DNA from: an uncultured Verrucomicrobia subdivision 3 bacterium
GTDB taxonomy: Bacteria > Verrucomicrobiota > Verrucomicrobiia > Limisphaerales > UBA11358
Assembly (NCBI GenBank): GCA_903944085.1
Contig: CAJAQO010000213.1
Span: forward strand, 1 to 59,667
DNA: 59,667 nucleotides
Direction of reading: 5' to 3'
The notes under the pieces are model-generated. The model had not been told where the DNA came from, did not search any database, and saw only the letters and a program-made list of their open reading frames with translations. Of this stretch, positions 1-59,667 are shown one piece after another. Each line of letters begins with the position of its first letter. The stretch's first letter is position 1. The translations under genes were made by a program, and so were the position numbers.

Positions 1-258
1 CATGTGAACGGCTCCGGTGCCGGCAACCAGGTGAAACTGACTTGGCTCCGGCAGCCGACCGCGATTGTCTGGCTGTTTGACAACGGCGGCCTCGCGCCGG
101 TGGCGCAGGAAAATAATGTGCATACGAATTTGCACAACCGGGGCGCGCAATTTGTTTTTGTGGACGGCCATGTCCGCCGGTTTCGCAACACGGAGTATTG
201 GAATTTTTCCAGCGGCACCGGCATCACGAACAATCCCGAACTGGTCTGGTGCCCGTGA
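1..258 (+). CDS. C-terminal part of a prepilin-like H-X9-DG protein (5' truncated)
   Basis: The reading frame is already open at base 1, so only the last 85 or so residues are present; the ATG at 4 is probably internal. The tail contains His-x9-Asp-Gly (HNRGAQFVFVDG), the motif that closes the prepilin-type processing-associated H-X9-DG proteins common in Verrucomicrobiota and Planctomycetota. Such proteins usually start with a type IV pilin-like cleavage and methylation signal and are exported; that part lies outside the window. The substrate and function of this family are not established. It ends 32 bases before the convergent nuclease gene. Confidence 0.7.
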   Translation, partial: HVNGSGAGNQVKLTWLRQPTAIVWLFDNGGLAPVAQENNVHTNLHNRGAQFVFVDGHVRRFRNTEYWNFSSGTGITNNPELVWCP

Positions 259-290
259 AATATTTCACGGTTCGCGGCCGCAGCCAGCCA

Positions 291-1679
291 CTATTTTTCC
301 TGGAACAGAAAAAACCGGCCGGGCAACGCTGGATTCAGGCCGTTGGTGAAACGGAAGCTGCCGCTGTTCGCAACATTGGTGGCCAGCGCGGTCCAGTTGG
401 TAGGCGGGATTAACAAGTTCGAACTCGTCAGCACGGTGATGATGCCGCCGGTGATGCTGTTGGCCACATTGAAAATCAGGTTCGTGCCGGCCACGCTGAA
501 GCTGGTGACGACCGGCGCGGGCAGCGGGATGGTGTAGTCGGCCACGACCGGCAAATGGTCGCTGGCGTTGGTGAGGTCGAGGTAAAGCTGCGCGGCGCTA
601 ATGAAGACCGGGCCATTCGTCACCAACCGGTTGTTCAAGGCGGTGTTGGTGCCGGAATTGACGGTGTTGGTGTAGGCGGTAGAGCCGTTGTTGCCGAAGC
701 CGTGGTAGGTGCCGGGAATATATTTCAATCCGCCCGGCACGCCGAAATAAACATTGGTGGTCATCATCTGATAGTCATCGCGATATTGCAAATCGGTGGT
801 GGAATCCGTCAGTGCGGCGGGCACGATGCCGCCATCCCAATTGGTCGTCAGGCTGCGGGCGGGATTGAGCAGGTCCATCAACTGGTTGGTGCCGGGGGCG
901 GTGAGCGTGGCATACATTCGCTCGCTCGCGTCGCCGGTGTTGAAGTCGCCGACGTGCAAAATGCGCGCACCGGCCGGGAGGCTCGCGACCATGTTGCTGC
1001 GGACAATGAAAGCTTCGGCCGCGCGGGAATTGGTGTTGTTCGCCGTGCTGCTGGAGCCGGATTTGTAATGGCTCACATAAATGTAAAAAATGTTGGAACT
1101 TGCCGCTGCGACTCCGGCGGGCGCGAATTGGTAGCGCATCACCTCGCGATATTCTCCCGAATAACCGGAACTGAAGCTGCCCAGATTATTTGTTCCGCCC
1201 GGCGGATCCACCGGCACCGAGGCCAGCAATTGAACGGTCCGCGCGTTGTAAATCATCGCGTTCGGACCATTTCCGGACGTTGGACTGCCGCCACTTTCCG
1301 TCGCCTGATAGGTGCTGTTCAAATACATTCCGGCGACGCCATAAAATGTGTTCAACGCGTTCACCATGGGTGTGACCGTCGTCGGATTGCTGGTCGTCTC
1401 CTGCAACGCCAGTATGTCGAGCGGCTGGGCGTTGCCATTTAACAGCTCTTCGCCGATGCCTTCCAAGACACCGCCCGCCTGAACATTGTTCGGTGCGCTG
1501 GGCGGCGCGATGAGGCCGGGCAGCGGCGTGGTCGCGCCATTGATGTCGTCCGCGATGTTGTAAGTGACAATGCGCAACGTCCGCGTCTGCGCGGAGGCCG
1601 CCATCGCCAGGCAGAGCATCGCCAGCCAAACCCGCCGCATCAGCAGCCGCACCATTTTTGTAAAATCATCGGGCATCAT
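291..1679 (-). CDS. Secreted endonuclease/exonuclease/phosphatase-family protein
   Basis: The protein is 462 residues with an N-terminal signal peptide (hydrophobic stretch ending near SAQT). Several ATGs are possible; the one at 1655 would leave a conventional signal peptide. The core resembles the DNase I-like fold: an early TYNIAD segment, a Glu-containing ALQETTS segment, HVGDFNTGD in the second half and SDHLPVVADY near residue 370, which carry the typical Asn/Glu and Asp-His metal and catalytic residues. The last 80 residues form a separate C-terminal module of the kind that ends many secreted Verrucomicrobiota proteins. The substrate (nucleic acid or a phosphodiester lipid) cannot be told from sequence. 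It follows the lipoate ligase gene by 11 bases on the same strand, so the two are probably cotranscribed. Confidence 0.8.
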   Translation of the reverse strand: MMPDDFTKMVRLLMRRVWLAMLCLAMAASAQTRTLRIVTYNIADDINGATTPLPGLIAPPSAPNNVQAGGVLEGIGEELLNGNAQPLDILALQETTSNPTTVTPMVNALNTFYGVAGMYLNSTYQATESGGSPTSGNGPNAMIYNARTVQLLASVPVDPPGGTNNLGSFSSGYSGEYREVMRYQFAPAGVAAASSNIFYIYVSHYKSGSSSTANNTNSRAAEAFIVRSNMVASLPAGARILHVGDFNTGDASERMYATLTAPGTNQLMDLLNPARSLTTNWDGGIVPAALTDSTTDLQYRDDYQMMTTNVYFGVPGGLKYIPGTYHGFGNNGSTAYTNTVNSGTNTALNNRLVTNGPVFISAAQLYLDLTNASDHLPVVADYTIPLPAPVVTSFSVAGTNLIFNVANSITGGIITVLTSSNLLIPPTNWTALATNVANSGSFRFTNGLNPALPGRFFLFQEK

Positions 1680-1690
1680 GATCGCTTGAA

Positions 1691-2374
1691 CTATCGCTTT
1701 TCATTGTGACAAACCTGTGAAAATTTTTCGGCCTGCAATTGCTCCGCGTGCCGTCGCAGCTCTGCATCCGGCGAAACATCCATCCAGCTCGCGGAGAAAT
1801 ATTTTTCGCCCGCGACCCGCATGGCGGCTTCCCAGTCCGTCCGCGCCAGCGGCACCGGCGGCGGCTGCACCGAGCCTTGGATCAGCAGGCCCAATTTATT
1901 TCGCCGCTGCGCCGCGCCGGCGATTTTTTGGCCGCGCCAGAGCAGATCAAATTTTTCGTGGCCGACAAAACACTGGCCGGGCAGAGTTTTTTTGCAGCAC
2001 GCCGCAAGTTCGGTTTCAACAGCCAATTTTGCAAACGCCAGTCGCAGCCAATCGTGGATGCGCCGGTAGCTTTCTTCCGCTTTGAGCGAATGCCATTCGT
2101 GGCCCGGCGGAAACACGGCGCTGTAAGTCCAGTCCGCATCATGCGGCACGATGCCGCCGCCGGTCGGCCGCCGGATGAGCGGACGCAGCTTGGTCGTCGC
2201 CGCCACTTCGGAAAATTTCTGGAAATAGCCGAACGTCGCCGCCGGCTCGGTCCAGCCATAGAAACGCAAAACCGGTTTCTGGAAGCGCGGCATCGCTTCG
2301 AGCAACGCCTCGTCCAGCGCCATGTTGAACGCGGCGGCGCACTTGCCAGAATTGAGCAGAAGCCAGGAATTCAT
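1691..2374 (-). CDS. Lipoate-protein ligase A family protein
   Basis: The 227-residue protein belongs to the biotin/lipoate A/B ligase fold. Numbered from a TTG three codons upstream, it has the nucleotide/lipoyl motif RRPTGGG (71-77) followed by HD, and the conserved Lys in KIAGAAQRR (153-161). It would attach lipoate or octanoate to the E2 and H subunits of 2-oxoacid dehydrogenases and the glycine cleavage system. The ATG at 2374 is chosen over the TTG because the conserved N-terminus begins there. The region just upstream is filled by one arm of an 8-bp repeat element, and no clear ribosome-binding site is visible. No small C-terminal accessory domain is seen, so it could be an octanoyltransferase (LipM-type) rather than an ATP-dependent ligase. 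Confidence 0.8.
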   Translation of the reverse strand: MNSWLLLNSGKCAAAFNMALDEALLEAMPRFQKPVLRFYGWTEPAATFGYFQKFSEVAATTKLRPLIRRPTGGGIVPHDADWTYSAVFPPGHEWHSLKAEESYRRIHDWLRLAFAKLAVETELAACCKKTLPGQCFVGHEKFDLLWRGQKIAGAAQRRNKLGLLIQGSVQPPPVPLARTDWEAAMRVAGEKYFSASWMDVSPDAELRRHAEQLQAEKFSQVCHNEKR

Positions 2375-2375
2375 G

Positions 2376-2452
2376 AACAACAAAGTAACAAAGAAACGAA
2401 GTTTTTGGAGCGGCTTATCTTTGTGCCTTCGTTGCTTTGTTGTTAATTTTCA
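2376..2452. repeat. Inverted pair of octamer repeats at the nth 3' end
   Basis: Left arm (about 2377-2401) has units of the form CAACAAAG/TAACAAAG/AAACGAAG. The right arm (about 2419-2444) is the reverse complement set CTTTGTGC/CTTCGTTG/CTTTGTTG. The two can pair as a long hairpin around a loop of roughly 17 bases. The right arm encodes the last residues of endonuclease III (KINNKATKAQR) and the left arm abuts the lipoate ligase start. It is one of several short-tandem-repeat elements in this window. Confidence 0.75.
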
Positions 2453-3098
2453 CCGCAATTTGCGGGCAGAGATTTTTTATTTCGCAGTTCGCGCAGTCCG
2501 GCTTGCGCGCGTCGCAGCGGCGGCGGCCGTGCCAGATGAGCCAGTGGCTGAACAGCGCCCAGTCGTTTTGCGGCACCAGCTTCATCAACTCCTGCTCGAT
2601 TTTTACCGCGTCAGTTCCTTTAACCAGGCCAAGCCGATTCGCGAGCCGCGTGACGTGCGTGTCCACAACCACGCCGACGTTGATGGCAAACGCGTTTCCC
2701 AAGACCACGTTCGCCGTCTTGCGCCCGACGCCGGCGAGCGCGTGCAACTCGGCCATTGTGCGCGGCACTTCGCCGTTGAATTTTTCCACCAGCGCGGCGC
2801 AGCAGGTTTTTATATTTTTCGCCTTATTGTGAAAAAAGCCGGTGGATTTGACGGCTTCCTCGATGTCCGCAATTGGCGCGTCCGCAAAATCTTTGGCGCT
2901 ACGATATTTTTTGAACAGCTCCGCCGTGACCAGATTCACGCGCTTGTCCGTGCATTGCGCGGAAAGAATCGTGGCGATGAGCAATTGCAGCGGGCTGGAA
3001 AAATTCAGTTCGCAATGCGCGTCCGGATAAACGCGTTTCAACGCCGAAAGAATTTTCTGCGTGCGTTCAAGTTTTGCGGCAGCGGTTTCGCGTGGCAT
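2415..3098 (-). CDS. nth: Endonuclease III (DNA glycosylase/AP lyase)
   Basis: The 227-residue protein is a full-length member of the HhH-GPD family. It removes oxidised pyrimidines from DNA and cleaves the abasic site during base-excision repair. The helix-hairpin-helix LAGVGRKTAN (121-130) contains the catalytic Lys127, and Asp146 lies in VVDTHV. Four cysteines near the C-terminus (195, 202, 205, 211; spacing C-x6-C-x2-C-x5-C) would bind the [4Fe-4S] cluster. The residues after the cluster are encoded by a repeat element and are probably not conserved. It is followed by the lipoate ligase and nuclease genes on the same strand. Confidence 0.95.
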   Translation of the reverse strand: MPRETAAAKLERTQKILSALKRVYPDAHCELNFSSPLQLLIATILSAQCTDKRVNLVTAELFKKYRSAKDFADAPIADIEEAVKSTGFFHNKAKNIKTCCAALVEKFNGEVPRTMAELHALAGVGRKTANVVLGNAFAINVGVVVDTHVTRLANRLGLVKGTDAVKIEQELMKLVPQNDWALFSHWLIWHGRRRCDARKPDCANCEIKNLCPQIAVKINNKATKAQR

Positions 3099-3121
3099 CT
3101 GGCAATTTTCTCACATTCGCG

Positions 3122-3156
3122 AAAAATAAAAAGCCCGGACACGCGCGTCCGGGCTT
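3122..3156 (-). terminator. Rho-independent terminator after the EF-hand protein gene
   Basis: Perfect 10-bp arms (AAGCCCGGAC / GTCCGGGCTT) enclose a six-base loop. Read on the minus strand they are followed by TTTTTATTTTT. It sits 14 bases after the stop codon of the gene at 3170-5407. Confidence 0.9.
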
Positions 3157-3169
3157 GCGGCTGCGGGAA

Positions 3170-5407
3170 TTATTTTGTCGCGGCCGCCGCGTTGGTGCCG
3201 GCCGGGCTTGCCGCTGGCGCGGGCGCCAGCACGGGGTTGTGTTTCAATTCAAAGAAAGTTTCATGCTCAAAATAAGTGTCGTGCTTCAAGCCTTTCGGCA
3301 GGTGTGAGTCCAATCCGCCGTTGAGCCATTTGAAAGCGACATAGACGACCACGGCCACGACGATGACTTTCGGCCACGGACTTTTCTTCTCGGCAAACGG
3401 ATCGGTGAGATCGCGCTGCGAACCTGGCGGCAACGTGGCGATGGCCGTCAGGCTGGTGCCGAGCGGCACGTTGATTTTCGCCTTGGAATTCACCGCCCAG
3501 CCGTTGGCGTCGAGGATCGGGCCAAGGTTCCGTTTGCGGAGTTTGATGAAAGCTAGAATCATCGAAGGTCCAGAAATCATGGCCATCACGCCTAAAAACG
3601 CGCCGACCATGGCCAGTGGACCCATCATGACCACCCCGACCACATGGCCAAAAATCAAACCGACAAAAGTGCCAACGGACCCGAACGCCACGCCCAACGC
3701 CGCCACGGTGCCCACGTCAATTTTTTGGGACGCACTGTTATTTGCCGCGAGCGTCGCGGCGTTGGCGAGTTTGTCCGTCGCATCGGCATCGGCGGCGGCG
3801 GCGCGCTTGCTGATCTGCTCCTCGATGAAGCGGACGAATTTTTTGTAAGGCGCCCAGAACGCCTGCCGGATGCTGATCGGGCTGGCGATGATTTTCGTGA
3901 TGGTCGCATCAAAGTCGCGGCCCTTGCGGTCGTAAAAAATGCCGTTGCGGCCGACCATCAAATTGTCATCGTCGCCCTGCGAGAAAATGGCGAGGATGCT
4001 CAACTTTTCGCCGGTGGCTTTGCGCACACAATCCACATACGCGAGATACGCACCGGCGAGACCGGCCATCACCGCGTGTTTGCCGGCATCCTCGACGGTG
4101 AGGCACAAATCGCAGCTGCGCTGATCGAGGAACAATCTTCCGGCCTGGAAAATCGCCGGCGTTTTGCGGCTGTAAAAATTTTTGAAGCTGACGAAATTGA
4201 CGCACAGCGTGTAAAGATCGCGGTTGAAGCGGATCAGTTTTTCCACCGCGGCAATCGCGTTGGCTTCCGGCTCCAGCGCCTTGTCCTGGGCGATGAGCGC
4301 ATCAATTTTCACTTTCGCGTCGCCGGCGAGAATTTCGCGCACGCGTTTCAAGCCGAGTTTTTCCACCGTCGCGCCAACCTTGCTGGTGGCCCAAGTTTCA
4401 AACGGCGCGAGCTTGGTGTTCAACAAATTCCAATCCGCTTCGGTGATAGAATTCTTATCGCCGAGCAGCGGCTTGACGGCGGTGGCTTGCAACGTCGCGA
4501 GCGCCGACGCCCACGCGGGATTCACGCCGTCCACCAGCGGCAGCGCCTTGCCGGCGGCGATTTGCGCCAGCGGGAAGCTGGCAATTTCAGCGGAGTTCAC
4601 GGTCAAATCTTTGGTCGCCAGCGTGACGAATTCGGACTCCTGCCGGTTCAACGCGGCCGCTGCGCGCGCGTCAAAGGCGGCGAACCGGCAGCGCGCAAAA
4701 AAATCCTCCGCTTTCACTTTCACCGCTTTCACGGCGGCGGCGGCGGCGGCGGTGGCTTCGCCGAGCGGCAGAATGTTTTTGTCGCCCTCGGCTTGTTTCC
4801 ACCAGTCGGAATGCGCCTGCGCCTCGGCGAAAAACGTGTCAGCCTTCGCCTGGCCGATGCCGGGCTTGCCGCTGCGGTCGGTCTCGATGCCGAGGCAGGC
4901 CATGATGTCGGCGAGGACGGCTTTCGTCGCGTCATCGCTTGCGGCGTCGGCGGGAATGATGCCGTCGCCGTTGAAATTGGTGGCGGCGAAAATTTTCGCG
5001 GTGTCCGCCGTGTCTTCCAGGTCAATCGCCGTGGTGTCCGCCTTGCCGAGATTGGCGAGAATCTGTCTGGCCGAAGCGAGAATTTGTTTTCCCTCGGTCG
5101 TCGCGTCGTTGATGGCGGTGAGCGGCAGCGTCGGCGAACCTTTCAGCAGGTCATCGGGATTTTTGAGCTGGCTGGTCGCCCATTTCGCGGCGGCCACAAC
5201 TTCCGGCACGCGCACGCGGCCGTCTTTGTCCGAATCAATCAAGTCGAGCGTGCGGCTGTCGAACTCCAGCCCGCGCGTCGGGCAGGCGAGCGCCACCCAG
5301 AGCTTCTGATCAAGCTGGTCAAGGTTGGCCAAGTCGGCGCCGGATTCCAGTTTGACCTGGTCAAAGCCGCCGGCGCGAAAAAATTTCCATGTGTGATTGG
5401 TCGCCAT
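3170..5407 (-). CDS. Large EF-hand-containing membrane protein of unknown function
   Basis: The 745-residue protein matches no family I can name. Residues 58-69 form a canonical EF-hand loop (Asp58, Asp60, Asp62, Gly63, Glu69), and a second, imperfect loop (NFNGDG) lies at about 144-149, so calcium binding is likely. The middle is rich in Ala and Lys and includes a poly-Ala run. A CxxC pair (SCDLC) lies near residue 430. Hydrophobic segments at about 575-635 suggest two or three membrane helices. Another lies near 683-700, before a short Ala/Pro-rich tail. There is no signal peptide, so the long N-terminal part is probably cytoplasmic. It is a single-gene unit with its own terminator. Confidence 0.75.
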   Translation of the reverse strand: MATNHTWKFFRAGGFDQVKLESGADLANLDQLDQKLWVALACPTRGLEFDSRTLDLIDSDKDGRVRVPEVVAAAKWATSQLKNPDDLLKGSPTLPLTAINDATTEGKQILASARQILANLGKADTTAIDLEDTADTAKIFAATNFNGDGIIPADAASDDATKAVLADIMACLGIETDRSGKPGIGQAKADTFFAEAQAHSDWWKQAEGDKNILPLGEATAAAAAAVKAVKVKAEDFFARCRFAAFDARAAAALNRQESEFVTLATKDLTVNSAEIASFPLAQIAAGKALPLVDGVNPAWASALATLQATAVKPLLGDKNSITEADWNLLNTKLAPFETWATSKVGATVEKLGLKRVREILAGDAKVKIDALIAQDKALEPEANAIAAVEKLIRFNRDLYTLCVNFVSFKNFYSRKTPAIFQAGRLFLDQRSCDLCLTVEDAGKHAVMAGLAGAYLAYVDCVRKATGEKLSILAIFSQGDDDNLMVGRNGIFYDRKGRDFDATITKIIASPISIRQAFWAPYKKFVRFIEEQISKRAAAADADATDKLANAATLAANNSASQKIDVGTVAALGVAFGSVGTFVGLIFGHVVGVVMMGPLAMVGAFLGVMAMISGPSMILAFIKLRKRNLGPILDANGWAVNSKAKINVPLGTSLTAIATLPPGSQRDLTDPFAEKKSPWPKVIVVAVVVYVAFKWLNGGLDSHLPKGLKHDTYFEHETFFELKHNPVLAPAPAASPAGTNAAAATK

Positions 5408-5487
5408 AGTTTTTCCTTTTTTTAATCTGAATCGGCGGAAATTCTAACCACGAAGACACCGTATCGCCAAGCAAACTTTGAACCGGA

Positions 5488-6360
5488 TCAATTTAATTTT
5501 TGAGCCAGAAAATCCAGGATTCGGCGCTCGTATTCGGCCTTGGCGAAGTTGTGCATGTCTTCATGCGCGGCACCATCCACCAGCCAGAGCTCCTTTGGCT
5601 CGGCGGCGGCGGCAAACAATGCCTGCGACTCCGGCAAGGTCGTGTCGTGGTCAGCCGTGCCGGCGATGAAAAATTTTGGAACGGTGATTTTTGCCGCGCC
5701 GTCAATCGGCTTCAAATCATCCACGCCAATCCCGAGCCGCGGTTTCAACTGGCACATCAACAGCGGCGTCGCCAGTTTGCCCAAACCACCGAATCGCATG
5801 ACCAGCCGATCTTCCGTGGCTTGGTAAATCGTGGGAAAGGAAGATTCCAAAATCATCGCGCTCACTGGCAGCGGCGGTTCCGCCAGCAGCGCGGAAGCCG
5901 CGCCGAGCGAAATGCCGAGGACGCCGACTTTTTCGCCGGGAAATTTTTCATGAATGAAATTTACAGCAGCGGTCGCGTCCCGGCTTTCCAGAAAACCAAA
6001 CGTAATGGTTTTGGCGAGGCTCTCGCCGTGGCCTTGGAAATCAAACAGCAGCACGGCATAGCCCGCGCGGGAAAGAAATTTTGCGCGGGCCACCAGCGAA
6101 AGCCGGTTCGCGTGGATGCCGTGCATCAGCACGATCACGCCTTTTCCCGGCTGACCCGCCATCAGCCAGCCGTGCAGCCTCGCGCCGCTGGCGCTGGGAA
6201 ATTCGACGGATTGCGCCGGCAAGCCCGGCGGCGGATTGCCAATGGGACGATTGGACGGCGCCACAAGAACGCCGCCGATATTCCAAACGAAAATGATCCC
6301 AAGAATAACGGTGGCGATGCACAGCGCGCCTACAATTTTCCATCGGCGAGTGAGGGTCAT
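5488..6360 (-). CDS. Alpha/beta hydrolase (S33-type), membrane-anchored
   Basis: The protein has a single N-terminal transmembrane segment followed by an alpha/beta-hydrolase domain. The oxyanion region is MHGIH, the nucleophile elbow is GISLG, an Asp lies in AGTADHD, and a His lies in GAAHEDM near the C-terminus, giving a complete Ser-Asp-His triad. The start at 6360 (MTLTRRW) is preferred to an ATG 15 codons upstream because the basic residues then lead straight into the membrane segment. It lies 60 bases after kamA on the same strand. The substrate is unknown; esterase, lipase or peptidase activity is equally possible. Confidence 0.85.
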   Translation of the reverse strand: MTLTRRWKIVGALCIATVILGIIFVWNIGGVLVAPSNRPIGNPPPGLPAQSVEFPSASGARLHGWLMAGQPGKGVIVLMHGIHANRLSLVARAKFLSRAGYAVLLFDFQGHGESLAKTITFGFLESRDATAAVNFIHEKFPGEKVGVLGISLGAASALLAEPPLPVSAMILESSFPTIYQATEDRLVMRFGGLGKLATPLLMCQLKPRLGIGVDDLKPIDGAAKITVPKFFIAGTADHDTTLPESQALFAAAAEPKELWLVDGAAHEDMHNFAKAEYERRILDFLAQKLN

Positions 6361-6420
6361 GGAAACTTCGACCCGCGCTGCCGCAACTCGTTCACTTGAA
6401 AACAAAATTCAAACCGGCTT

Positions 6421-7659
6421 TCAGGCGAGTTCCGGCTCGGTGATTTCCTGCGGCGGCTGGCCGCACGGTTTGCCGTCGGCGCTTTCGGGATACTCGAAAA
6501 TTTTGCCTTCGAAATTGCGAATGAGCACGCGGCCCGCGTTGCGGCACAAAACGTATTCGGGATTGATCGGCACCTTGCCGCCGCCGCCGGGCGCGTCAAT
6601 GACGTAGGTCGGCACCGCGTAGCCGGTCGTGTGGCCGCGCAATTTTTCCATGATCTCCAAACCTTTCGCGACGCTCGCGCGCAAATGCGCGGAGCCGGCG
6701 ATGAGATCGCATTGGTAAAGATAATACGGCTTCACGCGGCACATGAGCAGCTTTTGCACAAGCGCCTTCATCACCTCGGTGTCGTCGTTGACGTGCTTCA
6801 GCAAAACGCTTTGGTTGCCGAGCGGAATGCCGGCATCGGCAAGGCGGGCGAGCGCGTCGCGCACTTCGGTCGTGAGTTCGCGCGGATGATTCGTATGGAT
6901 GCTGATGAACAGCGGATGAAACTGTTTCAGCATCACGCACAATTCCGGCGTGATGCGCTGCGGCAGAAAAATCGGGATGCGCGTGCCGAGGCGCAAAAAT
7001 TCCACATGCGGAATGGCGCGCAGGCGGCTCAACAGATTTTCCAATTTTTCGTCGCTCAAGAGCAGCGGGTCGCCGCCGCTCAACAGCACGTCGCGGATTT
7101 TCGGATGCGCGGCGATGTAGGCGATTTGCTTATCAAATTCGGGATGGAAGTCGTAGCCGCTGGCGTTGCTCACCAGCCGCGAGCGCGTGCAGTAACGGCA
7201 ATAGCTGGCGCAGCGGTCCGTCACCAAAAATAAAACGCGGTCGGGATAGCGATGCACGAGGCCGGGCACGGGCGAGTGCGAATCTTCGCCGCACGGATCG
7301 CTCATTTCCCACGACGCAGTGTGCGTTTCCTCGATGCGCGGAATCACCTGCTGACGGATGGGACAATGTTCATCCGCCGGGTCAATGAGGTTGAAAAAAT
7401 ACGGCGTGATGCCGAGCGCGAGCTTGGTGTTCGCAAGTTTGGCTCCGGCGAATTCCTCCGGCGTGAGCGTGGGCAGGAATTTCTGCAACTGCTCGACCGT
7501 GGTGATGCGGTGCTTCATCTGCCAGCGCCAATCATTCCAATCGGCGGTGGGAACGTCGTGCCAGAAACCTTTTCCGGCCGGGGTGAAGGTTTTCAAATTT
7601 TGCGCCCGGTGGTCCGAAGGCGGCTCCTCACCACCATCAATTGAATGGTCAGCCTGCAT
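6421..7659 (-). CDS. KamA-family lysine 2,3-aminomutase-like radical SAM enzyme
   Basis: The radical SAM cluster motif CASYCRYC (Cys-x3-Cys-x2-Cys) is followed by SGGDPLLL and a C-terminal region with PGGGGK, which in this family contributes the PLP Lys. These features fit a PLP- and SAM-dependent aminomutase of the KamA/AblA/YodO family that makes beta-lysine from lysine or acts on a related amino acid. The start is uncertain: an in-frame ATG at 7722 would add 21 residues. I prefer 7659, but neither has a good ribosome-binding site. The adjacent gene is an unrelated hydrolase. No beta-lysine acetyltransferase is next to it, so osmoprotectant synthesis cannot be inferred from context. Confidence 0.9.
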   Translation of the reverse strand: MQADHSIDGGEEPPSDHRAQNLKTFTPAGKGFWHDVPTADWNDWRWQMKHRITTVEQLQKFLPTLTPEEFAGAKLANTKLALGITPYFFNLIDPADEHCPIRQQVIPRIEETHTASWEMSDPCGEDSHSPVPGLVHRYPDRVLFLVTDRCASYCRYCTRSRLVSNASGYDFHPEFDKQIAYIAAHPKIRDVLLSGGDPLLLSDEKLENLLSRLRAIPHVEFLRLGTRIPIFLPQRITPELCVMLKQFHPLFISIHTNHPRELTTEVRDALARLADAGIPLGNQSVLLKHVNDDTEVMKALVQKLLMCRVKPYYLYQCDLIAGSAHLRASVAKGLEIMEKLRGHTTGYAVPTYVIDAPGGGGKVPINPEYVLCRNAGRVLIRNFEGKIFEYPESADGKPCGQPPQEITEPELA

Positions 7660-7832
7660 ATTTAATTGAGCGATACTAACACACGGCGCGGGTTTTGCAA
7701 ATCCACGGGTTTTGACCGCCATTGGGCGTTTTCATTCGCGGTAATTTTTAGCAAGCGCGGAACCGGTCCGTCCAATCCAAAATTCCGCCAAATTTTCTTG
7801 CCAAAGCCGCCGCGCGACAGGCATTTTCTGAC

Positions 7833-9398
7833 ATGGCAGCAACGCGCAATTCCAATCTCGACGATTCCTTTTACCAGACGGCGGATTCCTTTTTCGCCGC
7901 GAACAGCAAAATTGGCCTGACATATGATGACATCACGCTGGCCACGCTGTATTCGGAAATCCTCCCGCGCAACACCCAGCTCGACACCCGCCTCGCCGAC
8001 AGCCTGCACCTGAACATCCCGGCGATTTCCGCCGACATGGACACCGTCACCGAATCGCGCATGGCGATTGCGATGGCGCTTAACGGTGGCCTTGGCCTCA
8101 TCCATTACAACATGCCGGAGCGCGACCAGCTTTCGCAAGTGAGCCGCGTGAAATATCACGTGCAAGGTTTGATCCAAGACCCGATCAAAGTCGCGCCGGA
8201 ACAGCTCATCGGCGACGTGCTGGCATTGATTGAAACGAAACGATTCGGCTTCAGCACCTTTCCCGTCGTGGATGAAAAAGGCAAACTCGTCGGCCTGCTT
8301 TCCGGCCATGTCGTCAAGCCGCGCTACGCCGCGAAGAAAGTGATCGAGGCGCTCACGCCGCGCCAACAGGTTCACACCATCACTAAAAAAGAACTCGGCA
8401 AAGATCCGATTGCGCGTGCGGATAAATTTTTCACCGAGCATCTCGGCATCCACAAGCTGCTGGTCGTGGACGATGAAGATCATTTGCACGGTCTCATTAC
8501 CATGAGCGACGTGGAGCGCATCACGCAGGAACGCAAGGCGCAGTTCAAGCCCGCCCGCGACGCGCAGTTCCGCCTCGTCTGCGGCGCGGCGGTCAGCGCC
8601 ACGCGCAACGCCTTTGGCGAACTCGACCGCGAACGCATCCTTACACACGTTGGCGGACTCGTGGAACGCGGCGTGGATGTCGTGGCCGTTTCCACCGCGC
8701 ACGGCCACAGCAAAGGCGTGGGCGACACCGTGAAAGTGTTGCGCGACGCATTTCCTAAATTGCCCATCATCGCCGGCAACGTCACCAGCGCGGCGGCCGT
8801 GGAATATCTCGCCGACTGCGGCGCGAACGCCATTAAAATAGGGCAGGGGCCAGGCTCGATTTGCACCACGCGCATCGTCGCGGGCGTGGGCATTCCGCAA
8901 ATGACGGCGCTTTACATTTGCTCGTGCGCGGCGGCGAAGAAAAAAGTTTCCATTCTCGCCGACGGCGGGATTACGAAATCCGGCGACATTGTGAAAGCGC
9001 TGACGCTGGCGCAGGCGGTGATTTGCGGCGGCATGTTTGCCGGCTGCACCGAGGCGCCGGGTGAAGTCATGGAAATCGGCGGGAAAATTTACAAGCAATA
9101 CCGCGGCATGGGCAGCCTCGCCGCGATGAAAGCCGGCAGCGCGGCGCGCTATGGCCACGAGAAAGCCGACACCACGCGCAAGCTCGCCGCCGAAGGCATC
9201 GAGGCGCTCAAGGAATCGGTCGGCTCGATTGATCGCGTGCTCGCGCAACTCATCGGCGGCATCCAGAGCGGCATGGGTTATCTTGGCGCGAAAAATCTGG
9301 AGGAACTCCGGCAGAAAGCGCGCTACATCCGCGTCAGTCCCGCCGGCCAGCGCGAAGCCGCGCCGCATGACGTGGTGGAATTGAAAACCGGGAATTGA
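7833..9398 (+). CDS. guaB: IMP dehydrogenase
   Basis: The 521-residue protein is the NAD-dependent enzyme that converts IMP to XMP, the committed step to guanine nucleotides. Order: the N-terminal part of the barrel, two CBS domains (roughly 110-240), then the rest of the barrel. The catalytic cysteine is Cys344 in GPGSICTTR, and the flap Arg-Tyr dyad is kept in SAARYG. YRGMGS is present. One oddity: the usual Asp of the (I/V)D-S/T-A/S-HGH motif is Ser (VSTAHGHS, near residue 287). The flap segment after EGIE also lacks the common RVxYKG. It is nevertheless most likely a true IMP dehydrogenase. A 598-residue frame on the opposite strand is a shadow. Confidence 0.93.
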
Positions 9399-9485
9399 GG
9401 GCGATGAAATCAGCGCCGGGATATTTCCCGCGTTGCGGCTAAAAAATTCACCGCCCAAACCGGGAAGACCATGTTCTAAAACTGC

Positions 9486-10763
9486 ATGAGAGGATACGCG
9501 GCAGCTTTATTTTGGTTTCTCAGTTTGTGCGGGAGCTTGTCTGTCCGGGCCGAACCCGCACAATTTGTGCTTTTTAATATCAGCGGGCCATCCAATTCCG
9601 GGGCGCTCGAACAAATTCGGCAGGAATTCAAAGCTTCGGGTGACGGGCCGGTGCGGGTTGGCGCGGGCGCGATTTTTTCCTATCTGCGCCAGCCGCGCGC
9701 ACAGACGGTGGCGGCCGTGAAACAATTTCTCCGGCGGGCGCAGAAAACGGACACGCCGGTGGTGGTCCAGCTCGACGGGGAAAATTGGTGGGACGGCCGG
9801 CCGGATTTGTGGAACTGGTGGGATGCGGCGCAGCCGGGCTATTCGCCGGCAAACCGCATGAATGTTGAGTGGACCGGCTGGTCGCCGGACGGGGCAATAA
9901 AAATCGCGTGGCGCAATTGGGGCCGGCAAATCCGCGTGCCGCCGCCGCCCAACTTAATGAGCGCAGCGTATCGTCGGGCGTGCCACGAGGAGATGCGCGT
10001 GTTGATTCCGCTCGTGCTGGACTGGTGGCGGGCACTGCCGCCGGATCAAAAACACCTGCTGGTCGGCATCAAGCTTGGCTGGGAATCCTCCATTGGCGCG
10101 AATGCGTGGTATTATCCCGACGGCAATGCGCGGCTCGACCAGCCGGCGGCGAATGATCCAATCAGCGGTCTTGACGCCGCCAATCCACCGGCGCGCGGCG
10201 TGACGCAAATTGGTTATGCGGCGGTCAAGACGGCGGGCCTCCGCAACGCCGGTGAAATCACCGAGGCCGATTTGGCCGAGGTCGTGCGGCGGCATCTCGA
10301 AGATTTGTGCCGGCTTGCTGCCGAGCTTGGCGTGCCCCGCGAGAAACTGTTCACCCACGTTGCCGGCTGGAAGGAAAACGAACTGCTTTACCAATCCGGG
10401 CTGAACCAATTTAGTTGTCCCGGCTGGAGTTTTTACCGGCACGCGGCCGAACCGCTGGCGGACGCAGGCGTGCAAACCGCATTGTCAAAAACCGACGCGC
10501 CGTTTTGGGCGGCGGTGGAATGGCTGTATCAGGGGCCGCGCGAAATCGGGCCCTGGCAGCGCGCGCTCACCGCCACGCTGTCGTCATCGCGCTGCCGCTA
10601 TGTCTGCATTTACAATTGGGAGGGCGTTTGCGACAGCTCAAACATCTTGCAGGCGGTGCGAAACGTGGTGCAATCGCGGGCGGGAAATCAAGGCGCGGAT
10701 TCAGCACCGGTTCCTGTAGCCGGTGCCGGCGGTGCCCGTCCACCGCCCAAGCCGGCCCCATAG
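9486..10763 (+). CDS. Secreted TIM-barrel-like protein, putative glycosidase
   Basis: The 425-residue protein has a signal peptide (cleavage near residue 22, VRAEP) and a Trp-rich body. GIKLGWESS puts a Glu at about residue 200 at the end of a predicted strand, and a second Glu is in IYNWEG near residue 385. This spacing is what clan GH-A glycosidases show for acid/base and nucleophile, so a hydrolase role is plausible, but I recognise no named family. The last 25 residues are Pro/Ala/Gly-rich and overlap a palindromic stretch (GCACCGG and CCGGTGC arms), so the C-terminus may have been extended by a repeat. Confidence 0.7.
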   Translation: MRGYAAALFWFLSLCGSLSVRAEPAQFVLFNISGPSNSGALEQIRQEFKASGDGPVRVGAGAIFSYLRQPRAQTVAAVKQFLRRAQKTDTPVVVQLDGENWWDGRPDLWNWWDAAQPGYSPANRMNVEWTGWSPDGAIKIAWRNWGRQIRVPPPPNLMSAAYRRACHEEMRVLIPLVLDWWRALPPDQKHLLVGIKLGWESSIGANAWYYPDGNARLDQPAANDPISGLDAANPPARGVTQIGYAAVKTAGLRNAGEITEADLAEVVRRHLEDLCRLAAELGVPREKLFTHVAGWKENELLYQSGLNQFSCPGWSFYRHAAEPLADAGVQTALSKTDAPFWAAVEWLYQGPREIGPWQRALTATLSSSRCRYVCIYNWEGVCDSSNILQAVRNVVQSRAGNQGADSAPVPVAGAGGARPPPKPAP

Positions 10764-10795
10764 GTTTGGCGATTATTTAATGCATCGCCACGGCT

Positions 10796-10826
10796 GCCGG
10801 TTCGCCTGAATCAGGCGATTGCCGGC
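10796..10826 (+). terminator. Hairpin downstream of the secreted protein gene
   Basis: The arms TCGCCTGA and TCAGGCGA are nested inside GCCGG and CCGGC. A T-rich stretch (TATTTTTTAT) begins about ten bases after the hairpin. It may terminate the upstream transcript before citrate synthase; the distance to the T-run makes this only moderately likely. Confidence 0.5.
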
Positions 10827-10931
10827 CGGTTGGGTATTTTTTATGCGAAAATCTATTTTCGCGGCTTGCCATTGCTTGCCGGTGTCGGCAAATTTCTGCG
10901 GAGTTGAATTTTAATCACGCCAACGGAATTT

Positions 10932-12227
10932 ATGAGCAACCAAGCCAAGCTTGAACTGGACGGTAAAGTTTACACGCTGCCGACGCTGACGGGCAGCGAA
11001 AATGAAAAGGCGGTGGACGTGTCGGCTTTGCGCGCGACCACGGGCTACATCACCATTGATGACGGCTACGGCAACACCGGCTCGTGCGTCAGCAACATCA
11101 CGTTCATTGACGGCGACCAGGGCATTTTGCGCTATCGCGGCATTCCCATCGAGGAGATGGCCGAGAAATCCAATTTCATTGAGACGGCGTATCTCATCAT
11201 TTACGGCACGCTGCCGACGCGGCCGCAACTGAAGGTGTTTTCGGACATGCTGACCGACCATCAGTATTTGCACGAAGACATGAAGTTCCATTTCGAGGGC
11301 TTCCCGACGGGGGCGCATCCGATGGCGATTTTGTCCGCGATGATCAATGCGGCGAGCTGTTTCGACGAGGGCTTGATGAACTGGAAATGGGGCAAGAACA
11401 AACAGTTCGACGTTTATGTGGCGAAGCTGCTGTCGCAGGTGCGCACGATCGCGGCGTATTCGTATCGCAAGTCGAAGGGGCTGCCGCTGATTTACCCGAA
11501 ACAGCATTACAAATACACGGCGAATTTTCTGCACATGCTGTTCTCGATGCCGTATGAGGATTTTGAGCTGAAGCCGGAAGTGGTCAAGGCGCTGGATTTG
11601 ATTTTCCTGCTGCACGCGGATCACGAGCAGAATTGTTCCACCTCGACGGTGCGCATGGTGGCATCGTCGCAGGCCAACCTGTTTGCGAGTTGCGCGGCGG
11701 GCGTGTGCGCGCTGTGGGGTCCGCTGCACGGCGGTGCCAACCAGGCGGTGCTGGAGATGTTGGCGGATATTCACGCCTCCGGCGACGACGGCTCCAAGTT
11801 TATCGCGGCGGCCAAGGATAAGAACAGCGGCAAGAAGCTCATGGGCTTCGGCCACCGCGTCTATAAGAACCACGATCCGCGCGCGAAAATCATCAAAAAA
11901 GCGTGCGATGAAGTGCTGTCCAAATTGCATATCACCGACCCGTTGCTGGACATTGCCAAGAAGCTGGAAGAGGCGGCGCTGAAAGATCCTTACTTCGTCG
12001 AGCGCAAACTTTATCCGAACGTGGATTTTTACAGCGGCATCATCATGCGCGCCATCGGCATTCCGGTGGAGATGTTCACGGTGATTTTTGCCATCGGCCG
12101 CATGCCGGGCTGGATTGCGAATTACAAGGAAATCATGGAGGAGCCGAAGAGCCGCATTTACCGGCCGCGCCAGATTTACACCGGCCCCACGCTGTCGCAC
12201 TACGTTCCGTTGGAAGAGCGCAAGTGA
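10932..12227 (+). CDS. gltA: Citrate synthase
   Basis: The 431-residue protein condenses acetyl-CoA and oxaloacetate to citrate in the TCA cycle. The N-terminal domain ([20 protein letters not shown]...) is that of the hexameric type II bacterial enzymes. Signature residues are present: the His of HADHEQN, the His of PLHGGANQ, and the block [13 protein letters not shown] with its substrate-binding His and Arg. Length is normal. A 429-residue frame on the other strand is a shadow. It is monocistronic, with a terminator 50 bases downstream. Confidence 0.97.
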
Positions 12228-12275
12228 GAGGTTCAGGGCGGTGCATTTGCTTTTCTCCGGTGCCTGGAGTTTAAT

Positions 12276-12320
12276 GCGTCAATGGAATCAAAACTGCGTC
12301 CATTGACGCTTTACTTTTTT
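12276..12320 (+). terminator. Rho-independent terminator of gltA
   Basis: Perfect 11-bp arms (GCGTCAATGGA / TCCATTGACGC) enclose a 12-base loop and are followed by TTTACTTTTTT. The T-run ends two bases before the next gene's ATG, so the two transcripts are separated here. Confidence 0.88.
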
Positions 12321-12321
12321 G

Positions 12322-13416
12322 ATGAGCAAAATTCTAGTCATTGACGATGAGTCCTTTCTGCGCGACATGATCCGGTATGCGCTGGAACAAAAGGGCTTTG
12401 AAGTCATTGAGGCGATGAGCAGTGCGGATGGCGTCGTTCAAGCCCAGGAGCAACGCCCCGACCTGATCCTTTGTGATGTCAACATGGGCCAGCCCGATGC
12501 CGGCTATACGACCCTCGCCCAATTGCGCGCGGACCCCGCCACCGCCGTCATCCCGTTCATCCTGATGACCGGGCTCGCCGACGCCGCCGGCATGCGGCAC
12601 GGCATGGATCTCGGCGCGGATGATTATCTGCCCAAGCCGTTCAAAGTGGATGAGCTTTACGCGACGGTGAACGCGCGCTTGCGCAAGGCGCAAACCGTGC
12701 GCGAGGAGGCCGAGAAAAAACTTTCCATTTTGCGCAGCCAGATTTCCCTGATGCTGCCGCACGAGATGCGCACGCCGCTCAACGGCATCATTTCCAACGC
12801 CGAAATGCTGGCGGAATCCGCCGCCGCGCTCGATCCGCAAACCATCGCCGAGATGAGCCAGGAAATCTGCCAGTCTGGCCAGCGGCTGGAACGGCTGATT
12901 GAAAATTTTCTGATTTACGCCCAGTTGGAAATCGTCGCCACCGACCCGCAAAGCATCAGCCGCCTGCGCGCCGCCAAAACCATCCAGCCGGCGCAAGTCG
13001 TCCGCGCCGCCGCAATGGCGCAGGCGGAAAAGGCCGGCCGCCTGGAAGACCTCCGGCTGGATCTGGCCGACACGCCGCTGCCGATGGCCGAGGATTACTT
13101 TCGCAAAATCGTTGTCGAACTGGTGCAGAACGCACTGCGATTTTCCGACGCCGGTCTGGCGGTGCGCGTCCGCCTGCAAGCCACCGCCGCCGACGTGGAG
13201 CTTACCGTGCGGGATGACGGCCGGGGATTTTCCACCGAACAGATCAGCCGCGTCGGTGCCTACATGCAGTTCGAGCGGAAGATGCAGGACGAACAGGGCT
13301 TTGGCCTCGGCCTGGCCATCGCCAAGAAACTGGTGGAATTGCACGGCGGCGAACTGACCATAGACAGCAATCCGGGCATCGGCTCCACCGTCACCGTCAA
13401 GCTGCCGGCAACCTGA
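12322..13416 (+). CDS. Soluble REC-histidine kinase hybrid
   Basis: The protein of about 364 residues starts with a receiver domain (acidic pocket IDDE at 8-10, phospho-acceptor Asp52 in LCDVNM, Lys in YLPKPF). A coiled coil follows, then a HisKA domain with the phosphorylatable His in PHEMRTPLNGI, and an HATPase domain with N box (VELVQNALRFS), G1 (DDGRGFS) and G2 (GFGLGLAIAKK). There is no membrane segment or sensory domain, so the receiver itself is the input, as in REC-HK phosphorelay proteins. The start is the ATG at 12322; the preceding TTG is not needed. No partner response regulator is nearby. Confidence 0.92.
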   Translation: MSKILVIDDESFLRDMIRYALEQKGFEVIEAMSSADGVVQAQEQRPDLILCDVNMGQPDAGYTTLAQLRADPATAVIPFILMTGLADAAGMRHGMDLGADDYLPKPFKVDELYATVNARLRKAQTVREEAEKKLSILRSQISLMLPHEMRTPLNGIISNAEMLAESAAALDPQTIAEMSQEICQSGQRLERLIENFLIYAQLEIVATDPQSISRLRAAKTIQPAQVVRAAAMAQAEKAGRLEDLRLDLADTPLPMAEDYFRKIVVELVQNALRFSDAGLAVRVRLQATAADVELTVRDDGRGFSTEQISRVGAYMQFERKMQDEQGFGLGLAIAKKLVELHGGELTIDSNPGIGSTVTVKLPAT

Positions 13417-13446
13417 CCCACTGCGGGACGGGAAGGAAACAATTGA

Positions 13447-14217
13447 TTATGGCAATTTTCTGGAATGGATTTCCGGAGTCGAGTTCGTCTCAGTTGTTCC
13501 ATCGGGTAATACAACGTGGAAAGCCGAGTCAAAATCATTTGTGTATTTGTTTCCATGCTCGTCAATCAAATCCCAATGCGCCTCAATAATGCCGTTTGAA
13601 GTGCTGCCAGTGATCGTTTTAATATGCGCGCCCGCAGGGGTGGTCACCTCAATGCTGTAAGCCATATTTGTCATTGCCACTTTGGCGTAGAGAATCGCTC
13701 CGCTGTCATCGAATTCGGCATAAAACGGATCAAATTGAAAAATGTTGCTGGAATTGAACGGTAGCGTTGGCCCAAGAAATTCCCAATGCTTGGACATTCT
13801 AGGCCCTGGGCAAAACAAGCTTGCCCGGAGCCGATGTTGTCCTGGCGGATCAAAGGTAATGTTCCAGGCCAACAGGCAATTGCCGTTAGTGGCTCGTTTG
13901 CAGTCTTGGAATACATTCAGTATGCCTGAAACATCTTCCTCGTCGCGGGGATCAACAACTAGCCGCAAGAATTCCGAATGTTGTAGCAAATCATATTTAA
14001 CGGGCACTTCAAAAGTATCCATATCCGGCGCTTCACCGGTTACAACTTGTTTTAGAAATAAATCTTCGTTAGTGCCCGAAAGATACGGTCTTAATATCTT
14101 CGACCGCTGGTATCGCTGATAGGCTCCAGAATGGATTGTCAAAAATCCTGCATATAAAATGATGAGGAAAAGCCCTGACATCATGAGCCTAATTCGCGCG
14201 GAATTAAGTGTTTTCAT
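13447..14217 (-). CDS. Hypothetical membrane-anchored protein with a FlgD-like Ig domain
   Basis: The 256-residue protein has one N-terminal membrane segment (about 10-30) and an extracytoplasmic body. The C-terminal 60 residues (YSIEVTTPAGAHIKTI... followed by WDLIDEHGNKY) have the pattern of FlgD-type Ig-like domains, seen at the end of many surface proteins. The rest matches nothing I know. Its base composition is more AT-rich than its neighbours, hinting at a different origin. It is transcribed away from the 166-residue hypothetical gene and converges with the REC-kinase gene. Confidence 0.65.
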   Translation of the reverse strand: MKTLNSARIRLMMSGLFLIILYAGFLTIHSGAYQRYQRSKILRPYLSGTNEDLFLKQVVTGEAPDMDTFEVPVKYDLLQHSEFLRLVVDPRDEEDVSGILNVFQDCKRATNGNCLLAWNITFDPPGQHRLRASLFCPGPRMSKHWEFLGPTLPFNSSNIFQFDPFYAEFDDSGAILYAKVAMTNMAYSIEVTTPAGAHIKTITGSTSNGIIEAHWDLIDEHGNKYTNDFDSAFHVVLPDGTTETNSTPEIHSRKLP

Positions 14218-14493
14218 TGATAGCTATAATATTTTGCATGGTCGTGCCCCGGTTCGCAGTCCGCCGCAAAATTGGTTAAAAACAGAACGGTTCGGACTTT
14301 TGCGTCTTTTCGAAAAATTGACAGGAACTCTTTTCCCCTTTCCGCTGTTGCATGAACTCGCGCGGAAAAGGCCATGGCAAGATTTGCAAACTTTTTGACA
14401 AAATGTGGATTGCTCGTGGATTCACTTTTGTAATTATTTTCAACGTCCCTTGAAACCGGAAAAAACAAAATAAAATTCAACTGAAAATTATTT
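14218..14493. promoter_or_regulatory. AT-rich divergent intergenic region
   Basis: These 276 bases separate two divergently transcribed hypothetical genes and must hold both promoters. They are markedly AT-rich. Towards the plus-strand gene there are A-tracts (GGAAAAAACAAAATAAAATTC). I could not pick a convincing -35/-10 pair. Confidence 0.4.
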
Positions 14494-14994
14494 ATGCCAC
14501 TGCCCGCTGTCTCTGGAACCATCACCGATAAAAACCTGCAAGCCGTCAAGGACGCGCTCGCCGCCATTGAGGCCGCCCTGCCTTTGCTCGCCATCAGCCT
14601 GACCGACGCCGACCGCCGGGGCTCCCGCACCACCGGCGAGGGCCGGCTGCCGTTTGTGTTGGATGCGGCGGAGATTGCGGAGGACAATCCGAATATTCTG
14701 CCCCAGGCGTTTGATACCGACGGCTTTGAAGCCACCGTGGCGCTGTTCAATGGACTGACGCAAGTCCTGACCTTGCTGGATCAGACGCGCCAAAAAGTGG
14801 ACGACACCCGGCTGGCGGCGGGCGTGCAGGCCATGACTGGCGCTTCGGGCGTGTATCATTACGCGCAGGACGCCGTCAAAACCACGCCCGGCATCAAGCC
14901 GATTGTGGATCGCATGGGCCAGCAATTCCAAGCCGCGACCGCCACCCGGCAGGCCAACCGCAAGGCCAAAAAGGCCCAAGCTGACGGCAAATAG
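14494..14994 (+). CDS. Conserved-looking hypothetical protein, 166 aa
   Basis: The protein is soluble and largely helical, with no signal peptide, membrane segment or motif I recognise. It starts MPLPAVSGTITDKN and has a basic Lys/Arg-rich end (ANRKAKKAQADGK). Codon use matches the genome, and the frame is followed by a strong hairpin, both of which support a real gene. The helical heptads and basic tail suggest a structural or nucleic-acid-associated role, but this is a guess. Confidence 0.6.
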   Translation: MPLPAVSGTITDKNLQAVKDALAAIEAALPLLAISLTDADRRGSRTTGEGRLPFVLDAAEIAEDNPNILPQAFDTDGFEATVALFNGLTQVLTLLDQTRQKVDDTRLAAGVQAMTGASGVYHYAQDAVKTTPGIKPIVDRMGQQFQAATATRQANRKAKKAQADGK

Positions 14995-15020
14995 ATTTCC
15001 CATCGCCAAAAACACTCCGG

Positions 15021-15051
15021 CCGCCCGTTTTCGGACAACGAAAACGGGCGG
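15021..15051 (+). terminator. Hairpin after the 166-aa hypothetical gene
   Basis: Perfect 13-bp arms (CCGCCCGTTTTCG / CGAAAACGGGCGG) enclose a five-base loop, 26 bases after the stop codon. There is no proper T-run, only TCTGGCTTTGG, so termination efficiency is uncertain. Confidence 0.65.
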
Positions 15052-15066
15052 TCTGGCTTTGGCGTT

Positions 15067-15085
15067 GGTCAAAAAGAGACAGTTC
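15067..15085 (+). repeat. 19-bp motif shared with the second repeat island (copy 1)
   Basis: GGTCAAAAAGAGACAGTTC differs at one base from the copy at 28490-28508. Each copy lies a short distance from a 21-bp-period array and just beyond the 3' end of a gene. Confidence 0.7.
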
Positions 15086-15133
15086 CATGCTTATCCCGTT
15101 GTTTGCGAACCTCGGCGCAACTCGGTTTTTTGG

Positions 15134-15273
15134 AAATAGCCCAGCGCTTGAGCGCTGGGAACCCGGCACCGCGCAAGACCAAGTCCCGAACGGGACGGCA
15201 GAACCTGCTTTCGTCCCGCCGGGACTTGGATCTTTGTGGCGACGAAACCCAGCACTGAAGTGCTGGGCTATTT
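15134..15273. repeat. REP-like element made of nested palindromes
   Basis: The outer pair is a palindrome at 15140-15159 (CCCAGCGCTTGAGCGCTGGG, one base short of full symmetry at the edges) and one at 15248-15267 (CCCAGCACTGAAGTGCTGGG). These are inverted copies of each other, flanked by AAATAGCCC and GGGCTATTT. Inside lies a second inverted pair, GTCCCGAACGGGAC (15183-15196) and GTCCCGCCGGGAC (15213-15225), flanked by CCAA and TTGG. The whole looks like a mobile REP-doublet (BIME-like). No transposase is present in the window. Confidence 0.85.
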
Positions 15274-15362
15274 TCAAAATGGCGCGGGGCAAGCGACCGG
15301 ATAAGTTCGTGGCGGTTCTTGTCCAACTGATTGAAAATGATCTGCTTGCAAGCAATATCTTC

Positions 15363-15782
15363 GTCGCCCGGAGCTGCGAGGACGTAGCCAAAGGCTACGA
15401 GCACGTAGAGAATTGCTACGAGCACGTAGAAAAATGGTGCGTGCATGTAGAAAAATGGTGCGTGCACGTAGCAAATTGCTACGTGCATGTAGTCAAAGGC
15501 TACGAGCTCGTAGCCCGGAGCTACGAGGACGCAGCCAAGGACTACGTCCATGTAGCCCGGTGGAACCAGCTCGTAGCCCGGAGCTACGTCCATGTAGCTC
15601 GTAGCCACCAGCTCGTAGCCCGGCAGAACGAGCCGGTAGCTTTGGCGAACGTGCTCGTGGCAAAATGCCACGCAGTCGTGGTGCGGAGGCATGTGCGCGC
15701 TGTCCGGGACAACGAACTGGCTTCCCCCAAGCACAAGCTTGAAGCCGGGAACAACCGGCGCGTGGAAAAATGGAACGGGCAC
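15363..15782. repeat. Array of about 20 units with exact 21-bp period (GTAGC type)
   Basis: Starting at 15363, twenty successive 21-bp units can be laid out without a gap. Most begin GTAGC or GTAG and contain GCTACG about ten bases later, so units carry dyads of the form GTAGC-n5-GCTAC and CTACG-n4-CGTAG. Towards the right end the sequence drifts, but several dyads are kept by paired changes (for example GTGGC-n5-GCCAC at 15657-15671). Because 21 is a multiple of three, several frames on both strands stay open and encode heptad-like peptides. I treat those frames as by-products rather than genes. Confidence 0.88.
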
Positions 15783-15872
15783 GGAGTCAACCATTGCCGC
15801 GTCGCCGTCCGGCAGAGCAGGGGGGCGGACCGGATTTGCCGCCACCCACCGGGAGACGCGAATTTTACGGGT

Positions 15873-16700
15873 TCAAAACGGCAGCCGGGCGTAAAGCTGG
15901 TTCAACCCGCGTCCCGCCAGTTCGGCGACGAAAAACAAAATGGCCAGCGCCAGCAGCGGCGCAAAATCCACCTTGCCGAGCCGCAGCGGAATTTTATTCA
16001 GCGGCCGTAGCAGCGTCTGCGCCGTGGCGCTAACGTATTTCCAGAACGGATGTTTGCCGAAATAAATATAGCTGTTCAGCAGGTGCAGCAGCAGGAGCGC
16101 GCCGAGCGGAAATTTCCACAGCAGATAGCTGTCCGCCGCGATGACGAGGGACTGTTGGAAGCGATACGCGGGAGAAGCCGGCGGCAGGATTTGCAGTCGG
16201 CCCAGCAGCCAGCTTACCAGCCACCACAAAATCGCCGTGACGAAGAACGGCAGCAGGAGTTTGGCCCAGCGCGGCCAATCGTCCACGCGGCCCAGCGGAA
16301 TTTTCACCAGCCCGTGCATCGGCTGCGGGCCGGCCAGCAGCGAGAGCGGCAGCAGGCACGAATAAAAAATCCCCATCATCAGGCTGAAACTGAAAAACGA
16401 AAAAACCAGGATGCGCGCAAACCAGTCGCTGCGGAAGGACAGCACCACGACGCCCATATCAATTTTGCCCGTCCAATTGGCCGCCGAACCGAGCGACCAG
16501 TAGATCACCGCGCGCAGCAGCAGCAGCCCGGCGAGGAAAACCAGCAGATGCCAGCGGCGGAATTTTTTCGGCGCCGCCGGCCGCAACGTGCCCATGAGCG
16601 TCGCGGGCAGCCGTTTTGCGAGCGGATCAAAACGGTCGGAACGCCAGTTCAGCCACAGCAGCAAACCGGCGAGGTTCAGAATGAAATCAACGATGGCCAT
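15873..16700 (-). CDS. YggT-like multi-pass membrane protein
   Basis: The protein of about 275 residues has several hydrophobic helices in two blocks. The C-terminal block (LLLLHLLNSYIYFG, then LLRPLNKIPLRLGKVDFAPLLALAI) follows the YggT repeat pattern of a helix, a Pro-rich loop ending in 'DF.P', then a helix; the N-terminal half may hold a diverged copy. The start is the ATG at 16700; the 14 codons upstream are part of a heptamer repeat. YggT proteins are linked to osmotic tolerance and cell-division or membrane biogenesis, but no role can be assigned here. It lies downstream of sucD. Confidence 0.7.
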   Translation of the reverse strand: MAIVDFILNLAGLLLWLNWRSDRFDPLAKRLPATLMGTLRPAAPKKFRRWHLLVFLAGLLLLRAVIYWSLGSAANWTGKIDMGVVVLSFRSDWFARILVFSFFSFSLMMGIFYSCLLPLSLLAGPQPMHGLVKIPLGRVDDWPRWAKLLLPFFVTAILWWLVSWLLGRLQILPPASPAYRFQQSLVIAADSYLLWKFPLGALLLLHLLNSYIYFGKHPFWKYVSATAQTLLRPLNKIPLRLGKVDFAPLLALAILFFVAELAGRGLNQLYARLPF

Positions 16701-16705
16701 GGGAC

Positions 16706-16789
16706 GTGAGGCGTGAGGTGTGAGGCGTGAAAAATGAGTCACGCGCGCAGAGCCGTTTCACGCATCACTCATCACGCCGCACGACTCAC
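16706..16789. repeat. Inverted pair of 28-bp heptamer repeats between sucD and the YggT-like gene
   Basis: The left arm 16706-16733 is four 7-bp units (GTGAGGC, GTGAGGT, GTGAGGC, GTGAAAA). The right arm 16759-16786 is CACGCAT, CACTCAT, CACGCCG, CACGACT, the approximate reverse complement, preceded by GTTT. The stop codon of sucD (16786-16788) straddles the end of the right arm. The pair could form a hairpin in the transcript. Confidence 0.8.
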
Positions 16790-17688
16790 ATCAGCTTCAG
16801 CAGCGTGTCCGCCATTTCGCTGGGCGTGATGGCGACGCCGATGCCGGCGGCTTTGAACGCGGCGATTTTTGCTTCCGCCGTGCCTTTGCCGCCGCTGACG
16901 ATCGCGCCGGCGTGGCCCATGCGGCGTCCGGGCGGCGCGGTCGCGCCCGCGATGAAGCCGGCGACCGGTTTTTTGCAGTTGGCTTTGATCCACTCGGCGG
17001 CTTCTTCTTCCGCGCTGCCGCCGATTTCGCCGATCATGATGATGCCGTGGGTTTCGGGATCGGCATTGAAAAGTTTGATGACGTCGAGATGCGACGTGCC
17101 GTTCACCGGATCGCCGCCGATGCCGACGCAGGTGGACTGGCCGACGCCGCGCGAGGTGAGTTGCCACACTGCTTCGTAAGTCAACGTGCCGCTGCGCGAG
17201 ACCACGCCGATGTTGCCTTTTTTGTGAATGTAGCCGGGCGCGATGCCGATGCGGCAGCCGCCATGCGAATCTTTGCCTTCGCCGGGCGTGACGATGCCGG
17301 GACAATTGGGTCCGATGAGCCGCGTCTTGGTGTTGCCTTGCAGCGCGCGTTTCACGCGAATCATGTCGCGCACGGGAATGCCTTCGGTGATGGCGACGAC
17401 GAGATCGAGTCCGGCGTCCGCGCCTTCGAGAATCGCATCGGCGGCGAAGGGCGGGGGAACGAACACCGCGCTGGCGGTCGCGCCGGTTTGTTTCACGGCG
17501 TCGGCGACGGTGTCGAAAATGGGGACTTTGACGCCGCCATGCTCGAAGCATTGTCCGCCTTTGCCGGGCGTGACGCCGGCGACGATTTGCGTGCCGTAAT
17601 CAATCGAGAGTTGCGCGTGCTTCGCGCCAAAGCTGCCGGTGATGCCTTGAACGAGAACCTTGGTGTTGGGTTTAACGAGAATAGACAT
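16786..17688 (-). CDS. sucD: Succinyl-CoA ligase (ADP/GDP-forming) subunit alpha
   Basis: The 300-residue protein starts [15 protein letters not shown]. It has the CoA-binding Rossmann domain (GITGSFG), the IGPNCPGI block, and the phospho-acceptor His in [10 protein letters not shown]. It catalyses substrate-level phosphorylation in the TCA cycle with the beta subunit SucC. The ATG at 17688 is chosen because the family starts there; upstream in-frame codons overlap the VOC gene's end. No sucC lies next to it, which is unusual since the two are normally adjacent. It is probably cotranscribed with the VOC gene 22 bases upstream. Confidence 0.95.
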
Positions 17689-17710
17689 GGTAAAAGTTAC
17701 AATTTCAAAA

Positions 17711-18079
17711 TTACGATTTTTTCCGCTTGTGAATGCAAATGGTGTTGCCGTCGGGATCAAAAATCATCGCCATGTGGCAGACCGGCGTGGGCATCGGCTC
17801 GATGCGGAATTTTACGTTGTGCGCGCGCAGGTGTGCAATCGCATCGTCAAAATTGTCAACTTCCAGCGCCACGGAGCAGCCGTCCGGGCTCGGCTTGAAC
17901 ATCGGCGACGAACCGAGCGCCAGCGCATACGGGCCGAATTCATATTCCACCCACTGGCCGTGTTCGGAATCGTGGACGGTCGTGGGTTTCAAGCCCAGCA
18001 CGCTTTCATAGAAATCCCGCGCCCGCGCCATGTCGGTGACGGCGTAGCAACTGAACGCGATTTCGGTGACTTTAAGCAT
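17711..18079 (-). CDS. VOC (glyoxalase/bleomycin-resistance) family protein
   Basis: The 122-residue protein has the two beta-alpha-beta-beta-beta modules of the vicinal oxygen chelate fold. Features are [10 protein letters not shown] in the first half and [10 protein letters not shown]...FDPDGNTI in the second, including the usual C-terminal 'F.DPDGN' motif. Members are metalloenzymes or binding proteins for small molecules. The metal-ligand pattern is not clear enough to say lactoylglutathione lyase, epimerase or resistance protein. It precedes sucD by 22 bases. Confidence 0.88.
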
Positions 18080-18248
18080 GACCGGCGCAGATGTTAATTT
18101 TTAACTGCCACCAAACTCAATCTTTTTAGTTGGGAAGAAACGGGGCGCGGAAAGATGCCTTTGAAAAAACAATCCGGCAATATTGGCCGCGAACGGAGCT
18201 GGTGCGAAGAAGTTGCGCTCATTCCCGCAACTGGTTAATACTGCGCGC

Positions 18249-19649
18249 ATGAAATCCAATTCCGCCACGCCCGCTTCCGGCGCTACGTTCAACATCAGCC
18301 GCCGCCGTTTCTTCCAATCCGGTGCCGCTTTGGCAGCGTTGGCGGCCTTTCCAACGCTCGGAGCCGACGCGCTGGATTTGATCAATGATCGGCCCAAACG
18401 CGTCGGACTGATCGGCGCGGGCTGGTATGGCAAAAGTGATTTGTGGCGGCTGCTCCAGGTGGCGCCCGTGGAAGTGGTTTCGATTTGCGATGTGGATCAG
18501 CATCAGCTCGCCGGCGCGGTGGAAATGGCCAGCCAGCGGCAGAAGTCGGGGAAAAAACCGCGCGGCTACGCGGACTTCCGCGCGATGCTCAAGGAAAAGG
18601 ATCTCGACATCGTGCTGGTCGGTTCGCCGGACCACTGGCATGCGCTGCTGGCGATCGCCGCGATGGAGTCGGGCGCGGACGTGTATTGCCAGAAGCCGAT
18701 CAGCGCGGATGTGCTGGAGGGCGAGGCGATGCTGGCAACCGCCCGCAAACTTCAGCGCGTGGTGCAGGTCGGCACGCAGCGCCGGAGCACGCCGCACTGG
18801 ATCGCGGCGAAAAAACAGATCGTTGACGCCGGCCTGCTCGGCAAAGTCGGGCTGGTGGAAATGTGCTGTTATTATCCGATGCGTTCCAATGAAAACCGGC
18901 CGCTCCAGCCCGTGCCTGATTTTCTCGACTTCGAAATGTGGACCGGCCCCGCGCCGCTGCGGCCCTACGAAGGCCTGCCGCACCGGGGTTGGTGGCGGGG
19001 GTTCATGGAATACGGCAACGGCATTGTCGGCGACATGTGCGTTCACATGTTTGATGGCGCGCGCTGGCTGCTGGATTTGGGCTGGCCCAAACGCGTCAGT
19101 TCGGCCGGCGGCATTTTTGTGCAGAAGGAAGGCCGGTCGAACATTGCGGACACGCAGACGGCCATTTTTGAATACGACGGCTTCAATGCGGTGTGGCAGC
19201 ACCGCACGTGGGGCACCGCGCCGGATCCGGATTATCCGTGGGCGCTGTTCATTCACGGCGATAAAGGCACGCTCAAAATCAGCACCATGCGCGCGGATTT
19301 CATTCCCGTGGACCGGAGCGCAAACCCCATTCATCTCGATTGCGTTTATGAGCGCGAACAATTTCCGCAGGATTTGACCGAGAAAGACATTGAACTCAAC
19401 GCCGCGCCGGCCACGCGGCGGCACATGCTTGATTTTTTCGCGGCCATCGCGAAACGCACGCGGCCCGTCGCCGACATCGAGCAAGGCCACATTTCCACGG
19501 CAAGCTGCATCCTCGCCAATCTTTCGATGCAAGTTGGGCGGACGCTGAATTACGATCCGGCGCAACGCTTGGTGGTTGGCGATGCGGAAGCCACCAGCTT
19601 GCTGCGCCGGCCTTATCGCGCCGCGTGGCGGCATCCGGAAGCGGGCTGA
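18249..19649 (+). CDS. Tat-exported Gfo/Idh/MocA-family oxidoreductase
   Basis: The protein of 466 residues has a twin-arginine signal (ISRRRFFQSGAALAALAAF), so it is likely folded and loaded with NAD(P) before export. The Rossmann motif GLIGAGWYGK follows, then GSPDHWHA and the EKP-like segment CQKPISAD, where the usual Glu is Gln. It probably oxidises or epimerises a sugar or cyclitol in the periplasm. Such Tat-tagged paralogues are numerous in Planctomycetota and Verrucomicrobiota. It is divergent from the VOC gene. The ATG at 18249 is used; longer upstream frames lack the signal pattern. Confidence 0.9.
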   Translation: MKSNSATPASGATFNISRRRFFQSGAALAALAAFPTLGADALDLINDRPKRVGLIGAGWYGKSDLWRLLQVAPVEVVSICDVDQHQLAGAVEMASQRQKSGKKPRGYADFRAMLKEKDLDIVLVGSPDHWHALLAIAAMESGADVYCQKPISADVLEGEAMLATARKLQRVVQVGTQRRSTPHWIAAKKQIVDAGLLGKVGLVEMCCYYPMRSNENRPLQPVPDFLDFEMWTGPAPLRPYEGLPHRGWWRGFMEYGNGIVGDMCVHMFDGARWLLDLGWPKRVSSAGGIFVQKEGRSNIADTQTAIFEYDGFNAVWQHRTWGTAPDPDYPWALFIHGDKGTLKISTMRADFIPVDRSANPIHLDCVYEREQFPQDLTEKDIELNAAPATRRHMLDFFAAIAKRTRPVADIEQGHISTASCILANLSMQVGRTLNYDPAQRLVVGDAEATSLLRRPYRAAWRHPEAG

Positions 19650-19822
19650 CGTTCGCGCTGAAAATGACTCGCACTATGGCAGCGGTGCCAGTGCCGCAAA
19701 CATCACATCGCCCCGTTTCCACTGGTTGATTTCAAACATTCGAGGTTATCCGCAATGTGCGCGCTGGCGGAATTGGCTTTGCATGGCGCGGCGAATCCGT
19801 CACTTTGCGCGGAGATTCGCGC

Positions 19823-21067
19823 TTGAAAACTTTGCATAAATACATCACCGGCCAGGTGCTTGCGGCGTTGCTGCTCACCGTGGCGGTGTTCGCCTTCGTC
19901 GTCCTGCTGCTCAACGCGCTGCATGATGTGCTGCCGTTTCTGATCAGCGGCCAGGTGTCGCTGGGACTGGTGGCCAAGGCGTTGGGGCTGCTGCTGCCGT
20001 TCGCGTGCGTGTATGCGCTGCCGATGGGTTTCATCACCGCCACGCTGCTGGTGTTCGGCCGGTTCAGCGCGGACCAGGAACTGACGGCCATGCGCGCCAG
20101 CGGCGTGAGCCTGCTTGCGCTCATCACGCCGGTGCTGCTCTTGAGCCTGCTGTGCTGCGGCCTGAGCGCGTGGTTTAATTTGGACGTCGGCCCGCGTTCG
20201 CGCGTGGCGTTTTTGAATTTGAAGTATGACTTACTGCACGACTTGGCCAACGCGCAAATTCCCGAGGGCCAGCTCATCAATTATTTTCCCGGCTACCAGC
20301 TTTTCGTCGAGAAGAACCGGGGCGGCGAACTGGAAGGCATTCGCATCCTGCGCCTGCAAACCAGCACCAACGGGGCGATTCTTTATTACGCGCCGCGCGG
20401 CCGGCTCACGCACGACCGCGCCTTGAACCAGCTCGTGGTGGACTTGGTGGACGCGCGCATGATCAACCCTAACGTGCATGGCAACAAAATCAATTCGTTC
20501 GGCGAGGTGCTGTTTAATTTCAGCCCGACCGCCATCAGCACCAACCGGACAGTCGAGCCGAAAATCAGCGACATGACGTTCGGTGAGTTGCGCGCGAAAC
20601 GGCGCGGGCTGGAGCAGGAGCTGCGGGCGCTGACACAGTTGAATTTTTCCGCTGCCAATGCCGGTTCGCCGGCAACGCTGGCGGGTTTGCAGCGGCTGAA
20701 TTTGCCGGTGGCCACGAATACGGCGCCGGCCGAAACCGCAGCGCTGCTGCACGAAGAGGAAAATATCCGCATCCGCCAGCTCGACCGCGTGCGCGTGGCG
20801 ATGCACCGGGAAATCGCCTCCTCCTTCGCGTGTTTCGGTTTCACGCTGGTGGGCATTCCGCTCGGCATCCGCGTGCATCGGCGCGAGACGAACATCGGCA
20901 TTGCGCTGGCGCTGGGGCTGGTGGTCGTGTATTACGGCTTCACAATGCTCGGCGAATCGCTGGCGGCGCGGCCGGAATTTTATCCCCACCTGATTTTGTG
21001 GCTGCCGAATTTTATTTTTCAGGCCGTCGGCGCGGCGCTGCTGTGGCGGGCCAACCGGGGGATTTGA
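19823..21067 (+). CDS. LptF/LptG-family permease (YjgP/YjgQ)
   Basis: The protein of about 414 residues has three N-terminal and three C-terminal membrane helices around a periplasmic domain of about 200 residues, as in the permeases of the lipopolysaccharide transporter LptB2FG. TTG at 19823 is preferred because it gives [13 protein letters not shown], the usual family start, and GGAG lies eight bases upstream. A GTG at 19757 would add 22 unlikely residues. The periplasmic part contains a stretch with no clear counterpart in enterobacterial LptF/G. Only one such gene is here, so the partner must be elsewhere. Confidence 0.88.
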
Positions 21068-21071
21068 TGCG

Positions 21072-21152
21072 AAGGATGAATTATGAATTATGAATGAAGA
21101 AACTGCGCCGCGCGGGTTTTGTTTCATCCTCCATAATTCACCCTTCATCATT
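21072..21152. repeat. Inverted pair of 28-bp heptamer repeats between lptF/G and the SDR gene
   Basis: The left arm 21072-21099 is AAGGATG, AATTATG, AATTATG, AATGAAG followed by AAAC. The right arm is GTTT (21121-21124) and then CATCCTC, CATAATT, CACCCTT, CATCATT (21125-21152). The arms pair approximately across a 17-base GC-rich loop. The SDR stop codon (21148-21150) is inside the right arm. It may act as a bidirectional terminator between these convergent genes. Confidence 0.82.
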
Positions 21153-21966
21153 TTTTCGTGGTTCGCCGAAAGACTTTGCCCGCGTCCACCTGGTCCACCG
21201 GTTTCACGAGAATCTCGTCAATGTTGACATGCGGCGGACGGCTGGCGACCCAGACTAAAATGTCCGCGATGTCGGCGGCGACCAGCGGGTTGGCGTCGGC
21301 ATAAACTTTCGCCGCCTGGCTGGCGTTGCCTTTGAAACGCACCAGCGAAAATTCCGTCTCCGCCAGGCCCGGATCAATCGTGCCCACGCGGATGCCGGTG
21401 CCGAACAATTCGTGCCGCAGCACGCGGGTGATGGCGAGTTCGCCGGCCTTGGCCGCGCAATACGCTGAACCGCCCGCATACGCCGTGCGCCCGGCGACGG
21501 ACCCGATATTGAGAATGCTTGCGCCGTCGTCGTGCGGCAGCAGTGGCAGCGCGGCGCGCGTGACGCGCAGCAGGCCGAGCACATTCGTCTGCAATGTGGT
21601 TTCCCAATCCGCGTCCTGCCCGGTGGCCACCGGGTCCAGCCCGTGCGCGCCGCCGGCATTGTTGATCAGCACATGCAGTTTTCCGCTTTTTGATTTTTGA
21701 TTGCCAATTTTGCCTTTCGCCCAGACGACGAATTCTTCGACGCTCGCCGTTTGGGCGACATCAAGTGCGTGAAAATGCGCGGCCACGGCGCCGGATTTTT
21801 TCGCCGTCGCCGCGACTTTTTGCAGCCGGTCCACGCGGCGCGCGCCGAGCAGCAGTTTCGCGCCCTCCGCGCCAAAGGCGGCAGCGGCGGCAGCCCCAAA
21901 GCCGCTGGATGCGCCCGTGATGAGCACCCATTTGTTTTTGAGGGAAAAGCGGCCGGAATTTTTCAT
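21148..21966 (-). CDS. Short-chain dehydrogenase/reductase
   Basis: The protein of 272 residues is a classical SDR: cofactor motif TGASSGFG, NNAG, and the catalytic Ser and Tyr-x3-Lys in SVAGRTAYAGGSAYCAAK. It resembles the YdfG/serine dehydrogenase group that oxidises 3-hydroxy acids with NADP. A stretch before HVLINNAG (IGNQKSKSGK) is encoded by two TTTTTGA heptamers (21687-21700) plus degenerate units and is likely an insertion in a surface loop. The start at 21966 is chosen over an ATG eight codons upstream. Confidence 0.9.
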   Translation of the reverse strand: MKNSGRFSLKNKWVLITGASSGFGAAAAAAFGAEGAKLLLGARRVDRLQKVAATAKKSGAVAAHFHALDVAQTASVEEFVVWAKGKIGNQKSKSGKLHVLINNAGGAHGLDPVATGQDADWETTLQTNVLGLLRVTRAALPLLPHDDGASILNIGSVAGRTAYAGGSAYCAAKAGELAITRVLRHELFGTGIRVGTIDPGLAETEFSLVRFKGNASQAAKVYADANPLVAADIADILVWVASRPPHVNIDEILVKPVDQVDAGKVFRRTTKK

Positions 21967-22106
21967 GCGCAAGTTTGCGGGCTGGCCCAATCGTGGTTCA
22001 AGGCGGAGATCATTGGTGATTTTTCGCGACGAGTTAAATTCTGTTCCAGCCGCTGCTGTCAGTCAACTTTCCGTTTGTCGCAGAATTTATCTGCGGCTTC
22101 GGCGTT

Positions 22107-23375
22107 TCAATCCGTTTTCCGGCGCATGTAGATCGGCTTCATCGCCGGCGTGGCGGGATAGGTGGCCAGCAGATCGGGAATGCGCATCAGCATCCACGGC
22201 TGGCGATAATTATTCCCGTTTTTCGTGAAGACAATGTCATCGGCCAGATAGACGGCAGAGTGTTTCACTTCGTTCCGGTCATTCATCAGCAGCAGGACGT
22301 CGCCGTATTGTGATGGGGCGGAGATTTGGTAATAATTATTCCGAATAAATTGGACGGCGTAATTCGGATCGTTGAACCGGTTGTCAGGCGTGTCGTTGCA
22401 GAAATTGAAGGTGCTCCAATGGCAGTCCATCGTGGGTTCACCGGCCTGCGGCGGCAGCGGAAACGTGTAGAGCCGGTCGCGCGCGAACTTGGGCAGCAGA
22501 TAAAAAAGGCTTAAGTTGCCGCCTTCGGGCAGTGCCTTGAGGGCTTCCATCAACGGGCGGATGTCGGTGAAACGCACGTTCGGAACATTGCCCCAGTAGG
22601 CAGCAATCTTGTCAATGTCCGTGTCCGGCTTGATCACCAAGCCAGCGAAGACGGCGGATTGGCGGGAAAGCGCCCGCGCCACGGCCACCCGGCGTTCGAC
22701 CGTTGGAATCTTGCCGAGCAAGGCTGCATAATCGGACATCTGCCGCGCTTCGCCGTTGGCATAGATCAGACGCTTGAGCAACGCGACATCATCAGGATTC
22801 AGCCGGGTGTCCGCGTAAATGGATTCCAGGCTGCCGCCGGGAAAAATGTAGGGATAATCCAGATACATGTTCACGCCTTGGCCCGCCAGCGCGAGGTAAA
22901 GTTTGGCGCGGGTGCCACCATCGAGCGATAGGAAAAAATCCGTGGCCGGCACCAGCACCGTGCCGGTTTGTTCCTCGCGGACAATTCCCGGCGTGAACGC
23001 GGCGGCGACCTGCGCGGCGGTCAGGCCATTCTTGGCCAGCAGCGCTTTCACGGCCTCTGGTTTCAGGCCGTTGAACGTCCACGTTTCCGGCTGCGGGGTC
23101 GTCACTTCTTCAGTCAGGTATTCCACCGGCCGCTCCAGTTCAATGTCGCGCGTGATGAGTTCGCCCCACGCACCGACCCGCACTGAACGCGTTTTGTCTT
23201 TTGGGTTCACCGCAAATGTGTCCGCTGTCAGGTTGGGCCGGCTCCGCCCGGCGAGTTTGAAACCGACCAGCGAGGCGCCGACTACGAGCGCGAGGCTGAA
23301 CACGATCAAACCGGCCAGGGTGAATTGAAACACATTGGCCGCCTGCGCGGACTCGTCTTTTTTGCGGCGACTCAT
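22107..23375 (-). CDS. Membrane-anchored protein with a possible NlpC/P60-like C-terminus
   Basis: The 422-residue protein has a basic N-terminus, one membrane helix (about 18-42) and an extracytoplasmic body. The C-terminal 110 residues look papain-like: a Cys in MDCHWSTFNF (about 316), then QYGDVLLLMN, then a His in KHSAVYLADD (about 372). NlpC/P60 peptidases show the same order of Cys, Gly-Asp strand and His strand. If so it may cleave cell-wall peptides, but the middle of the protein matches nothing I know. It is transcribed alone, downstream of asd on the same strand. Confidence 0.65.
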   Translation of the reverse strand: MSRRKKDESAQAANVFQFTLAGLIVFSLALVVGASLVGFKLAGRSRPNLTADTFAVNPKDKTRSVRVGAWGELITRDIELERPVEYLTEEVTTPQPETWTFNGLKPEAVKALLAKNGLTAAQVAAAFTPGIVREEQTGTVLVPATDFFLSLDGGTRAKLYLALAGQGVNMYLDYPYIFPGGSLESIYADTRLNPDDVALLKRLIYANGEARQMSDYAALLGKIPTVERRVAVARALSRQSAVFAGLVIKPDTDIDKIAAYWGNVPNVRFTDIRPLMEALKALPEGGNLSLFYLLPKFARDRLYTFPLPPQAGEPTMDCHWSTFNFCNDTPDNRFNDPNYAVQFIRNNYYQISAPSQYGDVLLLMNDRNEVKHSAVYLADDIVFTKNGNNYRQPWMLMRIPDLLATYPATPAMKPIYMRRKTD

Positions 23376-23535
23376 GGAAGAAAAACCGGCAAAACCTCAG
23401 CCGGGGCGTGGCGAAACAAATTCAATATCATGCAAGCCTTTCAGGACGGGGCTAATATGGCAGAAGTTTCAGCCTTTTCAAATAAAATGTAACCGAACGG
23501 TTACTTGACCGCGCCGCCAGAAATCGCAAAACAAA

Positions 23536-23568
23536 AAAGCAGGGATCAGTTGCCTGAATTCCTGCTTT
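23536..23568 (-). terminator. Rho-independent terminator of asd
   Basis: The arms AAAGCAGG and CCTGCTTT enclose a 17-base loop. On the minus strand the stem is followed by TTTTGTTTTG. It lies 33 bases beyond the asd stop codon. Confidence 0.75.
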
Positions 23569-23601
23569 CCGTGCTTGAACTTTTTTTCGGTCGGCGAAAC
23601 T

Positions 23602-24606
23602 TTATTTCACCAGTTCTTCCGCGATCTGCACGGCGTTCAGCGCCGCGCCTTTGAGCAACTGGTCGCCGCTGACCCAGAAGCACAGGCCGTTTTCCAGCGC
23701 GCAATCCAGGCGCAGGCGGCCGACTTCGCAGTTGTATTTCTCGGAAGTGAAGAGCGGCATCGGATATTTTTTATTTTCCGGCTCGTCCACCACGTCGAGG
23801 CCGGGTGCCTTTTTCAAAACGGCCCGCGCGGCTTCCAGCGAAACGGGCTTTTCAAATTCCGCGCTCACGGCGATGGAATGCGAGCGATACACCGGCACGC
23901 GCACGCACGTCACGCTCGCCTTGAACGCGGCGTGGTGCATGATTTTGCGGCCTTCGTTTTCCATCTTCATTTCTTCCTTCGTGTAGCCGGTCGGCAAAAA
24001 TGAATCCACCTGCGGCAGCACGTTGAACGCGATCTGGTGCGGATAAACTTCCTTCGTCACCGGCTGCTTGTGGACGACCTGCGAAACCTGGCGTTCCAAT
24101 TCTTCAATCGCCTTCGCGCCGGTTCCGCTCACCGCCTGGTAGCTGGAGGCAAAAATGCGTTTCACGCCGAACGCCTGGTGCAGCGGATACAATGCCATCA
24201 GCGTGATGGCCGTGGTGCAATTCGGATTGGCGATGATGCCCTTGTGCCATTTCACGTCGGCGGCGTTGATTTCGGGCACGACGAGCGGGACGTTGTCGTC
24301 CTGCCGGAACACGCTGGAATTGTCCACCACCACGCAGCCGGCCTTGGCCGCGATGGGTGCGAATTCCTTCGAGATGCTGCCGCCGGCGCTGAACAGCGCG
24401 ATGTCAACGCCCTTGAAAGAATCTTTCGTGAGTTCCGTCACGGCGATGTCGTGCCCTTTGAATTTCAGTTTCTTGCCGACCGAGCGGGCGGACGCGAGCA
24501 AGGTGAGCTTGCCCACGGGAAAATTCCTTTTTTCGAGGGTCTTGATCATCTCGATGCCAACTGCGCCAGTGGCACCGACAACGGCGACGTGAGGATTACG
24601 GTTCAT
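23602..24606 (-). CDS. asd: Aspartate-semialdehyde dehydrogenase
   Basis: The 334-residue protein reduces aspartyl phosphate with NADPH to aspartate semialdehyde, the branch point to lysine/diaminopimelate, threonine and methionine. It has the N-terminal Rossmann motif VGATGAVG, the active-site Cys in ANPNCTT, and the His in RSHSIAV. Length is normal. The start codon is followed immediately by the family-typical NRNPHVAVVGATG. No other amino-acid biosynthesis gene is adjacent. Confidence 0.96.
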   Translation of the reverse strand: MNRNPHVAVVGATGAVGIEMIKTLEKRNFPVGKLTLLASARSVGKKLKFKGHDIAVTELTKDSFKGVDIALFSAGGSISKEFAPIAAKAGCVVVDNSSVFRQDDNVPLVVPEINAADVKWHKGIIANPNCTTAITLMALYPLHQAFGVKRIFASSYQAVSGTGAKAIEELERQVSQVVHKQPVTKEVYPHQIAFNVLPQVDSFLPTGYTKEEMKMENEGRKIMHHAAFKASVTCVRVPVYRSHSIAVSAEFEKPVSLEAARAVLKKAPGLDVVDEPENKKYPMPLFTSEKYNCEVGRLRLDCALENGLCFWVSGDQLLKGAALNAVQIAEELVK

Positions 24607-24748
24607 AAATGGCCGAATAATCTAGCAAAAAACGCCGGTCCGTCAACCGCGCGAAACGATCTCAACCAAAATACTTTTGCTTTCCGATTGACCGGCAGCG
24701 TGCGTTATGTCGAAATGATAGAACATAGTAATTAGTAATTTTGTTTCG

Positions 24749-27700
24749 ATGCCTAGAACTCCAGTCAGAAACGGGAACGGCGTGCCGCGCACCGGCGCGA
24801 GCAAATACGACGCGCACCACAAGGTTTTGTCGCAGACTTACGGCGCGTTTGCCGATCTGCGCCGCGAGCTTTCGGACTCCAAGACCACTGTCAACGAGCG
24901 CGACGAGATTCTGAAAATTTTCGCCGAGTGCCCGGACTCGCAGCGCGCGTGGCTGGCGCTGGAGGATTATTTTGAGAAGCTCTCGCTCTCGCGCCGGGAT
25001 TTTCCCGCGACGGATTGGTGGCCGAAGATGCTCGCCGTCACCGGCAAGGCGCGGCTGGAGGAACTGGCGTTTTTGTTTCTGCGCGCCAAGCGTTCTGTGC
25101 CGCCGGAACTTCAGCCGCACGCCAGCCCAGAGCGTTTCGCCCGCGCGGAGGAAGCCGAGCAGGAAGTCCGGCTCGTGAAGGAACTGGAAAACTGGCTGTC
25201 GCCGCCCGCGCCGCTGCACCTCGACACGCCGCGCGCCACGTTGCGCGTGGTCTGCAAGCCGCAACCGGATGAAGCCGAGCCGTCGCGCTTCCGCCTCGCC
25301 GTGCAATTTCTTCTGCTGCGTCCGCGCACGGGTGAAAAGGCGCGTTCGCTGCACGATCTCGTGGACCTCGTCGTCCGCGCCGCGCACGAGCAGGAATTGT
25401 TCACGCCATGGGACTGGGAATTCATCCAATGGATTTACGACACGCACCGCGAACGCGCGAACAACGAGACCACGCTGCTGCTTTCCGACGCCGAACTGCT
25501 GCAATGGCTCGCGCGCTGGGGCCACACCAAGCGGCTTGAATCCGCTGCGAATGGCCAACCGATTCATTTCCACGGCCACATCGTCGCGCTGGCACCGCAC
25601 TTGGAAAACGGCGACAAGGAACTTTCTTTCACGCATCGCATCGCGCTGCCCGGCGGCGAAAATCATTCCGTGGCGGACGCAAAGTTTTTCAACCGCCAGT
25701 CGCCGGTGGCGCTGGTCGGCAACGAATTTTTCCTGCTGCGCAACGCGCCGCCCGCTGGCGTGCTGAAATATCTCGCGCAGAAACCGTCCGTGCCCGTGCG
25801 CAAGTTGAGCCACCGGCTGCTGCTGCATTTGCGCAAGTCGCAGGCGAATCACGGCGTGGATTGGGAACAGCTTTGCGTGGCGCATCCGGCGGCACCGCAG
25901 TTTGTTTTTGAATTGCTCGACGACACGGTGCGCTTGCGCCTGCTGGCAAAAAGTGCGCGCGACAAGAGCACCTGGATTTGGAACGGCCACGAGTGGAAAC
26001 GCAATGATAGTGGCACAGGCGTCTCGCCTGTGAGTTTCGACAGGAATCCAGAAACACACCGGCAGGATGCCTGTGCCACTACGAAGCCGGAAATTCTCGA
26101 CGACCCGCGCCTCGATCCCACCGTGCAATGGCTGCGCAAACTGGACTGGTTTATGCAGGAGCCGGGCTTGTGGATCGGCGATGCGAATGAAAATTTTCTC
26201 GGCTCGCTCGCCGAAGCCTGGCACACGCGCCCGGCGGAAGCCGAATTTCTCGGCAACGCGGCGTTTCATCGTTTGTTCCTCACGCCGCACCGGCTGAAAC
26301 CGCGGCTCGTCGTCAAAGGCAGTGGCATTGACTGGCTCGCCGTCTCCGCCGAATGGGAAGCGGAAGGCATGAAGCTTTCCAAGGCCGATCTCGAACGTCT
26401 CGCCGCCGCGACGAGCCGTTTTGTAAAATTGCCGAACTCCGGCTGGGTGGAACTCGACACCAACGCCGTGCAAGGTGCGCACGAAGCAATGGCGGAAATG
26501 GGCGTCGAAGGTCTCATCGCCGTCCCGCAAAAAGTCGGTCTGGAACATGTCGCGCACCTTGATGAGGAAGGCTTGGCGCGCTTTGTTGATTCACCGGAAG
26601 CGATGGCTCTGCGCGAACGCGTCCGCGATTTCAAGGGCGTTCCGTCCGCCGATTTGCCGAAAATTTTGCACGCCGATTTGCGGCCGTATCAAAAAGAAGG
26701 ATTCGATTTTCTCGCGCATCTCGTGCAGGTGAAACTTGGCGGCATTTTGGCCGACGACATGGGTCTTGGCAAAACGCTTCAGACTTTGACGTGGCTCGCG
26801 TGGCTCAAGGAACGCAACGGGAAAAATCCCAAGCCGTCGCTGGTCATCTGCCCCGCCTCCGTGCTGCATAACTGGCGGCGCGAGGCCGAGCGCTTCACGC
26901 CCGGCATGAAAGTGCTCGTGCTGGAAAGCGGCGCGGCGCGGCACAATTTGCGCAAGCAGATTCCCCAGCACGACATCATCGTCACCAATTACGCGCTGCT
27001 GCGGCGCGACCTCGAAGAGTTTCACAAGTTTGCTTTCCGCGCCGTCATTCTGGACGAAGCGCAGTTTATCAAAAATCCCGGCGCACAGGTCACGCAGTCC
27101 GTGAAGCAATTGAAGTGCGAAAATAAAATCGCCCTAACCGGCACGCCGCTGGAAAACCGGCTGCTCGATTTGTGGAGCATCGTGGATTTCATCCAGCCCG
27201 GCTACCTCGGCAACCAGGAGCATTTCCTCGAAACCTACGAGCCGAAAGGCAACGGCGAAAACGGCGAGTCCGTCCAGCGCATCGCGCGCAAACGGCTTTC
27301 CGCCAAGCTGCGTCCGCTGCTGCTGCGCCGGCTGAAAAAGCACGTTGCGAAAGATTTGCCCGACCGCATCGAGGAACGCCGCGATTGTCCGCTCGGCGAC
27401 GAACAGCGGAAATTGTATCTCGCCGAATTGCGCCGCAGCCGCGAAACCATTGAGCAGGCCGTGGCCCAGCAGGGCCTCAACAAAAGCAAGATGCACGTCC
27501 TCGCCGCGCTCACGCGGTTGCGCCAGGTGTGCTGCCATCCATCGCTCGTCGGCAGTGACACCGCCAGCGGCAAGACGGACACGCTCTTTGAACTGCTTGA
27601 CACGCTCGTGGCCGATGGCCAGAAAGTTCTCGTCTTTTCACAGTTCGTGCAGATGCTGAACATTCTCGAAAAGGAATGCCAGGCCCGGAACATTCACACG

Positions 27701-28075
27701 CACATCCTCACCGGCCAGACGAAGGACCGGCAGCAGGTCGTCAGCGATTTTCAGAAGGAAACCGGCGCCTGCGTGTTTTTGTTGAGCCTGCGCGCGGCGG
27801 GCACGGGATTAAATCTCACCAACGCCAGCTATGTGGTGCTTTACGATCCGTGGTGGAATCCGGCGGTGGAGGCCCAGGCGATTGACCGCTCGCACCGCAT
27901 CGGCCAGACGCAAACGGTGAACGCCTATCGTCTGATCGCGCCCGGCACCGTCGAGGAAAAAATCTGGGAACTGCAGCAGAGCAAGGCGAAGACGATTGCC
28001 GACGTGCTCGGCGAAGAAGGTTTCGCCCGCAGCCTCACGGCGATGGATTTGGAATATCTCTTCGCGGAGGATTGA
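24749..28075 (+). CDS. SNF2-family DEAD/H-box ATPase
   Basis: The 1108-residue protein has a SWI2/SNF2 motor in its C-terminal half: Walker A ADDMGLGKT (about 668), Walker B LDEAQ (about 768), the insertion motif GTPLENR, and the helicase C-terminal domain ending with WWNPAVEAQAIDRSHRIGQ (about 1045). The N-terminal 600 residues are a non-motor region typical of bacterial SNF2 proteins (SWIM/HepA-like groups), without a visible zinc SWIM motif. It would translocate on duplex DNA and remodel protein-DNA complexes. A REP-like element sits in frame near residues 420-445 (bases 26008-26081). The 631-residue frame opposite is a shadow. Confidence 0.93.
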   Translation: MPRTPVRNGNGVPRTGASKYDAHHKVLSQTYGAFADLRRELSDSKTTVNERDEILKIFAECPDSQRAWLALEDYFEKLSLSRRDFPATDWWPKMLAVTGKARLEELAFLFLRAKRSVPPELQPHASPERFARAEEAEQEVRLVKELENWLSPPAPLHLDTPRATLRVVCKPQPDEAEPSRFRLAVQFLLLRPRTGEKARSLHDLVDLVVRAAHEQELFTPWDWEFIQWIYDTHRERANNETTLLLSDAELLQWLARWGHTKRLESAANGQPIHFHGHIVALAPHLENGDKELSFTHRIALPGGENHSVADAKFFNRQSPVALVGNEFFLLRNAPPAGVLKYLAQKPSVPVRKLSHRLLLHLRKSQANHGVDWEQLCVAHPAAPQFVFELLDDTVRLRLLAKSARDKSTWIWNGHEWKRNDSGTGVSPVSFDRNPETHRQDACATTKPEILDDPRLDPTVQWLRKLDWFMQEPGLWIGDANENFLGSLAEAWHTRPAEAEFLGNAAFHRLFLTPHRLKPRLVVKGSGIDWLAVSAEWEAEGMKLSKADLERLAAATSRFVKLPNSGWVELDTNAVQGAHEAMAEMGVEGLIAVPQKVGLEHVAHLDEEGLARFVDSPEAMALRERVRDFKGVPSADLPKILHADLRPYQKEGFDFLAHLVQVKLGGILADDMGLGKTLQTLTWLAWLKERNGKNPKPSLVICPASVLHNWRREAERFTPGMKVLVLESGAARHNLRKQIPQHDIIVTNYALLRRDLEEFHKFAFRAVILDEAQFIKNPGAQVTQSVKQLKCENKIALTGTPLENRLLDLWSIVDFIQPGYLGNQEHFLETYEPKGNGENGESVQRIARKRLSAKLRPLLLRRLKKHVAKDLPDRIEERRDCPLGDEQRKLYLAELRRSRETIEQAVAQQGLNKSKMHVLAALTRLRQVCCHPSLVGSDTASGKTDTLFELLDTLVADGQKVLVFSQFVQMLNILEKECQARNIHTHILTGQTKDRQQVVSDFQKETGACVFLLSLRAAGTGLNLTNASYVVLYDPWWNPAVEAQAIDRSHRIGQTQTVNAYRLIAPGTVEEKIWELQQSKAKTIADVLGEEGFARSLTAMDLEYLFAED
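26008..26081. repeat. REP-like palindromic element inside the SNF2 gene
   Basis: The termini are perfect 13-bp inverted repeats (TAGTGGCACAGGC and GCCTGTGCCACTA). Inside the left end is a hairpin, CACAGGCG-TCT-CGCCTGTG (26014-26032); the right end has an imperfect mate (26057-26075). The element is read through without a stop, adding a segment (GTGVSPVS...RQDACAT) to the protein. It is a different family from the element at 15134. Confidence 0.9.
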
Positions 28076-28173
28076 ATTCAAGCATAAGCCGCGCTTCCGT
28101 GGATTCGCGTTCGTAGAGAGCGTGGGCAAATCCTAAGTTGAAAAACTTCGACCCCATTGGAGGTGTCATCCAT

Positions 28174-28404
28174 CCCCATTTTCCGGGTCAACTTCCCCAA
28201 TTGGGGCTTGGCTCTCCCCACTTTCCGCGTGACGCTCCCCAATTCCGAAACCATTTTCCCCAATTTTTCTGCTGCACTCCCCATTTTCCCGATGGCTCTC
28301 CCCAATTTTTTCAGGTTTTTCCCCCTTGACTGAGGAGCGTTCCCCAATTTTTTTGTCGTTTTCCCCAATTTCCGAACAGCTCTCCCCATTTTCTCTGGCC
28401 TTGA
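28174..28404. repeat. Array of 11 units with exact 21-bp period (CCCC type)
   Basis: CCCC blocks begin at 28174, 28195, 28216, 28237, 28258, 28279, 28300, 28321, 28342, 28363 and 28384, exactly 21 bases apart. On the minus strand each unit reads GGGGA, a variable middle, then an A-rich end such as GAAAATT. The region lies between the convergent SNF2 and Wzz-like genes. Frames on the minus strand encode heptad-like repeats (for example KIGENGF, KLGKMVS) and are probably not genes. The phasing of A-tracts with two helical turns suggests a bent or protein-bound segment. Confidence 0.9.
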
Positions 28405-28489
28405 AACCGGCTGAAAACCCGCTAAAAACGCAGATAAATGCCAAAACCGGCCTTTTCCGATCAACGCCAGCCCGCCCGCCTTTCCAAGT

Positions 28490-28508
28490 GGTCAAAAAAA
28501 GACAGTTC
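28490..28508 (+). repeat. 19-bp motif shared with the first repeat island (copy 2)
   Basis: GGTCAAAAAAAGACAGTTC matches 15067-15085 at 18 of 19 positions. It lies between the 21-bp array and the 3' end of the Wzz-like gene. Relative to its array it is in the opposite orientation to copy 1. Confidence 0.7.
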
Positions 28509-28537
28509 AATCGCCCGATCCGGTTCGGCGAAAGGAG

Positions 28538-29716
28538 TCAAGCCGGCAGACTCTGCTTGCCTTCACGCGGTCCAAACTTGGCGGCGGCCAGCGCGCAAAT
28601 GGCTCCGGCCACCAGCCCCAGAAAACCGCCGGCCACCGCGCCGAGGAAAATGTTCAGCGTCTTGTTTGGCTTTACTGGCGCACGTCCGGGTTCAGCTCGA
28701 TCAACGATTTGAACTGCTGCATTCTTTGGAAGTTGCGCGTCCATTTTCACGGCCTCGATTTTTGAATTGAGCAATTCATGAAGCATGATCAACTGCGACA
28801 AATTGCGTTTCTTGTCCCAATAAGGCTGTTCTTGTGGCGATTGACTGGCGGCGGCATCGCCCGCGATTTTTAATTGCTGGCGCAGTGATTCCAAATCGGA
28901 TTGAGCCGTCTGAATTTGCGCTGCTTGAGCTTGGTATTGCTGCTGCAACACATCAATTCCATTTGCCAACAATTTCGCGCGCGAGCTGACGCGGTAATCC
29001 CGGTAGGATTCGGCGATGGCGTTGGCGATTTGCGCCGCCTCGTTTTTGTCGTCGCTATAGACCGTGATGGCGATGAGCTTGGTGTTGCGCACCGGCGCGA
29101 GTTGCAGGCGCTGCTTGAGGATTTCCAGCGTCCGTCCGGTCGTCAGCGGTTCACCGGCAAAATATTTTTTGCCCCAGGCCACATTCAGTTTCAGCTTGTC
29201 TATGACGGAATTGAGCACGAGTTGCGACTGAATGATTTCAAATTCCGTCTGGATGAAATACGGATCGTAGGACGGCTGAGCGGCGACGGATGCCGCATCT
29301 GATTCCACCTTGACGCGCGCGGTGCTGGCATAACTCTCCGGCAGGATAAAGGTTATCGCCGTGGCGACGATCAATGTGATCAAAAACACCGCCAAAAAAA
29401 CGCGGATGAAAATGGCGGTCGGCGTCGTGCGGTCGTGGGTCAGGCTGGCGAGTTTGTCATTCATAGTTTTTCTTTCGTTCAAAGCGGCGAGCCGTTCGCG
29501 AATGGAGGTGCTCACCAAATCCGGCAGCACGCGCAGCCACAGCTTGAACAGGCTCCAGCCTTTAGATTCGTTCCACGCATCGCGGCCCTGGTCGCGGAAA
29601 AGCTGCGCCATCGCCGGGCCGTAGGCCGCGCGATGCGCCGGCGGATAAGCCCGCAGCAGCCAGCCATAGATTTTTTGCGAAACCGCCAGCGCCCGATTGT
29701 TGAAATTCTTGGTCAT
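28538..29716 (-). CDS. Wzz-like chain-length determinant protein with an extra N-terminal domain
   Basis: The 392-residue protein has two parts. Residues 1-90 (SQKIYGWLLRAYPPAHRAAYGPAMAQLFRDQ...) resemble the cytosolic prefix domain found in front of some ABC permeases that are paired with PadR regulators. From about 95 on it is a polysaccharide co-polymerase: a membrane helix (about 99-125), a periplasmic region with coiled coil (about 260-330), and a second helix (about 350-375). It lacks a kinase domain. Such proteins set the length of exported polysaccharide, but no polymerase or glycosyltransferase gene is adjacent. It begins three bases after the PadR stop codon, so the two are coupled. 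Confidence 0.8.
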   Translation of the reverse strand: MTKNFNNRALAVSQKIYGWLLRAYPPAHRAAYGPAMAQLFRDQGRDAWNESKGWSLFKLWLRVLPDLVSTSIRERLAALNERKTMNDKLASLTHDRTTPTAIFIRVFLAVFLITLIVATAITFILPESYASTARVKVESDAASVAAQPSYDPYFIQTEFEIIQSQLVLNSVIDKLKLNVAWGKKYFAGEPLTTGRTLEILKQRLQLAPVRNTKLIAITVYSDDKNEAAQIANAIAESYRDYRVSSRAKLLANGIDVLQQQYQAQAAQIQTAQSDLESLRQQLKIAGDAAASQSPQEQPYWDKKRNLSQLIMLHELLNSKIEAVKMDAQLPKNAAVQIVDRAEPGRAPVKPNKTLNIFLGAVAGGFLGLVAGAICALAAAKFGPREGKQSLPA

Positions 29717-29719
29717 CGG

Positions 29720-30082
29720 TCACGCGGGTTTGCCGATCAATTTCTTTCCGCGTGCCAGTGCGACAATTTCCGCGTAGCGCCGCGCCTCCGCCCGGACCAC
29801 TTTTTCACCGACGCCGGTCAGCCGGTAATAGCGGCGGCGGTCATCGTCCAAATGCGGGTCGGGGCGTTCGTCGGATTCCTCAATCAACTGCGCTTCGAGC
29901 AGCCGCTTGACCGTGCCGTATAAAGTGCCCGGCCCCATTTTGATCTGGCCGTCGGTGTGCTCAGCCACTTCCTGCATGATCGCGTAGCCGTGGCGCTCGC
30001 CGCCCGCCAGCGCGAGCAGGACATGAAACACCGCCGGCGTGAGCGGCAGCAGGCTTTCGGGATCGGTTTTCGGCTTTGCCAT
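29720..30082 (-). CDS. PadR-family transcriptional regulator
   Basis: The protein of 120 residues has the PadR winged helix: LTPAVFHVLLALAGGERHGYAIMQEV, then GPGTLYGTVKRLLEAQLIEE, and the wing RRRYYRLTGVGEKV. The start MAKPKTD at 30082 is preferred to an ATG 18 codons upstream. PadR proteins usually repress a membrane-protein gene next to them; here that is the Wzz-like fusion directly downstream. The upstream region holds an AT-rich dyad-like stretch (GATATATC and AGATACAT) that could be an operator, but this is weak. Confidence 0.88.
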   Translation of the reverse strand: MAKPKTDPESLLPLTPAVFHVLLALAGGERHGYAIMQEVAEHTDGQIKMGPGTLYGTVKRLLEAQLIEESDERPDPHLDDDRRRYYRLTGVGEKVVRAEARRYAEIVALARGKKLIGKPA

Positions 30083-30151
30083 TTTAACGGATATATCGGT
30101 TGCAGATACATTTAGCCTGAATTCTGGCTTTGTCAATTCAGTTCCGCAATT

Positions 30152-30790
30152 TCACTTCAGCCGGTTTCTGAATTCCGCGCAGGCTTGAGCCACATCCGGC
30201 GCGTTGAGGATGGCGGAGACGACGCAGATTCTTTTTGCGCCGGCGGCCAGCACGTCGTCCAGCGTTTGCAAATTGATTCCCCCGATGGCGAACCACGGCC
30301 CGATCACATTCGCCGCCGCCCAGCGGACATAATCCAGCGTCACCGGCTTCGCCGTCGGCTTGGTGCCGGTCGCGAATACCGGCCCGATGGCAATGTAATC
30401 TGCGCCCGCTGCCACCGCTCGCTGCGCCTGGGCGGAAGCGTGCGTGGACAAGCCGATCCGCAATCCGCAATCCGCAATCCGTAATTCCGAAACGTGCGTG
30501 TGGCCGGCGTCGAAAAAATCCTCCTGGCCGAGATGGCAAAAATCCGCGCCGATTTCGCGGGCGATTTCCAAATGGTCATTGATGACCAGGCCGACGTTTG
30601 CGCGGCGGGTGACGGGCAAAAGTTTTTCCGCGAGGCGGCGGATGTCATCGGGCGAAGCGGTTTTGGCGCGAAGCTGGATCAAATCGCTGCCGCCGTCGCA
30701 AAGCTGTTGCGCAATCAGTTCGGGCGCGCGGCCGTGCAGGTAAGCCGTGTCCACAAAAGTATAAAGCCGGCAGTCGGCGAGCGGTTTCAT
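30152..30790 (-). CDS. thiE: Thiamine-phosphate synthase
   Basis: The 212-residue TIM barrel joins the thiazole phosphate and HMP pyrophosphate to make thiamine monophosphate. Family blocks in order: QLRAKTASPDD, VINDHLEIA, DFCHLGQED, GLSTHA, DYIAIGPVFATGTK, FAIGGIN. Between the QED and GLSTH blocks lies SELRIADCGLRI, encoded by four 7-bp units (30456-30483). Other ThiE proteins have a loop here, so this looks like a tolerated in-frame insertion. It is downstream of PFK but separated by a terminator. No TPP riboswitch is visible. Confidence 0.93.
   Translation of the reverse strand: MKPLADCRLYTFVDTAYLHGRAPELIAQQLCDGGSDLIQLRAKTASPDDIRRLAEKLLPVTRRANVGLVINDHLEIAREIGADFCHLGQEDFFDAGHTHVSELRIADCGLRIGLSTHASAQAQRAVAAGADYIAIGPVFATGTKPTAKPVTLDYVRWAAANVIGPWFAIGGINLQTLDDVLAAGAKRICVVSAILNAPDVAQACAEFRNRLK
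30456..30483. repeat. 28-bp heptamer repeat inside thiE
   Basis: Three copies of ATCCGCA and one of ATCCGTA lie in perfect tandem and are read in frame by thiE. The array resembles the single arrays at 33293 and 50341 in size and arrangement but has a different unit. Confidence 0.9.
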
Positions 30791-30810
30791 GGCTTAAGGT
30801 TAGCAGAAAA

Positions 30811-30842
30811 AAACGGCGGCAGGATTTTTCCCGCCGCCGTTT
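30811..30842 (-). terminator. Rho-independent terminator of the phosphofructokinase gene
   Basis: The arms AAACGGCGGC and GCCGCCGTTT enclose a 12-base loop. On the minus strand the stem runs into TTTTTTTCTGC. It lies 15 bases after the stop codon. Confidence 0.88.
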
Positions 30843-30856
30843 GCGCGAATTTCTTT

Positions 30857-32146
30857 TTACTTCAAACCGGCCAGATAGCCAAAGCGGGTCTTGAATTGTT
30901 CCGGCGTCATCTTGATGACCGCGCCGAGTTTGGCGAGTTGTTTGTGATCCTCGAAATCTTCGCGTTCGAGGCGGATCATGTAAGCTTGGGCGCATTCAAA
31001 CGCTTCGCCGTCCACATTCACGCGGCGATTTTGCATGCGACCGGTTTTGGGGTCGAGCATGTCGTCGAAGGGCAGGGGATTCATCTTGCCGTCCACGAAG
31101 CTGATGATGGCGCCATATTTTTCAGCGGCCGGCGAGCGGAGAAATTTCACCGCGGCATAGCCGAGATCGCGGGTGTATTCGGCATCGAACGGAATCGGAT
31201 CGGCGCAACGGAGTTCGTAGCCCAGATCCTTGTCAATGAAGGTCATTTTGATGCCGAGCTTTTCGAGGCGTGTGCTCAAAAGTTCTTTCATCAGGCGGCC
31301 GAATTCGATTTCGCCGAGGCGCAGATGGCCGTGGTCGTCACGGACGACTTTGCCAAAGCGCTCGAGCTGGCCTTCGGGCAAGGCGGCCAGGAGGCCTTTC
31401 TCGCCGAGCGATTCAATCAAACCTTCCGCGAGCACCACGAGCCCGTAGCGCGAGCCTTCGGCCGTGCGCTTGATGATGGAGCCAATGATGATGTCGCAGA
31501 CTTCATCAACCGTGACCGGCCGGCCGCGGAATTCCTCGGAGATGATCGAGAGCGTGGCGGCGGATGCCTTGGCGATGCCGAGCGCGAGATGGCCCGCCGC
31601 GCGGCCCATGCTGATGATGATATACCAGCGCGACGTGGTGCGCGCGTCTTCGATGAGATTACGAACGATTTGCACGCCGTAATGGCGCGCGGTTTCGTAG
31701 CCGAACGTCGGTGCGGTGCCGGGCAGCGGCAAATCGTTGTCAATCGTCTTGGGCACATGCGCGACCTTGATTTTGCCGCCGCTGCGTTTGGCGACGTGGC
31801 TGGCGGAAAATGCCGTGTCATCGCCGCCGATGCTCACCAGCGCGGTGATGCCGAGCTTCTCAAAAACAGTGAAAATATTTTTCATCTGCTCCTCGGACTT
31901 GGTCGGGTTCGTGCGCGCGGTGCCGAGAATGGAGCCGCCTTTGAGGTGGATGTCCTTCACGTCGCGAATGGACAACGGCTTGATTTGCGTCGTGTCGCCG
32001 GCGGCGATGTGCTTGAAGCCGTCGCGAAAGCCGATGACTTCGTAGCCTTGGTTGATGCCTTCGATGGTGGCTGCGGCGATGACGCCGTTGAGTCCGGGTG
32101 CCGGACCGCCGCCCACTAAAATTCCGAGTCTGCCTTTATTGCTCAT
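30857..32146 (-). CDS. 6-phosphofructokinase, predicted pyrophosphate-dependent
   Basis: The 429-residue protein phosphorylates fructose 6-phosphate in glycolysis. In place of the ATP-type GGDGS it has GGDDTA, and PKTIDND carries the Lys found in the PPi-dependent group. In characterised PFKs this Asp/Lys pair selects pyrophosphate over ATP, so the reaction is probably reversible. Other blocks are GGGPAPGLNGVI at the start and the MGRAAGHLA substrate site. A strong terminator follows. The divergently transcribed neighbour is the GmhB-like gene. Confidence 0.92.
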   Translation of the reverse strand: MSNKGRLGILVGGGPAPGLNGVIAAATIEGINQGYEVIGFRDGFKHIAAGDTTQIKPLSIRDVKDIHLKGGSILGTARTNPTKSEEQMKNIFTVFEKLGITALVSIGGDDTAFSASHVAKRSGGKIKVAHVPKTIDNDLPLPGTAPTFGYETARHYGVQIVRNLIEDARTTSRWYIIISMGRAAGHLALGIAKASAATLSIISEEFRGRPVTVDEVCDIIIGSIIKRTAEGSRYGLVVLAEGLIESLGEKGLLAALPEGQLERFGKVVRDDHGHLRLGEIEFGRLMKELLSTRLEKLGIKMTFIDKDLGYELRCADPIPFDAEYTRDLGYAAVKFLRSPAAEKYGAIISFVDGKMNPLPFDDMLDPKTGRMQNRRVNVDGEAFECAQAYMIRLEREDFEDHKQLAKLGAVIKMTPEQFKTRFGYLAGLK

Positions 32147-32255
32147 GTGTTATTGAATGTTATGTTGGTGACTGCAAAGACGGCATATCCTGCCCGCATT
32201 GGGATAAAATTTCAATTCCATTCTTGCCACATTCTGCCCACAATTTGCCAACGGA

Positions 32256-32807
32256 ATGAATCGAGCTATTTTTCTGGACCGCGACGGGACGCTGATCGCG
32301 GAAAAAAACTACCTGCACCGCCCGGAAGACGTGGAGATTTTCCCCGGCGCGGGCGCGGCGTTGAAACGGCTGGCCGACGCCGGCTTCAACCTCATAATTG
32401 TCACCAACCAGTCCGGCATCGGGCGCGGCTATTTCACGCTGGCAGACGCGGAGCGCGTGAATGCGCATCTCGCCCGCGAGCTCGCGCGCGACGGCGTGCG
32501 CTTCGGGAAAATTTACATCGCGCCCGAAGCTCCGGACCAGCCGAGCCGGGGCCGCAAGCCGTCGCCCCAGTTTTTGTTCGATGCGCGGGATGAATTTGAT
32601 TTGAACCTCGCGGAAAGCTTCATGGTCGGCGACAAGCTGATTGATCTCGAATGCGGCTGGAATGCGGGCGTGAAAAAAAGTATTTTAGTCCGCACCGGCT
32701 ACGGCGCCGAGTTGGCAAAAAAGTCGGCGGAAAAGCTTTCGCGCGCAGTCGTGGTCAATGATTTAAAAGAAATGACGGCGTGGATTTTGGATTCGTTGAA
32801 TCGTTGA
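32256..32807 (+). CDS. GmhB-like HAD phosphatase without the zinc cysteines
   Basis: The 183-residue HAD-superfamily protein has the nucleophile motif FLDRDGT (Asp8, Asp10), VTNQSGIGRGY, the Lys of RKPSPQF, and VGDKLIDLE. This is the layout of D-glycero-D-manno-heptose 1,7-bisphosphate 7-phosphatase of the LPS heptose pathway. The loop that normally carries three or four zinc-binding Cys/His residues reads YIAPEAPDQPSRGRKP, with no cysteine. It may be a zinc-free GmhB variant or a related sugar or histidinol phosphatase. It sits 57 bases before glmS on the same strand, which fits envelope-sugar synthesis. Confidence 0.85.
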   Translation: MNRAIFLDRDGTLIAEKNYLHRPEDVEIFPGAGAALKRLADAGFNLIIVTNQSGIGRGYFTLADAERVNAHLARELARDGVRFGKIYIAPEAPDQPSRGRKPSPQFLFDARDEFDLNLAESFMVGDKLIDLECGWNAGVKKSILVRTGYGAELAKKSAEKLSRAVVVNDLKEMTAWILDSLNR

Positions 32808-32864
32808 AACCGTTTGCCAGGCAGCGGACAATTCCGATTCAATCATTTAACCATTAACAAAAAT

Positions 32865-34730
32865 ATGTGCGGCATCATTGGATACGTCGGAAAAAAAACA
32901 GCCTCGCCCATCTTGCTGGAGGGTTTGCGGCGGCTGGAATATCGCGGCTACGACAGCGCGGGCGTGGCCGTGCTGCGCGACGCGAGCCTGCTCGTGCGCA
33001 AAAAGAAAGGCAAAATTGACGAGGGGCTGGCGCGCGTTTTAAAAGCGGAACCCGTCGCCGGCTGTCTGGGCATCGGGCACACGCGCTGGGCCACGCACGG
33101 CGTGCCGGCTGACGAAAATTCGCACCCGCACCTTGATGCCGGCGGCAAAATCGCCGTCGTCCACAACGGCGTCATTGAAAATTACGACGCGCTCAAACAG
33201 CGACTGCTCCGCGCCGGGCATAAATTTCTTTCCAACACCGACACGGAAGTGCTCGCGCATTTGATCGGCGAACACTACCGGCAAAACAAAAACGGAAAGC
33301 GGAAAGCGGAAAGCGGAAACGAGCTGACGCAGGCCGTTTGCGATGCGTTGCGCGAAGTCATCGGCACCTATGGACTCGCGGTGATCTGCACGGACTTTCC
33401 GAACACGATTGTCGGCGCGCGGCGCGGTTCGCCGCTCATCATCGGCATCGGGCAGGAAGAAAATTTTCTTGCCAGCGACGCCAACGCCATCGTCGCCCAC
33501 ACAAAAAAAGTGGTTTATCTGAACGACTACGACGTGGCCACCATCACGCCGGAACGCTTCGATGTTTTGAATCTCGGGACCGACACGGCCAATGTGCAAA
33601 TCAGCAATCTGGAATTTTCCCAGGAGGACGCGGCGCGCGGCAGGCACGCGCACTTCATGCTCAAGGAAATTTATGAGCAGCCGCAAACCGTCTTGAACGC
33701 GCTGCGCGGACGCCTCGACTTTGAAGGCGCGACGTCGAAGTTCGGCGGTTTGAATATGACCGCGGCCGAGCTGCGCGGCATTGACCGCATCGTCATTGCC
33801 GCGAGCGGCACGAGCTGGCACGCGGCGCTTGTCGGTGAATATTTGATCGAGGAACTCGCGCAACTGCCGGTCGAGGTGGAGTTCGCGCATGAATTTTGTT
33901 ACCGCAATTGTCCGCTCGAAAAAAACACCGTGCTGCTGGTCTTGTCGCAATCCGGCGAAACCGCCGACACGCTCGCTGCGTTGCGCGAGGCCAAGCGGCG
34001 CGGTCATCGCGCGCTGGCCATCGTCAACGTCGTCGGCAGCACCATCGCGCGCGAGTCGGACGGCGGCATTTACATGCACGCCGGGCCGGAAATTGGCGTC
34101 GCCTCGACGAAGGCGTTCGTTTCCACGATCACGATTCTGACGCTGCTCGCGATTCATCTGGGCCGGATGCGCCAGCTTTCGGCGAACCGCGCGAAGGAGA
34201 TTCTGCGCGGACTGGAAGCGCTGCCAAAACAGATTGAATCCATTCTGGCGCAGAATAATTCGCTGAAAAAAATCGCGAAAAAGTATGCGCGAGCCGATGA
34301 TTTCTTTTTTCTCGGCCGCGGCTACACCTTTCCCATTGCGCTGGAAGGCGCGCTGAAGCTCAAGGAAATTTCCTATATCCACGCCGAAGGCTATTCGGCG
34401 GCGGAGATGAAACATGGGCCGATTGCGCTGATTGACGAAAAAACACCGACGGTCTTTCTCGTGCCGCAGGACGCGATGTATGACAAGACAATGGCGAATC
34501 TCGCCATGATCCGCGCCCGCAAAGGCCCGATTATCGCGTTCGCCACCGAGGGCGACAAAGCCATCAAGAAAGTAGCGAATGACGTGATTTACCTGCCGAA
34601 GACGCTCGACTTGCTGAATCCGATACTGGCGAGCGTGCCGCTGCAACTGTTCGCGTATCACATCGCCGTGGCCCGTGGTTGTGATGTGGACAAGCCGCGC
34701 AATTTGGCCAAGAGCGTCACGGTGGAATAG
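32865..34730 (+). CDS. glmS: Glutamine-fructose-6-phosphate aminotransferase (isomerising)
   Basis: The protein of 621 residues makes glucosamine 6-phosphate, the first step to UDP-GlcNAc for peptidoglycan and LPS. It starts MCGIIGYVG, with Cys2 as the glutaminase nucleophile after Met removal; the longer upstream frame is therefore wrong. Two SIS domains follow (SGTSWHAALVGEY; LSQSGETADTLAALR) and the C-terminus ends KSVTVE as in the family. It is about ten residues longer than usual because of a segment (NGKRKAESGNE) encoded by a heptamer repeat at 33293-33320. There is no obvious glmS ribozyme in the short upstream region. Confidence 0.96.
   Translation: MCGIIGYVGKKTASPILLEGLRRLEYRGYDSAGVAVLRDASLLVRKKKGKIDEGLARVLKAEPVAGCLGIGHTRWATHGVPADENSHPHLDAGGKIAVVHNGVIENYDALKQRLLRAGHKFLSNTDTEVLAHLIGEHYRQNKNGKRKAESGNELTQAVCDALREVIGTYGLAVICTDFPNTIVGARRGSPLIIGIGQEENFLASDANAIVAHTKKVVYLNDYDVATITPERFDVLNLGTDTANVQISNLEFSQEDAARGRHAHFMLKEIYEQPQTVLNALRGRLDFEGATSKFGGLNMTAAELRGIDRIVIAASGTSWHAALVGEYLIEELAQLPVEVEFAHEFCYRNCPLEKNTVLLVLSQSGETADTLAALREAKRRGHRALAIVNVVGSTIARESDGGIYMHAGPEIGVASTKAFVSTITILTLLAIHLGRMRQLSANRAKEILRGLEALPKQIESILAQNNSLKKIAKKYARADDFFFLGRGYTFPIALEGALKLKEISYIHAEGYSAAEMKHGPIALIDEKTPTVFLVPQDAMYDKTMANLAMIRARKGPIIAFATEGDKAIKKVANDVIYLPKTLDLLNPILASVPLQLFAYHIAVARGCDVDKPRNLAKSVTVE
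33293..33320. repeat. 28-bp heptamer repeat inside glmS
   Basis: Three copies of CGGAAAG and one of CGGAAAC lie in perfect tandem, in frame, within the glutaminase domain. It has the same size and layout as the arrays in thiE and in the DUF5107 gene. Confidence 0.9.
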
Positions 34731-35113
34731 ACTTATTTCAGTTGGAGAGCGGGTTGTTGTCCCGTGACAATTAAGGTAAGTCACACTAGGCAATAGTAGC
34801 TCGGAGCAATATACCGTTTTTGGTTCGACGGCCCGCGCAAGCAATCTCCTGTTGAAAGACCTGTTGCGCAAAAAAGTGGATTTGACGGTTATATTGTTTC
34901 CGGTTGTGGTGCCAATTGCTTATGCGTTAAAAGCGCGTTTCCGTCTGGGCCTGTTTGATCCGCGAAGAAACAAAGCATTGTGGAGTCTGGTGATGATGAA
35001 CTGTTGATTGGTGCCGCGTCCGGCGACATCCGGACGCATGTGCCGTTAACCATTGAGGAAGCAAAATCAACAACAGAAAGACAAGGCAAAGCCAAATTCT
35101 GGCGCAGGGACGA
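34731..35113 (+). pseudogene. Intergenic stretch with a possible decayed ORF
   Basis: Between glmS and the convergent GH95 gene, the plus strand reads as a protein-like frame from about 34818 to 35138, interrupted by one TGA at 34956-34958. Its second half (ESGDDELLIGAAS... ending [13 protein letters not shown]) has the charge pattern of a real protein and could start at the GTG at 34980, but it runs 25 bases into the end of the GH95 gene. I recognise no family. It may be a gene remnant or chance. Nothing else is visible here. Confidence 0.3.
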
Positions 35114-37534
35114 TTACTTCTTCATCACCTGGAGGTGATCATTCAATTGAATGGTTTTTCCGCTGTCCATTTCAATAATGCTTTCGCTGTTTTCATAATT
35201 GACGCGGCACGGTCCGGCGCGTTTGGATGAAATTTTCGCCGTGACCAGCCGTCCATTTTTCCACGTCAGGCTGACTTCGAAACCGCCCCGCGCGCACAGG
35301 CCGGTGACCGTCCCGTCTTTCCATGCATCCGGCAAAGCTGGCAGCAAATGGATGGTGCCGTTTTCACTTTGAACCAACATTTCAGCAATCGCCGCCGTGG
35401 TTCCGAAGTTGCCATCAATTTGAAATGGCGGGCAGGTGTCGAACAAATTCGGGTAAACGCCGCCGCCGCCGTCATAGCGAAGGTCCATGCCAAAGGCTGG
35501 GTTGAGGGCTTTCCGCACCAACTGCCAGGCGTGATTGCCGTCGCCCAGACGCGCCCACAGCGCCGCCTTGTAGGCCTGCGACCAACCCACGCCGTCGTCA
35601 CCGCGCACTTCCAACGATTTGCACGCTGCCTTGGCCAGGTCCGGCGTGGTGTAAGCGGAAATTTCGTCGCCGGGATACAGTCCCCACAAGTGTGACACAT
35701 GCCGGTGATGCGGTTCAGCTTCCTGATATTCTTCCAGCCATTCCATGATCCGTCCGTCCGAGCCAATTTGCGTCGGTGCAAGGCGTGCGCGTTTTGCGAT
35801 TAATTCATTGCGGAAATTTTTATCCACGCCGAGCACTTGCGATGAGTCAATGCACGCGGTAAACAAATACCGCACGAGTTGCTGCATCATGGCCGGCCCC
35901 ATGCAAATGGCCGCCTCTTGGCCGTTCACCAATTTGAAATGATTTTCCGGCGAGCCTGCGGGAGCAAGCACCAGCCACTGATGCGTCGGTTCTTCAATCA
36001 ACAGGTCGGCATAAAACTGCGCCGCGCCTTTTAAGACGGGATAGGCTCCGCTGAGAAATTCGCGGTCATGCGTGAACAAATAGTGATCATAAAGATGCTG
36101 GCACAACCAGCCTGAGCCGCACATGGCCGAACCCCAGCTCGCGGATTCGCCGGGCGAAGTGAAGCCCCATGGATTGGTGATGACATGCGCCACCCAGCCG
36201 CGCGCGCCATAATAAGCTTTCGCAGTTTTTGCACCCGGTTCCTGTAGCGATTCAGTGAGCGCGAACAGCGGTTGCGTGAGGTCGGACAAGTTGCACACTT
36301 CCGCCGGCCAGTAATTCATCTGCACGTTCACATCTAAGTGCCAGTCGCCGGTCCACGGCGTGTGGATTTCCTCCGCCCAGATGCCCTGCAAGTTCGGCGG
36401 CAATCCGCCGGGGCGCGATGAAGAAATGAGCAGATAACGACCAAAATTAAAATATAGCGCCGCTAAATTCGGATCGCCGCCGTGTTCATTCGCCCAAATG
36501 ATGCGCTGTGGTGTCGGCAGCTTCGCCACGGTATTGTCCGCCGGTTCGAGGTGAAGCGCGACACGTTGAAAATATTTCTGATAATCCGCCACGTGGGCGG
36601 CAAGCAACTTACGAAACGATTTTTTGGACGTGCGATTTAAGTCGGCGAGCGTAGCAGATTGTGGATCGTCCAACTGTCGGCCAGCGAAGCCATGATAATC
36701 GGTGCCGGCGGAAATCAACAGCAGCGCTTCGTCCGCGCCAGTGATCTGCAAGGAATTTCCATTTGCAGTTACTTTGCCGCCGTGATTTAGCACCCGGACA
36801 CGAGTGGCGTATTTGAGTCCCTTGCCATTTGTGCCATTGTCGAGCTGGCCGGTCATGAGCAATTCATTGGCCGCGGCCATCGCCGTCTCGAAACGTTCCG
36901 GACGATCCAGTTTGAGGCCAAAGGAAATTTGCCCGGACCGGTTGGCCGCGAGGCGCAGCACCATCACTTCATCGGGTTTGCTGGAAAACATTTCGCGCGT
37001 GAACGTCACACCGCCGCGCGTGAACTGCATCCGCGCCACGGCATCGTTGAGGTTCAATTCGCGGCGGTAATTTTCTACCGGCGCATTGGAGGCGGATGAA
37101 AACGTAAGATGCAAATTGCCCAGAACCTGATAGCAGCCATATTGGCCGTCGCCAGAACCGCCGCTGGAGCCGGGCCCCTTGCAGGTGAAATTCGCATTCA
37201 CCAACGCCTCGGCTTCGGCATTTTTTCCTGCGAGTAGCAGGCGGCGGATTTCCGGTAAAAATTTATAGGCGTCCGGCCGGTCGGCATCTTGCGGCGAGCC
37301 GGACCATACGGAGCTTTCGTTGAGCACGAGCCGCTCTTCATTCACGCCGCCAAACATCATCGCCCCCAACCGCCCGTTTCCCAGCGGCGACGACTCCGTG
37401 AAATTCTTTGCCGGCGCGGCGAACCAAATTGCGGTTTCGGGCGAAGCGCTTTTAAGTTCCGCACCTTGCAGCGCCAAGGCGGTCGCGATAATCAAAATGA
37501 AGGTGACTACGAAAAAATGAAATTTATGATTCAT
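35114..37534 (-). CDS. Secreted glycoside hydrolase family 95 (alpha-L-fucosidase type)
   Basis: The 806-residue protein has a signal peptide (about 1-24). The N-terminal beta domain contains [25 protein letters not shown], the opening hallmark of GH95, followed by the (alpha/alpha)6 barrel. Conserved catalytic-region motifs are [13 protein letters not shown] (paired Asn) and [16 protein letters not shown] (Asp), which match the residues used by characterised 1,2-alpha-L-fucosidases. Some GH95 enzymes are instead alpha-L-galactosidases, so the exact sugar is open. It follows the GH97 gene by eight bases and is the last gene of the minus-strand carbohydrate locus. Confidence 0.9.
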
Positions 37535-37542
37535 GTTGGTGG

Positions 37543-39477
37543 TTAGTAGCGGTCAAGTCGCAGAATAAATCCGCCGCGCGCCGGGATTTCATGCTTCCAA
37601 TTGGTGAGCTTATCCAATGGCGCAGCGGCAACCTGCATGTTGGCATCCTGTCCTTCGATGGCGGCGAGCCGTCTGGCGAATTTTTTGAATGGTGATAGAT
37701 CCAAAGTGATTGTTTGCGGCGAGTCTGTTCCGCTGATGCCGGCGATAAACCAACTGTTTCCGGCGCGGCGGGCGAAGATGGCCAGTTGTCCGGGCTCGGC
37801 AGCCAGACAGCGGGTTTCGTCCCAACGGGCGGGAGCGTCGCGAAAGATTTTCAGGACTTCGGGCGGCAGCGATTCAAAAAATTCCGGTTGGTCGGCGTAA
37901 TGAACGATGCCGGAAGTGAAAATCAGCGCGGCGGCGAGCTGATGGGCGGCGGTCGTGGTGCGGGCAAATCTCTTCGGTGAACACGCAACGGGGGTGAGGT
38001 CCATCGGGCCGACCGCATTGCGCGTGAACGGCAGAACCGTGTCGAGTTCCGCCGCCTTTTGCGTGTAACGCGGCTCATAAAAATAAGATTCGCTTCCGAG
38101 CACGGCTTCGCAGGCCAGAAAGTTTGGCCAGGTGCGCTGCCAGCCACGCGGGATCGTGCAGCCGTGCAAGTTGACTGTTATTTTGCGCGCCGCTGCATCA
38201 CGCATCAAGGCTTGCTGCGCCGCGATGGCTTCCTGGCGGTCGGAGCACCAAAAATCAACCTTCACGCCGCGCACACCGGCATCGGCCATTTGGTCTAATT
38301 TTGCCGTGCGTTTTGCCGCTTCATAAAAATCCGCGGCATAATTCCAGGCCAGGGGGACGACTCCCTGTGATTGGGCATGATCAGCGATGGGCTTCAATCC
38401 GGGCGTCCACCAACCGGCGTCAAACAAAGTATATTCCCAGCCCATTTTGGCGGCAAAATCAGTGAATTCATTGAATCGCTTCGCCGTGGCCGGCTCATCG
38501 GGATAAGACCACCAAGCCCAGGAAGCACGGCCTGGCTTGATCCAAGACGTGTCTGTGATCCGTGACGGCGGTGCCAAATCAGTCACCAAGCTTTCCAACG
38601 CGATGTCACCGGCAGTTGCACCCAAAACGATCACGCGCCAAGGCATCGTCCATGGCAGCGTGAAGCGCGGCTGCGGACCAAATTTGTTCGTGTAGCCGCG
38701 CGTGGCTTCATCAAACAATGGAAACACCACGTGATACAAACCGCCGGAAGAATCGGGCGCGAGATGGCAGGCGCAATACGATTCGTCCGTGCCGGATTCG
38801 GTCAACAGCACCCACGTGGAAACCGATGGCAAATGGAACAATGCCGGGAACGCCCAGCCCTTGGCTTTTTGCCGCGAATCGGGCGGCGGATCGCCGGGGC
38901 TGACGTGAAAATAAAAATCTTCGTAAGCCGGCGTGTAAGGTCCGGCGGCATGATACGGCTGAAGCCAGCCGCGCGCGTTTTGCGGAATCGTGAAACCGGT
39001 CAATTCGGCGTCAATGACCCGGACCACAGCATTGGTTTGCGGAAAGCGATAGCGAAAGGCAACGCCTTCGGCGCTGGCAGCAAGGTCAACCGCCAGCGCG
39101 ACGCCGTTTGTATTCCGAAAGTTCAGCGTGCGAAAGTTGACGAGATGATTTACTTCCGGTTGCGGGCCGGTGAATAACTGATATTTCTCGCGCTGAATTT
39201 TTGGCCTGTCCGCGCGATCAAAAGTCAGGTTGGCGGAAAAGTCTGCGTCAGCGCGGCGCAAACCGAGCGGAGACGCCGGGAGCACAATTTGTCCCGCACG
39301 AAAAACCTGGTAACTCAACCGGCCTTGGTCGAGCGTCACGGAAATGCTGCAACGGCGATCAGGCGATTGCAACGACCACGCACCTGAGTCAGTCGCCGCT
39401 TCGGCAATTCCCAACGAAGCGATCAGCCAAGTCAGGGCCAGGCAAAACCTCTGGCGTATTTCAAGCTTTGCGCGCAT
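37543..39477 (-). CDS. Secreted glycoside hydrolase family 97
   Basis: The protein of 644 residues has a signal peptide after [10 protein letters not shown] (cleaved near IAEA). The N-terminal beta-sandwich begins [14 protein letters not shown], followed by a TIM barrel with [22 protein letters not shown] and a calcium-site Glu region. VKVDFW places an Asp where retaining GH97 enzymes (alpha-galactosidase type) have their nucleophile; inverting SusB-type enzymes lack it. I infer a retaining alpha-galactosidase, but the specificity is not proven. The start at 39477 is chosen because the 40 extra upstream codons carry no signal. GH95 follows eight bases downstream. Confidence 0.9.
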
Positions 39478-39593
39478 TTCAAATAATATTATACAAACTG
39501 CGATTCGCTGTCCGGAAGCAATTCTCTCGCGGAACACTCGGAAAAGTTTCGAGTCAACTCGAACGGTCCGAAGTTTGTCTGGCTGCAACCTGA

Positions 39594-41741
39594 TCATTCT
39601 GTCAGTTCAACGACGCTGGCTTCGACGGCTTTTGAACACGACGGCATAACGCCTTCGCGCATCAACTCCTCACCGGTGAAGGTCTTTCCCTCCTGCGGAA
39701 TAGTTTCACGACTAGGCGCGGGATTTAATTCGTGAACGGTGTAGTGTTGGTCGGGATCCAAACCTTGCGGAAACGCCGGCCGATTCGCGCCATCTTTCAA
39801 TTGAAACGCAAACACAACCGCGCGATGGCGGTCCGGCGACACGAAATTCAGCGCTCCGCGAAAATTCTCGTGCGGATCTTCCAGACGATAAAGCTCGCCC
39901 AGTTGGGTGACATCGCGGATTTGTTTGTAAGCGTTGATGGCACCGGCACAAATCGCCTTGTCTTGAGCGGACAATTTCGTCAGATCGAGATCCATGCCAA
40001 ACCGGGCGCTCATCGCCACCGCACAAGCGAAGTGCATCGGGCGATTGCCCCAGTGTGTCACGTGGCTGGCCAATGCCATCACGGGGAAGAAATACGAATA
40101 ATCCCACTGCATCGGCACGCGCAACGTCGGGTCGGTGTTGTCGCTCGGCCAAAATTCATGGAAATATTTCAGCGCGCCATAATCCGCGCGACCACCGCCG
40201 CCGGAACAAAGCATTAGCTCCGTGTTCGGGAAGGCTTTCGCAGTTTTGTCCATCAGCGCATAAAGCGCGTTGACATAGTCCACCCACAATTCGGATTGCC
40301 GTGACGGCGCGAGATAGGGCGAACCCGGCTGGGTAAGATAGCGATTACAATCCCACTTGGCGTAAGTAATGTTCGGCACGCTGAGAATATTTTGAATCAC
40401 GTTCCACTCAAATTTCTGAACGGCGGGACGGGTGAGGTCGAGCACCAGTTGATTGCGCTGCAACTCCAATTCGCGTTTGGGCTGGCGGATGGCCCAATCC
40501 GGATGCGCGTCAAACAACTCGCTCCTGGGATTCACCATTTCGGGCTCCATCCAGATGCCAAAGCGCAGGCCGCGCTTCACGGCCTCGGAGGCGAGCGGTG
40601 CCAGGCCATCCGGAAGGCGCTGGCGATTGGGCTGCCAGTCACCGAGGCCGGCGTGGTCATCCACGCGCGGATATTTGTTGCCAAACCAGCCGTCGTCGAG
40701 CAGAAACAGTTCCGTGCCGATTTTCTTGGCGGGATCGTAAAGGCTGACGATGCGCTTGAAATCAAAGTCGAAACCCGTCGCTTCCCAATTATTTAGCAAC
40801 ACCTGCCGGGGCGTGTGGCCGTCGCGCAGGCCGAACTCGCGCGCCCAACGGTGAAATTTCCGGCTCATGTCGCCGAGCCCGTTGGTGCTCCAAACCCAAA
40901 GCATCGTGGGCGTGACAAAAATCTTACCCGCCGGCAACGAAATCGCTGATTCAAATGGATTGATTCCAGTCAAGGCACGCACGCCCTGACCGTAGTTGTC
41001 AAATTCACATTGAAAACTTCCAGACCAGGCCAGCGAGCCGGCCAGCACTACCGCGTTGGTTTCATTTGCTGCACCGCCCAGCGACAAAATGAATGATGGA
41101 TTGCGAAATTGTGATGCTCGCACGCCCAGCTTGGAATCGAGGACCTTGGTGCCCGGCGTGATTTTTTCCGTGATGGGCGATAACATTTCCTTCGCCCAAT
41201 CACCGAAGAAATGCGTCAAATACACATCGCCGCCAAGCAACAGGGATGATGATTCCACTCGCTGTAGTGTGACCGCGCCTTTCTCCGCGTGATTCAGTTC
41301 GATCCACTGTTCAACAACATCTTCATCGTGGTGCGTGTTAAAACAAAGCGTGACGTCGAACGGATAAGCTGGATCGTGCAGGCGGATGCGGGTTGCGGTA
41401 ATGTCAGCGGTTTCATTGGACTGTGTCAGGCTGTCAAACACCAGCGCCGTCGAAGTGTTGCCATCGGCGTGCGTCACTTGCAAGGCGGGTTCCCACACAT
41501 AACCATCGCCGGCCTGTGGATAAAACTCGTCGTCGCGCGCCGGCTTTGATCCGCTGGGTCCCGCGCTGATGGGTTGCTGGTAAAGGCGGCCATCTGTGCC
41601 CACTTGAAGCGTGATGGTGAGGCTTTTGGTTTTGATGGCAAATGTCTCGCGCACTGGCACCGGGGCAGGTTCAGCCGTTGAATAGTCTTGAAACCCGGCA
41701 ATCAACAGCAGTGTGACAGAAAGAGTAAGTAAGAATTTCAT
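39594..41741 (-). CDS. Secreted glycoside hydrolase family 36 alpha-galactosidase
   Basis: The 715-residue protein has a signal peptide (about 1-23), an N-terminal beta-sandwich, a TIM barrel and a C-terminal beta domain. The nucleophile Asp is in YAKWDCNRYL and the acid/base Asp in PSDNTDPTLR; LLDDGWFG and GIWMEPEMVN are further GH36/melibiase hallmarks. It would remove terminal alpha-1,6-galactose from galactomannan, raffinose-type sugars or glycans. It is the first of three hydrolase genes (GH36, GH97, GH95) on this strand, likely one transcript. Confidence 0.95.
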   Translation of the reverse strand: MKFLLTLSVTLLLIAGFQDYSTAEPAPVPVRETFAIKTKSLTITLQVGTDGRLYQQPISAGPSGSKPARDDEFYPQAGDGYVWEPALQVTHADGNTSTALVFDSLTQSNETADITATRIRLHDPAYPFDVTLCFNTHHDEDVVEQWIELNHAEKGAVTLQRVESSSLLLGGDVYLTHFFGDWAKEMLSPITEKITPGTKVLDSKLGVRASQFRNPSFILSLGGAANETNAVVLAGSLAWSGSFQCEFDNYGQGVRALTGINPFESAISLPAGKIFVTPTMLWVWSTNGLGDMSRKFHRWAREFGLRDGHTPRQVLLNNWEATGFDFDFKRIVSLYDPAKKIGTELFLLDDGWFGNKYPRVDDHAGLGDWQPNRQRLPDGLAPLASEAVKRGLRFGIWMEPEMVNPRSELFDAHPDWAIRQPKRELELQRNQLVLDLTRPAVQKFEWNVIQNILSVPNITYAKWDCNRYLTQPGSPYLAPSRQSELWVDYVNALYALMDKTAKAFPNTELMLCSGGGGRADYGALKYFHEFWPSDNTDPTLRVPMQWDYSYFFPVMALASHVTHWGNRPMHFACAVAMSARFGMDLDLTKLSAQDKAICAGAINAYKQIRDVTQLGELYRLEDPHENFRGALNFVSPDRHRAVVFAFQLKDGANRPAFPQGLDPDQHYTVHELNPAPSRETIPQEGKTFTGEELMREGVMPSCSKAVEASVVELTE

Positions 41742-42003
41742 GTTTACGTCAGCAGTCAGAAAAAGGGTTGCGGCTTCAAAGCTTTGGCAATCTTATGGGC
41801 GACCTGTGCCGTTTGCAACGCGTTACCGCTGTCATTGAAACGAAATTTGTCGCTGTAACGATTTGGCCATGATGATGAATCCCGATTGGCGGCTGAAAAG
41901 CCGTCGCTATTTCGGTGCTTAATTGCGGAAGACTCCGAGATAACTTGCTCCTTTTGGGCGGGGCGGATTTTGGCCCGCCCCGCCGAGATTGATCCCCACC
42001 GCG
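41742..42003 (-). terminator. Intergenic region with a GC-rich hairpin after the LamG gene
   Basis: Arms at 41957-41966 (GGCGGGGCGG) and 41975-41984 (CCGCCCCGCC) form a strong stem about 20 bases beyond the stop of the LamG/beta-strand protein. There is no T-run on the minus strand, so termination may be partial. The rest of these 262 bases must contain the GH36 promoter. An 83-residue frame here is not convincing. Confidence 0.5.
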
Positions 42004-45000
42004 TCACTGTTTAATACGGTAATATTTTTGTTTTGTTCCAGTGGTGACCGAGTTGGTCACACTAAAGTTGCCACTGCTGTCATAACTGTTTGTGGACCAA
42101 ACTACCCAGTTCGTCAACGGCGTGAGAAGGTTGGTCGCCGTGAGCACGTAGAACGTGCCGCTGGCGCTTCCGCCGCTTCCGCTCACAATGATGTTTCCAC
42201 TGGAAACCACAATGTTCGTGAAGACCGGAATGGAAACCACACCCAGCACACCGCTGCCTAATTGACTCGTATCCCATCCCAAACCGGCGCCCGGCGTGGT
42301 CGGAGTAATGCCTGCAAAGCTGCCCGAAATCGAGCTGCCTGCGGTGAAGAGCTGGAACGTGTCGCCCGCCGCCATCGGCGCGCCGCTGATATTGGCCAAA
42401 GCAAGGTTGCCGCCGTAGGTCAAGTTTCCGCCGGCTTGCACGCTGTCATTCGCGCCCGACCCATTCAGCTTGAGCACCGTTGTTCCATTCAACGTAATGT
42501 TGCCTGTGGCCGTGATGGCGCCGGTCTGATTGGCGCCCGAATTGATGCCGATCGTTATGTTCGTGCCGGCAGGCGCAATGGTGGCTCCGGCTGATTCAAT
42601 CAAGTTGCCGGTCACCGCACCGATACCGCCCAGCGCCTGGCCGGAGGTGAGTGTGAGCGTAGAGTCTGAACGGCCGCTGGCGTCCACACGCGTGGAATTA
42701 GGATTGTTGCCGCCGAAGAAGATCAGCGCGCTTTGAGCGATGGAACCGTTGCCTTCCAGCGCCAGGGTCAGTCCGCTTCCGATGACCGTCGGGCCGCTAT
42801 AAATATTGGCCGCAGTAAACACCAACAAATGATTATAACTATCCCAGACAAAGCCACCGGGACCATTGATGACATTCGTTAGGGTAACGTTTCCGTCACC
42901 AATTGATAAGTGCGTCACACCATTGAAAGTAACCTTGCCTCCGAGGTTAACACCGGTCTCGCTTCCACCATTGACATTGAAGAAATACCAAGTGACGCCG
43001 GTATCCAATATCAACGACGTAGCCAATTGATAATCACCGGTGCCATTATAGGGACGATAACCGAACGAGGAGCCGCCCGGCACATGTATGATCTTGGCAT
43101 AGCCATTGTCCTGACCATTGCCATTGCCTTGAAGTTGCAGGGTGACATTCCCATGAAGCGTAATCGTATTGGTGGGATCACCCAGACTGTTTCCCATGCC
43201 GAGCAAAACCCAGTAGTTGCCGGAAGCAAGGGTATAGTCGATGTTTCCAAGATTTGTGTCAATGGTAACCGAATGCCACTCGCTATAGCCACCTTGAAGG
43301 CAGGTAAGATTATAATTTTTGCCGCCGGTGCCAATGGTTGTCAATAATCCTTCCTGCCCCAAATCCCACCGCCCGCTGCCACCAATAGTTGCATCTCCAG
43401 CCAGCGTCAATGACCGGAACAAACCACCATTGGGAGCACCATCGTGATAGATGTCGTTGCCGACGCTCTGTAGTGCGCCGAGGCCGCCTACGCCCGACCC
43501 GGAAATTGTAATCGCCCTGGTGCTGATACCGCTATTGCCTCCAGGATAACTACCGGAAGCGTTCACAGCCAGCGTGGCACCGTTGGTCACGACGATGGGC
43601 GCGCCACTGCCCGAACCCAGAGAAGTTGCCGTTCCTGCGAGCGGTTCATCCATTTTGACGGTCCCACCGCTGATGGTCACCGGGCCGGTAAAATTATTGG
43701 CACCAGATATTTCCAAAGTGCTGCCGCCGTTCTTGATCAGGCTGCCCGAACCGCCGATGGTGCCGCCGGTAATGGAGAAATTATTGTTGGTTGAATTGAC
43801 CGTGATGAGACTCGGGAACACCGTGCCGCTCACGTTTAACGAGGTTGGCACGCCAGCCGTGTCGTTAAACAATACCGTATCGCCTGAATTAAACACCGTC
43901 GCCGAACTGTTAGCCAAGTTGACCCAGTTCGGAGAAGTTGCGGTGTCCCATACACCGCTGTTGGCGTTCGCACTCCATTGCAGATTGTGCGGCGTGGCAA
44001 CCGTGACACTGGCGGAAGCGCTGTTGGTCGTGCCATTGGCATTGCCGACCACCACGCTATAATTGCCGGCGTCACCCGGCTGCAAATTGGACAACACCAG
44101 CGTGGAGTTGGTCTTTCCGGTCAACGGGCTGCCGCCCTTGAACCATAGGTTGGTGGTGGGGAGCGCGCTAAGGACTCCCACACTAAAAGTGACCGAGCCA
44201 CCCACATAACTGGGTTGCGACTGGGGTTGAGCCGTGATCAAAGGAATGGCGTTGTTTGCTGGAACGCCTAAGTAGCCAGCGATGTAGTGGTTCAATACTT
44301 GGGCAGCGGTTAGTCCTTGACTATATATCGCGACCTGGCTGATGTTGCCTTTGAAATGGCGGCTATTGCCAGCCGACGTGCCGTTGCCAATTGCCCAGGG
44401 ATCGGAGAAGCTGATCGCCCCCACGGAGTCCGATTTGCTCTGTATCAGAACGCCATTGATATACAAGCTGGTGGTGGTGCCGTCGTTGGCCAAAACCACG
44501 TGTGTCCAGTTAGTCGTCTGTTGCCCGCCGGTAATCTGGGAATTGCCAAGATTCATATCGTAAAACGCCCCATACGGCCCGTCCACGCGTATGTAACTTT
44601 CCTGATAAGTGCTGGAGTCATATCCCTTGGCGATGATGTCACCAAAGGACGTGGAATCCGCCGGCTGCACCCAGACCTCCAACGTCGCCGCGCCACTGAG
44701 GCTCGTCAGGCTGGCCGCCGGGCTCAAATCCACGGAGGTAGCTGTTCCGTCGAAATTAATCGAGTTGGTGATGAAGGCGGAAGGGCCGGCCGCATTGTTG
44801 ATTCCAGAAGTAATGTTCACATAGCTGCCGTCGTTGCTATTGCCAGAGACATCGGTTGCCGTGCCACTCGTGTCCACGCTAAGATCCAGGGGGTAAAAAG
44901 CGAGCGGCGTGTCAGCCAATACCGTGCTCCGGTAATCGGCAAGCACGCACTGGGTGCTGGTTAGCCAAGCGGCGGCCGCAGTTGCAGCCCAGCTTAACAG

Positions 45001-45027
45001 CTGGTTCTTGGAGTTTGATGGCTTCAT
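42004..45027 (-). CDS. Large surface protein: LamG, Ig-like and autotransporter-type beta-strand repeats
   Basis: The 1007-residue protein has a signal peptide (about 1-30), then a concanavalin-like LamG domain (about 40-255, with NFDGTATSVDL and WTHVVLANDG). An Ig-like domain follows (about 262-345: YVGGSVTFSVG...LQPGDAGNYSVVV), then about 600 residues of Gly/Asn/Ser/Thr-rich strands of the autotransporter-associated beta-strand type (GSGSLIKNGGSTLEISGANNF; GALTLT-like units). The end (VWSTNSYDSSGNF...KYYRIKQ) is a short terminal module seen on other secreted proteins of this group. There is no outer-membrane beta-barrel, so it is probably a cell-surface or extracellular glycan-binding protein. 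Its place between regulator and hydrolases suggests a role in substrate capture. Confidence 0.85.
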   Translation of the reverse strand: MKPSNSKNQLLSWAATAAAAWLTSTQCVLADYRSTVLADTPLAFYPLDLSVDTSGTATDVSGNSNDGSYVNITSGINNAAGPSAFITNSINFDGTATSVDLSPAASLTSLSGAATLEVWVQPADSTSFGDIIAKGYDSSTYQESYIRVDGPYGAFYDMNLGNSQITGGQQTTNWTHVVLANDGTTTSLYINGVLIQSKSDSVGAISFSDPWAIGNGTSAGNSRHFKGNISQVAIYSQGLTAAQVLNHYIAGYLGVPANNAIPLITAQPQSQPSYVGGSVTFSVGVLSALPTTNLWFKGGSPLTGKTNSTLVLSNLQPGDAGNYSVVVGNANGTTNSASASVTVATPHNLQWSANANSGVWDTATSPNWVNLANSSATVFNSGDTVLFNDTAGVPTSLNVSGTVFPSLITVNSTNNNFSITGGTIGGSGSLIKNGGSTLEISGANNFTGPVTISGGTVKMDEPLAGTATSLGSGSGAPIVVTNGATLAVNASGSYPGGNSGISTRAITISGSGVGGLGALQSVGNDIYHDGAPNGGLFRSLTLAGDATIGGSGRWDLGQEGLLTTIGTGGKNYNLTCLQGGYSEWHSVTIDTNLGNIDYTLASGNYWVLLGMGNSLGDPTNTITLHGNVTLQLQGNGNGQDNGYAKIIHVPGGSSFGYRPYNGTGDYQLATSLILDTGVTWYFFNVNGGSETGVNLGGKVTFNGVTHLSIGDGNVTLTNVINGPGGFVWDSYNHLLVFTAANIYSGPTVIGSGLTLALEGNGSIAQSALIFFGGNNPNSTRVDASGRSDSTLTLTSGQALGGIGAVTGNLIESAGATIAPAGTNITIGINSGANQTGAITATGNITLNGTTVLKLNGSGANDSVQAGGNLTYGGNLALANISGAPMAAGDTFQLFTAGSSISGSFAGITPTTPGAGLGWDTSQLGSGVLGVVSIPVFTNIVVSSGNIIVSGSGGSASGTFYVLTATNLLTPLTNWVVWSTNSYDSSGNFSVTNSVTTGTKQKYYRIKQ

Positions 45028-45438
45028 AATTTATTTGCAGTGGTTATTGTTAATTTTGATTGCTGGGGAAAAACAGGGTTTAGTCAAATTTGGGCCGACG
45101 CGCTGCGAGCAATTGACAGCTCGTCTTAGCGCTGATTGGAATGAAGGCACAGGTTAGATTTTTCGCATACCGCGTTCTGATTTGGAATGGACAAATTGCT
45201 GGTTCGCATGGAAAATTGACTGCTGGATTTCTGCAGAACACTTAATCATCGGTTATTTTTTAGGCGACACTATGTTTTATGGCACGAGGACACCAATTAA
45301 CTTTGAACGGATGCCATGTGTGATTTCGTCAGTAAAATACCGCAGCAATCAAAAGCTTCCAATGGCCTTTTTGGGAAAACTATTGACTTTTTTCGTCACC
45401 TGGTTGGGGCGGTGTTTTGAGTCTCCGCCAGGTATCGT
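45028..45438. promoter_or_regulatory. Upstream region of the LamG surface-protein gene
   Basis: These 411 AT-rich bases lie between the XylR-type regulator (ends 45439) and the LamG gene (starts 45027), both on the minus strand. They are the likely site of regulated transcription of the surface protein. A short palindrome, TTCTGCAGAA (45229-45238), is visible, and on the minus strand TTGACT occurs about 50 bases before the start codon without a good -10. I see no gene here. Confidence 0.4.
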
Positions 45439-46692
45439 CTAATGCGTGCGGATTGCCGGTGGAATTGTAACGTTCCGGTGAGGGAGCCGGTCACGCAAGT
45501 TTTGAATGATGGCTTGAGAGCGAAATTCCGAAGGCGTAAGGCCGACTCGTTTTTTGAAAATCCGGCTCAAATATTCCCCGTGTTCCAGACCAACTTTTTC
45601 GGCGATCAATGGCAGTGAAAAATCACTTTCCGCCAGCAGTTGTTTCGCCCGGTTTAGCCGCACGCGCAATATCTCATCCTTGGGCGAGCAGTTCATGAGG
45701 CTGAAAAAACGCCGGTCCAGCGTGCTGCGGGACATGGGAACCGCCCGTAAGACATCGCTGACATCAATGCCTTCGCAAGCGTGTTCGCGAATGAAGCGGG
45801 TGGCGGCGGCGATTTGCCGGTCTTCAACCGCGAGGACTTCGGTTGAGCGTCGCGTGACGACGCCTTTGGGTTTGATGAAGATTTGCGTGGCGGAAGGTTT
45901 TGCCCCGCGCATCATCCGGGCGAGCAGCGCGGCGGTTTCGTAGCCGATCCGCTCCGTGTCCGGGACCAAACTGGAAAGCGGCGGATCTGACAACGTGCAA
46001 AGCACCTCGTCATTGTCCACGCCGATCACCGCCACCTCGTCCGGCACGGCCACGCCCAGCGCACGGCAAGTGTTCAACACCTGCTGGCCGCGCATGTCAT
46101 TACACGTCATCACGCCAACCGGCTTGGGCAGTTTCTTGATCCAGTTGGCAACCATTCCGCCGTCTTTCAAACCTTCGTTTTCGTAGCCAGCAGTCTTGGA
46201 TTTGCCCGATGCCTGCGAGTCATAATAAACATGGCAACGCAGTCCGGCCGCCTCCACATTCTTGACAAAGCCTTCGCGGCGTTCGTTGGAATAATCCGCG
46301 CCATTGAAACCGCAAAAGGCAAAATGACGGAAGCCGCGTTCCCGGAAATGTTCAAAGCCCATCTGGCCAACGGCGAAATTGTCCGTCAGCAACGTCGGCA
46401 TTCCCGCCGTGGATCGCACCTTGCGCAAATAGACGACGGGCACCTTGAGCCGTTGCACCAAGCCGACCACGTTGTTGTTTTCCAACCGGGTGATGATGCC
46501 TTCGCCTTCCCATTTTTTGAACCAGTCGGGCGTCTCGTCGCACAGGCTCAACTCCTGATAAAAAACCGACCATGGCTCATGTTCGCGGACATACTTGGCC
46601 ACGCCGGCCAGGATTCCGCGCCCGTAAGCACGGGAGGATTCCACCAGCAACGCCACACGCGGACGTTCCGTGCGCCGGACAAGTTTCTTCAT
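45439..46692 (-). CDS. XylR-type transcriptional regulator (LacI-like sensor plus AraC DNA-binding domain)
   Basis: The 417-residue protein has an N-terminal sugar-binding domain of the LacI/periplasmic-binding fold. Features are RPRVALLVESSRAYGRGIL at the start, GFEHFRERGFRHFAFCG and VIGVDNDEVLC. A C-terminal AraC double helix-turn-helix follows (about 300-395: IDVSDVLRAVPMSRSTLDRRF and LIAEKVGLEHGEYLSRIFKKRVGLTPSEFR). This is the domain order of E. coli XylR. It probably senses a sugar released by the neighbouring hydrolases and activates the locus. It lies 87 bases after the epimerase-like gene. Confidence 0.93.
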   Translation of the reverse strand: MKKLVRRTERPRVALLVESSRAYGRGILAGVAKYVREHEPWSVFYQELSLCDETPDWFKKWEGEGIITRLENNNVVGLVQRLKVPVVYLRKVRSTAGMPTLLTDNFAVGQMGFEHFRERGFRHFAFCGFNGADYSNERREGFVKNVEAAGLRCHVYYDSQASGKSKTAGYENEGLKDGGMVANWIKKLPKPVGVMTCNDMRGQQVLNTCRALGVAVPDEVAVIGVDNDEVLCTLSDPPLSSLVPDTERIGYETAALLARMMRGAKPSATQIFIKPKGVVTRRSTEVLAVEDRQIAAATRFIREHACEGIDVSDVLRAVPMSRSTLDRRFFSLMNCSPKDEILRVRLNRAKQLLAESDFSLPLIAEKVGLEHGEYLSRIFKKRVGLTPSEFRSQAIIQNLRDRLPHRNVTIPPAIRTH

Positions 46693-46779
46693 GGCTGGAA
46701 ATTATTCCACCGGTTGCGATTGAGCAACTGTGTTCGCCTTTCATTTCGCGCAATGGAAGCGCTCACAGTTCCGGCTGGT

Positions 46780-47658
46780 TCAACTTCCAATCCGCAGGCA
46801 GATCTGCCAGCCGGCGGTGCTTTGCGCGGCGATGGTTCCACAGCACTTCCGCTCCGCTGCTGTCACTAAAGAGTCGTGGTTGGCGTTGGCCGGTTCAACC
46901 GAAAAATGATCGTGCCCATGCCAGCCACCACGCGTCAGCCACAATCCCAATGTGTTGTTTTCCGCCGGATTCCAGGAAAATTCCAGCCGGTCGCCGGTTT
47001 GTGGATTGTTGACCGCAGCCCAACCTTCGCTCACGGGAGCGGCAAAAATCTTCGCACATTTTGCTTCAGGCACGGCGACGTCAATTGCATCCACCCACGT
47101 CGCGCCATTCAACTGGCTGCGGGTGGATTCGGGCAAGTCCAGTCGGTCGTCCGGCTGTAATCGCAACAATGGATGGAATGCCCACAAGTAAAGTTCGTCC
47201 ATCTCGCCCAAATTGGCCAGTGTGTAATTTAGCCGGACGGTATTGCCTTCCAGCCGGATGTTCCGCTCGAACTGAAACGGTGAAATACTCAATTTCAATC
47301 GTGTGAGCAGACGGCCGTTTTCCCAGGCAGCCGCGTCCATTTGCCAGGCCGCGTTCCATAGTTCGCCATGATCCGGCAGCGAACGGCCGCGCCAGATACA
47401 GGGCAAAATGGTCGGAAAACATTCGTCTATGCCGGCCAGCGGACTGTTGGAAAAATTCTCGCCGACGCGGTTGCCAAACAACTTCAAGCCGCCGCGCGGA
47501 TGCCACAGCCATTCACGCCCGGTCCGCACGTTTTTTAAAGAAATAATCCGCGCGCCCAATTCGGGCACGACGACAATTTCCACCTCCTCATTGGACAACG
47601 AATACAAGGCGTAACCCTGTTCTTGCCGCAACTTGGTTTTGACAGTGAGCGATTTCAT
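46780..47658 (-). CDS. Aldose 1-epimerase-like (mutarotase-fold) protein
   Basis: The 292-residue protein has the galactose-mutarotase beta-supersandwich pattern: EIVVVPELGARIISLKN, then DECFPTILPC, DHGELWNAAW and LYLWAFHPLLRL. A His in DHGELW and one in AFHPL, with the Glu near the end, are reasonable catalytic candidates. The usual HPYF motif is replaced by HPLL, so activity on free sugars is uncertain. Its start codon overlaps the stop codon of the DUF5107 gene (ATGA, 47655-47658), indicating translational coupling and a shared role. Confidence 0.8.
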   Translation of the reverse strand: MKSLTVKTKLRQEQGYALYSLSNEEVEIVVVPELGARIISLKNVRTGREWLWHPRGGLKLFGNRVGENFSNSPLAGIDECFPTILPCIWRGRSLPDHGELWNAAWQMDAAAWENGRLLTRLKLSISPFQFERNIRLEGNTVRLNYTLANLGEMDELYLWAFHPLLRLQPDDRLDLPESTRSQLNGATWVDAIDVAVPEAKCAKIFAAPVSEGWAAVNNPQTGDRLEFSWNPAENNTLGLWLTRGGWHGHDHFSVEPANANHDSLVTAAERKCCGTIAAQSTAGWQICLRIGS

Positions 47659-50600
47659 AACTTCATCACGGCCAGAAAATCCGCCGCCAGTGCATGATTT
47701 GGATCACGTCGGAGCACGTCAGCGAGCAAGGATTTTGCACGCGCCAACTGGCCGAGTCCGCACCTTGCCTGCGCTGCCAGCAATCGCGCGGTCGTTTCCT
47801 GACGAAATTGCAGGTCGTCGTCAAACAGCAGCAGCGTCGGCAGCGACGTGGCAAAATAATCAATCTTGGCTGCGGACTTTTGCAGCTTTTGCGCATGCGC
47901 CAGCAAATCCCGGAACATTTTTTTGGCCTTCGACTTCTGGCCGATTTTTTCCAGCGCCAGCGCGGAGTAATAAGTCATTTCTGACAATGCGCGGACGCTC
48001 ATCTCCTGAAAATCACCTTTAAACTCCGCCGCCGCCCGCCAATGATCAACAGCCATTTTTTTTTCACCGCTCAATTCCAGTGCCACTCCAAGCCAGTAAT
48101 GAATGTCGCTCTGGTTGGCGAGCAGGTGCTTGGCCTCGCCGAGATTCAAAGGCGATTTCAGCGCGCTCCGAAAATGTGCCAGCGCCACGTCCAGTAGCTG
48201 CCTTTTTTGCAGCGCAGCTTTGCCGAGCGTCAGATGCGATCGCACCCATTGGCCGAGCGGGCCGCCTTCGCCGCCTTCCCACGGTTGGAAGTTGCGCGCA
48301 CTAATCAAGGCCAGCGCCTCCGCCGCCTGGCCGGTTTGGTTGTAGAGCGCTGCGAGTTCCACGCTCAAGTCATCGCGCTGTGCCACCAAATGTGGACGCG
48401 TTTCAAATTCGACCAGCCTTTTTGAAGGTTTTTCGCCAAGCCGCTTCCACAGTTGGTCGCGCTCGAACAGCAGCCGCGCGTCATCCGGGCCGGCCTTGAG
48501 CGCTTGGTCATAGGCGGCTCGTGCCCGCCCCGGTTTTTTGAAGACGTTGAAATAGCCGATCCCCAGATTGCGCCAGACGATGGAAAAATGCGGATCCAAT
48601 TTTGCGGATTTTTCCCAAAGCCGGATGGCCTCCGTGTGCCGCCGCCGGTCGTAAAAAAGATTACCGAGATAATACGGAGCTTTCGCGTCGCGGGCGTCCA
48701 GCCGCATCGCCGATTCAAGGATGGCAATCTCTTCCAGTCGCGCGGGGAAACAATAATCTGGCGCAATGGCTGCAGCCGTTCGGAAATTCGCTTTGGCCGA
48801 CTTGATGTCGCCAATTTTTTCATACAACCAGCCGATGGTGTAAAATTGCAACGGCTCCGCGCCCCAACTTTGAGTCGGCAATTGGCTAATGGCAGCTTCA
48901 CGGATAGAACTGGGAACTCCCGCAAGGAGTAATTCAATCGCCTCACTGAAAAATCCGGCGCGGGCATAATCGTGTGCGACATCCAGGGTGGTTTGCGTAT
49001 CGCAGCCTAATTTGCGGCCATCGAGATGACGCGCCCACCAATCCAGTGGATCCAAAGTCAGCGTCTCGCGCAGGACAGCAGCGGCTTCAGCCGCCATTTT
49101 CTGCGACTGACTCGACGATCCTTCGGTGCTGCTCATTTTTCGCAGCACGATCACCTTTAAATTTCTAGCGCGGAGATTGTCCGTGTTGAAACGAAGCGAA
49201 TGGTTCAAATGCTCCAAAGCAGTTGGCCAGTCCTCCCGGCAGCAATCCATTTCCGCGAGTGCATGAAAAGCCGCCGCCACCCACGCCTGACTCCAAGTCG
49301 CCTTGTAGAATGCCGCGTAAGCCTCGGTGAACCGCGCGCCGGATGTTTCAAATTTGCCGCCGGCAGAGGTGTTCATCTGGAGCCGCAGACAAAGGCCGAG
49401 ATTGTAATAGGCTTCGCTGTCGGCGGGATTCGCATTGCGCCGTGTCAGCCGTTCAATCGCCTGACGGAAATATTTTTCCGCCACGACAAACTCGCCACGC
49501 TTGAGGTGCCAGAGGCCGAGTGCGTTGTTGCAGCGCGAATCCAGCGGGTCGCGCCGTAACGCCTCGCGCCAGTAGAGCGTGGGACAACGCGTGGCATGGC
49601 GATACTGATCGAGATGCAAACCGGTGATGAAAAGTTCGTCGGTGCTGGAAATGTTTTTCGGGGCGAGCGGCTCGGTCGCCGGCGGTGGAACCGCGCCTTG
49701 AATGCGCGACTTTGGTTGATAGCGAATGATTTCAATTCCTGCGGAATCGGCGAAGTTTAAGCTCAACTCAGTTTCAACAATTCCATGCGGCAACAAAATT
49801 TCGGTGACGAACGGTTGGTTAGGAGAAAGATTCAGCCTGCGGCTGAATATCTTTTTCCCTTTGGCGGCCAGTTGAATGGTGGCAGCAGAAAAATACCGGG
49901 TGACGGAAATGCCCAACCGGCATTTCGCACCGGCATTTTTCAAGGTGACCGCCGCCTGCGCGTTCGCGTGCTGTGCCGGGCCGATTTGTTGGATGGGATA
50001 CCAATACTGGCTCCAAGTTTTGGTTTCGCCGGGCTGAAGAAAACTGAAATCCGGCTGGTTGTCGGTGTAAACGCCGGCCATGATTTCGATGTAAGGCGCA
50101 AACTCGCCGCCCGCGTCGGCGTCGGTCAGATTGCGATCCCACGCATAGCCGAATTCTTGGTTGCCCCAGGTCCATTGTTTTTTGCCGGGTGAAATGTGAT
50201 GGTTCGCGACGTGGACGATTCCCGCCTGCGCCTTGTAATCGTAGCCGCCGAAGAAATCTTCCTGGCTGCCCATGCACATGTAGGACGTGGGCACGGGGAT
50301 GTTCGCGTAAAAACTCAAATCATTCGCCACGTAGCTCGGTAATTTTGAATTTTGAATTTTGAATTTTGAATTATTGCAGTGCGGCGGCACGAACTGGCTT
50401 GAGATTTCGTTTTGCGGAATGCCATTTCGTCCGCGTTCGCCGTAGTTCACGCCGTAGTAAAAACCTTTCGCCAGCGGATACTCGCTCATCGAACGCCGCG
50501 CGTGGTCGGCCACATAATAAACGTCCGGCGGGAAGAAACTTTGATACGCCTCATGCACGCGCGTGGCGACGTTGGCCCACCATAAAAACGTCTGCACATA

Positions 50601-51173
50601 CGGCGTGCGGTTGTAGGCGCGGACCTTTAATTGCACAAGCGCACGGTCTGGATGCAGGCAGATGCCATGCATGCCTTTCATGCGGCACATCGGGTCGTGA
50701 TCGCTGCACCAGATGGTTTTGCTGCCGTCGGTGTGCGCTTCGATTTCAAAATCCACCGGCAGGAATGTTGCCGGCCGGTGATGTTGTGGCCAGTTAAACT
50801 CAATGCCGCCGGAAATCCACGGACCAGCAAGGCCGACGAGCGCAGGCTTGATGACGGACTGGTTGTAAATCAAGTCGTAGCCGTTCGACTTGTCCTGAAT
50901 GGCGTGGATGCGCCCCCCGATTTCCGGCAGCACAAGCACGCGGAGAAATTCATTTTCCAGCCAGACCGCCTTCCATTTGCGGTCCACCGGTTTTTCAGCG
51001 ATGCGGTCGGTGAAGGGCAGCGGATATACTTTGCCGCTACTGCCTTGATACACGCGCTTTTCCAGAAACATCGGGTTTTTGTCCGGCGCGGCGGGCAAAT
51101 ATGTTTTCATCACCAAGTCTTCGACGCGGACTTGGACCTGGCTGGCCGGGCGCGGAATGGATTTTTTTTTCAT
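47655..51173 (-). CDS. DUF5107 and tetratricopeptide-repeat protein
   Basis: The 1172-residue protein has two parts. Residues 20-440 are the DUF5107 module: KVYPLPFTDRI, ENEFLRVLVLPEIGGRIHAIQDK, and GGIEFNWPQHHRP, a mutarotase-like fold rich in Trp and His. From about 530 the protein is TPR repeats (for example CNNALGLWHLKRGEFVVAEKYFRQAI; APYYLGNLFYDRRRHTEAIRLW). There is no signal peptide. The function is not established; context with a sugar porter and mutarotase-like gene points to carbohydrate processing in the cytoplasm. Residues near 272 (NSKFKIQNSKL) come from a heptamer repeat at 50341-50368. It starts 12 bases after the MFS gene. Confidence 0.85.
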   Translation of the reverse strand: MKKKSIPRPASQVQVRVEDLVMKTYLPAAPDKNPMFLEKRVYQGSSGKVYPLPFTDRIAEKPVDRKWKAVWLENEFLRVLVLPEIGGRIHAIQDKSNGYDLIYNQSVIKPALVGLAGPWISGGIEFNWPQHHRPATFLPVDFEIEAHTDGSKTIWCSDHDPMCRMKGMHGICLHPDRALVQLKVRAYNRTPYVQTFLWWANVATRVHEAYQSFFPPDVYYVADHARRSMSEYPLAKGFYYGVNYGERGRNGIPQNEISSQFVPPHCNNSKFKIQNSKLPSYVANDLSFYANIPVPTSYMCMGSQEDFFGGYDYKAQAGIVHVANHHISPGKKQWTWGNQEFGYAWDRNLTDADAGGEFAPYIEIMAGVYTDNQPDFSFLQPGETKTWSQYWYPIQQIGPAQHANAQAAVTLKNAGAKCRLGISVTRYFSAATIQLAAKGKKIFSRRLNLSPNQPFVTEILLPHGIVETELSLNFADSAGIEIIRYQPKSRIQGAVPPPATEPLAPKNISSTDELFITGLHLDQYRHATRCPTLYWREALRRDPLDSRCNNALGLWHLKRGEFVVAEKYFRQAIERLTRRNANPADSEAYYNLGLCLRLQMNTSAGGKFETSGARFTEAYAAFYKATWSQAWVAAAFHALAEMDCCREDWPTALEHLNHSLRFNTDNLRARNLKVIVLRKMSSTEGSSSQSQKMAAEAAAVLRETLTLDPLDWWARHLDGRKLGCDTQTTLDVAHDYARAGFFSEAIELLLAGVPSSIREAAISQLPTQSWGAEPLQFYTIGWLYEKIGDIKSAKANFRTAAAIAPDYCFPARLEEIAILESAMRLDARDAKAPYYLGNLFYDRRRHTEAIRLWEKSAKLDPHFSIVWRNLGIGYFNVFKKPGRARAAYDQALKAGPDDARLLFERDQLWKRLGEKPSKRLVEFETRPHLVAQRDDLSVELAALYNQTGQAAEALALISARNFQPWEGGEGGPLGQWVRSHLTLGKAALQKRQLLDVALAHFRSALKSPLNLGEAKHLLANQSDIHYWLGVALELSGEKKMAVDHWRAAAEFKGDFQEMSVRALSEMTYYSALALEKIGQKSKAKKMFRDLLAHAQKLQKSAAKIDYFATSLPTLLLFDDDLQFRQETTARLLAAQARCGLGQLARAKSLLADVLRRDPNHALAADFLAVMKL
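50341..50368. repeat. 28-bp heptamer repeat inside the DUF5107 gene
   Basis: Four perfect tandem copies of AATTTTG are followed by a partial unit (AATTATTG). The array is read in frame as Asn/Ser/Lys/Phe-rich residues in an otherwise GC-rich gene. Confidence 0.92.
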
Positions 51174-51185
51174 GGTTTGGCCCGG

Positions 51186-52610
51186 TTAATCCACCAGTTC
51201 GCGTTCAATCTGCTCCAGCGACTTGCCCTTGGTCTCCGGCAATTTGAAAAGGATGAAGACAAATCCCGCCGCGCAAATTCCGGCGTAGAGCCAGAAGGTT
51301 CCCGCCGAACCCAGCCTGGCATTCAACATCGGGAAGGTGTAAGTCAGCAGGAAACAAGCGATCCACAATGCCGAAACCGCCACGGACATCGCGGCTCCGC
51401 GGATGCGGTTGGGGAAAATTTCCGAGATCACCACCCAGGTCACCGGCGCGAGTGACATGGCATAGCAGCCGATGGCGGCCAGCACGAGCAGCAACATCGG
51501 CAAGCCTTTGACGCCACCGGCATAGCAGCAACCCATCGCCACGTAAATGACCGCTAGCATGGCCGAGCCGAAGAGCATCAACGGCCGCCGGCCGCCACGA
51601 TCCACCACGCCGAGCGCCACCAAGGTGAAAACCAAGTTCACCGAGCCGGTCCAGGCGATGTTCTTCAACACGGTGGAAATGTCGTAACCGGCCGCGCGGA
51701 AAATCTCCTCCGCGTAATTGAAAATAACGTTGATGCCGCACCATTGTTGAAACACAGCGAGCACCACTCCGAGCACAATCACTTTGCGCATTTTGGGGGC
51801 GAGCAGGTCGGTGAAATGCACCCGCTGAATTTCTTCGCTGGCCAGCGTGGATTGGATTTCGGCCGTGGCTGCCGTTGCGTAATCCGCCCCGCCGATTTTT
51901 GCCAGCACCTCCCGGGCGCGGTCGGCCCGGCCATTTTTCGCCAGCCAGCGCGGGCTTTCCGGCACGAACATCATGCCGACGAAAAACAGCAGCGCCGGCG
52001 TGGCGGTGAGTCCGAACATCCAGCGCCAGCCTTGCTGACCGAACCACGAGGTGCGGATGAAATCGTCCGAGGCGCCCGCCGGCAGATCGCGGACGAGAAA
52101 CCAGTTGATGTATTGCGCGAGCAAAATGCCGATGACAACGGTGAGCTGATTGATGGCGACCAGTCTGCCGCGCATCTGGGCGGGAGCGACCTCGGCGATA
52201 TACATCGGTGACAGGCTCGAGGCCAGGCCGATGGCGACACCGCCGAGCATTCGCCACGAGATAAAGACGGAAAAATGATCGGCCAGCGCATTGCCCAATG
52301 AAGTGACGGCAAACAACAGCGCGGCCAGAATCAACAGCCGCTTGCGTCCAAACTTGTCACTCAGCCCGCCGGCAACCAATGCGCCCGCCAGGCAGCCGAC
52401 GAGCGCGCAACTATTGGCCCAGCCGATTTGCGCCTCGCTGGTAAGTTCAAAATATCTCTGAAAAAAAAGTTTTGCCCCGCCGATGACCACCCAATCCCAG
52501 CCAAATAATAATCCACCCATGGCGGCGACAACCGAGATGAGCCAGATGTAACCATGCCGGCAGTTGGCCGGTAATCGTAAATCGCTGTTTTGTTGCGTGG
52601 GCGCTATCAT
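51186..52610 (-). CDS. MFS sugar porter (SP family)
   Basis: The protein of 474 residues has twelve predicted membrane helices. Sugar-porter signatures are GGLLFGWDWVVIGG in helix 1, GGLSDKFGRKR in the first loop, RMLGGVAIGLAS, the PESPRWL motif after helix 6, QQWCGIN in helix 7 and PETKGKSLEQIE at the end. It imports a mono- or disaccharide with protons or sodium. The start MIAPTQQ at 52610 is chosen; the 29 upstream codons are Arg-rich and not membrane-like. It is the first gene of the run MFS, DUF5107, epimerase-like, XylR. Confidence 0.93.
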   Translation of the reverse strand: MIAPTQQNSDLRLPANCRHGYIWLISVVAAMGGLLFGWDWVVIGGAKLFFQRYFELTSEAQIGWANSCALVGCLAGALVAGGLSDKFGRKRLLILAALLFAVTSLGNALADHFSVFISWRMLGGVAIGLASSLSPMYIAEVAPAQMRGRLVAINQLTVVIGILLAQYINWFLVRDLPAGASDDFIRTSWFGQQGWRWMFGLTATPALLFFVGMMFVPESPRWLAKNGRADRAREVLAKIGGADYATAATAEIQSTLASEEIQRVHFTDLLAPKMRKVIVLGVVLAVFQQWCGINVIFNYAEEIFRAAGYDISTVLKNIAWTGSVNLVFTLVALGVVDRGGRRPLMLFGSAMLAVIYVAMGCCYAGGVKGLPMLLLVLAAIGCYAMSLAPVTWVVISEIFPNRIRGAAMSVAVSALWIACFLLTYTFPMLNARLGSAGTFWLYAGICAAGFVFILFKLPETKGKSLEQIERELVD

Positions 52611-52790
52611 ATTTAAACGGCATCGCCATTGCTGCCGGCGAATAAACCGGCATGGTCGGCGGCGGCGATGGCAAATTGTATTGCCCGATGATTGCAAAAA
52701 TGCGGGGCGAGGGAAATGGACTTAAAGACTAAGAATTTGGATTATTGACCGGTCGGTATTTTGCCATCCGGTCGCCGGCCATTTGGCGAA

Positions 52791-53678
52791 TCAGAGCAAA
52801 TAGCGGCTGCGGTGTTCGGAGGGTGAATGACCGTGCAGCTTCTTAAAGGCGCGGGAAAAATAAAATTGGTCGGCGAAACCGAGTTGATCGCTGATGGCTT
52901 TGATGGACAAATGGGTCGAGTTGAGCAGTTGCACCGCGCGTTGCATTCGCAGGTGATTGAGATACAGCAACGGCGCGTAGCCGGTGACATGCTTGAACAG
53001 CGTGTTGTAGTGCGAACGGGAAAGGTTGGCCACTGCGGACAGCGTCGGGATGCGCAACGGTTCGCGCAGGTGCTGTTTCATAAATTCGATGCTGTTGACG
53101 ATCCGGTCACGCGCGTCGTTTCCCCCGTCCCAGTAATCATTTTTGTGGCGTAGAATGGTGCCCATCAAATGTGCCAAGGAGTGAGCCGCATACATCAAAT
53201 GTGTCAAGGTTGCGCCATGTTGCAGATCTTCGAGCACCTCTTCAAACAGCGAAAACAACTGCACATCCCCGCTCAGGGACACCACCGGTTTCTCGCGCGA
53301 GACCGCGAGCTTTTCCAGGTAAAACGGCACGTTGACGCCGATGGCATGGAACCAGTAAATCGTCCACGGTTTGTTCTCTGTCGAACCGTAAACATGCGGA
53401 GTGCCGGCGGGAATAACCAACAGCTGGTTTTCGCGTATTTCATGCGTGGAGCCAGCCATCCGGCACCAACCGTTGCCGCGGGCGCAATAAATGAACACGG
53501 TTTCAGGACAACCTTTCTCCCGCGTGCATTGATGGCCGCGCGCCTTGGGATAATAGCCGGCATCGCTTGGCAAAAGGCTCCGAAGCAATGGCTGGCTCAT
53601 GGCGGTCGCCAGCACTGGCCGTGGCACCACCACCAGGCGCTGGCCCGAAAACCCTTCATGCTTTTCGTGGCTATTCAT
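52791..53678 (-). CDS. AraC-family transcriptional regulator
   Basis: The 295-residue protein has an N-terminal cupin ligand-binding domain (RENQLLVIPAGTPHVYGS) and a C-terminal AraC pair of helix-turn-helix motifs (IPTLSAVANLSRSHYNTLFKHV; IKAISDQLGFADQFYFSRAFKKLHGHSPSEHR). It lies 180 bases upstream of the MFS gene in the same direction, so it likely controls the porter operon in response to a sugar. Confidence 0.93.
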   Translation of the reverse strand: MNSHEKHEGFSGQRLVVVPRPVLATAMSQPLLRSLLPSDAGYYPKARGHQCTREKGCPETVFIYCARGNGWCRMAGSTHEIRENQLLVIPAGTPHVYGSTENKPWTIYWFHAIGVNVPFYLEKLAVSREKPVVSLSGDVQLFSLFEEVLEDLQHGATLTHLMYAAHSLAHLMGTILRHKNDYWDGGNDARDRIVNSIEFMKQHLREPLRIPTLSAVANLSRSHYNTLFKHVTGYAPLLYLNHLRMQRAVQLLNSTHLSIKAISDQLGFADQFYFSRAFKKLHGHSPSEHRSRYLL

Positions 53679-53711
53679 GGGCGTTGCGAGATAATCGAAC
53701 GGACGGAGTTT

Positions 53712-54068
53712 CTACAAAGCCAGTTCAGACGCAAGTCTGCAAGAGGTTAATCCTTTTTTATCGGCCCAGCGTTTCACCGGAATTGTGACAATACAGTCCG
53801 CATTCGAACTGACAGACCGCCTTGCCGCAATCGGCTGGTCAGACCATCGGCTATTGATGTTTTTGATCTCGACAGCAGTGTCGGTTTGAATTAATTGCCC
53901 AGTTTCATCGAGAGAAATCCGCGCCTCGAGCCACGCCACCCATGAATCCCCCAAGTCAACGACCTCGTGTGTGGGTGAAATCTTCGGTGTCAGCGAATCC
54001 CCTTTGGCAACATGACCCGCGCCACATCCTTGCCCGCCGCCACCGCGCAAATCACGGAGTGCCGCCAA
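53712..54068 (-). CDS. Doubtful hypothetical ORF, possibly a gene remnant
   Basis: The middle of this 118-residue frame (THEVVDLGDSWVAWLEAR and TAVEIKNINSRW) looks protein-like, while its first 25 residues are Gly-rich and atypical. It has no signal, recognised domain or good start. It lies between the AraC gene and the malectin-like gene. It could be the remains of a larger gene or a shadow frame. Confidence 0.3.
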   Translation of the reverse strand: MAALRDLRGGGGQGCGAGHVAKGDSLTPKISPTHEVVDLGDSWVAWLEARISLDETGQLIQTDTAVEIKNINSRWSDQPIAARRSVSSNADCIVTIPVKRWADKKGLTSCRLASELAL

Positions 54069-54204
54069 AGTTTGTTCTCAGGTATCCCCTAAAAAGGGGA
54101 TGATGGTCTGAGTGCAAAATAGCTCTATAATGAAGAATCACCTGATGAAATTTCAATGAATCCAACGTTTTAAAATCCTGATTGGATTCTGGAATTACAA
54201 AATT
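54069..54204 (+). promoter_or_regulatory. Upstream region of the malectin-like gene: hairpin and candidate -10
   Basis: A short perfect hairpin (ATCCCCT-AAAA-AGGGGAT, 54084-54101) is followed by TATAAT at 54126-54131, about 75 bases before the start codon at 54205. No matching -35 is obvious at the expected distance. The hairpin could be an operator, an attenuator or the terminator of something lost. Confidence 0.4.
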
Positions 54205-54582
54205 ATGCGGCCCTTCACTATTGTTTTATGCGCCACAAGTGTCTCTTTGGCGTTTTTATTTTATTCCCCGCCGGTCTTCGCTGCCGATGAAGTTTGTGGC
54301 GCTTGTGACAAGAAAGTCGTAGTCGCCGGCGAATATAACCACGGCACGAGCGACACTCTTTTGATTGCGAACGCGCCGGGAAGCGAGGCGGCGTTTCGCG
54401 ATAAGATTCATGGTCGCAGTTTCGCGCTCGCGGTGCCTAATCTCATGGCTGGGAAATACACAATCGAGATCGGCCTGGTGGAACTCGAATGTGATCGCGT
54501 CGGGGTGCGGGTGTTTGACATTTTTTGTGGCGATCAAGTGATTGCGAGCAACCTGGATATTTTCGCGGCGGCGGCGCAGTGA
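54205..54582 (+). CDS. Short secreted malectin-like protein
   Basis: The 125-residue protein has a signal peptide (cleavage near FAADE). The second half, GKYTIEIGLVELEC followed by VGVRVFDIFCGDQVIASNLDIF, matches the strand pattern of malectin carbohydrate-binding domains ('Y.v.l.FaE....G.RvFdv...g..v..nfDi'). Malectin domains are usually about 160 residues and part of larger enzymes, so this is a truncated or minimal version with an extra Cys pair (VCGACDK). It begins a plus-strand cluster with hydrolases and probably binds a sugar outside the cell. Confidence 0.65.
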   Translation: MRPFTIVLCATSVSLAFLFYSPPVFAADEVCGACDKKVVVAGEYNHGTSDTLLIANAPGSEAAFRDKIHGRSFALAVPNLMAGKYTIEIGLVELECDRVGVRVFDIFCGDQVIASNLDIFAAAAQ

Positions 54583-54639
54583 AACTGTGCTTCCGTTCAA
54601 ATATTCTTAAAAGTTCCCTCAACATAATTGATAATAAAT

Positions 54640-56211
54640 ATGAAACATCGGATAAAAGTCATCACGCTGATCGCCGGCATCTTTTGCGCGTTCGGTTTTG
54701 CGGGAACGATTCGTGCGGCAGAGGCACCCGGGCAAAATGCTTCACCATCCTTCAATGGTGAAAAATCCGCCTGGCATGGGTTCGACCGCTACGATTTCAT
54801 AATGGATGAGGAAACCCTCGTCATTGCTCCGTTCAAGTCACCGGCCGATGAAAGAAATGGCGTGAAAGATCCGTCAAAGGGGCAACGGCGGTGCATCGTG
54901 GTTGTTCCGAAGGCGGCGGCACCCGGCAATCCGTGGTCCTGGCAAGGTTGCTATTGGGACCATCAACCCCAGGCGGAAGTAGAATTGCTCCGGCGGGGCT
55001 TTCACATCGCTTACATCTCGGCCAACGCCACATTAAAACCGGGCAAAGAGTGGGATGCCTGGTATGCGTTCCTGACCGAGAAACATGGACTTTCCAAAAA
55101 ACCGGCTTTCATCGGCATGAGTCGCGGCGGAGAATATTCCTACATTTGGGCGACCACTCATCCTGACCAGGTTTCCTGCATCTATGCCGACAATCCCGGC
55201 GGCAACTGGGGAATCATGAGCGGACTCGTAGGTCTGGTCACGAACGATGTTCCGCTGCTTCACGTCTGCGGCAGCTTTGATCCCATATTGGGGAAATTTA
55301 CATTGCCTATCGAAAGCATCTATCAACAATTGGGCGGGCGCATTTCCGTGATGATCAAGGAGGGCCGCGGCCATCATCCCCACAGCCTGCGCGATCCCAA
55401 ACCCATCGCTGATTTCATTGAGCAGAGCATGAAGGAAAACAAGAGCGCGCCGCCGGATTTCGCGGGAAATAGATTTAGGGAGAATTCTTACTACAGCACG
55501 GCCAGTTCCTACCAAAATTATCCGGGTGAAGGAACCTACATAACCTGCCGTGGCCCTCTTTTTAGTGAGTGCTACAATCGTTATGAGGTCGAGATTCCCA
55601 ACGTCGAAGCATTCACCACCGTCATCGTGCCGAAAGTTTCCGCTCCCGGAAATCCGTGGGTGTTCCGGGCGGATTTTGTCATGCGGGACGCGGTTGTTGA
55701 CCAAGCTTTGCTGGCCAAAGGTTTTCACATCGTCACCGGCGCAGTTCCGTATAACGGCGATGGACCCGACATGAAGCAATGGAACACCATTTACCAATAC
55801 CTCACGGATCATGGCTTTTCCAAAAAGCCCGTGATGGAAGGCGCTGGCGGAGCGGCCGGCGAAGCTTACGCGTGGGCCATTGAAAATCCTGACAAGGTAT
55901 CCTGCATCTACGCCGAAAATCCCGTCCTGCACAGCAACACGGCAAAAACGCAGCCGCTCGATAATCTCGCTCCGCTGGCCAAAGCTGGCGTGCCATTGTT
56001 CCATGTTTGCAGTCGTCTGGACCCTTGGCTTGCGGACAACACGCTGGTGGTTCAGAAACGTTACAAAAAGCTGGGTGGCAAAATCACGGTCATCATCAAA
56101 AATGGCGAAGGCCATTATCCGCTCGCGCCGCAGGATATAAAGCCGGTCGTGGAATTCGTCACCCAAGCCGCCGGCACAAACAAGCAAAAACCTGGACAAG
56201 ACCAATTATGA
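54640..56211 (+). CDS. Secreted protein with two alpha/beta-hydrolase domains, the second lacking the nucleophile Ser
   Basis: The protein of 523 residues has a signal peptide (about 1-28) and two homologous halves. The first has PGNPWSWQG, the nucleophile elbow GMSRGG (Ser161), CGSFDP and GRGHHPH, a full Ser-Asp-His triad. The second repeats this (PGNPWVFRA, CSRLDPW, GEGHYPL), but the elbow reads GAGGAAG, so the Ser is gone while Asp and His remain. It is probably an esterase or sugar-ester hydrolase with a pseudoenzyme half. The start at 54640 is used; a TTG four codons earlier is not needed. Its stop overlaps the next start (ATGA). Confidence 0.82.
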   Translation: MKHRIKVITLIAGIFCAFGFAGTIRAAEAPGQNASPSFNGEKSAWHGFDRYDFIMDEETLVIAPFKSPADERNGVKDPSKGQRRCIVVVPKAAAPGNPWSWQGCYWDHQPQAEVELLRRGFHIAYISANATLKPGKEWDAWYAFLTEKHGLSKKPAFIGMSRGGEYSYIWATTHPDQVSCIYADNPGGNWGIMSGLVGLVTNDVPLLHVCGSFDPILGKFTLPIESIYQQLGGRISVMIKEGRGHHPHSLRDPKPIADFIEQSMKENKSAPPDFAGNRFRENSYYSTASSYQNYPGEGTYITCRGPLFSECYNRYEVEIPNVEAFTTVIVPKVSAPGNPWVFRADFVMRDAVVDQALLAKGFHIVTGAVPYNGDGPDMKQWNTIYQYLTDHGFSKKPVMEGAGGAAGEAYAWAIENPDKVSCIYAENPVLHSNTAKTQPLDNLAPLAKAGVPLFHVCSRLDPWLADNTLVVQKRYKKLGGKITVIIKNGEGHYPLAPQDIKPVVEFVTQAAGTNKQKPGQDQL

Positions 56212-57920
56212 GAAAAATTCACCTTACAACTATATGGAAGGTATTTATTGTCTTGGCAGAAGCGGTCGTTTTGAATTCGGCTTCTGTGGGCGGTGCCGAG
56301 TCGGCAGCGGCTGTCTCCGGCAGTGAAAAACCCGCGTGGCAGGGCGGATTCAACCGCTACGATTATGTGATGGATGGCGCTACACTTGAAATCACTCCGC
56401 TCAAGGCGGAAACAGCCGACAGCACGGCGAACCAGGAGCTTTTGCGAGGAGTAATCGTGGCCCCAAAAAAACCTTTGCCTGGCAATCCTTGGTCGTGGAA
56501 GGATTACAATCCCATGCATTTTGCCGAATCGGAAACCGAATTGCTGGAACGCGGTTATTATGTTGTTTACACTACGCCGGGCTCAATAGAGCAGCAGGCC
56601 AAATGGCGCGCGTTTCTGATCGGAAAATACGGGCTGTCGAAAAAACCAGTGCATGTGGGCATGTCCCACGGAACGCTGCTGGCTGGAACTGCCAAGATTT
56701 CCATCACCCCGGAAAATACCAAACTACCGGTTCACGACCCGGTGCAGGCCCGCGTGCTGGTGCTTGAAGTGGGCGGCGAACGCCTGGCTTTCATTTCGAT
56801 GGATCTGGGTGTTTATTACAGCGACCGTCTGATCGCAACCTGCAAGGAAAAATTCGGGATTTCCCAGGTGGTGATGAGTTCGTCGCACACGCATTCCGAC
56901 CCGGGCCACAGTTATTCCGCTTTCTATGACGAACAGGTTGTTCAGGCAATGGGCTCGGCGGTGTCGAACATGTTTCCGGCCAAAATTTCCGCAGGTTTCC
57001 GAAGTTTTCCCCAGTTGGGCTTCAACCGTCTGGTGCCTCGCGAAGATGGACATACCCGCGAGTCGTGGCATGGCGACGACCATTACCGGAGCGAAAATCC
57101 CGACCGGATTCCTTTTGGGCCGGTTGACCCGGAGGTGGGCGTCATTAAAATCGAGGATGCCGACGGTCAGCCGCGGGCGATCATCATGAACTATGCGTGC
57201 CACGCGGATGTGGTCTGCCAGAACTATGCCATCTCGGCGGATTATCCGGGAGTCGCCTGCCGGAAGGTTGAAGAGGCTTTTGACAACAAGATTAATTGCC
57301 TTTTCGTTCAGGGCGCCGGCGGCAACATTGAATCCTTGATCATCAGTTCCCGCCGCAATGGACCGGACGATCCGTTTCAAACGGATTACAGCACCATTGA
57401 CCGGGTCGGCTTTTTGCTCGCCTACGAAACCGTCAAACTGGCGAAGTCCTTAAAACCGAATCCGTCCGGCGAAACCAAAATCCGTTACATGAACGATGCG
57501 CTGAAATTCACCGGCCGCTTCGAACCGGACCGGGAATTTGACGTGCGGATTTCCACCATTCTCATCAACGACGACATTGTGATTGCCACGGTGCCGGGCG
57601 AGCCGTTTATTCAGTTTCAACTCGACTGGAAGAAGAAAATGGAAGGCGTTCATGCGTTTCTGTTTGGTTACACCTGGTATGAAGGAACCTGGCCAGATTA
57701 TATTGCCGACATCCAATCAGCGGCCACGGGCGGATACGGTGCCGATCAAGGGCCGCCTTTGATTGAAGTCGGGGCCGGAGAAGCCATCATGGCCAAGCAT
57801 CTGGAAAACACCTACCGACTGTCGGGATTGATGCGCGAGGAACCCGGTCCGACCGCATGGACGCCGGGCGATCGCTGGATCATTACGCCCGTTCCGAGAT
57901 CTTCGCAAAACGGCAAGTAA
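56208..57920 (+). CDS. Chimera: half alpha/beta-hydrolase fused to a neutral ceramidase-like domain
   Basis: The protein of 570 residues has a signal peptide (about 1-31). Residues 40-150 (FNRYDYVMDGATLEITP..., PGNPWSWKD, GLSKKPVHVGMSHG) match the first half of the upstream hydrolase and stop at the nucleophile elbow. At about 155 it switches to a neutral/alkaline ceramidase-like domain: AGTAKISITPENTKLP, SSSHTHSDPGHSY, a zinc-region NYACHADVV, ADYPGVA and FVQGAGGNIE. Planctomycetota and Verrucomicrobiota have many such ceramidase-like proteins of unknown substrate. The hydrolase part cannot be active alone, since Asp and His are missing. It overlaps the upstream gene by four bases. Confidence 0.85.
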   Translation: MRKIHLTTIWKVFIVLAEAVVLNSASVGGAESAAAVSGSEKPAWQGGFNRYDYVMDGATLEITPLKAETADSTANQELLRGVIVAPKKPLPGNPWSWKDYNPMHFAESETELLERGYYVVYTTPGSIEQQAKWRAFLIGKYGLSKKPVHVGMSHGTLLAGTAKISITPENTKLPVHDPVQARVLVLEVGGERLAFISMDLGVYYSDRLIATCKEKFGISQVVMSSSHTHSDPGHSYSAFYDEQVVQAMGSAVSNMFPAKISAGFRSFPQLGFNRLVPREDGHTRESWHGDDHYRSENPDRIPFGPVDPEVGVIKIEDADGQPRAIIMNYACHADVVCQNYAISADYPGVACRKVEEAFDNKINCLFVQGAGGNIESLIISSRRNGPDDPFQTDYSTIDRVGFLLAYETVKLAKSLKPNPSGETKIRYMNDALKFTGRFEPDREFDVRISTILINDDIVIATVPGEPFIQFQLDWKKKMEGVHAFLFGYTWYEGTWPDYIADIQSAATGGYGADQGPPLIEVGAGEAIMAKHLENTYRLSGLMREEPGPTAWTPGDRWIITPVPRSSQNGK

Positions 57921-57946
57921 TCTGGAAAACCAGTGGGAAATATTTT

Positions 57947-59667
57947 GTGAAAACGCTATCGAAAATCATCTTATTGGCGGCGTGTTTGTCCGGCGTTTCT
58001 GGAACGCTGGCGGCGGCTGAAGGAAACTCAAACCGTTCGGTTTCGTCGGCTTGCGACATGGTTGTCTGCTATCGCCAGCCCGGCGTAAAATGGCTCGACG
58101 CCGTGCCGATGGGCAATGGCTATATGGGCGCGATGGTTTTTGGCGGCATCCAGCAGGAACGCATTGCGCTGAACGAATCCAGTTTTTGGTCAGGCCGCCC
58201 GCATGATTACAACGACACCAACGCGATCAATTATTTTCCGCAGATTCGCGATTTGGTTTTCGCCGAAAAATTTCAGGATGCGGAGAAAATGGCCGACGAC
58301 CATTTCTGGGGAATTCCCAAAGGTCAGCAGGCGTATGAGCCGATCGGCGATTTGCTGCTCAAGTTTGATGGCGCGGATGAGGTTCAGGATTATCGCCGCG
58401 AATTGGACATGGAAACCGGCGTGGCAAAAGTCAGCTATCGTGTCGGCGACGCCACTTTTACGCGCGAAGTTTTCGTGTCATATCCCGACCGCGTCATGGT
58501 CGTGCGCATCAGCAGTGACAAGCCGGGCCGCGTCTCGGTTCAGGCGCAATTGAAAGGTCCTTATCTCGATACCACAACGGCGAAGCCGGGCAAGCTCGTC
58601 ATGGATGGTTCGTGGAAAAAGGGCGGCGAAACGAACTGGCTGATTGCGCCGGTTGAAGGACGGGGATTGAAGTTTGAAACCGCCATGCTCGCGAGCAACG
58701 AAGGCGGAAGCTCCACGGCGACGAACGACAGCTTGAACATTCAAGGCGCGGACGCCGTCACGTTCCTTCTCACGACGGCGACGAGTTACATCAATTACAC
58801 GAACATCAGCGCCAATCCTGCCGCCATTTGTGAAAAGATTCTTTCGCGCGTTGCAAAGAAAGATTACGCGGCGTTGCGTCGTGATCATGAAAAAGATTTT
58901 CGCGGATTGATGGGCCGGGTGCATCTGAATGTCGGCGACGTTGTGTTGAGCGACAAACCGACGGATGAACGGCTCGCCGCCGTTCGCGCCGGAACTCCCG
59001 ATCCAAATCTGGAGGCGTTGATCTTTCAATTCGGACGTTACATTCTGGCGTCCAGCAGCCGCGCGGGCGGACAGCCGGCTAATTTGCAGGGCATTTGGAA
59101 CGAAGATGTCATTCCAAACTGGGGCAGCAAATACACCATCAACATCAACACGGAGATGAATTACTGGCCGGCGGAAGTCTGCAATCTTTCCGAGTGCGCC
59201 CAGCCGTTGTTCGACATGGTCAAGGACATTTCAGTCAATGGTCAGGAGACGGCCAAAACCTATTACGGAGTGAATGGCTGGGTCACGCATCACAACATTG
59301 ATCTCTGGCGCGGCACAGCGCCCGTGGATGCGGCGCGGTTCGGCATGTGGCCGGTCGGCGGCGCGTGGCTTTGCCAGCATGTGTGGGAACATTACGCGTT
59401 CACCGGCGACCAGAAATTTCTGAAGGAGTATTACCCGGTGCTGAAAGGCGCCGCGCAATTTCTTCTCGAAGTCATGGTGGAAGAACCGAAACATCATTGG
59501 CTGGTCACGCCGTTCTCGATGTCGCCGGAACACGGCTATTACGACAACGAAGGGAAAATGTCCTACCTTTCGCCGTCGCCGACGATGGACTTGGGCATCA
59601 TCCGCGAACTGTTTCCGCATTGCATCGAAGCGAGCAAGATACTGGGCGTGGACGCGGATTTCCGCGC
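57947..59667 (+). CDS. Second GH95 (alpha-L-fucosidase type), 3' truncated by the window
   Basis: A GTG at 57947 opens a frame that runs to the window end, about 573 residues of an expected 780 or so. It has a signal peptide (about 1-25), then the GH95 N-terminal domain (VPMGNGYMGAMVFGG, ALNESSFWSGRP) and the start of the barrel ([37 protein letters not shown]). The Asn pair of the active site is present; the DGNFG region lies outside. It is a distant paralogue of the GH95 at 35114-37534 and starts 27 bases after the ceramidase-like chimera. Confidence 0.9.
   Translation, partial: MKTLSKIILLAACLSGVSGTLAAAEGNSNRSVSSACDMVVCYRQPGVKWLDAVPMGNGYMGAMVFGGIQQERIALNESSFWSGRPHDYNDTNAINYFPQIRDLVFAEKFQDAEKMADDHFWGIPKGQQAYEPIGDLLLKFDGADEVQDYRRELDMETGVAKVSYRVGDATFTREVFVSYPDRVMVVRISSDKPGRVSVQAQLKGPYLDTTTAKPGKLVMDGSWKKGGETNWLIAPVEGRGLKFETAMLASNEGGSSTATNDSLNIQGADAVTFLLTTATSYINYTNISANPAAICEKILSRVAKKDYAALRRDHEKDFRGLMGRVHLNVGDVVLSDKPTDERLAAVRAGTPDPNLEALIFQFGRYILASSSRAGGQPANLQGIWNEDVIPNWGSKYTININTEMNYWPAEVCNLSECAQPLFDMVKDISVNGQETAKTYYGVNGWVTHHNIDLWRGTAPVDAARFGMWPVGGAWLCQHVWEHYAFTGDQKFLKEYYPVLKGAAQFLLEVMVEEPKHHWLVTPFSMSPEHGYYDNEGKMSYLSPSPTMDLGIIRELFPHCIEASKILGVDADFR

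Follow-up and report, generated by a model that had tools for sequence, protein, structure and literature searches.

What is a gap-free row of about twenty 21-bp units doing between two genes of a Verrucomicrobiota chromosome, and does it act as coding sequence, as RNA or as DNA? The window, i.e., the whole stretch of 59,667 nucleotides analyzed here, is a contig (C213) of a Limisphaerales-like source genome. In it, the array lies between an orphan gene, referred to as A, on the plus strand and a gene for a YggT-like membrane protein on the opposite strand (15873-16742). The features of this locus are as follows:

14494-14994, plus strand: orphan gene A, 166 aa, product predicted to be all-alpha with a basic C-terminal tail
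15021-15051, plus strand: terminator-like hairpin, CCGCCCGTTTTC-n7-GAAAACGGGCGG, directly 3' of the A stop codon
15067-15086, plus strand: conserved motif GGTCAAAAAGAGACAGTTCC, between gene A and the array
15279-16010, plus strand: open frame through the array from an ATG at 15279 (a longer ORF starts at 15087), judged to be no gene
15363-15782, no strand: 21-bp array of about 20 units with the consensus GTAGCCCGGAGCTACGAGCAC, its phase traceable over 441 bp

A previous, sequence-only reading had described about 20 gap-free units of 21 bp in which dyads are maintained, and both points proved accurate. Base autocorrelation over 15363-15782 reaches 0.60, 0.59 and 0.56 at lags 21, 42 and 63, respectively, versus 0.16-0.34 at all remaining lags tested. 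Cyclic profile alignment keeps 441 bp in phase with 149 mismatches to the consensus (34%) and no indel, and the phase thus extends slightly past the limits first given to the array. In the consensus unit, 8 of the 10 circular reverse-complement pairs match (P = 0.013 versus permuted consensus), while the profile-based score of reverse-complement symmetry gives z = 5.4 and P = 0.0025. The unit cited as having diverged without losing its symmetry, GTGGC-AAAAT-GCCAC at 15657-15671, is correct in sequence. The further proposal that symmetry is kept by paired changes between units holds in part: it is weakly supported in the window array, where 84 of 140 cells are paired versus 74.1 expected (P = 0.006; P = 0.13 when the hairpin is taken across the other axis), but not over 26 arrays, whose pooled test for compensatory change between units is null (Stouffer z of 0.9 and 1.3). 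Decisive support for the maintenance of dyads comes from other loci, where arrays of unrelated units are likewise dyad-symmetric.

Occurrence of similar arrays in other genomes, an expectation of the same reading, was strongly confirmed. Sampling of 615 kb of the source genome yielded 11 lag-21 arrays, compared to 0-2 arrays at lags other than 21 and its multiples 42 and 63, and 455 kb of genome G414, chosen in part for the B genes described below, yielded 20, compared to 0-7 at other lags (42 and 63 aside); these lag-21 counts include some 7-bp or coding repeats, e.g., at L168, L194, and L160. The density in these two genomes extrapolates, roughly, to 100 arrays per genome. A genome of the same genus has 2 lag-21 arrays in 185 kb, and three other genomes, two of which carry gene A, have none at the census cut-off in 138-166 kb each. 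When 320 genomes of the order were searched at the DNA level with the window array, a single 33-bp match (L016) was found outside the source genome, and a protein-level search reached arrays with other units within the same class. The source genome itself contains a second array of the window unit type, on contig C38, without gene A nearby. At L009, a diverged repeat of a carbonic anhydrase gene start, about 820 bp upstream, flanks the solo array (2611-2660 and 3430-3479, minus strand), possibly as an insertion footprint. The window also holds an array of another type:

28141-28400, minus strand: second 21-bp array, more decayed, with another unit type (core AAATTGGGGA)

This unit type occurs at five places in the source genome, namely this one and contigs C307, C57, C63, and C200, and two of these places also carry a further orphan gene, D. 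Within a genome, the same unit type can thereby recur at both gene-linked and solo arrays. Of note, the window additionally contains short 7-bp tandem repeats at 30456-30485, 33289-33319, and 50341-50372 (ATCCGCA, AAAGCGG, and AATTTTG, respectively).

Symmetry across arrays was assessed against permuted columns of the unit profile, with mirror symmetry as a control. Reverse-complement symmetry is significant (P < 0.05) in 21 of 26, 15 of 18, and 17 of 26 arrays of three sets (Fisher 4e-28, 3e-20, and 3e-20), versus 0, 2, and 0 for mirror symmetry in the same sets; since the sets partly overlap and kinship makes some arrays non-independent, these combined P values are too strong; overlap and kinship have less influence on the contrast between the two symmetries. 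About a third of the sampled arrays have no significant symmetry. Pairing is distributed over all ten unit pairs (0.39-0.62), and no general 7-bp or 10.5-bp substructure was found over 43 arrays. The period stays at 21 among arrays of unrelated sequence. Indels are nearly lacking in B-type and most sampled arrays, although these differ from their consensus by 14-35%; A-type arrays show some, mostly of 1 bp, and the indels that separate related arrays are mainly whole units (21 or 84 bp). When related arrays are compared, paired positions are mostly less changed than unpaired ones, which is partly a consensus effect, and in close pairs such as L106/L108 and L099/L105 the array is at least as conserved as the adjacent gene.

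These data bear on the idea that the arrays are a by-product of an amplification process whose 21-bp ruler favors palindromic seeds, and that they then drift without function. Unrelated units, quick turnover, abundance and patchy distribution would all follow from such a process, and solo intergenic arrays do exist. However, the finding that 1-bp indels are almost absent where mismatches number in the hundreds (B and sampled arrays), the conservation observed in such close pairs, and the strong link to gene A described below make this origin improbable.

The open frame through the window array raises the possibility of a protein product made of 7-residue repeats. The ORF across the array is 307 aa long, the two GTAGC-type arrays share their open frame, and among B arrays the sense frame is open in 15 of 16 (10.0 expected), with 26 sense stops versus 44.7 expected and no deficit on the opposite strand. 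Against this, substitutions between related arrays are spread over the three codon phases (19:19:23 and 29:42:34, compared to 24:14:2 and 55:13:4 in the adjacent gene), third positions not being the most variable, the sense frame is not open in 11 of 26 arrays, and the indels of A arrays, mostly 1 bp, do not suit a coding reading. Codon usage in the window frame is also poor (-0.19 per codon versus +0.57 for control genes). On these four grounds (codon phase, stops, indels, codon usage) coding heptads were rejected and are very unlikely, with the sense-stop deficit of the B arrays remaining; the window frame is judged non-coding, in agreement with the initial view that the array is not a clear gene. 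A single weak PHROG hit of the array ORF (E = 9e-5), in a family without known function, is attributed to repeat similarity. At L019, an array of 21-bp period (1453-2136) runs through an open frame of 509 codons on the opposite strand that has many 7-residue repeats, and this array may truly be coding.

The neighbor of the window array on its gene A side is an orphan: no match was found in Pfam, NCBIfam, PHROGs, or PADLOC and nothing convincing in the PDB, A is absent from the phage, plasmid, and viral-contig collections searched, and the structure model of its product, all-alpha, is of low confidence. A profile search with A detected the gene in 16 of 286 genomes of the class. A 21-bp array (lag-21 score of at least 0.55, within 700 bp) lies downstream of 18 of 32 A genes, while the same criterion selects 2 of 33 upstream regions and 6 of 586 random 700-bp stretches (1%). 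Units mostly differ from one array locus to the next; those of the window, L053, L054, and L009 look alike by eye. Hairpins with T tracts resembling the one at 15021-15051 occur 3' of A in several relatives; the window hairpin was missed by a terminator scan that requires a stronger T tract. Near versions of motif GGTCAAAAAGAGACAGTTCC are found at L009, L053, and L055, and at position 28490 of the window. Gene A and the array also have between them an imperfect, REP-like inverted repeat (15135-15274, about 140 bp, AAATAGCCCAGCGC ... GTGCTGGGCTATTTT), which seems to split the motif from the array. The YggT-like gene on the other side was rejected as a partner, an array being found in 0 of 58 YggT flanks of relatives.

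Three other orphan families accompany such arrays. Family B (about 220 aa) belongs to another genus, with up to 12 copies per genome and an array upstream of most copies fetched; it is absent from the plasmid and viral-contig collections searched, and it has no PADLOC match and a sole NCBIfam match far below threshold. Family C (MPFDPTKP...) follows the array at several A loci, and the gene for family D (236 aa) begins about 150 bp from an array in the source genome; overall, 30-150 bp separate an array from the B or D gene downstream of it. Units are similar where B proteins are 89-97% identical and can be unrelated at 81-85% identity. Unrelated units next to B proteins that are still 85% identical count against B as the reader of the array, and a sequence-reading role for B is thus disfavored. 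In genus g174 (L090-L109), short tandem repeats of 8 bp, e.g., (CGCGCTCA)n, stand ahead of many arrays, and a common leader is found upstream of arrays, around TAATTTCCCGGC...TTTTACCC...TTCATTCCCCAT.

The association of arrays with several orphan genes may reflect mobile cassettes, in which orphan gene and array are copied together inside a genome, a solo array being either a relic or a copy of the array alone. Gene-linked and solo arrays with the same unit, the presence of array-bearing B copies at as many as 12 places, the leader and 8-bp repeats common to many arrays of one genus, and the carbonic anhydrase repeat around the C38 array are all consistent with this. Mobility is nonetheless rather unlikely, if somewhat less so than drift without function: no transposase, defined ends or empty site has been shown, A is absent from the phage, plasmid, and viral-contig collections searched and B from the latter two, and copying would leave period and symmetry unexplained.

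More weight is given to the possibility that the array works as RNA, either as a row of short hairpins or as one long self-complementary stem, which would lie in the 5' leader of B- and D-type genes or form a separate RNA after A, and which would be bound by an RNA-binding protein or affect stability or translation. The position of arrays shortly upstream of B and D genes fits such a role, and a sequence that changes while structure is kept is typical of RNA. The window array folds far better than shuffled sequences on both strands (z of about -11), as any dyad array would, and 8 of 10 two-sided changes between related arrays keep pairing (about 4 two-sided expected, the pairs being non-independent). 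In contrast, unit-by-unit covariation is not seen over the 26 arrays, G-U pairs are not preferred (G-T and A-C mismatches amount to 110:111 in A-type arrays and to 59 versus 92 in B arrays), hairpins do not require an exact 21-bp phase, a terminator-like hairpin lies between A and the array, and the array has no Rfam match. An RNA role is thus considered unlikely, albeit the most serious of the alternatives. The initial suggestion of selection either for hairpins or for binding of a dimeric protein is supported in part, in that dyads are maintained; given the lack of paired changes over all arrays and of a G-T preference in the A-type, the data do not demonstrate selection for RNA hairpins in individual units.

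The reading that we favor, with a probability of roughly 0.4, is that the arrays constitute a DNA-level platform for a putative two-fold-symmetric protein on one face of the helix. As 21 bp correspond to two helix turns, an array would act, as double-stranded DNA, as a phased row of half-sites on one helix face, to which such a protein would bind cooperatively. Arrays would gain or lose whole units and become homogenized, so that their sequence would be free to drift provided that phase and symmetry are kept. The arrays do contain dyad-symmetric sites in helical phase, as sites for a symmetric protein should be. The equality of G-T and A-C mismatches in A-type arrays indicates no strand preference and, together with the exact phase and the absence of unit covariation, favors a function as double-stranded DNA. 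The link to gene A (18/32 versus 6/586), the basic tail of its product, and the unit common to gene-linked and solo arrays are also counted in favor of the platform, as are the constant period of unrelated arrays, the scarcity of indels other than whole units, the reverse-complement symmetry, the lack of codon-phase bias, and the lower change at paired positions. Counted against it are the lack of a 10.5-bp substructure, the 1-bp indels of A-type arrays, the third of sampled arrays that are not significantly symmetric, and the excess of A-C over G-T mismatches in B arrays. Moreover, units within one genome are mostly unrelated and one sequence-specific protein therefore cannot read all arrays; candidate readers would be the product of the neighboring orphan gene or a nucleoid protein that reads shape.

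Taken together, the arrays form a class of elements, mostly intergenic and many of them beside small orphan genes, in which the period is fixed at 21 bp and the unit is usually dyad-symmetric but free to change in sequence; they are non-coding where tested, and their link to gene A is shown. That this is a new class of chromosomal element, present in dozens per genome, with geometry under selection, sequence left free and quickly replaced, and a coupling to orphan proteins in possibly mutually distinct protein-array pairs, is given a little less than an even chance. If functional, the arrays would represent an overlooked class of non-coding element and a clear case of selection on DNA geometry rather than on sequence. 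Because the unit families share no sequence, homology searches do not join them, and a census is feasible by scanning for period and symmetry alone; the linked families A, B, C, and D provide a handle on function.

As the first reading had anticipated, no named element of this form was found in the searchable literature, no description of such arrays turned up in the open-access papers searched, and none of the repeat classes found accommodates an element whose length and symmetry are constant while its sequence is not. PARCELs are likewise tandem repeats with dyad-symmetric DNA, but they code for protein repeats of 25 residues (75 bp) that share a conserved motif (PMC2996958), whereas the present arrays have a 21-bp period, show no codon-phase bias and are judged non-coding. 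REP elements (GTAG- or CGTC-tagged), intergenic palindromic repeats that are reported in Verrucomicrobia, come as scattered singletons or dimers of a single conserved palindrome of 20-40 bp (PMC3733652). The window unit contains GTAG and is an intergenic palindrome too, and the source genome has six Y1_Tnp matches, as expected for RAYT-type transposases, none of them beside the window array; the present arrays differ from REPs in being tandem, with 21-bp units unrelated between arrays. A leader-like sequence ahead of a regular array, as seen in one genus, recalls CRISPR, which was rejected, as it had been at the outset, since the units are contiguous, diverge, and leave no spacers. Type III toxin-antitoxin loci also place a tandem array directly ahead of a small gene, as for B and D; their repeat units are few and of about 34-48 nt, while the units here are many and of 21 bp, and neither A nor B matches a PADLOC model, with no ToxN-type toxin found beside the array. 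Finally, operator, iteron, and partition-site arrays of symmetric DNA-binding proteins likewise consist of palindromic sites that recur in helical phase close to genes, such as the ARG boxes of ArgR, 18-bp palindromes spaced by about 21 bp, or the met boxes of MetJ. Those arrays comprise few units of conserved sequence, whereas the ones described here have 6-28 units whose sequence varies by array.
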